From positions 1-33,193 of the IMG/VR virus record IMGVR_UViG_3300007734_000592: a stretch of DNA of 33,193 nucleotides; one strand, written 5' to 3'. The DNA comes from a virus. A model generated the notes under the pieces. That model saw only the letters and a list, made by a program, of their open reading frames with translations. It searched no databases and was not told the DNA's origin. A program made the translations under genes and the position numbers. Positions 1-33,193 of this stretch are shown here, in pieces. The stretch's first letter is position 1, and the number at the start of each line of letters is the position of its first letter.

Positions 1-170
1 AGGACGGCTGGAAGGACGGCGCGCACGGCTGGGAGGTGGAGAAGAACTTCGGCCCATCTCCGCTCCGGCAGAAGTGGGTACGCATCTACCTGCAATGGGA
101 TGTGGCCGGGAAGGAAAGCAGTCGGCGCGGCGTGCCTCGCATCGCCTGGGATGTACACGATGCGCAATGA
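1..170 (+). CDS. 3' end of an unidentified gene (partial)
   Basis: The frame beginning at base 3 is open from the window edge to TGA at 168-170 and gives about 55 residues of normal protein composition (many W, K, D, E; for example the stretch GWEVEKNFGPSPLRQKW). The other two frames here read as Arg/Gly-rich noise, so this frame is the coding one. The C-terminal piece shows no motif I recognise. It overlaps the start of the next gene by up to 20 bases, which suggests the two are translated from the same message. The N-terminal part lies outside the window, so no function is proposed. Confidence 0.6.
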   Translation, partial: DGWKDGAHGWEVEKNFGPSPLRQKWVRIYLQWDVAGKESSRRGVPRIAWDVHDAQ

Positions 171-492
171 GGCGCGCCTAACGGTAAACGGCAGGCGTTG
201 GAGGCTAAAGCTCGTCCGCGCCAAAGACTTGCCAAAGGACTGGCTTGGAGACTGCGATCACCCACCAGGGCCGCACCCAACAATTCGGGTGCGACAAAAC
301 CTACCGCAACAGCGTTTGGCAAGTGTCATTGCACACGAAGTCCTGCACGCTGCTGTCCCGTCCCTAGACGAGGCCACGGTCCAAGCCGCCAGTGATGCAA
401 TCGGACGGGCAATGTTTCTGCTACAGTTCCGCAGAATCAAACCGTCCAAGGAGGACACATGCCGACGCCAGCAAAGGGCAAGCGATTCGTAA
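151..492 (+). CDS. small HExxH zinc-metallopeptidase-like protein
   Basis: A roughly 110-residue protein with a zincin signature: the segment VIAHEVLHAAVPSLDE holds HEVLH (two His ligands and the catalytic Glu), followed by an acidic residue and an amphipathic helix. This pattern resembles small SprT-like or toxin-type peptidases found in phages, but no further domain is present. An in-frame ATG at 100 exists, but it lies inside the preceding gene and gives a poor N-terminus. ATG 151 or ATG 160 is better; 160 would overlap the previous stop (168-170). There is no strong ribosome binding site, so translation is probably coupled. The 3' end overlaps the next gene by 34 bases. The peptidase call rests on the motif alone; the substrate is unknown. 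Confidence 0.65.
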   Translation: MYTMRNEARLTVNGRRWRLKLVRAKDLPKDWLGDCDHPPGPHPTIRVRQNLPQQRLASVIAHEVLHAAVPSLDEATVQAASDAIGRAMFLLQFRRIKPSKEDTCRRQQRASDS

Positions 493-725
493 AGGTCGTC
501 CGCAACCCGCAAACCGGACGCACCCGCAAGGTGTCCTACGGGCAGGCCGGCAAGGCCAAGGGCGGTGGTGACAGGATCAAGCCAGGAACGGCCAAGGGTG
601 ACGCATACTGCGCTAGGTCATTCGCGCAGATGAAGGCTCACCCGTCGGCGGCAAAGAACCCAAACAGCCCGCTGCGGCTTTCGCGAGCGAAGTGGAAGTG
701 CAGCGGCAAGACGAGCCGGGGCTGA
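459..725 (+). CDS. small basic conserved-type phage protein
   Basis: An 88-residue, Lys/Arg/Gly-rich protein. The visible pattern is NPQTGRTRKVSYGQAGKA, then IKPGTAKGDAYCARS, then NSPLRLSRAKWKCSGKTS. A PGT-K-GD-YCARS block followed by a W-K-C-x-GK block is, from memory, typical of a small protein of unknown function in tailed phages. Two Cys residues sit in the two conserved-looking blocks. The start ATG 459 is well supported by AAGGAGG at 448-454, although it lies inside the end of the upstream gene. It ends at TGA 723-725, which overlaps the next ATG. A nucleic-acid-binding role is only a guess from the charge. Confidence 0.75.
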   Translation: MPTPAKGKRFVKVVRNPQTGRTRKVSYGQAGKAKGGGDRIKPGTAKGDAYCARSFAQMKAHPSAAKNPNSPLRLSRAKWKCSGKTSRG

Positions 726-1264
726 TGGGTAGGCACTTCAATCTGCCATTTCACCTGTACGTCAACGTCGCAAACGAGGCGCTTGGTCCAGCCATGCCCA
801 AGGGCCACACGCGGGCCATCTGGCACGCCGTCTACTGCCGTCCTGGGCAGGGACTTATGGCGCAATGCCTGCTAGAAAGCGGAGCGCATTGGTGCGGAGT
901 CCCGCTACACCTCATCTCAACCACCGAGCAAGTCACCGACCAGATCCACACGACCGAACCGTGGGGCGCTATGGGAAACCACATCGAAACTTTCCATGCC
1001 CACTATCTTGAAGGGATGCCCGTAGTTACACTACATGAGCAGGCAAAGGGTCGGCATACGGGCATCATCATCGACTGGTCTGACGGGTTCAGTAGATACC
1101 CGCAGGAACACAAACCTCTGAATCTCGTGAACTTGGAGTCTGGACAGTTCGCACTGCTGCCTAACAACTACCTGCTCATGTCGGACAAGCATTTCACGCG
1201 AAACGACACAAAGCAGAATCTAAAGTTCTACAAGCGCAACGAAACCGTTTATTGGGAGCAATGA
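725..1264 (+). CDS. hypothetical phage protein, 179 aa
   Basis: I do not recognise a named family. The protein begins MGRHFNLPFHLYVNV and contains several His/Trp/Cys-containing segments (AIWHAVYCRPGQG; GAHWCGVPLH; WGAMGNHIETFHAHY). It is globular, with no signal peptide or membrane segment. The frame is open from an ATG at 692, but ATG 725 overlaps the previous stop as TGATG and avoids a 33-base overlap, so it is preferred. The 3' stop overlaps the next start (ATGA). It is part of the compact run of small genes ahead of the terminase. Confidence 0.7.
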   Translation: MGRHFNLPFHLYVNVANEALGPAMPKGHTRAIWHAVYCRPGQGLMAQCLLESGAHWCGVPLHLISTTEQVTDQIHTTEPWGAMGNHIETFHAHYLEGMPVVTLHEQAKGRHTGIIIDWSDGFSRYPQEHKPLNLVNLESGQFALLPNNYLLMSDKHFTRNDTKQNLKFYKRNETVYWEQ

Positions 1265-1395
1265 TGGCAAAGAAATCAAAGAACAGCCTGGTCGGAAACA
1301 TCAACCGCAGGCGCAAGGCCGGCACCAGCCGACCAAAGTCCAAGTCAACCGTAACCAAGGCCGCCTATGCACAACTCCGAAAGGGATGGAAGTAA
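1261..1395 (+). CDS. very small Lys/Arg-rich protein, 44 aa
   Basis: The ORF reads MMAKKSKNSLVGNINRRRKA, then GTSRPKSKSTVTKAAYAQL and a GWK end, closing at TAA 1393-1395. About a third of residues are basic. The pattern MAKKSKNSLVGNI...KKAGTSRPKSKSTV resembles small proteins found upstream of terminases in other phages, as far as I recall. The start ATG 1261 (or 1264) overlaps the preceding stop as ATGA. The end overlaps the next ATG, as in a translationally coupled chain. Function is unknown; nucleic acid binding is plausible from charge alone. Confidence 0.7.
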   Translation: MMAKKSKNSLVGNINRRRKAGTSRPKSKSTVTKAAYAQLRKGWK

Positions 1396-1520
1396 TGCCA
1401 TTCAAGTCCAAGGCACAGCAGAAGTTCATGTACGCGAAGCACCCAAAGATCGCGGCACGCTGGGCCAAGAAAACCAAGAGCTTCAAGAGCCTGCCCGCAC
1501 GCGCAAAGAAGCGAAAGTAA
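1395..1520 (+). CDS. very small basic protein (MPFKSKAQQ family), 41 aa
   Basis: Starts at ATG 1395, overlapping the TAA of the previous gene, and ends at TAA 1518-1520. The N-terminus MPFKSKAQQKFMYAKHPKIA followed by ARWAKKT matches a very common pattern of small phage and bacterial proteins (FKSKAQQRFM-type) of unknown function. The last sense codons before the stop are CGA AAG. This hexamer is a known -1 frameshift site, and the -1 frame continues directly into the helix-turn-helix ORF described next. The 41-residue product may therefore be only one of two products. Confidence 0.75.
   Translation: MPFKSKAQQKFMYAKHPKIAARWAKKTKSFKSLPARAKKRK
1512..1520 (+). other. candidate -1 ribosomal frameshift site (CGA AAG TAA)
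   Basis: In the frame of the 41-residue gene the last codons are CGA AAG TAA. Lys-tRNA paired to AAG (1515-1517) can re-pair with AAA (1514-1516), moving the ribosome into the frame of the HTH ORF. CGA AAG is the hexamer reported for frameshifting in IS1222. A short hairpin (CGCT/AGCG with loop AAACG) lies just downstream. I see no clear upstream Shine-Dalgarno stimulator. A one-base deletion in the A run of the assembly would give the same picture. Confidence 0.35.
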
Positions 1521-1756
1521 TCGCGCTAAACGAGCGAGGCTTCCGCATTGGCGCAACCCATCACAATGCCACGATCCCGGAAGAAACCATCCAGCGACTC
1601 CGATACCTTCACGAGGAAGAAGGAATTGGCTACCGACGCCTCTCCAGAATGTTCAACATCAGGCGCGATACGGTTGTCAAGATCTGCCGATACGAGCGAC
1701 GAGGGCAAGTCCCTCACGCTTGGAAGCGGGTCAAAGAGACCGGGAAGGCCACCTGA
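1517..1756 (+). CDS. helix-turn-helix ORF lacking its own standard start codon
   Basis: The frame gives about 78 residues: NERGFRIGATHHNATIPEET, then IQRLRYLHEEEGIGYRRLSR and MFNIRRDTVVKICRYERRG. The segment GIGYRRLSRMFNIRRDTVVKI is a plausible helix-turn-helix. Stand-alone proteins of this pattern (RIGE-H-x-AKLT...) occur next to phage terminases. There is no ATG, GTG or TTG between the stop of the 41-residue gene and the conserved region; the only upstream ATG in frame (1367) would need a wholly overlapping N-terminus. Possible origins are a -1 frameshift fusion to the upstream gene, ATC/ATT initiation (1520 or 1547; GAGG at 1534-1537 precedes 1547), or a sequence error. Its 3' half overlaps the terminase small subunit ORF in another frame. 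Confidence 0.55.
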   Translation, partial: VIALNERGFRIGATHHNATIPEETIQRLRYLHEEEGIGYRRLSRMFNIRRDTVVKICRYERRGQVPHAWKRVKETGKAT

Positions 1757-2129
1757 ACCAGTACCGCAGGACAAGGCAGAAAGCCTTATGCGATGGCTTG
1801 CGGATGGAAAGCCTTTGCGTGAATGGTGCAGGCAGGATGGAAACCCAGAATGGAGAACGGTTTACCATTGGATGGACAAGGATCAAGAATTTACGGCACG
1901 CATCGCACGCGCACGCGAGGACGGCTACGACGTGATTGCCGACGAGTGCCAGCGTCTTGCCGACCTTGAGCCAATGGATCAGGTGCAGGTCCAGTGGAGA
2001 CGGCTACAGATTGAGACACGCCTGAAGCTGCTTGCCAAGTGGAATCCGAAGAAATACGGAGACAGGGCGCAGTTGGACCACGGGGGCGGAATCGTTTTGA
2101 ATGTCGTGACCAATGTCCCACGCGACTAA
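1548..2129 (+). CDS. terS: terminase small subunit (start uncertain)
   Basis: The C-terminal 130 residues match phage small terminases: KRPGRPPEPVPQDK, then SLMRWLADGKPLREWCRQDG, a W-T-V-Y-H-W helix, an ARIARAREDGYDVIADEC helix, and QIETRLKLLAKWNPKKYGDR near the end. Small terminases recognise the packaging site and load the large subunit. The start is unclear. TTG 1548 has GAGG eight bases upstream, ATG 1566 has no ribosome site, and TTG 1626 has GAGG about nine bases upstream. The first 55 or so residues are Ser/Thr-rich and lie antiphase over the HTH ORF, so they may not be real. The 3' end overlaps the large terminase by 17 bases. Confidence 0.85.
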   Translation: MAQPITMPRSRKKPSSDSDTFTRKKELATDASPECSTSGAIRLSRSADTSDEGKSLTLGSGSKRPGRPPEPVPQDKAESLMRWLADGKPLREWCRQDGNPEWRTVYHWMDKDQEFTARIARAREDGYDVIADECQRLADLEPMDQVQVQWRRLQIETRLKLLAKWNPKKYGDRAQLDHGGGIVLNVVTNVPRD

Positions 2130-3447
2130 ACTCAACGTCGAGTTTCCATACGCGCCCAGGCCGTGGCAAAAGGATTGCCATAGGACCAAAGCCAGGTTCA
2201 AGGTGCTGGCCCTGCACCGACGCGCCGGAAAGACTGAACTAGCACTGATGGAACTGTTGGATCACGCAGTCAAGTGCAGGCTTGACCTCGGGTTCTATGT
2301 TTACCTGGCTCCGTTCCTAAAGCAGGCCAAGGCAATCGCTTGGGCTAGGTTGAAGCAGAAGTTAGATCCGTTCATGCGGGCAGGTGCAATTGATGTGAAC
2401 GAGGCCGACTTGGCCGTGACGTTCAAGCACAACAAAGCCACGATCCGCCTGTTTGGCGGCGACAACCCGGACGCCTTGCGCGGTGTGCGCCTCGACGGCG
2501 TTGTGATTGACGAGGTTGCCAACATCAGGCCAGAGGTTTGGAACGACATCATCCAGCCGGCGTTGTCAGACCGTAAGGGCTGGGCGCTGTTTATAGGCAC
2601 GCCTGCTGGGATTAACCTGTTCAGCGAGTTGTTCTACCGGGCCAGCAGCCTGCCAGACTGGTACGCCACCCGCTACACGGTACATGACACAGACGCGCTG
2701 GACCCGGTGGAGGTGGAGCGCCTTGAGCGAGATATGCCAGAAACGGCGTTCGCACGCGAGTATTTGTGTGACTTCAGCGCGGCAGGCAGCGACCAGCTCA
2801 TTAGCATGTCGGATGTCGAGGCGGCTTCCAAACTGGTGTACCAAGACGGTGACGTGATCGAAGCGCCGCTGGTCGTGGGCGTCGATCCTGCCCGGTTCGG
2901 AGATGACCGTAGCGTGATCGTGCTGCGCCAGGGCTTACGCATGGAGAAGCCCATGATCCATCACGGCGTTGACAACATGCAACTGGCCGGCCTGGTGGCA
3001 CAGGTCATTGATGACCGCGACCCGGACGCCGTGTTCATCGACGTTGGAGGCGGTGCTGGCGTCATCGACCGCCTGCGCCAGTTGGATTACTACATCGTGG
3101 AAGTGCCGTTCGGCGGCAAGGCCAACCAGTCCAACCTGTTCGTAAACCGCCGTGCCGAGATGTGGTGGCAGGTCAAGGAATGGCTTGGCAACGGCGGCAG
3201 CATCCCAAATGACACGGCATTGAAGGCTGAACTGTCCACGCCGACGTACTGGTTTGATGCCATTGGTAAGCGATGCCTTGAGTCCAAGGACGAAATCAAG
3301 AAACGGTTGCAGGGCGGCGGAAGCCCAGACATCGCCGACGCGCTTGCCCTAACGTTCGCGTATCCGGTGGCAAAGCAATTGCCGAGAGAGGTGCGGGAGA
3401 AGATCGACACCAAACCGAAGGATCACGACCCGTACGAGGACATGTGA
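2113..3447 (+). CDS. terL: terminase large subunit
   Basis: A 444-residue ATPase-nuclease that pumps DNA into the prohead and cuts it. ATPase part: the Walker A-type loop HRRAGKT at 35-41, Walker B VVIDE at 130-134 (D133, E134), and the coupling segment GTPAG at 162-166. Nuclease part (RNase H fold): VVGVDPARFGDD with D258, VFIDVGG with D310, and SPDIADAL with D406/D409 as likely metal ligands. Length and motif order fit intact terminases. The start ATG 2113 lies inside the end of the small subunit gene, as expected for coupled translation. It is followed directly by a 10-base motif found behind two other stop codons in this window. Confidence 0.95.
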   Translation: MSHATKLNVEFPYAPRPWQKDCHRTKARFKVLALHRRAGKTELALMELLDHAVKCRLDLGFYVYLAPFLKQAKAIAWARLKQKLDPFMRAGAIDVNEADLAVTFKHNKATIRLFGGDNPDALRGVRLDGVVIDEVANIRPEVWNDIIQPALSDRKGWALFIGTPAGINLFSELFYRASSLPDWYATRYTVHDTDALDPVEVERLERDMPETAFAREYLCDFSAAGSDQLISMSDVEAASKLVYQDGDVIEAPLVVGVDPARFGDDRSVIVLRQGLRMEKPMIHHGVDNMQLAGLVAQVIDDRDPDAVFIDVGGGAGVIDRLRQLDYYIVEVPFGGKANQSNLFVNRRAEMWWQVKEWLGNGGSIPNDTALKAELSTPTYWFDAIGKRCLESKDEIKKRLQGGGSPDIADALALTFAYPVAKQLPREVREKIDTKPKDHDPYEDM

Positions 3448-3457
3448 GGTGCCCGTA
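3448..3457 (+). repeat. intergenic motif GGTGCCCGTA, copy 1
   Basis: GGTGCCCGTA follows immediately after the TGA of the large terminase gene. The same ten bases lie one base behind the stop codons ending at 6311 and 23219. Here the sequence continues so that GTGCC can pair with GGCAC across six bases (3450-3465). The remaining gap to the next start (to 3480) contains GCGGAGAAATATAG. Possible roles are a promoter element, RNA processing site or terminator-like signal; none is shown by the sequence. Confidence 0.5.
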
Positions 3458-3480
3458 ACGGCACGCGGAGAAATATAGTC

Positions 3481-3939
3481 ATGGCGACAATCAGGCGTGC
3501 AACGAGTGCTGATATTGAACCGATTGTGGAAATGTGCAATCGGTTTCTGCAATACACGGAATACAGATCAGTCATCAACCCAGCAGACGGTGAGATCCAC
3601 AACGCCATGAATTTCATCCTTGAAAACGGTGCGATTTTCGTAGCCGATCAAGCTGGAGTTGTGGTTGGATTCATTGCTTGCTTCATCAGCAGTGCATGGT
3701 TTTCGGCATCCACGAAGATTGCGATGGAGATGGCCTGGTGGATGAATGAAGATCATCGCGGAGGAACGGCCGCAATTCGTTTGGTCCGGGCCTATGAAGA
3801 CTGGGCCACAAACGAAGGCGCAACATTCATCTGCATGTCGGATCTTGTGGTAAACGGAGAAACTCCAATCGCAAGGATCCTCCCAAGAATGGGATATACG
3901 ATGACAGAACGAACTCACATGAAAGGAACGCAACGATGA
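3481..3939 (+). CDS. GNAT-type N-acetyltransferase
   Basis: A 152-residue protein with a GNAT layout: TIRRATSADIEPIVEMC forms the first strand and helix; GAIFVADQAGVVVGFIACF is the paired strands; EMAWWMNEDHRGGTAAIRLV is motif A, with R-G-G-T-A as the acetyl-CoA pyrophosphate loop; LPRMGYTMTERTHMK is the C-terminal strand. It would transfer an acetyl group from acetyl-CoA to an unknown amine. Its place between terminase and portal suggests a late, virion-associated or packaging-associated role; similar placement occurs in related podophages as far as I recall. GGAG lies about eleven bases before ATG 3481. The 3' end overlaps the next start (ATGA). Confidence 0.8.
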   Translation: MATIRRATSADIEPIVEMCNRFLQYTEYRSVINPADGEIHNAMNFILENGAIFVADQAGVVVGFIACFISSAWFSASTKIAMEMAWWMNEDHRGGTAAIRLVRAYEDWATNEGATFICMSDLVVNGETPIARILPRMGYTMTERTHMKGTQR

Positions 3940-4301
3940 TTACGCTTGCATTCGTCGGTTCTACTATCGCTGCCATCGCTCTTGGTGTTGCTGCGGCGGC
4001 CGCTGCGGCTGGCACCGGATACACAATCTATGCCGGCGAGCAGGGCAAGAAGGCGCAGAAGGATGCCATGAATCGGCAGAGCGCCATGCAGGCTCAAGCT
4101 ACCCAGCAGGCGCAGCAACAGGCAACGGCATCGCAGGCTGCTATGCGGCGCAGCCAGCAGCAGGCTCCTGACGTTGCGAGCATCATGGCTGCGGCGCAGG
4201 AAAGCGGTGCTGGTGGAACATCTGGCACCATGCTCACCGGGCCTGCTGGCATTGATCCGTCGCAGTTGACCCTTGGCCGAAACACGCTTCTCGGAGGCTG
4301 A
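3936..4301 (+). CDS. Ala/Gln-rich small phage protein with N-terminal hydrophobic helix
   Basis: 121 residues. Residues about 3-30 form a very Ala-rich hydrophobic segment (LAFVGSTIAAIALGVAAAAA), then a charged and Gln-rich helix (KKAQKDAMNRQSAMQAQAT and onward), then a C-terminal tail with GTMLTGPAGIDPSQLTLGRN and TLLGG. The tail pattern (TSGTMLTGP-G...LGR-TLLG) is familiar from small proteins beside podophage portals, function unknown. The N-terminal segment could insert in a membrane, which would fit a minor virion or ejection component. It overlaps the GNAT stop by 4 bases and is followed two bases later by the portal start. Confidence 0.75.
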   Translation: MITLAFVGSTIAAIALGVAAAAAAAGTGYTIYAGEQGKKAQKDAMNRQSAMQAQATQQAQQQATASQAAMRRSQQQAPDVASIMAAAQESGAGGTSGTMLTGPAGIDPSQLTLGRNTLLGG

Positions 4302-4303
4302 AC

Positions 4304-6022
4304 TTGAGCGAATACACCGGCGACAACAGGTCGTATAAGAACGCGCCGGAGCGCGACAGGCTGTTCACGCGCTGGGGTCAACTCAAGTCCGAGCGGGCAT
4401 CGTGGTTCGCGCATTGGCAGGAAATCACCTCCTATCTGCTGCCGCGAAACGGGCGCTACTTCCGCCAGGACCGGGATCGCGGATGGCGTCGGCACAACAA
4501 CATCTACGACAACACCGGAACCCGTGCGCTGCGGACGCTCGGTGCAGGCATGATGGCGGGCGCGACCTCGCCGGCTCGGCAGTGGTTCAGGCTCGCAACG
4601 CCAGATCCAGAGTTGAACTCGTACCAGCCAGTCAAGATGTGGCTGGATGACGTGACCAAGCGCATGCAGTTGGTGTTCCAGAAGTCAAACACATACCGCA
4701 GCCTGCACATGATGTACGAGGAGCTTGGGGCGTTCGGAACCGCCGCCAGCATCGTGCTGCCAGACTTCAACAACGTCATCCACCACTACCCGCTGACGTG
4801 CGGCGAATACTGCATCTCAACCGACGCGCAGGGCCGCGTTTGCACGCTCTATCGAGAGTTTGAGATGACTGTCAGCCAGATGGTCAAGGAGTTCGGCTAC
4901 GACAACTGCTCAACTGGCGTGCAGAACATGTACGACACGGGCACACTTGACACGTGGGTTCCAGTGATTCACGCGATTGAGCCGCGCATGGATCGCGACA
5001 TGACCAAGCGCGACAGCAAGAACATGCCGTTTGGATCGTGGTACTTTGAGGTCGGAGGCGAAGATGGCGTGTTCCTGCGCGAGAGCGGATTCACGTATTT
5101 CCCTGCGCTTGTGCCGCGCTGGGCCACTGCCGGCGGAGACATCTACGGCAACAGTCCTGGCATGGAGGCGCTCGGAGACGTGAAGCAGCTCCAGCATGAG
5201 CAACTTCGCAAGGCGCAGGCCATCGACTACCAGACCAAGCCTCCGCTTCAGGTTCCGACGAGCATGAAGAACCGGGACGTGGAAACGCTGCCAGGTGGCA
5301 TCTCGTTCGTGGACGGTGCCAGCATGGGCATCAAGACCGCGTTTGAGGTGAACCTCAACCTGAACTACCTGCTTCAGGACATTCAGGACGTTCGCGAGCG
5401 AGTGCGCGGATCGTTCTACGCCGACCTTTTCCTCATGCTCGCAAGCGCACCCTACACCCGCATGACAGCAACCGAGGTAGCAGAGCGACACGAGGAGAAG
5501 CTTCTGATGCTCGGGCCTGTGCTGGAACGCCTTCACAACGAACTGCTGGACCCGCTTGTGGAAATCACGTTCACCCGCATGATCCAGTCTGGCGCGGTTC
5601 CGCCGCCGCCGGCGGAATTGCAGGGAATGGACCTGAATGTGGAGTTCGTGTCCATGCTGGCCCAGGCGCAGCGTGCCATTGGAACCAACGCCGTGGATCG
5701 GTTCGTTGGCAACCTTGGCGCAATTGCACAGATGAAGCCTGACATCCTCGACAAGTTCGACAGCGACCAGTGGGCCGACATCTACGCGGACATGCTCGGC
5801 GTAGATCCGTCGCTCATCATCGCAGACAAGCAGGTTGCAATGGTGCGCGGTGCCCGCAACCAAGCAATGGCTGCCAAGGAGCAAATGGCGGTTATGAATC
5901 AGCAGTCGCAGACGGCCAAAAACTTGGCGCAGTCGCCGACCGGGCCAGGCCAGCAGAACGGCCTGACTGATGTGATGAACATGTTCTCTGGGTACGGTTC
6001 ACCATCTCCATTGGAGCTTTGA
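4304..6022 (+). CDS. portal protein (T7-like head-tail connector)
   Basis: 572 residues, close to the usual podophage connector length (about 530-580). The N-terminal half matches the head-tail connector family: W-x-LKSERASWFAHWQEITSY, LLPRNGRYF, NNIYDNTGTRALRTLGAGMM, GATSPARQWFRL. A mid-section YGNSPGMEALGDVKQLQHEQ and the conserved T-A-T-EVAERHEEKLLMLGPVLERL helix are also present. Twelve copies form the ring at one capsid vertex through which DNA enters and leaves. The start is TTG 4304, supported by GGAGG about seven bases upstream. The Gln/Asn-rich C-terminus is typical of these proteins. Confidence 0.95.
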   Translation: MSEYTGDNRSYKNAPERDRLFTRWGQLKSERASWFAHWQEITSYLLPRNGRYFRQDRDRGWRRHNNIYDNTGTRALRTLGAGMMAGATSPARQWFRLATPDPELNSYQPVKMWLDDVTKRMQLVFQKSNTYRSLHMMYEELGAFGTAASIVLPDFNNVIHHYPLTCGEYCISTDAQGRVCTLYREFEMTVSQMVKEFGYDNCSTGVQNMYDTGTLDTWVPVIHAIEPRMDRDMTKRDSKNMPFGSWYFEVGGEDGVFLRESGFTYFPALVPRWATAGGDIYGNSPGMEALGDVKQLQHEQLRKAQAIDYQTKPPLQVPTSMKNRDVETLPGGISFVDGASMGIKTAFEVNLNLNYLLQDIQDVRERVRGSFYADLFLMLASAPYTRMTATEVAERHEEKLLMLGPVLERLHNELLDPLVEITFTRMIQSGAVPPPPAELQGMDLNVEFVSMLAQAQRAIGTNAVDRFVGNLGAIAQMKPDILDKFDSDQWADIYADMLGVDPSLIIADKQVAMVRGARNQAMAAKEQMAVMNQQSQTAKNLAQSPTGPGQQNGLTDVMNMFSGYGSPSPLEL

Positions 6023-6023
6023 A

Positions 6024-6311
6024 ATGGCAATGATCAGCATGAAACTTGAGAAGAACGGCGAATCCGAAGAACTGTATCCAGAGGATCTCGTCATTGAACT
6101 TGGCATTGAGCAACTCAAGAAACTGGGCTTGACGGCAGGAATGCGACTTGGGTCAACCGTTACGATCACTGCACGCGCTTATGTGGCCGAAACCAGTACG
6201 ACAATGGTTGAGGGCGGCATGGAGCCAAGCATTGAATTGCAGATCACAGATCTTGAGATTGGCCAGGCCGGAAGAATGGATGCTGCGGCAACCATGCTCT
6301 ACGGCGGATGA
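6024..6311 (+). CDS. capsid staple / decoration-like protein
   Basis: 95 residues. The pattern LYPEDLVIELGIEQLKKLGL, then GMRLGSTVTITARAYVAETS and SIELQITDLEIG resembles a family described as capsid staple or minor capsid-binding proteins in tailed phages (LGL...G..V.ITA-A.V...., then .LQITDL.LG). The fold should be all-beta. It sits between portal and scaffold, consistent with a head role. GGAG lies about eight bases before ATG 6024. The assignment is by remembered pattern, so a generic head protein is the fallback. It is followed one base after its stop by the GGTGCCCGTA motif. Confidence 0.65.
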   Translation: MAMISMKLEKNGESEELYPEDLVIELGIEQLKKLGLTAGMRLGSTVTITARAYVAETSTTMVEGGMEPSIELQITDLEIGQAGRMDAAATMLYGG

Positions 6312-6312
6312 C

Positions 6313-6322
6313 GGTGCCCGTA
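6313..6322 (+). repeat. intergenic motif GGTGCCCGTA, copy 2
   Basis: Same ten bases as behind the large terminase, here one base after the TGA at 6309-6311. Downstream come ATCAATA (also present after copy 3) and a small perfect hairpin, AACTC-CATA-GAGTT, just ahead of the GTG start at 6352. The whole 40-base gap between genes is occupied by these elements. Confidence 0.5.
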
Positions 6323-6351
6323 GGAAATCAATAACTCCATAGAGTTCCGCC

Positions 6352-6699
6352 GTGAGCAACTATGACCCGCTTGACCTTCGCGGTCAGGATCGCAGCAAAG
6401 CCGAGCGCGAACTGCGAGACAGACTGGCGAGGGAGAATGAAGAGGCGGACATCAAATGGCTCATGGGCAACAAGCGTGGCCGCCGAGTTCTGTGGCGGCT
6501 ACTGGATCAGGCAGGCGTGTTCCGTTCGTCATTCAATACCAACGCGATGGCAATGTCCTTCGCAGAGGGAAATAGGAACTACGGACTTCGCATGCTAGCC
6601 ATGATCCATTCGCAGTGCCCGGAACTGTATCCAACCATGATGAAGGAGAATGCATCGCATGAGCGAAACAACGATGATGGAAGCCGCAACACCCAATAA
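6352..6699 (+). CDS. Bbp19-family phage protein
   Basis: 115 residues from GTG 6352. Core pattern: ADIKWLMGNKRGRRVLWRLL, DQAGVFRSSFNTNAMAMSFA, EGNRNYGLRMLAMI, CPELYPTMMKEN. This corresponds closely to the Bbp19 family named after Bordetella phage BPP-1, a small helical protein of the head module with no assigned biochemical role. It lies directly upstream of the scaffold gene, as in related phages. The ribosome site is weak (AGAG). Its 3' end overlaps the scaffold gene by 41 bases. Confidence 0.8.
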   Translation: MSNYDPLDLRGQDRSKAERELRDRLARENEEADIKWLMGNKRGRRVLWRLLDQAGVFRSSFNTNAMAMSFAEGNRNYGLRMLAMIHSQCPELYPTMMKENASHERNNDDGSRNTQ

Positions 6700-7339
6700 C
6701 GGCGCGCCAGCATCTTCGTCCCCTGACAAGACCGCTGCGACGGCAGAGGCTCTTTACGGGAATGGGCAGAAGGCACCGGAGTCAAAGGCTCCACCAGCCG
6801 CCGAGCCGGCCAAGGTGGAAGCTCCTGTTGGCGACAAGACGGAGGCCGAGGCTGCAAAGCCTGTCGGCTCTCCAGAAAAGTACGAATTCAAGGCGCCCCA
6901 AGGCCGCGAGTTCGACTCGGAAGTCATTACGAACTTTACCGAGGTTGCCAAGGAGCTGAACCTGACAAACGAGGCCGCGCAGAAGATTCTCGACAAGATG
7001 GGACCAACCCTGGCATCTCGTCAAGAATCGCAGGTCAAGGCAGTTCGGCAGGAGTGGGTCGCATCGGCAAAAGCTGATGCGGAGTTTGGCGGCGAGAAGT
7101 TGGCCTCCAATCTTGCTACTGCAAAGAAGGCTCTTGACACGTTCGGTTCCGCCGAACTTCGCACGCTGCTCAACACGTCTGGTCTGGGCGATCACCCGGA
7201 GTTGATCCGGTTCATGTACCGCGCAGGCAAGGCAATTAGTGAGGATTCGTTCGTCGGAGGCGCACCGACCACTGGCAAACCCAAGGGTCCGATGACGTTT
7301 GATGACGCAGCGAATGCTCTGTACCCAAGCACTTCGTAA
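6659..7339 (+). CDS. capsid scaffolding protein
   Basis: 226 residues immediately upstream of the capsid gene, the standard place of podophage scaffolds (T7 gp9 position). The first 75 residues are a disordered Ala/Pro/Glu/Lys-rich stretch. The remainder is helical: YEFKAPQGREFDSEVITNFT, EVAKELNLTNEAAQKILDKM, a long Gln/Arg helix, LNTSGLGDHPELIRFMYRAG. The last piece is typical of scaffold/peptidase-like proteins of this phage group. The start ATG 6659 is preferred over ATG 6650, because AAGGAG at 6643-6648 is correctly spaced only for 6659. Confidence 0.85.
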   Translation: MSETTMMEAATPNNGAPASSSPDKTAATAEALYGNGQKAPESKAPPAAEPAKVEAPVGDKTEAEAAKPVGSPEKYEFKAPQGREFDSEVITNFTEVAKELNLTNEAAQKILDKMGPTLASRQESQVKAVRQEWVASAKADAEFGGEKLASNLATAKKALDTFGSAELRTLLNTSGLGDHPELIRFMYRAGKAISEDSFVGGAPTTGKPKGPMTFDDAANALYPSTS

Positions 7340-7357
7340 CCAACAAGGAAACCAACA

Positions 7358-8392
7358 ATGGCAACTCTGACTTCAACCAACCTGACGCTGGCCGATTGGG
7401 CCAAGCGAACCGATCCCGAGGGCCGCGTGCCGGTCATCGCGGAACTGCTGTCCCAGAGCAATGAGATTCTTGAGGATTGCGTGTTCAAGGAGGGCAATCT
7501 GCCCACCGGCGAGCGCGTCGTGATCCGCACTGGTCTGCCCACCGTCTACTGGCGTGCGCTGAACCAGGGCATCCCGAACAGCAAGTCCACGACCGCGCAG
7601 GTCGATGAGGCTTGCGGCATCCTTGAGGCCCGCAGCGAAGTGGACAAGGATCTGGCGATGCTGAACGGCAACACCGCGCAGTTCCGCCTGTCCGAGGACA
7701 ATGCGTTCCTTGAGTCAATGAACCAGACGATGGCGACCACGCTGTTCTATGGCAACCCAGGCACCGATCCCAAGCAGTTCCTCGGCCTTGCGCCGCGTTA
7801 CTCGGCGCTGACTGGTAGCAACAACAGCACCAACGTCATCAACTCGCTGACCTCTGGCACGTACTCCGCGACGGCGAACACCTCGGTGTATCTCGTCGTG
7901 TGGGGCGATCAGTCCGTCTACTGCCCGTTCCCGAAGGGCAGCACCGCCGGCCTGATGCACGAAGACCTTGGTGAGCAGACCGTGTACAACAGCGACAACA
8001 CCCGCCTTCAGGCCTATGCCACTCGTTACCAGTGGAAGAACGGCCTGGTGGTCAAGGATTGGCGCTACGTTGTCCGCATCTGCAACATCAACACCACGGA
8101 CCTTCTCGCCCAGACCAACGGCCAGGCTGCGACCGCAAGCGCAAACCTGATCCGTGCGATGACCCGTGCCCTGTACCGCATCCCGAACATGGCGATGGGC
8201 CGTGCCGCGTTCTACATGAACCGGACCGTCCACAGCGGCCTGTCCGTGATGGCTCTGGACAAGTCGCAGTACGCGCTGTCCGTGCAGCAGGGACTGACGC
8301 AGTTCGGTACTCCCAACAGCTGGCTTTCGTTCCTCGGCGTTCCGTGCCGCCGAGTCGATGCCATCGTCAACACTGAAGCCCAGGTCTCCTAA
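7358..8392 (+). CDS. major capsid protein (GP7/BPP-1-like HK97 fold)
   Basis: 344 residues. The sequence MATLTSTNLTLADWAKRTDP, followed by VPVIAELLSQSNEILEDCVF, matches the epsilon15/BPP-1-type capsid family. Later segments GNPGTDPKQFLGLAPRYSAL, VYLVVWGDQSVYCPFPKGS and AFYMNRTVHSGLSVMALDKS are also characteristic. These proteins build the icosahedral shell with an HK97-type fold. The start is supported by AAGGA at a good distance. It is the central gene of the head operon and is followed by the cement protein, as in BPP-1 relatives. Confidence 0.9.
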   Translation: MATLTSTNLTLADWAKRTDPEGRVPVIAELLSQSNEILEDCVFKEGNLPTGERVVIRTGLPTVYWRALNQGIPNSKSTTAQVDEACGILEARSEVDKDLAMLNGNTAQFRLSEDNAFLESMNQTMATTLFYGNPGTDPKQFLGLAPRYSALTGSNNSTNVINSLTSGTYSATANTSVYLVVWGDQSVYCPFPKGSTAGLMHEDLGEQTVYNSDNTRLQAYATRYQWKNGLVVKDWRYVVRICNINTTDLLAQTNGQAATASANLIRAMTRALYRIPNMAMGRAAFYMNRTVHSGLSVMALDKSQYALSVQQGLTQFGTPNSWLSFLGVPCRRVDAIVNTEAQVS

Positions 8393-8419
8393 TAGGGGCC
8401 GGAAAGAAAGGACACACAA

Positions 8420-8851
8420 ATGATTGTTGACCAAAACCTTCGCGTTTCGACGGCACAGGCCGTCACCACCACCGCCGTCAGCACCGACAAGATCGACCTG
8501 CTTCAGGCTCGTGAAATCGGTGAGGGCGCGGATCTGTTCTTCGTGTTCACCGTTGGCACCGCCTTCGCGGGCGGCACCAGCATCACGTTTCAGGTTGTGA
8601 CCGATGACAACGCCGCGCTTTCTAGCCCGACCGTGATTGCCGCTACAGGTGCAATTGTCACGGCGAGCCTGACTGCCGGCGCGCAGTTCACCGTTCCAAT
8701 TCCTCCGCAGATCGCAAGCTTGGGCGAGCGATACCTCGGAGCGCAGTACACCGTCAGCGGCACTTACAGCGCCGGCACGGTCACTGCGGACGTGGTTCAC
8801 AACATCCAGGACGGCAAGAAGTTCTACCCGTCTGGCTTCACGGTCGCCTGA
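8420..8851 (+). CDS. Bbp16-family capsid cement protein
   Basis: 143 residues, all-beta in character: MIVDQNLRVSTAQAVTTTAV, STDKIDLLQAREIGEGADLF, FQVVTDDNAALSSPTVIAAT, IPPQIASLGERYLGAQYTVS. This is the pattern of Bbp16-like cement (decoration) proteins, which bind the outside of the capsid and stabilise it. Position directly behind the capsid gene agrees. AAAGGA precedes ATG 8420. Confidence 0.85.
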   Translation: MIVDQNLRVSTAQAVTTTAVSTDKIDLLQAREIGEGADLFFVFTVGTAFAGGTSITFQVVTDDNAALSSPTVIAATGAIVTASLTAGAQFTVPIPPQIASLGERYLGAQYTVSGTYSAGTVTADVVHNIQDGKKFYPSGFTVA

Positions 8852-8863
8852 TAGGAGTTCATC

Positions 8864-9097
8864 ATGGCAACCGTCAAGGCCAAGGTTGACTGCTTCATTG
8901 ACAACGGATACCGCAATGCCGGAACCACGTTCCAGTATGACGGCCCGCGACTGGATGAACTGCTTGAGTACGCGGACGAACCGCGCACCAAGCTGCGACT
9001 TGCGGAGGTGGATTCGGATTCGGTTGAGGCAGATGTTGCACCTCGCCGCCGTCCGGGCCGTCCTCGCAAGGAGGCAAGCAACTCTGGCGATGAGTGA
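8864..9097 (+). CDS. small head-module protein with RPGRP tail
   Basis: 77 residues: VKAKVDCFIDNGYRNAGTTF, then YDGPRLDELLEYADE, then a basic end PRRRPGRPRKEASN. The front half resembles small beta-type phage proteins that follow the cement gene. The RPGRPRK end is an AT-hook-like motif that could contact DNA. A similar RPGRP motif occurs in the small terminase of this phage. AGGAG precedes ATG 8864. Function unknown. Confidence 0.7.
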   Translation: MATVKAKVDCFIDNGYRNAGTTFQYDGPRLDELLEYADEPRTKLRLAEVDSDSVEADVAPRRRPGRPRKEASNSGDE

Positions 9098-9122
9098 TGA
9101 GATGAGGTACTAGTGCATGAAA

Positions 9123-9157
9123 GGAGGAGAGCCGTTGGGAAACCTCGGCTCTCCTCC
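9123..9157 (+). terminator. perfect 12-bp hairpin between head and tail genes
   Basis: Arm 9123-9134 (GGAGGAGAGCCG) is fully complementary to 9146-9157, with an 11-base loop. There is no following T run, so it is not a textbook intrinsic terminator. It could act as a pause, partial terminator or RNA-stability element. It lies in the 77-base gap after the head genes and just ahead of AGGAGG (9164-9169) and ATG 9175. T7 has its T-phi terminator at the equivalent place, between genes 10 and 11. Confidence 0.65.
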
Positions 9158-9174
9158 ATCACTAGGAGGCAGGC

Positions 9175-9855
9175 ATGGCATCGGAAGTCGAAATCTGCAA
9201 CCTCGCGCTGGCGCATCTTGGCGATGAGGCAACCGTAGCAAGCATCGACCCGCCGGAAGGGTCAGCGCAGGCAGAGCATTGCGCCCGCTTCTATCCGATT
9301 GCACGCGACGGACTGCTTCAAATGCACCCGTGGAACTTCGCGTCCCGCCGCGTGTCTTTGGCGTCTGTGACGATGCCGTACACGATGTGGAAGTACGCCT
9401 ACGCCTGCCCAGGTGACATGATGGTGGCCGTGGCCGTGCTTCCGCCGGAGTCTGAAAACGACTACACGATCCGACCATATCCGGCTGACAAGTACGGCTG
9501 GGGATGGATCAATACGCCGTTCGTGGGAGCTGGTGTCTATGTGCCGCAGGAGTATCAGATTGAGACTGATACCAGCGGCAACAAGGTCATTTACACGAAC
9601 CAAGAGAACGCGCTGCTTCGCTATCAAGCGCTTGTGACGGACCCGACTAAGTTTGACCCGCTGTTTGTCATGGCACTGTCATGGCATCTTGCTGGCATGC
9701 TGGCTGGGCCAGTCATCAAGGGCGCTGAAGGATCGGCAGAGGGCAAGCGTTGTGCGCAAATGATGCTTGCCTACTTGCAGCAGGCCCGAGCATCCGACGC
9801 CAACCAGCGCAACGTGAAGCCGGAACACATCACGACTTGGATGAGCGGGCGGTAA
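9175..9855 (+). CDS. tail tubular protein A (T7 gp11-like adaptor)
   Basis: 226 residues beginning EVEICNLALAHLGDEATVAS, the characteristic N-terminus of podophage adaptor proteins. It continues with A-R-FYPIARDGLLQMHPWNFA, and then the CPGDMMVAVAV and QENALLRYQALVTDPTKFDP segments. A dodecamer of this protein joins portal and nozzle. The start is supported by AGGAGG at 9164-9169. The stop is followed three bases later by the nozzle gene. Confidence 0.9.
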   Translation: MASEVEICNLALAHLGDEATVASIDPPEGSAQAEHCARFYPIARDGLLQMHPWNFASRRVSLASVTMPYTMWKYAYACPGDMMVAVAVLPPESENDYTIRPYPADKYGWGWINTPFVGAGVYVPQEYQIETDTSGNKVIYTNQENALLRYQALVTDPTKFDPLFVMALSWHLAGMLAGPVIKGAEGSAEGKRCAQMMLAYLQQARASDANQRNVKPEHITTWMSGR

Positions 9856-9858
9856 ATT

Positions 9859-12800
9859 ATGGCATCCACGCGTATCTACTTCCGTTCGTTTGCGGGCGGC
9901 GAGATGTCGCCAGAGATGTTTGGTCGCGTCGATGACGTGAAGTACCAAACTGGTGCGGCGCGGATGCGTAACTTCATCGCCATGCCGCAGGGTCCGGCCG
10001 AGAATCGGCCAGGCACCAAGTTCGTGCGCGAGGTCAAGGACAGCACCAAGCGTACGCGCCTAATTCCGTTCACCTACAGCACCACGCAGACGATGGCGAT
10101 TGAGCTGGGCGCGGGCTATTTCCGGTTCCACACGCAGGGAGCAACGCTGACGGCAGGTACTCCAGCCGCGTATGTGACTGGCGGAACAGCGGTCACGGTC
10201 ACGCAATCAACGCAAAATACCGTGACATTCAGGCAACCATCGTCAAATACGGTGACGATTTCGATTGCGTCGCCAACGTCAATCACGTGGAACTCGCATG
10301 GACTGTCGAACGGCGATGTTGTGACATTCACGACCACGGGAGCGCTTCCTACTGGACTGACGGCCGGAACTCCGTACTACATCACGACCACCGGAATCAA
10401 TTCATTCCATGTGTCCGCGACATTTGGCGGACCATTGGTGAATACCAGCGGAACACAATCCGGAACGCACACGGCGTCTACTGCTACGCAGGTGGATTGG
10501 ACCGCACACGGTTTGGCGAGTGGTCAGGAACTCATCTTCGGTACGACCGTGACGCTGCCGCTTGGGATTAGTCCTGGCGTGTCGTATTACGTTGTAAACC
10601 CATCGACCAACAGTTTCCGCATTGCGCCATCGGTTGGTGGAACTTCGGTGCGAACCACGACGGCTGGCTCTGGTATCCAAACCGCGAGTACTCCGGCTGT
10701 CATCAACTGGGCGTCGCATGGACTTGCCAATGGCACTGCCGTTGGATTCACCACGACAGGCACGCTTCCGGCAGGTATGGCGCTTGACACGGTGTATTAC
10801 GTCAACACTGCCGCTACGAATTCGTTCCAAATTTCGACGGCTACGAATGGACCTTCGGTTGTAACCACAAGTGCTGGCAGCGGAACGCATACCGCATCAT
10901 TCCCGTACACGGTCGGTTCATTGGTTTCGCACAGCGGTACGAATTACTATTGCATCGCGACAGCAATCAACAAGACGCCACCGAACGGAACGTATTGGTA
11001 CGCGCTGCCGGCAGGGGTGTATGAAATCCCGAACCCGTATTCGGAAGCGGATCTGTTCGACATTCACTACGTGCAATCCGCTGACGTTCTGACGTTGGTG
11101 CATCCGAACCATGCGCCACGAGAACTGCGACGACTTGGAGCGACAACCTGGGTGCTTTCAACGATCAACTTTGCAGCTCCACTGTCGGCACCGACAAACA
11201 TTCAGGCGACAGAGACTGGTACTAGTAGTGGATATAACTACCAGTATGTCGTGACTGCTGTTGACGCCGATGGAATCAGCGAATCACAGCAAAGTGTTTC
11301 TGCTGAAGTCAATGCCGATTTCGGGACAAGTGGAACATACATCACTGTTTCGTGGGCAACCGTGCCGAATGCGGCGCGCTATCGCGTGTACAAGTTGCAA
11401 GGCGGCCTGTACGGATTCATTGGCGAAACGGCCGGAACATCCATTGTCGATGACAACATTGCGCCAGACATGGGCGTTACGCCGCCGGTGTATGACACCG
11501 TGTTCAACAGCGCAAACAACTATCCGGGCGCAGTGTCGTACTTTGAGCAGCGCCGCATCTTTGCTGGCACGAACAATGCGCCGCAGACGATGTGGATGAC
11601 CAGAAGCGGCACGGAATCGGACATGTCGTATTCGATTCCGACAGAGGAAACGGATCGCATCAGGTTCCGTGTGGCTGCGCGAGAGGCAAACACCATCCGC
11701 CACATCGTTCCGCTGACGCAGCTCTTGACTCTTACCAGTGCGGCCGAGTGGAGAATCAGCCCGGTCAACAGCGACGTGATTACGCCGACTACGATTTCGG
11801 TGCGTCCGCAGTCGTACATAGGTGCAAACAACGTGCAGCCGTCTATCGTGAACAACACGGTGATCTACTGCGCAGCTCGTGGTGGTCATGTCCGCGAACT
11901 TGGGTATTCGTGGCAGGCTAGCGGGTTCGTGACGGGCGACCTGTCATTGCGTGCGGCACATCTGTTTGACAGCCGTGACATTACTGACATGTGCTACAGC
12001 AAGTCGCCGCATCCACTTCTGTGGTTCGTGTCGAACAATGGGTATCTGCTGGGCCTGACCTATGTGCCAGAGCAGCAGGTCGCCGCATGGCACTGGCACG
12101 ACACGGACGGAACATACGAATCTTGCACGGCGATCGCAGAGGGCAACGAGGACGCGCTCTACGTCATCGTGAAGCGCACCATCAATTCTGTGACAAAGCG
12201 GTATGTCGAGCGTTTCGAAACACGCCAAATCACCGATCTTGAGGATTGCTTCTTTGTGGACTGCGGCCTGTCTTACAACGGGACGAACACAAGCGCCACG
12301 ACAGTCACGGTGACTGGTGGATCGACATGGGGTCCGGCAGACACACTGACGGTGACTGCATCCAGCGGCATCTTTGTGTTCCCTGGTATAAGCGACGTGG
12401 GCGACGCCATCGTGATTACTGGTGCCGATGGCACGCAGTACAGGCTCACGATCCTGTCTACAAGCAGCAGCACCGTGGCTACGGCCAGAGTGGACAAGGT
12501 GATTCCGGTGGCCCTGCGAGGCGTGGCAACGACTGTGTGGGCGTTCGCACGAAACAGCGTCAGCGGACTGTCGCATCTTGAGGGCAATGTTGTAAGCATC
12601 CTTGCTGATGGCGCGGTGCAACCGCAGGAAACGGTCACATCAGGCACCATCACGCTTGACCGCGCTTTTACCGTTATCCATGTCGGCCTGCCATATCAGA
12701 GTGATTTGCAAACTCTTCCGCTGACCATCAACATCGACGGCGCTGGACAGGGCCGACGCAAGAACATCAACAGGGCGACGCTTCGCATTTACCAGTCCAG

Positions 12801-13014
12801 CGGTATATTCGTCGGTCCAGACGCCGACAATCTCGTTGAAGCCAAGCAGCGCAGCACGGAACCGTATGGCAGCCCGCCTGCGCTCAAGAGCGATGAAGTC
12901 GATGTTGACTTGATGCCAAAGTGGGCAAACGGCGGACAGGTATTTATTCGTCAAGTTGATCCGCTGCCGTTGAGCGTGGTCGGTTTGACTCTTGATGTTG
13001 TGATCGGAGGCTAA
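9859..13014 (+). CDS. tail nozzle protein (T7 gp12-like) with inserted repeats
   Basis: 1051 residues, larger than T7 gp12 (about 800). The N-terminus FAGGEMSPEMFGRVDDVKYQ, then MPQGPAENRPGTKFV, is the hallmark of this family, which forms the hexameric distal tail tube. Residues about 144-347 hold three tandem 70-residue repeats (W-x-x-HGL-x-NG ... LP-G ... YYV ... NSFQI ... GTHTAS), resembling repeats that databases label E1 FCCH-like. Residues about 350-383 look like a small aromatic carbohydrate-binding-type module (YTVGSLVSHSGTNYYCIA ... GTYWY). Residues about 438-540 look fibronectin-III-like. The insertions probably decorate the outside of the tail. Confidence 0.88.
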   Translation: MASTRIYFRSFAGGEMSPEMFGRVDDVKYQTGAARMRNFIAMPQGPAENRPGTKFVREVKDSTKRTRLIPFTYSTTQTMAIELGAGYFRFHTQGATLTAGTPAAYVTGGTAVTVTQSTQNTVTFRQPSSNTVTISIASPTSITWNSHGLSNGDVVTFTTTGALPTGLTAGTPYYITTTGINSFHVSATFGGPLVNTSGTQSGTHTASTATQVDWTAHGLASGQELIFGTTVTLPLGISPGVSYYVVNPSTNSFRIAPSVGGTSVRTTTAGSGIQTASTPAVINWASHGLANGTAVGFTTTGTLPAGMALDTVYYVNTAATNSFQISTATNGPSVVTTSAGSGTHTASFPYTVGSLVSHSGTNYYCIATAINKTPPNGTYWYALPAGVYEIPNPYSEADLFDIHYVQSADVLTLVHPNHAPRELRRLGATTWVLSTINFAAPLSAPTNIQATETGTSSGYNYQYVVTAVDADGISESQQSVSAEVNADFGTSGTYITVSWATVPNAARYRVYKLQGGLYGFIGETAGTSIVDDNIAPDMGVTPPVYDTVFNSANNYPGAVSYFEQRRIFAGTNNAPQTMWMTRSGTESDMSYSIPTEETDRIRFRVAAREANTIRHIVPLTQLLTLTSAAEWRISPVNSDVITPTTISVRPQSYIGANNVQPSIVNNTVIYCAARGGHVRELGYSWQASGFVTGDLSLRAAHLFDSRDITDMCYSKSPHPLLWFVSNNGYLLGLTYVPEQQVAAWHWHDTDGTYESCTAIAEGNEDALYVIVKRTINSVTKRYVERFETRQITDLEDCFFVDCGLSYNGTNTSATTVTVTGGSTWGPADTLTVTASSGIFVFPGISDVGDAIVITGADGTQYRLTILSTSSSTVATARVDKVIPVALRGVATTVWAFARNSVSGLSHLEGNVVSILADGAVQPQETVTSGTITLDRAFTVIHVGLPYQSDLQTLPLTINIDGAGQGRRKNINRATLRIYQSSGIFVGPDADNLVEAKQRSTEPYGSPPALKSDEVDVDLMPKWANGGQVFIRQVDPLPLSVVGLTLDVVIGG
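10288..10899 (+). repeat. three in-frame ~210-bp repeats inside the nozzle gene
   Basis: The aligned Trp codons lie at 10288, 10498 and 10708, an exact spacing of 210 bases (70 codons). Each unit has the order W-HGL, TTTG/LP-G, YY, NSF, G-V-T, GTHTAS. The units differ in many codons, so they are old duplications maintained at protein level rather than recent DNA copies. Confidence 0.85.
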
Positions 13015-13015
13015 T

Positions 13016-13774
13016 ATGGGATTCGTCGTAACAACGCCTGGAAATGGCTTCAGTTATCCGGGATTGGATAACACGCTATTGACCCAATCGAAAATCCCTG
13101 AAATTGCTTCTATGCAAAATGAAGCTGCGCTGACTGCTGCACAGTCTGGCGGTGCGGGCGCTGGATTCAACATGAGTCAGTTTGCGGAGGCAATGACGGT
13201 AGCGGGACCGATCATGGCGGTTCTTGGCGCGGCCAACAGCGCCATCGGCTCGTACTACACGGCGCAGAGCCAGCAGAACCAACTGAAGATGCAAGCGCAG
13301 AATCAGGCGTTTGCAGCCGAGATGGCGCGCATCAATCAGGGCATGGCGCAGTTCGCTGCCGGCGGAATCATGCGAGAGGGCCAGGAGCGCATTGGTCGCT
13401 ACACGATGCAGGCGGGGCAGGCGCGTGCGTCTGCCAAGGCTGCGCTGGCGGCTCGCGGAGGCGTGTTGAGCGAGGGTGCGCCGGCAGAGGTGCTGGGCAG
13501 CATGGATCTCGTCAAGGAGATCGACAAACTGTCCATGAGCGCGGCAAATGTCCGGGCAGCGGAGGCGGCCAAGTTGCAAGCGTTCAACATTGGCGTAGGT
13601 GCAACGATGGCGGATATCTCGGCGCAGAATTTGCAGGCAACCGCAAGCACTATCTATCCCGGCCTGTCGCTCGGGACCAGTCTGATGGGTAGCGCGACGG
13701 ACATCGCCAGCCAATGGGCGCGCAACCGCCGAGTTGAAGAACTTCTGATGGGCGTTTCGACGCAGAGGACGTAA
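13016..13774 (+). CDS. internal virion protein (T7 gp14-like)
   Basis: 252 residues. Central features are FAEAMTVAGPIMAVLGAANS (hydrophobic, Ala/Gly-rich) and a long Gln/Ala/Met helix (SQQNQLKMQAQNQAFAAEMA), followed by R-A-S-AKAALAARGGVLSEGAPA, typical of gp14-like ejection proteins. In T7 the homologue goes to the outer membrane and starts the DNA-ejection channel. GGAGG is six bases before ATG 13016, one base after the nozzle stop. It is the first of three consecutive ejection-protein genes, as in T7. Confidence 0.85.
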   Translation: MGFVVTTPGNGFSYPGLDNTLLTQSKIPEIASMQNEAALTAAQSGGAGAGFNMSQFAEAMTVAGPIMAVLGAANSAIGSYYTAQSQQNQLKMQAQNQAFAAEMARINQGMAQFAAGGIMREGQERIGRYTMQAGQARASAKAALAARGGVLSEGAPAEVLGSMDLVKEIDKLSMSAANVRAAEAAKLQAFNIGVGATMADISAQNLQATASTIYPGLSLGTSLMGSATDIASQWARNRRVEELLMGVSTQRT

Positions 13775-13776
13775 GC

Positions 13777-15531
13777 ATGCCGACCGTACCTACATCGTTC
13801 GTACCGCAGGTTGCTCCGCAGGGCGGTGGCGACATCGGCCAGTTCCAAGCACCGCAGGTGGCAGTTGCAGAGAATCTTGCCGCTCCGCAGCAGGTGCGGT
13901 TTGGCGCAGCCATGACTGGAGCTGGAAATCAGGTGTTCCGTCTTGGTAGTGCAATTCAGGACGGCATTGATGAGGCCCAGACCAAGGCCGCCGACATCGC
14001 GTTCCTACAGCAGGCCAGCACGATGCTGCGTGGCGAACAGGGTTATCTGCGAACTTCTGGCAAGGACGCGGAGGCTCGTTATGCGTCCACGGTAGATGCC
14101 TTGACGCAGGCAGGTCAGGGCACACTTGACAGCCTCCAAAACGACACGCAGAAGTCGATGTTCAAGAATGTGCTTGCCAGGAACATGATGACGTTCCAGG
14201 CGCAGGTGCTTGACCACCGTGATAAAGAGGTCAAGGTCTTTGCCGCAAATGAGTCTCGCGCTCGGGCGGACCAGTACGCGGCGTTGGCTATTGAGGATTT
14301 TGATAATCGCGGCCAACTGTTGAGCAACTACGAAATCAATCGTGGGGTTGCCCTGAATGAATTGAAGCAGGCCGCATCGCTGTCTGGCATTCCTGAAGGG
14401 TCCGCCCAATTCACGGCGATCCAGCAGCAGCTTGACACGCAACTCACTACTGGTGTGGTGAACAGGCTGATGCTTGACAATCGCTACGACGAGGCTTACG
14501 AGTGGGTCGATGCCCAGCGCAAGGCAGGCAATTTGGAGCGCAAGGCGGGCGACAACCTGATGGCGTCCATCGACGCCAACCGTGACCGATTCCTGATTGA
14601 TGAATATGCAACGACCATCAAGGGCTATGGGCGCGTTGGTCGGCCCGACGATGAGGCCAACAACCCGCAGGACGCGCCAGCAAGCCTCCGGGACGCATTG
14701 GATGTTGCGGACGGGATCAAGGACCCCGAAATTCGCAAGGGCGTCCAGGCGGCTCTACGGACGCAATACGGGCAGGAGGAGGCTCTCCAGCGGCAAGAGT
14801 ACAACTTGCTGATCGACCGCACGGAGCAGTTCTTGGCGATTCCGGGCAATGACGTGAACAAGATTCCTTCGTCCGCTTGGGGCCGGCTGAAGCCCACCGA
14901 TCAGGCACGTTTCCTCAAGGTCCAGCGTGAGGAAGATGAATTGGGCGTCATGGAGGAGCTGGCCCGCAATCCTTCGGTGCTGACCCGTGAGTATCTTGAG
15001 GACAACCGTGGCCGCATGACGCGGCAGACCTACACCAAACTGCTGGGCGATCTGAACGCGCCTGACAAGGTGATCGCTGCCACGCTGGATGCGGACCAGG
15101 TTGAGGCGACGTTCCTTGCAAACGGAATGACTGGCCTGACAAACCCAAAAACTGACGCAGAGAAGAACGAATCGCTTACGCTGCGAAATATGTTCAAGGC
15201 GCAGATTGATGACATGCAGAGCGCAATGAAGCGCCCGCTGAATCGCACCGAGAAGCAACGGGTGCTGGATCAGGTCATCATGCAGTACAACGAGAAGGCC
15301 ATTGAACCAGACTGGTACTTTGACAACGAGATGCGACTTGGTGCCATGACCGCAGAGCAGCGCCAGACCGCATACATCATGGTCGGAAAGAATCGCGTCA
15401 CTCTGTCCAGCATGCCACAGTCGTGGGTGGCCAACGTGGCGGTGCCAGAGTTTCGCAAGGCAGGCGTCACAAATCCGACTATGCAGCAGATCGCCGACTA
15501 TTGGCTTCGAAAGGGCAGGCCATCCGAATGA
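13777..15531 (+). CDS. internal virion protein (T7 gp15-like)
   Basis: 584 residues, mostly alpha-helical and hydrophilic. A Pro/Gln-rich start is followed by helices such as DEAQTKAADIAFLQQASTML, a GYLRTSGKDAEARYAS segment, and DNRYDEAYEWVDAQRKAGNL. This is the usual appearance of gp15-like ejection proteins, and the position between gp14-like and the giant gp16-position gene is decisive. In T7 the gp15/gp16 complex spans the periplasm during DNA entry. Its TGA overlaps the next ATG (ATGA at 15528). Confidence 0.8.
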   Translation: MPTVPTSFVPQVAPQGGGDIGQFQAPQVAVAENLAAPQQVRFGAAMTGAGNQVFRLGSAIQDGIDEAQTKAADIAFLQQASTMLRGEQGYLRTSGKDAEARYASTVDALTQAGQGTLDSLQNDTQKSMFKNVLARNMMTFQAQVLDHRDKEVKVFAANESRARADQYAALAIEDFDNRGQLLSNYEINRGVALNELKQAASLSGIPEGSAQFTAIQQQLDTQLTTGVVNRLMLDNRYDEAYEWVDAQRKAGNLERKAGDNLMASIDANRDRFLIDEYATTIKGYGRVGRPDDEANNPQDAPASLRDALDVADGIKDPEIRKGVQAALRTQYGQEEALQRQEYNLLIDRTEQFLAIPGNDVNKIPSSAWGRLKPTDQARFLKVQREEDELGVMEELARNPSVLTREYLEDNRGRMTRQTYTKLLGDLNAPDKVIAATLDADQVEATFLANGMTGLTNPKTDAEKNESLTLRNMFKAQIDDMQSAMKRPLNRTEKQRVLDQVIMQYNEKAIEPDWYFDNEMRLGAMTAEQRQTAYIMVGKNRVTLSSMPQSWVANVAVPEFRKAGVTNPTMQQIADYWLRKGRPSE

Positions 15532-18500
15532 TTCCGTTCACGCCAGACGAGCGCCGAGCGCAGTTCGCACCCTCGCAGAATGTCGGCGGTGCGGTGGACC
15601 GCGATGTGCTGGACATCATCGGAGCGCAACCACAGCAGACAATGGCGGGGCAAGTCGATTACGACGTGCCAGACATCAAGCCGGTCGATCCCGATGTTGT
15701 AGACATTGTGAACAAGAACCAGGGTCCGCTCATGGCGTCTCTTATGGGCGCATCAAAGGTGAATCCGGATCAAGCGGCAGAGGCCAGGCGGCTCGGCTCG
15801 CAGATTGGCATTGGGCAGGACATTGCGCTGCGGAACATGGACGAGGTGCGCCAGCGTGCGTTCATGGCCGAGGTGCAGCGCCGTGACATCGCTCGCGCAA
15901 ACCCGGTGCTGGCAGGCTTCCTGACCGACCGGACATTTGCTAACCAGGCGAGCGACGATATTGGAACACTCGACCGTATTGGATTGTTCTTCGAGGACAT
16001 TGGCCGTGCGGCTGCTGGCAGGCCAATGGAATATACGGCTGGAGAACTGGTGCGCGGATATATGCGCGGCCAACTCGTCGCAGAGCGTGGAGAAATTGGT
16101 ACTAGGGCAATCTTGGGAGAGGCGGAAGAAACGAACTTTGCTCGTGCCAAGCAGATCCAACAGGAGATGCGTGCTCTTACTGGCGGTGGCATCCTTGCAT
16201 CGACTGCAGAAGTCGTGGCGCAGAATGTGGCGCAGGCGCGAGAAGTTGTTGGAGCGGGGTTGATTGGTGGCGCAGCGGGATCGGTAGTCCCTGGTATTGG
16301 AACAATGACGGGATTTGCTGGCGGTTTGGGAACTGGAATTGTTTTGACAACGGCAAAAATGGAAGCAGGAAACCTGTATTTGGACCTTCAGGAACAGGGG
16401 ATTAGTGATGACACGGCAGTGCCAATTGCTGTTGGCGCTGGATTGCTGAACGGCGTTATTGAAGAGGTGGGAATGAAAATCGCCTCGGCACCGTTTCGCC
16501 AGTTGGCGAGCCGCGTGATGCGTGAGCAAATTGCAGAAGCGGTACGAAAGCCAATGATGCGCTCCGCGCTGGCGGCAGCCGGTAAGGCGTATGTTGTCCA
16601 GGTTGGATCAGAGGCGGCAGAGGAAGGCTTGCAAGAGATTGTGAACATTGCCGGCGAGGAACTTGCCAAGGGCATGGAGGGCATCGACAGCGAAACGACC
16701 ATGCGCGATGCGGCCAAGCGAGTGCTGGATTCGTTTGTGCAAGGAGCAATGGGCGGGTCAATTCTTGGCGGTATCGGCCCCGGCGCGAACCTATATGTCG
16801 ATCTTCGGCGCGCCAACAAGGCCACGAAGCAAACACAGTTCTTCAATGATCTTTCAAAGAACGCCACCGAGTCAAAGCTCAAGGCGCGAGATGCGGGTGC
16901 ATACGAAAGGTTCGTGTCCGCGACGGCTGACGGAACTGGCGCTGAAACGGTGTTCGTGGATGGCGCGACCATGCGGGACGTGCTGACGCAGGCTGGCGTT
17001 ACGGACGCGCAACTGGAGGCAATCGTTCCGGGCGTGGCCCAGCAGGTGCGGCAGGCCACAGAACTTGGCAATGACGTGACGCTGCCTACCGCGCAGTTCG
17101 CTGGACGACTTGCTGGAACGCCGCTTGGCGATGCGCTGTTGCCGCACATGCGCCTGTCGCCTGACGCCATGAGCGCGATGGAGGCGCAGCAGTTTGAGCA
17201 GAGCCGCGAGGCGTTGGTTGAGGAGGCTCGTGCGCTGCTTGAGGCCAAGACCGAGGCAGAGAGCGCATTCGTGCAGGAGGCTGATCAGGTCGCTACCACG
17301 ATGCGCGATCGGCTCATCGCGGTTGGTCGCGATCCGGCATTGGCCGAGGTGGAGTCGCTGGTGCATCAGGCGTTTGTGGTCACACAGGCTGCGCGTCAGG
17401 GCAAGACTCCGGCACAGTTTGAGGCCGAGAGCGGACTGCGTGAAATCGTCGGCGCGGAGATGCCAGCCGCGCCGCTTGAGCAGGCGGCGACGGTAAATGT
17501 CTGGGGCGTGGCAACACCGCAGTATCGCCGTGCGTGGCACAAGGCAACAACCGGACAGCCAATTACCGTGACCACATGGCATTCGCCTGGTGGAACTAGG
17601 GCAGCACAATTGACAGACTTTGCGCGTGAGCGAATGGGCCGCGACACGACGCTTGGCGGTGGTTGGTACGGCGCCCGAGATCGTGACATTGCCGAGATTT
17701 ATGGAACACCACAGGCATTTGAAGTCACGCTTCAGAACCCATATGTGTTCAGCGAAGCCGACAAGAACTTTGTGCTGAAGTTGACCAACGAAGAATTGCA
17801 ATGGATTCGTGATGCCGGATACGACGGCATCATCGTGAAAGGGGTGAATGCGACGCTGCAAGGACAGGATCGTTCGCATCTGCAAGTAGTCGCGTTCAAT
17901 CCCGGAACTGCGGTTCGCCAAGCCGCGCCAGGCATCATGGAGCAGGCGGCGGTTCCTGCATCGCTTGACGCCGTTGCAAACGTTGAGTCCGCATTCGCAT
18001 TCGCCGGAACGAAGGCATTCAAGACGAATCGTGAGTTCAAGCAGGAGCTGCAAGACCGAGTCCTTTCTGCTGCCAAGGATGCCGGAATTGACCTTTCGCA
18101 ATTCACTCCGGAAGTAGAGCAGTACCTTGTTCGTGTCGCTGTTGCGGACGCCATCACCGCACTCCGCACAAATCCCAACGCTGTCGGCTGGTACAACGAG
18201 AAAGTCACCAAGGCGCTGCGATTGGTATCACTTGTTCACCCAGAAATCGCAACTGAGCCGCAAGCCAAATTCGCGTTCACCTGGGCGCTCGCGGTCACAT
18301 CGAACGGCTTGGAAGTCAACAAGAACTTCCAACTCGCGGAGCGCGTCTATCGCGAGTACAAGCAGACCGGGCAAATGCCGACGAATGTGCAGGCCGGCCA
18401 GGCACAGATTGCCATCAACGCCAGTCTTGGCCTGTTCAACGATCTCGTGGCGAAATACGGGATCGATGCGGTTGAGCAATTTATGACTACCAAGGCCACC

Positions 18501-21500
18501 GTCAAGGAGGTCATGTCATACACGAACAAAAACGTGAGCGGAGAGAATCTTACGACGGAGGTGTACGGTGCTGCTGCTCTTGGCCCGAAAATCGGAAACG
18601 GGTTCTTTGCAAACCTATACGGCCACTTTGAGCAGTTGACGATGGATCGGTGGCTGATGCGCACCTGGGGCCGCTGGACGGGAACGCTGCTTGATGACAA
18701 CAGGACGAACATCGCGACGAAGCGCAAGCAACTTTCGTCCATGATCAAGGCAATGAGCGCCGATGATAAGAAGGCGTTTGAAAAGATCCTTGGATCGAAA
18801 CTGGCCATCAGCAAGCCCGATGATGTCGCCGTGGCAATCCAGAAGGCAAGCGTCAAGCCAGCGAACAGAATAGACATGGCCAGAATCGGAATCGCTGATG
18901 CAGCGGCACTGGAAACATTTGCAATGATTCTCGGAGAGCCTGCGCGTGGCATCCAGCGTGTGTCATTTGGCGACGAGCTGCGCAAGGTCGGAAATGCGCT
19001 TGCCAAATATCTAGACGGTCAAAAGGAAGCTCCGAGTGGCCCGCCAGAGCGTGCGCGCATTCGTCAAGTTATGTCGCAGGTGCTTGCTGAATTGCAGACG
19101 CAATTTCCGAGCCTGACGATGAGCGACTTGCAGGCGTTGCTGTGGTATCCAGAGAAGCGGCTTTATGACGCTGCAAAGACTGCGGATGAAGGCAAGACTG
19201 GTTATGAGGACAATGAGGCGCCTGATTATGCAAATGCGGCAGCGAATTTGGCGCGGTCGCAAGGCATTTCGGATGCTGACATCAATGCTACAATCGGAGA
19301 AGTCGATGAAGAACTATCAGCCATATCCAGAGAGCGCGCAGCAGGAGCAGAACGAGGACTTGGAGAACTCGTTCTTCGCCAAGCTGCTGGGGGTGCAGGA
19401 GGTCGATTTGAGCAAGCAGCTCGCGGCCCAGCCCGAGGCGGATACGACCCCTCGCGCCTGAAGATCCTGTTCGGCAAGGGCGCTGACTTCACAACCGGCG
19501 CTCACGAACTGACGCACTATTACGTCGATTACTACACCAAGCAGGCGATGGCTGGCACGGCTACTCCGCAGATGCTCGCGGACTTGGACGCCATGTTCAA
19601 GTTCATGGGCGTTGCTGGCGACACGCCAGAGGCACGAATGGCGGCATTCAACGCCATGCCGTTTGAAACCGCTAGGCCGTTGATCGAAACGATCACCTAC
19701 AACGCGGAGATTTATCTGTTTGAGGGCAAGGCTCCCAGCCTTGAGTTGGCCGGCGTGTTCGACCGCATGCTGGCGTTCTTCCGCAGGGCGTACAAGTCGC
19801 TGGCTGACTTCGTGACGCAGCAGCAAGAGATTTACCGCCGGGAGTTCGGGCGGGAGCTTCCTGCCCTGAACGATGACCTACGAGCGGTATTCGACCGGAT
19901 GTTGGCCGACGAGCGTCAGATCAAGCAGGCCCAGGCCGTGGCCCAGATGCGAGGCCAGTTCACCGTCAAGCCAGAGGGCATGGACGATGCCGAATGGGCG
20001 GCGTACCAAGAGATGGCCGGCGAGGCCACGAACGCGGCTATTGCCGATATGACCAAGGCCAGCCTGCGTCAGATGGAATGGCTCTCAAGGGCGCGCAGCC
20101 GAATCATCAAGGACATGCAGGCGCGGCACACGGCCCAGCGCAAAGAGGTCAGGGAGCGGGTGCAGAAGGATGTCCAGCAGGAGCCGTTGTACCGGGCTAT
20201 GGCGTTCCTGCGCCGTGGTCAGGTGGTGGCACCGGACGGGACGGTTACGGAGGCCGAGGGCGTTTACAAGATTGACCGGGTGCTGGCAGCAGAGTTTGCG
20301 CCCACGGTGGACCTGGTGCGTCTTGGCGGGCGCTACGGCGTCCTACAGGACGATGGGCTGCATCCTGACATCGTGGCCGAGATGTTTGGCTATCCGACCG
20401 GCGGAACGCTCCTAGAGGCATTGGCGGCGGCCAAGCCCATGCGGGAGGCGGTGGAGGACCGTACGGACGCCGAGATGCTGCGGTTGTATGGCGAAATGAA
20501 CACGCCGGAGGCCCGTGAGCAGGAGATCCAAAAGGCGCTCCACAACGAGGCCAGGGCGAGGTTGGTGGGCGTCGAATTGCGTTTCATGGGCAAGATCCAA
20601 CAGCCTGTTCGTGTGCTGATGGAGGCTGCCCGTCAGGCCGCGAAGCAGGTCATCGACCGCAAGATCGTGCGAGACATTAGGCCGAGCGAGTTCGTGGCTG
20701 CCGAGGCAAAGGCTGCCCGCGAGGCCACGGCTGCGATGCAGGACAACAAGCCCGACGTGGCGGTTCGCGCCAAGCGGGCGCAGCTCCTCAACAACCAGTT
20801 GGCGAAGGCTGCGCTTGAGGTCAAGGACGAAATTGACGACGGCGTGCGTTATCTACGCCGGGTACTGCGCGACAGCAACCGACAGCGCATGGGCGCGGAT
20901 GTTGCAGACCAAATCGCCAGTCTGTTGGATCGGTTCAACATCGCGCCGATGACGGCCGACGAGGCCCGCCGCGTCGGAACGCTGGCCGAGTTCTTGGCAT
21001 CGCTTGAGGATCGCGGCCTGGTCCCGGACATTGCCGAGGCCATCGGAATGCGTGACACGCGCATACCGTACAAGAACACGACCATTGCGGAATTCCGCGA
21101 TTTGGTCGATGCTGTCAAGCAACTGGAGTACGTCGGCAAGAACGAGCGCAAGATCCTTCTGGCAAAGGAGAAGGCGGAGTTCGGTGCCGTGCGCGATCAG
21201 ATCGTCGCCAGCGTGATTGAGAATGCCGGCGACCGCAAGGCAAATGCTAGAACGGCTACGACCAACATCGGCAGGGCTGTAACTGCGATGAAGGGATTTG
21301 CTGCCGCGCACCTAAAGGCGGCATCCATTGTCAGAATTTTGGACGGTGGCAAGGATGGCGGCCCGTTGTGGAATTACCTCATCCGGTCGGCAAACGAAGC
21401 CGGCGACACCGAAACAAGTATGCGGGCCGAGGCGACCGCCGAACTGACCAAGATCATTGAACCTGTGTTTCGCGCTGGCAAGCTCGGCGGCAAGGGCGTG

Positions 21501-23219
21501 TTCTACCCGTCTATCAATCGCAGCCTGAACCGAGAGGCTCGCCTGGTCGTGGCCCTGAACATGGGAAACGCTGGCAACATGCAGCGCCTACTTGATGGAG
21601 AGGGCTGGAGCATGGAGGCGGTCATGCCCGTGCTGCAATCGCTGACGGAGGACGAACTGAATACGGTGCAGCAGATTTGGGACTACTTTGAGAAGTACCG
21701 CCCAATGATCGGCCAGAAGGAGCGACGGCTGTATGGCAAGGAGCCGTCATGGGTGGAGCCGCAGCCGCTTGTGGTTCGGTCTGCGGACGGCAAGACGGTT
21801 ACGCTTCGCGGTGGCTACTACCCGATCAAATACGACTCCCGAGCAAGTCTGCGAGCCGAAACGATGTCCGAGGCCGACGAAGCCAAGCGGGACCTGGCTG
21901 GTGCGTACACCACGGCTACTACGCGGCGCAGTTTCGTGAAGGCGCGTGTTCGCAAGGTTGAGGGGCGCCCACTGCTCTACACGCTGGCAGGCATGTACGG
22001 CGGCATCAACGATGTCATCCACGACCTGACGTGGCATGAATGGCTGATTCAGGCCAACCGTCTGATGCGGTCCAATTCTTTCGATGACGCGGTTCGCAAC
22101 CGTTACGGGCCGGAGTATGTAGCGCAACTCAAGAACTGGATCAAGGACGTTGCTTCCGGCGAGCGTGGCGTGCAAAACGAGGCCGAGATGGCTTTGAACT
22201 TCCTGCGGCAGGGCATTAGCTCTGCCGGCCTCGGATTCAACATTGTCAGCGCGGCCATGCAGATCACTGGCTTCAACCAGTCCATTGTGCGAGTCGGTGC
22301 AAGGTGGATTGGTCGCGGAATCGCATATGTCGCGCAGAATCCAATGATTGCGATGCGAGAGGTGAACGAGAAGTCGGAATTCATGCGGAACCGCAGCCGC
22401 ACGCAGTTTCGTGAGTTGAACGAGATTCGGAACATGGTGCAAGGCCAAAGTGTCGCCATGCGCCGTGTGCAGATGGGCACCTACTTCCTGATGATGCGTA
22501 TGCAGCGCATGGTCGATGTCCCGACCTGGCATGGTGCCTATGAGAAGGCGATGTACGAAGGGCGCGATGAGGAAACTGCCATTGCGCTCGCGGACCAGGC
22601 GGTGATCGACTCGCAGGGCGGAGGCATGGTCAAGGATCTTGCTCGCGTGGAGCGCGGCGGTCCTGCGGTCAAGTTGTTCACTGTGTTCTATGGGTACATG
22701 AACACGGTCTACAACATGGCTGCCGTGCAGACGATGACGAACAAGAACAAGGGCAAACTGGCTGCTGATTACGCCATGCTGTTCGTTGTTCCAGTTGTCT
22801 TGTCCTACATGCTGAAGCAGGCGCTCATTCCACGCAAGGGCGACGAGGATGAGGAGTGGGACATGGGCAAGATTGGACGCGAGCTGGCAGCCGAGCAACT
22901 GTCATACCTCATGGGCACAATGGTCATTGCTCGGGAGTTTGGCGAGGTAGGCAAGAGGATCTTTGGGGTCGAAGGTCCGCGCATGGGCTATGGCGGTCCC
23001 GCAGGACTGCGAGCAATTGGTGAGACATACCAGTTCGCCACACAGGCATCGCAAGGTGAATTCGACACCGCGTTCCGCAAGTCGGCGGTCAATATGATCG
23101 GGGCATTCACTGGCCTACCAAGCGCCCAGGTGAATCGCACGATTGATGGGCTTGAGGCTCTGTACGAGGGCGAAACACAGAATGTTCTGGCACCTCTGAC
23201 CGGAGCAAAGAAGCGATGA
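15528..23219 (+). CDS. giant polyvalent ejection protein (gp16 position) with ART-like and HELTH metallopeptidase domains
   Basis: 2563 residues, far longer than T7 gp16 (about 1300). The start ATG 15528 overlaps the previous stop (ATGA); the GTG at 15423 is rejected because it lies inside the upstream gene. In order: hydrophobic Gly-rich stretch about 240-270; ADP-ribosyltransferase-like domain about 683-801 (TWHSPGG, GGGWYGARDRDIAEIYG, NPYVF, GYDGIIV, QVVAFNP); a helical polyvalent-protein-type domain about 837-1060 ending near DRWLMRTWGRW; DLQALLWYPEKRLYDAAK about 1190-1210; zincin domain with HELTH at 1326-1330 and likely third ligand near E1394 (AEIYLFEGKAPS); long charged helices; and a C-terminal hydrophobic segment about 2411-2436 (YAMLFVVPVVLSYMLKQAL). 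No lytic transglycosylase motif is seen. Inference: it enters the cell with the DNA, and its enzymes act on host proteins. Confidence 0.85.
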   Translation: MIPFTPDERRAQFAPSQNVGGAVDRDVLDIIGAQPQQTMAGQVDYDVPDIKPVDPDVVDIVNKNQGPLMASLMGASKVNPDQAAEARRLGSQIGIGQDIALRNMDEVRQRAFMAEVQRRDIARANPVLAGFLTDRTFANQASDDIGTLDRIGLFFEDIGRAAAGRPMEYTAGELVRGYMRGQLVAERGEIGTRAILGEAEETNFARAKQIQQEMRALTGGGILASTAEVVAQNVAQAREVVGAGLIGGAAGSVVPGIGTMTGFAGGLGTGIVLTTAKMEAGNLYLDLQEQGISDDTAVPIAVGAGLLNGVIEEVGMKIASAPFRQLASRVMREQIAEAVRKPMMRSALAAAGKAYVVQVGSEAAEEGLQEIVNIAGEELAKGMEGIDSETTMRDAAKRVLDSFVQGAMGGSILGGIGPGANLYVDLRRANKATKQTQFFNDLSKNATESKLKARDAGAYERFVSATADGTGAETVFVDGATMRDVLTQAGVTDAQLEAIVPGVAQQVRQATELGNDVTLPTAQFAGRLAGTPLGDALLPHMRLSPDAMSAMEAQQFEQSREALVEEARALLEAKTEAESAFVQEADQVATTMRDRLIAVGRDPALAEVESLVHQAFVVTQAARQGKTPAQFEAESGLREIVGAEMPAAPLEQAATVNVWGVATPQYRRAWHKATTGQPITVTTWHSPGGTRAAQLTDFARERMGRDTTLGGGWYGARDRDIAEIYGTPQAFEVTLQNPYVFSEADKNFVLKLTNEELQWIRDAGYDGIIVKGVNATLQGQDRSHLQVVAFNPGTAVRQAAPGIMEQAAVPASLDAVANVESAFAFAGTKAFKTNREFKQELQDRVLSAAKDAGIDLSQFTPEVEQYLVRVAVADAITALRTNPNAVGWYNEKVTKALRLVSLVHPEIATEPQAKFAFTWALAVTSNGLEVNKNFQLAERVYREYKQTGQMPTNVQAGQAQIAINASLGLFNDLVAKYGIDAVEQFMTTKATVKEVMSYTNKNVSGENLTTEVYGAAALGPKIGNGFFANLYGHFEQLTMDRWLMRTWGRWTGTLLDDNRTNIATKRKQLSSMIKAMSADDKKAFEKILGSKLAISKPDDVAVAIQKASVKPANRIDMARIGIADAAALETFAMILGEPARGIQRVSFGDELRKVGNALAKYLDGQKEAPSGPPERARIRQVMSQVLAELQTQFPSLTMSDLQALLWYPEKRLYDAAKTADEGKTGYEDNEAPDYANAAANLARSQGISDADINATIGEVDEELSAISRERAAGAERGLGELVLRQAAGGAGGRFEQAARGPARGGYDPSRLKILFGKGADFTTGAHELTHYYVDYYTKQAMAGTATPQMLADLDAMFKFMGVAGDTPEARMAAFNAMPFETARPLIETITYNAEIYLFEGKAPSLELAGVFDRMLAFFRRAYKSLADFVTQQQEIYRREFGRELPALNDDLRAVFDRMLADERQIKQAQAVAQMRGQFTVKPEGMDDAEWAAYQEMAGEATNAAIADMTKASLRQMEWLSRARSRIIKDMQARHTAQRKEVRERVQKDVQQEPLYRAMAFLRRGQVVAPDGTVTEAEGVYKIDRVLAAEFAPTVDLVRLGGRYGVLQDDGLHPDIVAEMFGYPTGGTLLEALAAAKPMREAVEDRTDAEMLRLYGEMNTPEAREQEIQKALHNEARARLVGVELRFMGKIQQPVRVLMEAARQAAKQVIDRKIVRDIRPSEFVAAEAKAAREATAAMQDNKPDVAVRAKRAQLLNNQLAKAALEVKDEIDDGVRYLRRVLRDSNRQRMGADVADQIASLLDRFNIAPMTADEARRVGTLAEFLASLEDRGLVPDIAEAIGMRDTRIPYKNTTIAEFRDLVDAVKQLEYVGKNERKILLAKEKAEFGAVRDQIVASVIENAGDRKANARTATTNIGRAVTAMKGFAAAHLKAASIVRILDGGKDGGPLWNYLIRSANEAGDTETSMRAEATAELTKIIEPVFRAGKLGGKGVFYPSINRSLNREARLVVALNMGNAGNMQRLLDGEGWSMEAVMPVLQSLTEDELNTVQQIWDYFEKYRPMIGQKERRLYGKEPSWVEPQPLVVRSADGKTVTLRGGYYPIKYDSRASLRAETMSEADEAKRDLAGAYTTATTRRSFVKARVRKVEGRPLLYTLAGMYGGINDVIHDLTWHEWLIQANRLMRSNSFDDAVRNRYGPEYVAQLKNWIKDVASGERGVQNEAEMALNFLRQGISSAGLGFNIVSAAMQITGFNQSIVRVGARWIGRGIAYVAQNPMIAMREVNEKSEFMRNRSRTQFRELNEIRNMVQGQSVAMRRVQMGTYFLMMRMQRMVDVPTWHGAYEKAMYEGRDEETAIALADQAVIDSQGGGMVKDLARVERGGPAVKLFTVFYGYMNTVYNMAAVQTMTNKNKGKLAADYAMLFVVPVVLSYMLKQALIPRKGDEDEEWDMGKIGRELAAEQLSYLMGTMVIAREFGEVGKRIFGVEGPRMGYGGPAGLRAIGETYQFATQASQGEFDTAFRKSAVNMIGAFTGLPSAQVNRTIDGLEALYEGETQNVLAPLTGAKKR

Positions 23220-23220
23220 T

Positions 23221-23230
23221 GGTGCCCGTA
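23221..23230 (+). repeat. intergenic motif GGTGCCCGTA, copy 3
   Basis: One base after the TGA of the giant gene. Downstream, ATCAATA (as after copy 2) and an ACTTCATAGGAGT segment lead into the ribosome site AGGAG for TTG 23281. Copy 2 has the similar ACTCCATAGAGT. The gap of 61 bases holds no ORF. Confidence 0.5.
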
Positions 23231-23280
23231 TCCGTGACCGATATCAATAGGTTCGCAACGACTTCATAGGAGTCCTGACC

Positions 23281-25446
23281 TTGACGATCAGCAGCACAAC
23301 GCGCATTGCCGGACCGTTTGTCGGAACTGGATCTGCCAGCGTTTTCCCATTCACGTTCAAGGTGTTTGCGGCGTCTGACCTGGACGTGATCCGGCTGAAC
23401 AGTTCGACTGGCGTTGAAACGACGCTGGTGCTGACAACGGATTACACAGTCACACTGAACGGAAACCAGAACACGAATCCGGGCGGCAGCGTCACGTTAA
23501 TCGCTGGCGCGCTTGCCAGCGGATTCACGCTTACAATCACCTCGGACATTGCCAACCTCCAGCCCACGGACCTGACGAATCAGGGCGGGTTTTATCCAGA
23601 GGTCATTACTGATTCACTTGACCGGGCCACGATCCAAATTCAGCAGATGGCCGAGGATTTGACCAGGTCCATCAAGACGCCAATCTCCGATGGAAGTCTG
23701 AACATGGAGTTGCCTACGGCAGCACAGCGCGCCAACTCGTTTTTGGCGTTTGATGCTAATGGCGAACCAACCGTGGTCACATCTGGTTCAAGCGGTGCGC
23801 CTGCCACGATCACGCGGCAGGTGTTTAGCGGGACTGGGTCGCAGACGGCTTTCACGCTCGCCTCTAACCCCGGTGCGCTCGGCAACAGCGCCCAGGTCTA
23901 CATCGGCGGCGTGTACCAGCAGCGTAGCACGTACACGATTTCCGGCACGACTCTTACCTTCAGCTCTGCCCCGGTGGCCGGAACCGACAACATCGAGTTT
24001 GTCAACTTCCTGACGAGCAACATCGGCAGCACCAGCGCGGACCTCGTCACCTACACGCCAGCCGGAACGGGCGCGGTCGCCCGCAGCGCGGCGAGCAAGT
24101 TCGGCGACATGGTCAGCGTCAAAGATTTCGGTGCGGTCGGTGACGGCGTTGCGGATGACACCGCCGCAATTCAGGCGGCGATCAATTACGCCAACGCAAA
24201 TGGCAAGCGATATGTCGTTGCACCGTGCGCGACGTACAAGATCACCTCGACCATTACGGTTGGCAAGGGGACGTATTCACGCGAAGTATTGGTGATTGAT
24301 TTTGAAGGATCGAGGGTAAACTACACGGGCGCTGGAACCGCTCTGTATTCGTTCGGGGAACGCGGCTTCAACATTTGCAACATCAATCTTGTTGCCACGA
24401 CAGGCGACCGTGTGGCTGGGACCATTGGAATTAAAGCTGACTCATTGCAGCCCAACAACAGCGATTCATATTCCGTAGAAAACTTCTTTATCTACAACTT
24501 CGATATCGGAATTGATTTGGGATCGTTTGATGTTGCGCAAAATGCGGTCAATCTTGTTCGCATCATAAACGGAACGATTGAACATGGCGGCGATGCGATT
24601 CGCTCAAAAAGTAGCAATATTGATCTAGCATTGTTTGAATCGCTTCAGATTGTTGATCTTACTCGCAATGGATTTGATTTTGAGCGAATTGGAATTGGAT
24701 CTATCCGCTCCAGTTTTGGATTTGGAATTACCGGGGCATTTATCAATGTCGATTCAATCATAGAATCGTTTGAGTTCATCAACATTCAGAATGAATTGTG
24801 TGGCAATTTCTTTAAGTCAACTAACTGGTCGTTGTTGACTGCGTCTCTGGTATTCCGTGGATGCGAGATCAATAGTCCATGTGATTTGTCTGGAACCGGA
24901 AACAACCAACGGCTCATAAAATTTGACTCGTGCAATGTCAATGCAAACGTTTCTGTAAATGGCGACAGCACTGTTGTCTTTGACAACTGCTTCATCAGAA
25001 CCGGAGCAACGGTTTCCGCGGCCGTAGCTGGATCGTTGGTTCGCATGCGCGGATGCACGATTCTTGGCACGGTGACAAGCGTCGGCGACTACTCTGCCAT
25101 CGACATTGAGGCGCCAGCAACCTCATCTACGGAAGAACCGATTAGTCTTGGTTCCGTTACAGGAACCATTCAGCCGGATTTCCGCAGGTATTCGATTTTC
25201 CAGGCAACTCTTACTGGTAATACCATCATTCAAAATAAGTATTACTACCTCGTTCACAATCGGGCGGTTTTCGTTCTGACGCAAGACGCAACTGGTGGAC
25301 GGACAATCACGTTTAGCAACGCCGTTGCAACGACATGGAAATATGACACAACGGGACTCACAACCGTAGCAAACACTACGTCCGTGTGGGAGTTTGTGCG
25401 AATTGGCACGGTTTATTACTTGAAGTCGTTGCGTATTCTGCCATGA
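23281..25446 (+). CDS. tailspike 1: T7-fibre-like anchor plus pectate-lyase beta-helix
   Basis: 721 residues. Residues 1-135 match the virion-binding domain of podophage fibres (STTRIAGPFVGTGSASVFPF, TTDYTVTLNG, GGFYPEVITDSLDRATIQIQ). A second small beta domain follows at about 175-245 (QVFSGTGSQTAFTLA ... VYIGGVYQQRSTYTI). From about 280 the motif VSVKDFGAVGDGVADDTAAI begins a right-handed beta-helix of the pectate_lyase_3 type, as in capsule- or O-antigen-degrading spikes. Catalytic residues cannot be fixed by eye. The start is TTG 23281 with AGGAG eight bases upstream. The beta-helix part (about 24300-25000) is clearly more AT-rich than its surroundings, suggesting exchange of the receptor-binding part. 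Confidence 0.87.
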   Translation: MTISSTTRIAGPFVGTGSASVFPFTFKVFAASDLDVIRLNSSTGVETTLVLTTDYTVTLNGNQNTNPGGSVTLIAGALASGFTLTITSDIANLQPTDLTNQGGFYPEVITDSLDRATIQIQQMAEDLTRSIKTPISDGSLNMELPTAAQRANSFLAFDANGEPTVVTSGSSGAPATITRQVFSGTGSQTAFTLASNPGALGNSAQVYIGGVYQQRSTYTISGTTLTFSSAPVAGTDNIEFVNFLTSNIGSTSADLVTYTPAGTGAVARSAASKFGDMVSVKDFGAVGDGVADDTAAIQAAINYANANGKRYVVAPCATYKITSTITVGKGTYSREVLVIDFEGSRVNYTGAGTALYSFGERGFNICNINLVATTGDRVAGTIGIKADSLQPNNSDSYSVENFFIYNFDIGIDLGSFDVAQNAVNLVRIINGTIEHGGDAIRSKSSNIDLALFESLQIVDLTRNGFDFERIGIGSIRSSFGFGITGAFINVDSIIESFEFINIQNELCGNFFKSTNWSLLTASLVFRGCEINSPCDLSGTGNNQRLIKFDSCNVNANVSVNGDSTVVFDNCFIRTGATVSAAVAGSLVRMRGCTILGTVTSVGDYSAIDIEAPATSSTEEPISLGSVTGTIQPDFRRYSIFQATLTGNTIIQNKYYYLVHNRAVFVLTQDATGGRTITFSNAVATTWKYDTTGLTTVANTTSVWEFVRIGTVYYLKSLRILP

Positions 25447-25450
25447 ATTT

Positions 25451-25468
25451 AGTTCACCACGACGAACT
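25451..25468 (+). other. small hairpin between tailspike genes
   Basis: AGTTC (25451-25455) pairs with GAACT (25464-25468) across 8 bases in the 32-base gap between the two tailspike genes. It has no T run. No ribosome binding site is visible before ATG 25479, so the structure may influence translation of the second spike. Weak evidence. Confidence 0.3.
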
Positions 25469-25478
25469 GGCCTAACCT

Positions 25479-27098
25479 ATGCCCCAAACCAAGCCAACCT
25501 CCGAACAGGTCACCTTCCTCGCCTCCGGCACTGGCGCGTCCCAGCGCACCGTCCTGGACAAGCTCCGCGATGTCGTGAGCGTGAAGGACTTTGGCGCGGT
25601 AGGTGATGGAGCGGCGGATGACACGGCAGAAATCCAAGCTGCACTCGACGCGGTTCCTGTCGCTGGCGGTTGTGTGTACTTCCCCGCAGGTACGTACATC
25701 GTGTCAGCCCCACTTGTCGTTGACTCAAACACAGTGTTGATTGGCGATGGCATGTACGTGTCGAAACTTTCTGCCACCACGGCGTTTACGTCATCGCAAG
25801 CGATAATTTACGCAAATGCAGAGAACAACATCACCATCGAGCAACTTGGGTTTATTGGAAATACGAACGGGACGCTTGGTGCTGGTACCGGAATTCACTT
25901 GAAGAACGGCACCAGGAACCATGTTCGTGATTGTTACGTTGAAAACACCACGCAGGCCGGCATCCGTTACGAGGAGCAGAACAACGGCATTATTGACGGA
26001 TGCACGCTCGTATCATGCGGACGAACTGGATATGCAGACAATCATGGAATCATGCTGTATTCAGCTGGCGGTTCGGCAATTCAAACGTATTCCTGCAAGG
26101 TCACTTCCAACACGGTGACAAATTCATTTCGCAAGGGAATCACAACGTTCTCCGAGTTGCTGTTGTATGACCTTCTGATTTCCGGCAACACCGTCACGGG
26201 ATCTGGACTTGGAAACATCTATGTTGGTGGAATGGCGCCAGCCAGCACACACGACAAGATTCGTGTGGTTGGAAATTATGTTGAGGGAGCTCCTATCAAC
26301 ATCCAAATCGGTGCCACTAGCAATTCAGTGATTGACGGGAATACATGCGGAGCAAATACAACCGCAAGTGCAAACATCGGATTCGTTGATTCAACCGATC
26401 TTGTCATTTCCAACAACGTCGTTCAGAGTTCAAACCTCCACGGAATTGCCACAATCGTAAGTGGAACAACAAGGAATGAGCAGATTTCGATTGTCGGTAA
26501 CATCCTGCGAAACAACAATCGAAGCAACGACGCAACCGGATTTGGAATTTGCGTGACAGACACGGATGTGTCGATTGTGTCCGGCAACATCGTGGTTGAC
26601 GATGCAGCTACGACACGACAGCGATATGGAATCGTTGACTCAACCGGAAATACAAATGTTGCTATCCGCGACAACGTTGTATTGAATGTTGTCACCGCTC
26701 CATACCTGGTGCAGACATCGACGGGGATGTTGTCATTCGCCGAGTTCGGAACGTCGTTTGTATTTGAAGGCAGCATTCGCACGAAGCAATCCACATACAC
26801 GGCTGCGAATGGTAACAACAACAATATCGTGATCCCGTCGCAAACCGGAACAGTCAGAATTACCGGGCCGACAGGCGCCTACTCAATCACTGGCATTGCA
26901 GGCGGATCTGTTGGTCGTGAAATCACGATCATCAATGACACCGCGCAAACTCTTACTTTGGAAGTCAACGATGTCAATTCCTCGGCCGGAAATCGCCTTT
27001 TGCCGACAGGAAACGTTGACATGACTGTGGTCGCATATGGGTCAAGACGATTGCTATATGCATCCGCCCAGGGCAACAACTTTTGGGTGACCCCATGA
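25479..27098 (+). CDS. tailspike 2: pectate-lyase-fold protein without virion anchor
   Basis: 539 residues. A short N-terminus (SEQVTFLASGTGASQRTVLD, KLRDVVSVKDFGAVGDGAAD) is followed by a right-handed beta-helix with many NxxIxxN-type coils (HVRDCYVENTTQAGIRYEEQ, VIDGNTCGAN, ISIVGNILRNN, IVSGNIVV). A C-terminal beta domain starts near YTAANGNNNNIVIPSQTG. It shares the VSVKDFGAVGDG entry motif with tailspike 1 but lacks its T7-like anchor, so it probably docks on another tail protein. The likely role is recognition or cleavage of a surface polysaccharide. The end overlaps the next gene (ATGA). Confidence 0.85.
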   Translation: MPQTKPTSEQVTFLASGTGASQRTVLDKLRDVVSVKDFGAVGDGAADDTAEIQAALDAVPVAGGCVYFPAGTYIVSAPLVVDSNTVLIGDGMYVSKLSATTAFTSSQAIIYANAENNITIEQLGFIGNTNGTLGAGTGIHLKNGTRNHVRDCYVENTTQAGIRYEEQNNGIIDGCTLVSCGRTGYADNHGIMLYSAGGSAIQTYSCKVTSNTVTNSFRKGITTFSELLLYDLLISGNTVTGSGLGNIYVGGMAPASTHDKIRVVGNYVEGAPINIQIGATSNSVIDGNTCGANTTASANIGFVDSTDLVISNNVVQSSNLHGIATIVSGTTRNEQISIVGNILRNNNRSNDATGFGICVTDTDVSIVSGNIVVDDAATTRQRYGIVDSTGNTNVAIRDNVVLNVVTAPYLVQTSTGMLSFAEFGTSFVFEGSIRTKQSTYTAANGNNNNIVIPSQTGTVRITGPTGAYSITGIAGGSVGREITIINDTAQTLTLEVNDVNSSAGNRLLPTGNVDMTVVAYGSRRLLYASAQGNNFWVTP

Positions 27099-27319
27099 CC
27101 TCCTCCCACAACGAAGAACTGTTTCTCGCCATCGGCCGCCTGGAAGGCAAGGTCGATTCCCTGCTCGCCATGCAGAGCCACCAGCAGGATCAGATCAAAG
27201 ATCACGATTCCAGAATTCGTTCACTTGAACACTCTCGTGGGTACATGCTTGGATGGTCAGCGGCCATCGGTGCAAGCATGAGCCTGGCATCAAACTACAT
27301 CATTCACGTCTTCAAATAA
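27095..27319 (+). CDS. XhlA-like / holin-like small membrane protein
   Basis: 74 residues. The N-terminal two thirds is a coiled-coil-type helix (LFLAIGRLEGKVDSLLAMQS, HQQDQIKDHDSRIRSLEHSR), then one hydrophobic segment (YMLGWSAAIGASMSLASNYI) to the C-terminus. This layout is that of the haemolysin XhlA-like family, often associated with holins. ATG 27095 overlaps the stop of tailspike 2; an upstream TTG at 27083 is less likely. A structural linker role cannot be excluded, because it lies among adsorption genes. Confidence 0.6.
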   Translation: MTSSHNEELFLAIGRLEGKVDSLLAMQSHQQDQIKDHDSRIRSLEHSRGYMLGWSAAIGASMSLASNYIIHVFK

Positions 27320-27327
27320 GGAAACCA

Positions 27328-27864
27328 ATGCCAACCGACATCGTCATTGCCACCGACCAGCCCGCGTATCGCATCAGTTCCGCCGTTGCTGGAACGTCGT
27401 ACGCGCTTACTCCACCAACCACGACCATCCCGTCTACGACCGGAACCACGTTCCTGATTCCGTCCAACGCCGGCGACAAGCCAAACTTGCTGCGCCTGAC
27501 CCCGTTCCACACTGCCAACAACGCCACGGGCTTGGGGATGCGCGTCATCGGATGGTCGGTCTACACGCAGACGGACGGAACGGCCATGTACGTCCCGAAC
27601 CTGCTTGCCGAATTGACGCCTGCATACAACGCGACGGCTGGAAACATCCCATCCGTGAGCGTGAACGGCACGACCCAGTATTTCTTCCACGGCCTGACCG
27701 TTGCAACGGGTGTTCCGACAGTGAACCTGTACAGCCCCGGCACGGCTGCGATTGACGATACCCCGCCGGCACACGCGGTCATTGACACCATCGGCCACCG
27801 CTATGTCACGTTGCAGTTCAAGTCCAGCAGCGGCACAATGAACGCTTTCTACTCTTTCCTCTGA
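27328..27864 (+). CDS. beta-rich hypothetical structural protein
   Basis: 178 residues, rich in Thr, Ala, Pro and Val with alternating hydrophobic patterns (TGTTFLIPSNAGDKPNLLRL, GMRVIGWSVYTQTDGTAMYV, HRYVTLQFKSSSGTMNAFYS), so a beta-sandwich is likely. No family recognised. ATG 27328 follows AAGGA at seven bases; an in-frame GTG at 27253 is inside the previous gene. Between the spikes and the polyglycine protein, a virion surface component is the best guess. Confidence 0.7.
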   Translation: MPTDIVIATDQPAYRISSAVAGTSYALTPPTTTIPSTTGTTFLIPSNAGDKPNLLRLTPFHTANNATGLGMRVIGWSVYTQTDGTAMYVPNLLAELTPAYNATAGNIPSVSVNGTTQYFFHGLTVATGVPTVNLYSPGTAAIDDTPPAHAVIDTIGHRYVTLQFKSSSGTMNAFYSFL

Positions 27865-27879
27865 TCGGCAGGGAATTCG

Positions 27880-28761
27880 ATGCGAAGCCTCCTGGGTCGG
27901 TTCCACCGTCCGAACGCCCGTTCGCAATCCGAGCAGCTGTTAATGCTGAACAACCTCGGGGGTGGTCCATACGCCGCCGAATTCCTAGTCGTGGCCGGTG
28001 GCGGCGGCGGCGGCGGAACAACGGGAGGCGGATACGGCGGCGGCGGAGGCGGCGCTGGTGGATTGCAACAAGGGTCAATCGCCTTGACCCCCGGAACTGC
28101 GTACACAATAACAGTCGGTGCAGGTGGTGCTGGTGGAGCGGTCGGGAACAATAACGGCTCGGCTGGCAGCGATTCTACGGCGTTCAGTACCACATCTACT
28201 GGCGGTGGCTACGGCGGTAGAAACAATGTTGCTGGTGGCAACGGTGGCAGCGGTGGCGGAAACGGCGGTGGAAGCAATGCAGCTGCTACTACTGGAACAT
28301 CCGGTCAAGGCAACAACGGTGGTCAAGGCAATTCAGGGCAAGTCAGTTTCTTGTATGGCGGCGGTGGTGGCGGCGCGTCAGCGGTTGGATCAAGCTGGAA
28401 CACCAGCGGAACAGAGGCAAACGGAGGCGCAGGCACTTCCGTGTTTGGAACCACCTACGCGGGCGGAGGCGGAGGCGGAAATAATGGTGCTTCTGCCGCA
28501 AAATCGCAGGGTGGGTCTGGTGGTGGTGGACGCGGCGGGTACAGCGCAAGTCGCACCGGAGTTGCTGGAACAGATGGAACGGGCGGAGGCGGCGGCGGCG
28601 GCGGCAACGATGGAACCACCGGAGGCGCAGGTGGAAAGGGCGGAAACGGAACCGTGGTGATCAGATACGCAGGAAGTCAGGTCGGATCTGGCGGCACGGT
28701 GACGAATGACGGAACCTACACCTATCACACCTTCACAACTTCCGGAACATTCACCGCATGA
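27880..28761 (+). CDS. glycine-rich tail adhesin
   Basis: 293 residues. After a short N-terminus (MRSLLGRFHRPNARSQSEQL) and the entry strand YAAEFLVVAGGGGGGG come many poly-Gly runs alternating with loops, ending with GNGTVVIRYAGSQVGSGGTV and a TYTYHTFTTSGTFTA strand. This FLVVAGGGGGG...YHTFTTSGTFT arrangement is the glycine-rich domain of phage tail proteins. Structural work on T-even gp38-type adhesins shows such runs packing as polyglycine II helices whose loops bind receptors. Here the loops (for example SSWNTSGTEANG) would be the variable receptor-contact parts. AGGGA precedes ATG 27880. The gene is low in DNA complexity because of repeated GGC/GGA codons. Confidence 0.85.
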   Translation: MRSLLGRFHRPNARSQSEQLLMLNNLGGGPYAAEFLVVAGGGGGGGTTGGGYGGGGGGAGGLQQGSIALTPGTAYTITVGAGGAGGAVGNNNGSAGSDSTAFSTTSTGGGYGGRNNVAGGNGGSGGGNGGGSNAAATTGTSGQGNNGGQGNSGQVSFLYGGGGGGASAVGSSWNTSGTEANGGAGTSVFGTTYAGGGGGGNNGASAAKSQGGSGGGGRGGYSASRTGVAGTDGTGGGGGGGGNDGTTGGAGGKGGNGTVVIRYAGSQVGSGGTVTNDGTYTYHTFTTSGTFTA

Positions 28762-28964
28762 TTTACGCAGCGCAGATCATTGACGACATCGTTGCTCAAG
28801 TGCTTGTAACTCCGTCCATTGCATGGGTACAAGAGAACGTCGGCGGCGAATGGATCGAATGCAAGCCGGATGGCAGCATACGAGGTTGCTACCCAGGCCC
28901 CGGATACGCGTATGACAGAGCAAACGATGTTTTTGTGCCGCCACAAGACGAGTTGGAACTCTAA
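28758..28964 (+). CDS. small tail-associated protein, 68 aa
   Basis: 68 residues: IAWVQENVGGEWIECKPDGS, then GCYPGPGYAYDRANDVFVPP. The pattern W-x-x-xN-L-G-G-xW ... R-x-Y-AG-GY-YD-xxD-F-xPP is, from memory, common in small genes beside tail fibres in several phage groups (a virion component or fibre-assembly helper). The ATG overlaps the stop of the adhesin gene (ATGA at 28758), so the two are co-translated, which fits assistance to or association with the adhesin. Confidence 0.7.
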   Translation: MIYAAQIIDDIVAQVLVTPSIAWVQENVGGEWIECKPDGSIRGCYPGPGYAYDRANDVFVPPQDELEL

Positions 28965-28969
28965 TACCG

Positions 28970-29035
28970 TTGCAGATCGCAACTCTACCGATTCTTGACC
29001 CGCCACCGTCCCAGCCCATGCGGGTCTGGGCGTGA
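28970..29035 (+). CDS. possible 21-residue Pro-rich ORF coupled to the lipoprotein
   Basis: From TTG 28970 to TGA 29033-29035 the frame reads LQIATLPILDPPPSQPMRVW and one Ala. The stop overlaps the GTG of the following lipoprotein as GTGA, which is the coupling pattern used through this genome. There is no ribosome binding site and the start is non-ATG, so this may be only a spacer that happens to be open. Confidence 0.25.
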   Translation: MQIATLPILDPPPSQPMRVWA

Positions 29036-29547
29036 GGTGGTTGTTTTGCCTGGCGCTTGTCGGATGCTCGGCTAGCGAGCGAATTGCGGTTGAGGCCAAC
29101 GGCATCGTCGAGCGCGCAGGAACGATTGAGCGGCTTGCGACGCGCATTGGGGAGCGTTCGCAGGAGTCAGAAACCGTGGCCGATGCAGCGACCATCGTCG
29201 GCGAGGCTGCTGCGATTCGGCATGGCGTGAGCGAGATTCACACCGCGCTACCGGGCGTAACGGACAAGGTGAGTCCAATTTGGGCGACGTTGCGGTGGCT
29301 TGCCATTGCAGCCGCAGGCGCAGCTGCCGTGTGGATTCTGACGGCCAGCGGAATCCTTGGCGCAGTTAGGGCCGCGCTTGGGTGGATACCAAGGCCCAAG
29401 GCCAGGGCCGCATCAATGCTGGCGGCGGCCATTGACGATGATCGTCCAGAAACAACCCGCGAGGCCATTGCGGCCATGAGGGCCGAGGACCGTGAGTTCG
29501 ACGCGGCTTACCGCCGTGCGTTACAATCCAAGCAGAAAGGAGGATGA
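29032..29547 (+). CDS. lipoprotein with internal transmembrane segment (candidate unimolecular spanin)
   Basis: 171 residues from GTG 29032. The N-terminus MRWLFCLALVGCSASE is a lipoprotein signal with lipobox LVGC (Cys12). Residues 13-85 are helical, hydrophilic and Glu/Arg-rich (IVERAGTIERLATRIGERSQ). Residues 88-112 are a transmembrane helix (LRWLAIAAAGAAAVWILTAS), followed by a 58-residue charged tail. A lipid anchor at one end and a membrane helix after a helical ectodomain is the architecture of u-spanins, which fuse inner and outer membranes at lysis. Known ones have a shorter cytoplasmic tail, so the call is tentative. It ends just before a strong ribosome site for the next gene. Confidence 0.6.
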   Translation: MRWLFCLALVGCSASERIAVEANGIVERAGTIERLATRIGERSQESETVADAATIVGEAAAIRHGVSEIHTALPGVTDKVSPIWATLRWLAIAAAGAAAVWILTASGILGAVRAALGWIPRPKARAASMLAAAIDDDRPETTREAIAAMRAEDREFDAAYRRALQSKQKGG

Positions 29548-29549
29548 CC

Positions 29550-29672
29550 ATGCAATTCATCCAGAACGCTCTCGGAACCACCTTCTACACGATCGTGGTG
29601 TTCGTCGCCGGCGCACTGATCGGCCAGCCCCTGTACAAGTGGGTGTGGGCCAAGCTCCCGTTCAACAAGTGA
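29550..29672 (+). CDS. 40-residue single-membrane-span protein
   Basis: Reads MQFIQNALGTTFYTIVVFVA, then GALIGQPLYKWVWAKLPFNK. There is one hydrophobic helix (about residues 10-28) and a basic C-terminus. AAAGGAGG at 29536-29543 is ideally spaced for ATG 29550. Small late membrane proteins beside a spanin-like gene are often holins or holin regulators, but nothing in the sequence proves that. It is the last gene of the rightward late block. Confidence 0.7.
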   Translation: MQFIQNALGTTFYTIVVFVAGALIGQPLYKWVWAKLPFNK

Positions 29673-29682
29673 CCCATGCCTC

Positions 29683-29700
29683 TGTGGGCTAACGCTCACA
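29683..29700 (+). terminator. weak hairpin at the end of the late block
   Basis: TGTGGGC (29683-29689) pairs with GCTCACA (29694-29700; one G-T pair) around TAAC, and TTGGCATTTATAAAA follows. It sits between the last rightward gene and the end of the first leftward gene, where a terminator is expected. The T run is interrupted, so efficiency is doubtful. Confidence 0.4.
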
Positions 29701-29707
29701 TTGGCAT

Positions 29708-30025
29708 TTATAAAACTTCTCTGAAACCGAGATTTCGTGCGCTAGCGGATGTCTTTCCGGTCATACGGCGCATTAGGCGGTCTGCTGCCATCGGGTCCAT
29801 GCTTGAACCGCGTCGCGCCGGCATACCATGACGGATGTTTAGAATGTTTCTCAACTCATCTGCAAACAGTACGTCACCTGACTCTGTTAGGGTCAGCATT
29901 GTGCGCAGAGCATCATGCACGGCTGCGATGTCGGCAGCAACGCGGGCGTGACCATGTGCGTTCATATGGCCTTGCGCGCTAATTAGAACATCCATCAGGT
30001 TTGGTGGTCTTGTAGGTGTCGGCAT
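29708..30025 (-). CDS. hypothetical protein at the end of the leftward cluster
   Basis: About 105 residues from ATG 30025, or 85 from ATG 29965, which has AAGG at a good distance. TTG 30049 and ATG 30034 are further options. Helical and Arg/Met/Ala-rich: HARVAADIAAVHDALRTMLT, ESGDVLFADELRNILNIRHG, MDPMAADRLMRRMTGKTSAS. No family recognised. It lies just downstream of a leftward intrinsic terminator, so it is either expressed by read-through or has its own promoter, which I could not identify. Confidence 0.55.
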   Translation of the reverse strand: MPTPTRPPNLMDVLISAQGHMNAHGHARVAADIAAVHDALRTMLTLTESGDVLFADELRNILNIRHGMPARRGSSMDPMAADRLMRRMTGKTSASARNLGFREVL

Positions 30026-30046
30026 CCTTGCCATGCGCGGAGAATA

Positions 30047-30079
30047 CAAAACCCCGACCTGACGGAAGCCAGGCCGGGG
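30047..30079 (-). terminator. intrinsic terminator for the leftward operon
   Basis: On the minus strand the stem is CCCCG + CCTG paired with CAGG + CGGGG, with one internal mismatch and an 8-base loop, followed by TTTTG. It begins 26 bases after the stop of the gene ending at 30106. The T run lies only on the minus-strand side, so it serves leftward transcription. Confidence 0.8.
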
Positions 30080-30105
30080 CGCAGGGAGAACATACCTCCA
30101 CGATT

Positions 30106-30600
30106 CTACATTGAGACGGTGCGGTGTTCGCCAAAGATGTTTTGCACGTCGGCACTAGGCGACCAGCGGGCCACCCATGCTCCATCTTTGGAAAGCCACG
30201 TTTCGTTTCCCGAACCATCGATCCGCGCAATGGCATACATGATTTCGCTGGCTGCTCGGCATCCACGTCCGAGCATGTCCATCTCTAATTCAATTGACTT
30301 TGCGATGATCGGACCCAAAGGTGAATCCGAGGTCACAATGTCCTGACGCAGGGACTCAAGGTCTTGAATAGATAGCGTATGGACAGTTCCGTAATCACTG
30401 TGCCCAAGCATGATCCATGCGATATGGGTCGCTTCCCACGGAATTGCTTGGTCATGCCACAGGATCGTGCGATTCTGCGAGATTGAAAGCGCCTGCGACC
30501 CTTTTGAAACAACTCGCATCTGCCCCTCTAGCCGGCGATTGAACCTGAACATAAGCAGAGCCAGGCCAATGAGTAGTGAAATAATGATCCATTCAGTCAT
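30106..30600 (-). CDS. membrane-anchored hypothetical protein, 164 aa
   Basis: Starts MTEWIIISLLIGLALLMFRF followed by NRR: one N-terminal membrane helix with positive residues on its C-terminal side, then about 140 soluble residues (SISQNRTILWHDQAIPWEAT, LESLRQDIVTSDSPLGPIIA, RCxAASEIMYAI-type helix, ETWLSKDGAWVARWSP). The charge pattern predicts a cytoplasmic C-domain. GGAG lies six bases before ATG 30600; the longer open frame upstream (to 30705) overlaps the preceding gene and is rejected. Not recognised. It is last in a four-gene overlapping operon before the terminator, which hints that it works with the small membrane protein at 30916-31050. Confidence 0.65.
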   Translation of the reverse strand: MTEWIIISLLIGLALLMFRFNRRLEGQMRVVSKGSQALSISQNRTILWHDQAIPWEATHIAWIMLGHSDYGTVHTLSIQDLESLRQDIVTSDSPLGPIIAKSIELEMDMLGRGCRAASEIMYAIARIDGSGNETWLSKDGAWVARWSPSADVQNIFGEHRTVSM

Positions 30601-30919
30601 TTTCCACTCCAAGCCTGGCGTCAACCGATGCCAGCAGCTCTCTAGCATCCACCAGCATTTGCTCGCTGCGTGGATGTGGATTTTCGCCAAGCGATGCGTC
30701 AGCATCAGCCTGCACCTGGCAGCGAATCACATGCTGGTAGACGATCACCCTGCACCGGGCGAGGATTCGGTGCAACAGTTCCTCCTCGACCACTGCATTT
30801 TGTGATGCTCCGCGCAACTGGTGAAGTGTGGATGTGCTGACAAACTGAACTGCTTTGGGATCATTTCCTGCCGTGGGAATCGTGGACAGAATGTCAGAGA
30901 CGGTTTGTGTTGGGGTCAT
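30593..30919 (-). CDS. hypothetical soluble protein, 108 aa
   Basis: Begins MTPTQTVSDILSTIPTAGND. It is mainly helical: STLHQLRGASQNAVVEEELL, HRILARCRVIVYQHVIRCQV, QMLVDARELLASVDARLGVE. No motif recognised. ATG 30919 overlaps the stop of the upstream gene (ATGA); ATG 30931 with AAGGA nine bases upstream is an alternative start. Its own stop overlaps the next gene by 8 bases. Confidence 0.65.
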   Translation of the reverse strand: MTPTQTVSDILSTIPTAGNDPKAVQFVSTSTLHQLRGASQNAVVEEELLHRILARCRVIVYQHVIRCQVQADADASLGENPHPRSEQMLVDARELLASVDARLGVEND

Positions 30920-31050
30920 GGCACGAGCCATTGTAGGTAATCCTTGCTCCATGCTCCCGCTAGGAAGCCTGCGATTGAAAGGGCACCGAACGCATAGCCG
31001 AGGTAAAAGTCAGTCAGACTCGGCTCACGAACACGTTGTGGCTGATTCAC
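30916..31050 (-). CDS. 44-residue single-span membrane protein
   Basis: GTG 31050 overlaps the stop of the gene before it (GTGA), and its own stop overlaps the next ATG (ATGA), so both junctions support it despite its size. Sequence: NQPQRVREPSLTDFYLGYAF, then GALSIAGFLAGAWSKDYLQW and LVP. One membrane helix spans about residues 15-34, with a basic N-terminus. Function unknown. Small membrane proteins in phage operons of this type can be exclusion or inhibitor proteins, but that is only a possibility. Confidence 0.65.
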   Translation of the reverse strand: MNQPQRVREPSLTDFYLGYAFGALSIAGFLAGAWSKDYLQWLVP

Positions 31051-31265
31051 TCGCGTCCCTCCGGGTAGAGGTCTGCAAAAATGTTGTGCAGCAGGCGTGA
31101 TGTTTGTGGGCGCGGATTCAAATTGCGAGCAACCACGCGCTCAATTTGCGACGCCATATCGGCCGAATCACCTGGCTCATTCATGCAGATCAGCCGCATG
31201 CTGTCACGAACGAACTTGGCCTCGGACTCTGTGAAGTGAACAACAATAAATTTCGACGGTGACAT
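31047..31265 (-). CDS. hypothetical protein, 72 aa
   Basis: Starts MSPSKFIVVHFTESEAKFVR, continues with DSMRLICMNEPGDSADMASQ and IERVVARNLNPRPQTSRLLH. It has one beta strand and three helices. Unrecognised. GGAG (in CAGGAGAAC) precedes ATG 31265 by nine bases; the open frame up to 31301 has no better start. First gene of the overlapping four-gene leftward unit. Confidence 0.65.
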   Translation of the reverse strand: MSPSKFIVVHFTESEAKFVRDSMRLICMNEPGDSADMASQIERVVARNLNPRPQTSRLLHNIFADLYPEGRE

Positions 31266-31293
31266 GTGTGTGTTCTCCTGAAACGGGTTGTGT

Positions 31294-31342
31294 GCCAGCA
31301 ACGCGCTGGCTGGTATGGCATCGGTCAGCTACGTCGCTGACC
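31294..31342. other. two perfect short inverted repeats between leftward genes
   Basis: GCCAGC-N5-GCTGGC (31294-31310) lies in the gap after the HTH gene. GGTCAGC-N6-GCTGACC (31323-31342) spans the stop codon of that gene. Neither is followed by a T run on either strand. They may be operators, RNA stability hairpins or a weak attenuator between the regulator and the four-gene unit. Confidence 0.45.
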
Positions 31343-31552
31343 TTTACGAAATTCTTTGTGATATCCGAAAGTGGACAGCGCCTCGCCGAGTTTTTGAATC
31401 GCACTGGTGTGGTGGAACTGTGCCTGCTCAACGGTCAATCCCATGACCTCTGCGCATTCCTCAATTGATCGAAGCGGCTCCGCCGGCCGCAGGCGCATCT
31501 CGCCATCGCGCTGTCGCCGGGCCTGGGTGTGGTCAACAATGCGAATTCTCAT
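31325..31552 (-). CDS. sigma-region-4-like helix-turn-helix protein
   Basis: 75 residues. The C-terminal half PLRSIEECAEVMGLTVEQAQ followed by FHHTSAIQKLGEALSTFG has the form of sigma70 region 4 or a related HTH (SLEEIGEALGLS-ERVRQI-xxALxKL). The N-terminus MRIRIVDHTQARRQRDGEMR is basic. It is too short to be a full sigma factor and is likely a transcription regulator of the neighbouring divergent region. ATG 31552 has no ribosome site and lies exactly where the leftward promoter below would begin transcription; GTG 31576 is a less likely start. It heads the leftward cluster. Confidence 0.7.
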   Translation of the reverse strand: MRIRIVDHTQARRQRDGEMRLRPAEPLRSIEECAEVMGLTVEQAQFHHTSAIQKLGEALSTFGYHKEFRKGQRRS

Positions 31553-31558
31553 ATCTGC

Positions 31559-31586
31559 AATGTACCTGCGCGGCACGCAATGTCAA
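31559..31586 (-). promoter_or_regulatory. leftward sigma70-type promoter
   Basis: On the minus strand TTGACA (31586-31581, exact consensus) is followed after 16 bases by TACATT (31564-31559, four of six). Six bases then separate the -10 box from ATG 31552, so transcription would begin at or next to the A of the start codon: a leaderless message. Confidence 0.6.
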
Positions 31587-31618
31587 CATCATCAGTGAGG
31601 AATGCGTTGTGACACATA

Positions 31619-31646
31619 TTGGACGCATACACTTTGAATCTATAAA
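31619..31646 (+). promoter_or_regulatory. possible upstream rightward promoter
   Basis: TATAAA (31641-31646) is a good -10 box, with a weak -35 TTGGAC (31619-31624) 16 bases before it. TACAC (31629-31633) and GTGTA (31659-31663) flank the -10 as an inverted pair and could be operator half-sites. Confidence 0.4.
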
Positions 31647-31672
31647 TCCATGCAGAATGTGTACAGAAGCCC

Positions 31673-31700
31673 TTGACGCAGTGCCGATACGCAGTATTGT
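31673..31700 (+). promoter_or_regulatory. rightward sigma70-type promoter for the annealase gene
   Basis: TTGACG (31673-31678, five of six) and TATTGT (31695-31700, four of six) with a 16-base spacer, about 44 bases before ATG 31744. Predicted transcription start near 31707, directly before a hairpin. Confidence 0.55.
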
Positions 31701-31707
31701 GATTCAA

Positions 31708-31726
31708 CCTAGCCGCGTCGGTTAGG
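31708..31726 (+). other. 5'-terminal mRNA hairpin of the annealase transcript
   Basis: CCTAGCCG pairs with CGGTTAGG (eight pairs, one G-U) around a three-base loop, starting where the downstream promoter would initiate. AGGAG (31733-31737) follows it and stays free. A 5'-end stem of this kind commonly stabilises phage messages. Confidence 0.5.
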
Positions 31727-31743
31727 CAACACAGGAGAACACC

Positions 31744-32811
31744 ATGACGATTGCAAAGATGGATAGTGACACGATGGGCTTGATTGCCCGAACCGTGGCG
31801 AAGGGCTGCTCGCCGGACGAGCTGGCCCTGTTTGGTCAGATTTGCCAGCGCACTGGACTGGACCCGTTTGCTCGCCAGATTTACGCCGTGAAGCGTTGGG
31901 ATAGCCGCGAGAAGCGCGAGGTAATGCAGACGCAGGTCAGCATCGACGGCGCACGCCTGACGGCCCAGCGCAGCGGCGAGTACGCGGGCCAGGCAGGCCC
32001 GTTTTGGTGCGGCGACGATGGCGTGTGGAAGGACGTGTGGCTGTCGCCGACGCCGCCGGTAGCGGCCAAGGTGGGCGTCTACCGCCGTGGATTTACCGAG
32101 GCTTTGTACGCCGTGGCGATGTGGCGCGAGTACGCACAGAAGGGCAAGGAAGGCCAGTTGATCGGCATGTGGCCCAAGATGCCGAGCCTGATGCTGGCGA
32201 AGTGCGCCGAGATGCTAGCCCTGCGCAAGGCATTCCCGGCCGAACTCTCGGGCCTCTACACCGCCGAGGAAATGGGCCAGGCCGAGAACGATCTACCCGT
32301 GCCTGCTCCGGCAGTAACGCCGAAGGCCGTGAACATTCTGTCTACAGTTGTTGATAACTTTAGTACAATCGAACCAGAACCCGTCCAAACGCAGCAGGAT
32401 GCGCCACAATCCATTTCTGCTCCCAAGGCTACCAAGACACCACCCAAGGCCAAGGAACCCGCCACGGCGGTTCCTAGCGCGTTTGGCGAGGTGTTGGCAT
32501 CTAGGCCGCCAAAGGATTGCGCGTGGCGTGGAGGGTTGACCATCAGGCGTGTTGGACAGGGTAAGCCCACCGCCAAGGGGTCGAATCGCTACCCCATCCT
32601 GCTGGATGTTGGCGGTACAGAGCAATGGGCAAGTTGCTTTGATGACAAGGTGATGCAAGCCGCGCAGGATGCTTTGGGCGGCCAGGCAGTGTCGGGGTTT
32701 GTGCAGGAGGGCCAGTACGGATGGACTCTGTACGGAATCCGAACCGTGTTAGAATCTACCGAGCAGCAGTCCGCGCCAGTCGCGGTTGCGGAAGACGACA
32801 TTCCGTTCTGA
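31744..32811 (+). CDS. bet: Bet/RecT-family single-strand annealase with extra C-terminal domain and SSB-like tail
   Basis: 355 residues. Residues 1-180 match phage recombination protein Bet: [61 protein letters not shown], and [20 protein letters not shown] with GLYTAEEM. These proteins anneal single-stranded DNA in phage recombination. A Pro/Ala/Thr-rich linker (about 181-245) leads to a second domain (about 246-338; [43 protein letters not shown]), which is beta-like and possibly an OB fold. The last residues AEDDIPF match the acidic tail with which bacterial SSB recruits partners. AGGAG precedes ATG 31744 by six bases. No exonuclease partner is seen in the window. Confidence 0.85.
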
Positions 32812-32823
32812 ACCCCCGGAAAG

Positions 32824-32858
32824 CCCCCGGCGTGAGCGAAAGTTCCGCTGGGGGTTTT
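32824..32858 (+). terminator. intrinsic terminator after the annealase gene
   Basis: CCCCC-G-GCG pairs with CGC-T-GGGGG (one G-T pair) around a 13-base loop, followed by TTTTA. It starts 13 bases after the stop codon. The next gene begins 20 bases later with its own ribosome site, so some read-through or a further promoter is needed. Confidence 0.8.
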
Positions 32859-32877
32859 ACCAACCAGGAGATTAACC

Positions 32878-33039
32878 ATGAGCAACTACCCGGCCGGCTA
32901 CAACCACGATGATTGGTGGGATGATGAAACAACGGAGCAGCGACGGCTGCGCCGCAAGCGCGAAGCTTTGGAAGCCGCAGCAGACGATGCTGACCTTGGC
33001 CCCACGGATAACGAAGATTGGAGGCGAGACGAGCCATGA
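32878..33039 (+). CDS. small acidic/basic hypothetical protein, 53 aa
   Basis: Reads MSNYPAGYNHDDWWDDETTE, then QRRLRRKREALEAAADDADL and an acidic GPTDNEDWRRDEP end. AGGAG lies nine bases before ATG 32878. The Trp/Asp-rich start and mixed-charge helix recall small early phage genes of unknown role. The stop overlaps an ATG at 33036 (ATGA). Confidence 0.65.
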   Translation: MSNYPAGYNHDDWWDDETTEQRRLRRKREALEAAADDADLGPTDNEDWRRDEP

Positions 33040-33062
33040 TTCAAAAAACGAAAGGACACAAC

Positions 33063-33193
33063 ATGAATCGAATGACGCGAGTGCATGATGCTACTGCCGC
33101 AGCGCAGGAGTTGGAGGAAATGCTGCTGGAGAGCGGAGGAGAATTGACCGACGAGATGGAGGGCCAGTTTGCAATTCTGACGCAGCAGGCCGA
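33063..33193 (+). CDS. Gp157-like early phage protein (partial)
   Basis: Open to the window end. From ATG 33063 it reads NRMTRVHDATAAAQELEEML, then LESGGELTDEMEGQFAIL. The pattern L-E-E-x-L-x-E-x-x-GELT-DEM-E resembles the N-terminus of siphovirus Gp157-type proteins, which are found beside recombination genes. AAGGA is six bases before 33063; ATG 33036, overlapping the previous stop, is the alternative start. The remainder lies outside the window. Confidence 0.6.
   Translation, partial: MNRMTRVHDATAAAQELEEMLLESGGELTDEMEGQFAILTQQA

Follow-up and report, generated by a model that had tools for sequence, protein, structure and literature searches.

A RecT-family phage annealase carrying a predicted OB-fold domain and an SSB-like acidic tail

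The gene examined here encodes a RecT-family annealase extended by a disordered linker, a predicted OB-fold domain, and an acidic tail of the kind that ends single-stranded DNA-binding proteins (SSBs). We consider it probable that the common phage pair of an annealase gene and an SSB gene has been joined here into one protein. The annealase families RecT and ERF are known; no natural annealase–SSB fusion was found in the open literature searched. The window, that is, the whole stretch of DNA analysed, corresponds to a linear contig from IMG/VR (IMGVR_UViG_3300007734_000592, 33193 bases) that carries a phage head-tail adaptor (phrog_332). The contig stops about 380 bases 3' of the fused gene and so lacks the remainder of the early region.

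Domain organization of the fused annealase

The open reading frame runs from ATG to TGA and encodes a product of 355 aa with the final residues AEDDIPF (Table 1). The sequence-only reading had described a Bet domain, a linker, a second domain, and this terminus, and the open reading frame, profile matches, and structural models confirmed that layout. The N-terminal domain matched Pfam RecT (PF03837; 2.4e-31; 109 bits against a cut-off of 24), NCBIfam bet_lambda (TIGR01913; 5e-31; 108 against a cut-off of 77), and PHROG 2780, annotated as "RecT-like ssDNA annealing protein" (3.5e-67). Foldseek related its fold to the N-terminal fold of lambda Red-beta (PDB ID: 7ujl; E 2.1e-5, probability 1.00). 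The ERF profile PF04404 gave no match in the window protein, RecT being the sole match of the N-terminal domain, which is a member of the RecT family.

Table 1. Features of the fused annealase gene and its surroundings in the window
Feature	Position	Strand	Basis
Ribosome-binding site AGGAG, 5' of ATG	31733..31737	+	Read directly from sequence
Whole fused gene, 355 aa and TGA	31744..32811	+	ORF reading
RecT/Bet annealase domain, residues 5-183	31756..32292	+	Pfam RecT, phrog_2780, Foldseek to Red-beta 7ujl
Pro/Ala/Lys-rich disordered linker, residues 184-246	32293..32481	+	pLDDT <50
Exchange boundary versus ERF-type annealases, within linker	about 32344-32404	+	DNA identity step versus L014, L016
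Predicted OB-fold domain, residues 247-336	32482..32751	+	AlphaFold2 models, Foldseek, VIA-align
Variable spacer, OB fold to tail	32752..32787	+	High-entropy alignment columns
SSB-like acidic tail AEDDIPF, residues 349-355	32788..32808	+	IPF invariant across fused copies
Next gene, Gp157/Gam-like, 5' part only (contig end)	33064..33193	+	phrog_253, 3.3e-21

The full protein was modelled with AlphaFold2 using 28 sequences. The RecT domain was predicted with a pLDDT of about 90, and residues 182-246 and the tail were disordered. The C-terminal domain (pLDDT of about 85) comprised strands at residues 260-270, 281-289, and 292-298, a helix at 301-309, and strands at 315-323 and 326-334; modelling of this domain alone returned the identical strand-strand-strand-helix-strand-strand order, which is the OB topology. 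Foldseek searches with the C-terminal domain matched SSB, RPA, and PriB, with E-values of only 3e-3 to 1e-2, and VIA-align gave Z-scores of 8-9.8 to SilF, PriB, Rim1, Bartonella SSB, mitochondrial SSB, and the B subunits of AB5 toxins. Structure prediction, which the sequence-only reading had proposed as a check for an OB fold, yielded an OB-like C-terminal domain. The SSBs themselves scored Z of about 8.0-8.6, with other OB proteins alongside. With SilF and AB5 B subunits among the best VIA-align matches, the fold can be called OB in a general sense but not specifically SSB, and we rejected the fold matches as proof of an SSB because unrelated OB folds rank equally high.

The C-terminal domain belonged to no family in Pfam, PHROG, or NCBIfam, the SSB profile PF00436 gave no match in the window protein at E-values up to 1, and a profile of the OB domain searched against PDB sequences gave no relevant match, with no solved SSB among those matched. 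Because the PF00436 test failed, we did not assign the domain to the SSB family. As modelled, the domain nevertheless looks as if it would work like an SSB, and ssDNA binding by it is likely. A strand-loop-strand element, G-K-x-T-x-x-G-x-x-R-[YW], is conserved in the OB domain and could plausibly contact nucleic acid.

Distribution of the OB domain and conservation of its tail

We scanned 2.9 million viral contigs with the whole protein, the C-terminal domain, an alignment of the C-terminal domain, and the ERF domain. The window-type OB domain was present in 25 contigs including the window, being linked to RecT in six (the window, L002-L005, and L105) and to an ERF-type annealase in 19 (L014, L016-L018, L070-L078, L099-L102, L104, and L112), where the ERF assignment rests on PF04404 matches of L075 and L018 (7e-7 and 9e-8, respectively) and, for the remaining contigs, on similarity; L118, whose frame is broken, was left out. 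None of the 25 contigs from these scans carried a free-standing copy of the OB domain. Searches of named phages with the OB domain gave no match, and searches of named phages and plasmids with an ERF-fused protein gave no relevant match.

The DNA identity between the window and L014 was at background level (about 20-50%) up to position 32404, where it stepped from about 40-55% to about 82%, and L016 behaved likewise. This step lies inside the linker and shows that the OB domain and tail move as a module. The window OB domain was 89.5% identical to that of ERF-fused L014 and 55.8% identical to that of RecT-fused L005, and the RecT domains of the window and L005 were 92.9% identical. These identities require that the cassette passed between annealase families at least once. 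A first tree implied two changes between RecT and ERF and hence more than one independent exchange, but when the long L112 branch was left out, a single change was not rejected, and we therefore claim only one. The distribution of the fusion among relatives, which the sequence-only reading had proposed to survey, extends over two annealase families, RecT and ERF-type; the occurrence of the cassette on the latter, which that reading had not noted, best supports the view that it is a functional module.

That reading had named a tail not conserved in homologues as evidence against itself. On this count it stands: all 25 contigs with the window-type OB domain end in IPF, at OB identities down to about 41-47%; the most divergent copy, that of L112 (41-47% identity), ends in AEEHIPF. 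The residue before the Ile varies (D, E, H, or G), the I, P, and F are constant in all fused copies while their codons vary synonymously (ATT/ATC and CCG/CCA), and the spacer 5' of the tail is variable in both sequence and length. At a minimum length of 80 aa, the fetched loci yielded 2634 distinct ORFs; an [ILV]PF end was present in 33 of these, and acidic residues directly precede it in 32. Nearly all of these 32 ORFs (L060 aside) were fused annealases or annealase-adjacent SSB-like genes, and the non-fused ones were for the most part SSB-like genes neighbouring an annealase (L011, L012, L081, and L143, with the small proteins of L027 and L119). On these counts, we rejected a chance origin of the tail. 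The IPF tail was found on none of the 30 RecT or ERF matches read in 299 Pseudomonadota genomes, and the tail as a general annealase trait is hence rejected for Pseudomonadota.

Other arrangements were observed around related annealases. A second kind of RecT fusion (L008:2980-4029, L009:2980-4038, and L153:2-517) has an apparently different OB-like C-terminal domain and a tail of the DD-x-x-IPF type (VDDAAIPF or VDDASIPF); comparison of the window OB domain with the L008 and L009 C-terminal domains (RecT with VDDAAIPF) gave an hhalign probability of 7% and a HMMER E-value of 0.015 among five sequences, and we therefore claim no common origin for them. In L007:1986-3041, RecT is followed by a C-terminal domain that is OB-like by eye and carries no SSB tail, and L024:2932-4842 encodes a RecT protein of 636 aa with long additional segments at its C-terminus. 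Two small unannotated proteins adjoining unfused RecT genes (L027:3846-4079, 78 aa; L119:2439-2732, 98 aa) are alike by eye, end in DEIPF and DDVPF, respectively, and may represent an unrecognised mini-SSB family.

Genomic context of the fused genes

The SSB profile PF00436 matched nowhere in the window. Among contigs with an OB-and-tail fusion, 0 of 23 (a count that includes L008 and L009 of the second fusion kind) had a PF00436 SSB, compared with 17 of 28 unfused annealase relatives (Fisher p 2e-6, uncorrected for kinship); the contigs are linear and possibly incomplete, and the search, by PF00436 alone, is blind to divergent SSBs, 11 of the 28 unfused relatives likewise having no match. Since the fused contigs are close kin, the association counts few independent events. 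In unfused relatives (L011, L013, L027, and L081), SSB-like genes with IPF, LPF, or VPF tails lie near the annealase. The earlier proposal, that annealing and SSB functions are joined in one chain that could recruit host SSB partners itself, is partly supported: the C-terminal domain is OB-like, its tail is retained by every homologue carrying the domain, and a separate SSB gene was not recognised in any of the fused contigs examined; ssDNA binding by the domain and docking of the tail on host SSB partners are predicted.

The exonuclease profile DUF3799 matched in 0 of 16 fused contigs and, among 13 comparison contigs that included L008 and L009, exceeded its cut-off in six; in the relatives L006, L010, L036, and L081, a DUF3799 exonuclease gene adjoins RecT. 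YqaJ exonuclease was absent from the contigs tested, the 16 fused contigs included. In the relative L155, the counterpart of the truncated next gene is a full-length Gp157 (L155:83-598; Sipho_Gp157, PF05565; 1.9e-25), followed by a C5 methylase, HNH, and RusA, with no exonuclease among the Pfam matches of this early region. Almost 80% of erf genes in Firmicutes phages are associated with ssb, and either gam or gp157 lies next to them (PMC8093625). Given this association and the Gp157-like gene that follows the fused gene, the locus appears to be this module in a form in which two of its genes have become one.

Elsewhere in the window, a block of minus-strand ORFs without an assigned family (29708-30952) separates the tail genes from the annealase, and two of these ORFs are conserved in the relatives L084 and L086. 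A small protein encoded at 31325-31576 (minus strand), and in L086 at 3847-4092 (minus strand), contains a motif, SIEECAEVMGL...SAIQKLG, that resembles sigma-70 region 4 by eye and has no Pfam or PHROG match. The sole match of the 2598-aa protein encoded at 15423-23219 (plus strand) was LPD22 (large polyvalent protein associated domain; residues 110-196).

Proposed function and comparison with known systems

In the mechanism that we propose, the RecT domain would anneal complementary strands, the flexible linker would carry the OB domain, and the OB domain would most likely grip ssDNA in cis. The acidic IPF tail would mimic the SSB C-terminus, dock on proteins with a pocket for the SSB tail, and so bring partners to the annealing site. 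With an SSB function of its own, the protein could stay on ssDNA without first displacing host SSB. That two annealase families carry one tail type speaks for a partner outside the protein, presumably host SSB-binding proteins, rather than for a pocket on the annealase; host genome-maintenance proteins are thus slightly favoured as tail partners over the annealase domain itself. A more specific version, in which a portable OB-IPF cassette on two annealase families enlists host RecO, PriA, RecJ, ExoI, and RecQ through the tail at phage annealing sites and thereby replaces both phage SSB and phage exonuclease, is unlikely as a whole.

The tail could instead be internal, docking within its own chain on the RecT domain, or on adjacent subunits, and loading or restraining the annealase with no involvement of host partners. 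There is a precedent in phage HK620, whose SSB tail acts on its own annealase Sak4 and whose removal turns stimulation into inhibition (PMC5928155), and on account of this case we retain the reading that the tail serves the annealase and not host proteins. The presence of one OB domain and tail on both RecT and ERF, which have different Pfam profiles, fits an outside partner better, and the tail resembles ordinary bacterial SSB tails (EDDIPF and EDEIPF); we regard an internal tail as somewhat unlikely. In a further reading, the OB domain serves protein binding or oligomerisation, and the tail is no docking motif but simply an acidic terminus in competition with DNA, which would be autoinhibitory. 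Many proteins that do not bind DNA have OB folds, in keeping with the SilF and AB5 B subunits among the top VIA-align matches, but a plain acidic end needs no hydrophobic IPF, which is constant while the preceding acidic positions vary, and the conserved G-K-x-T-x-x-G-x-x-R-[YW] would suit nucleic-acid contact. We consider this reading very improbable.

A special case of the preferred fusion explanation is that the tail recruits host SSB-binding nucleases and helicases (RecJ, ExoI, and RecQ) to make single strands in place of a missing phage exonuclease. The lack of DUF3799 and YqaJ in all 16 fused contigs tested, and of a Pfam exonuclease in the L155 early region, would agree with this, but L008 and L009 retain an exonuclease gene beside a tailed RecT fusion of the second kind, DUF3799 and YqaJ were the exonuclease families looked for singly, and many phages with other annealases have no dedicated exonuclease. 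Such recruitment is quite unlikely.

The protein can be set beside several known systems. It is like RecT/Red-beta in its N-terminal domain, by profile and fold, and differs in its C-terminal domain, which is OB-like with an SSB-type tail, whereas Red-beta has a three-helix domain there, with host SSB and lambda exonuclease as its binding partners; the Red-beta variant K253A loses the SSB contact, and recombination in vivo is nearly abolished (PMC8303780). The SSB tail limits the hosts of RecT proteins, and annealases such as Red-beta perform best where they recognise the tail of the host SSB, a restriction on recombineering in bacteria other than E. coli (PMC10711431). A natural annealase that supplies an SSB-like domain and tail itself may escape this restriction, and since the cassette exists on two annealase families, its effect is open to direct test by addition or removal. 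ERF-type annealases (PF04404) carry the window-type OB domain and tail on 19 contigs, while the window protein itself is a RecT; unlike these ERF-fused proteins, no ERF match that was read in Pseudomonadota genomes ends in IPF. A C-terminal domain common to several annealase superfamilies has been described, a helix-turn-helix remotely like the Red-beta C-terminal domain (PMC8093625), and differs from the predicted OB fold and SSB tail shuffled here.

Bacterial and phage SSBs (PF00436) likewise have a flexible acidic tail with a terminal IPF behind their OB fold; the window C-terminal domain differs in giving no PF00436 sequence match and in being fused behind an annealase. HK620 Sak4 and its SSB are similarly an annealase working with a tailed SSB, whose last six residues, NDYPPF, are needed to stimulate Sak4 in vitro and in recombineering (PMC5928155). 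There, the two proteins are encoded by separate genes, Sak4 is RecA-like, and the SSB belongs to DUF669. In the phage annealase–SSB module, the two functions occupy neighbouring genes; in the window, both parts stand in one chain and no separate SSB was recognised.
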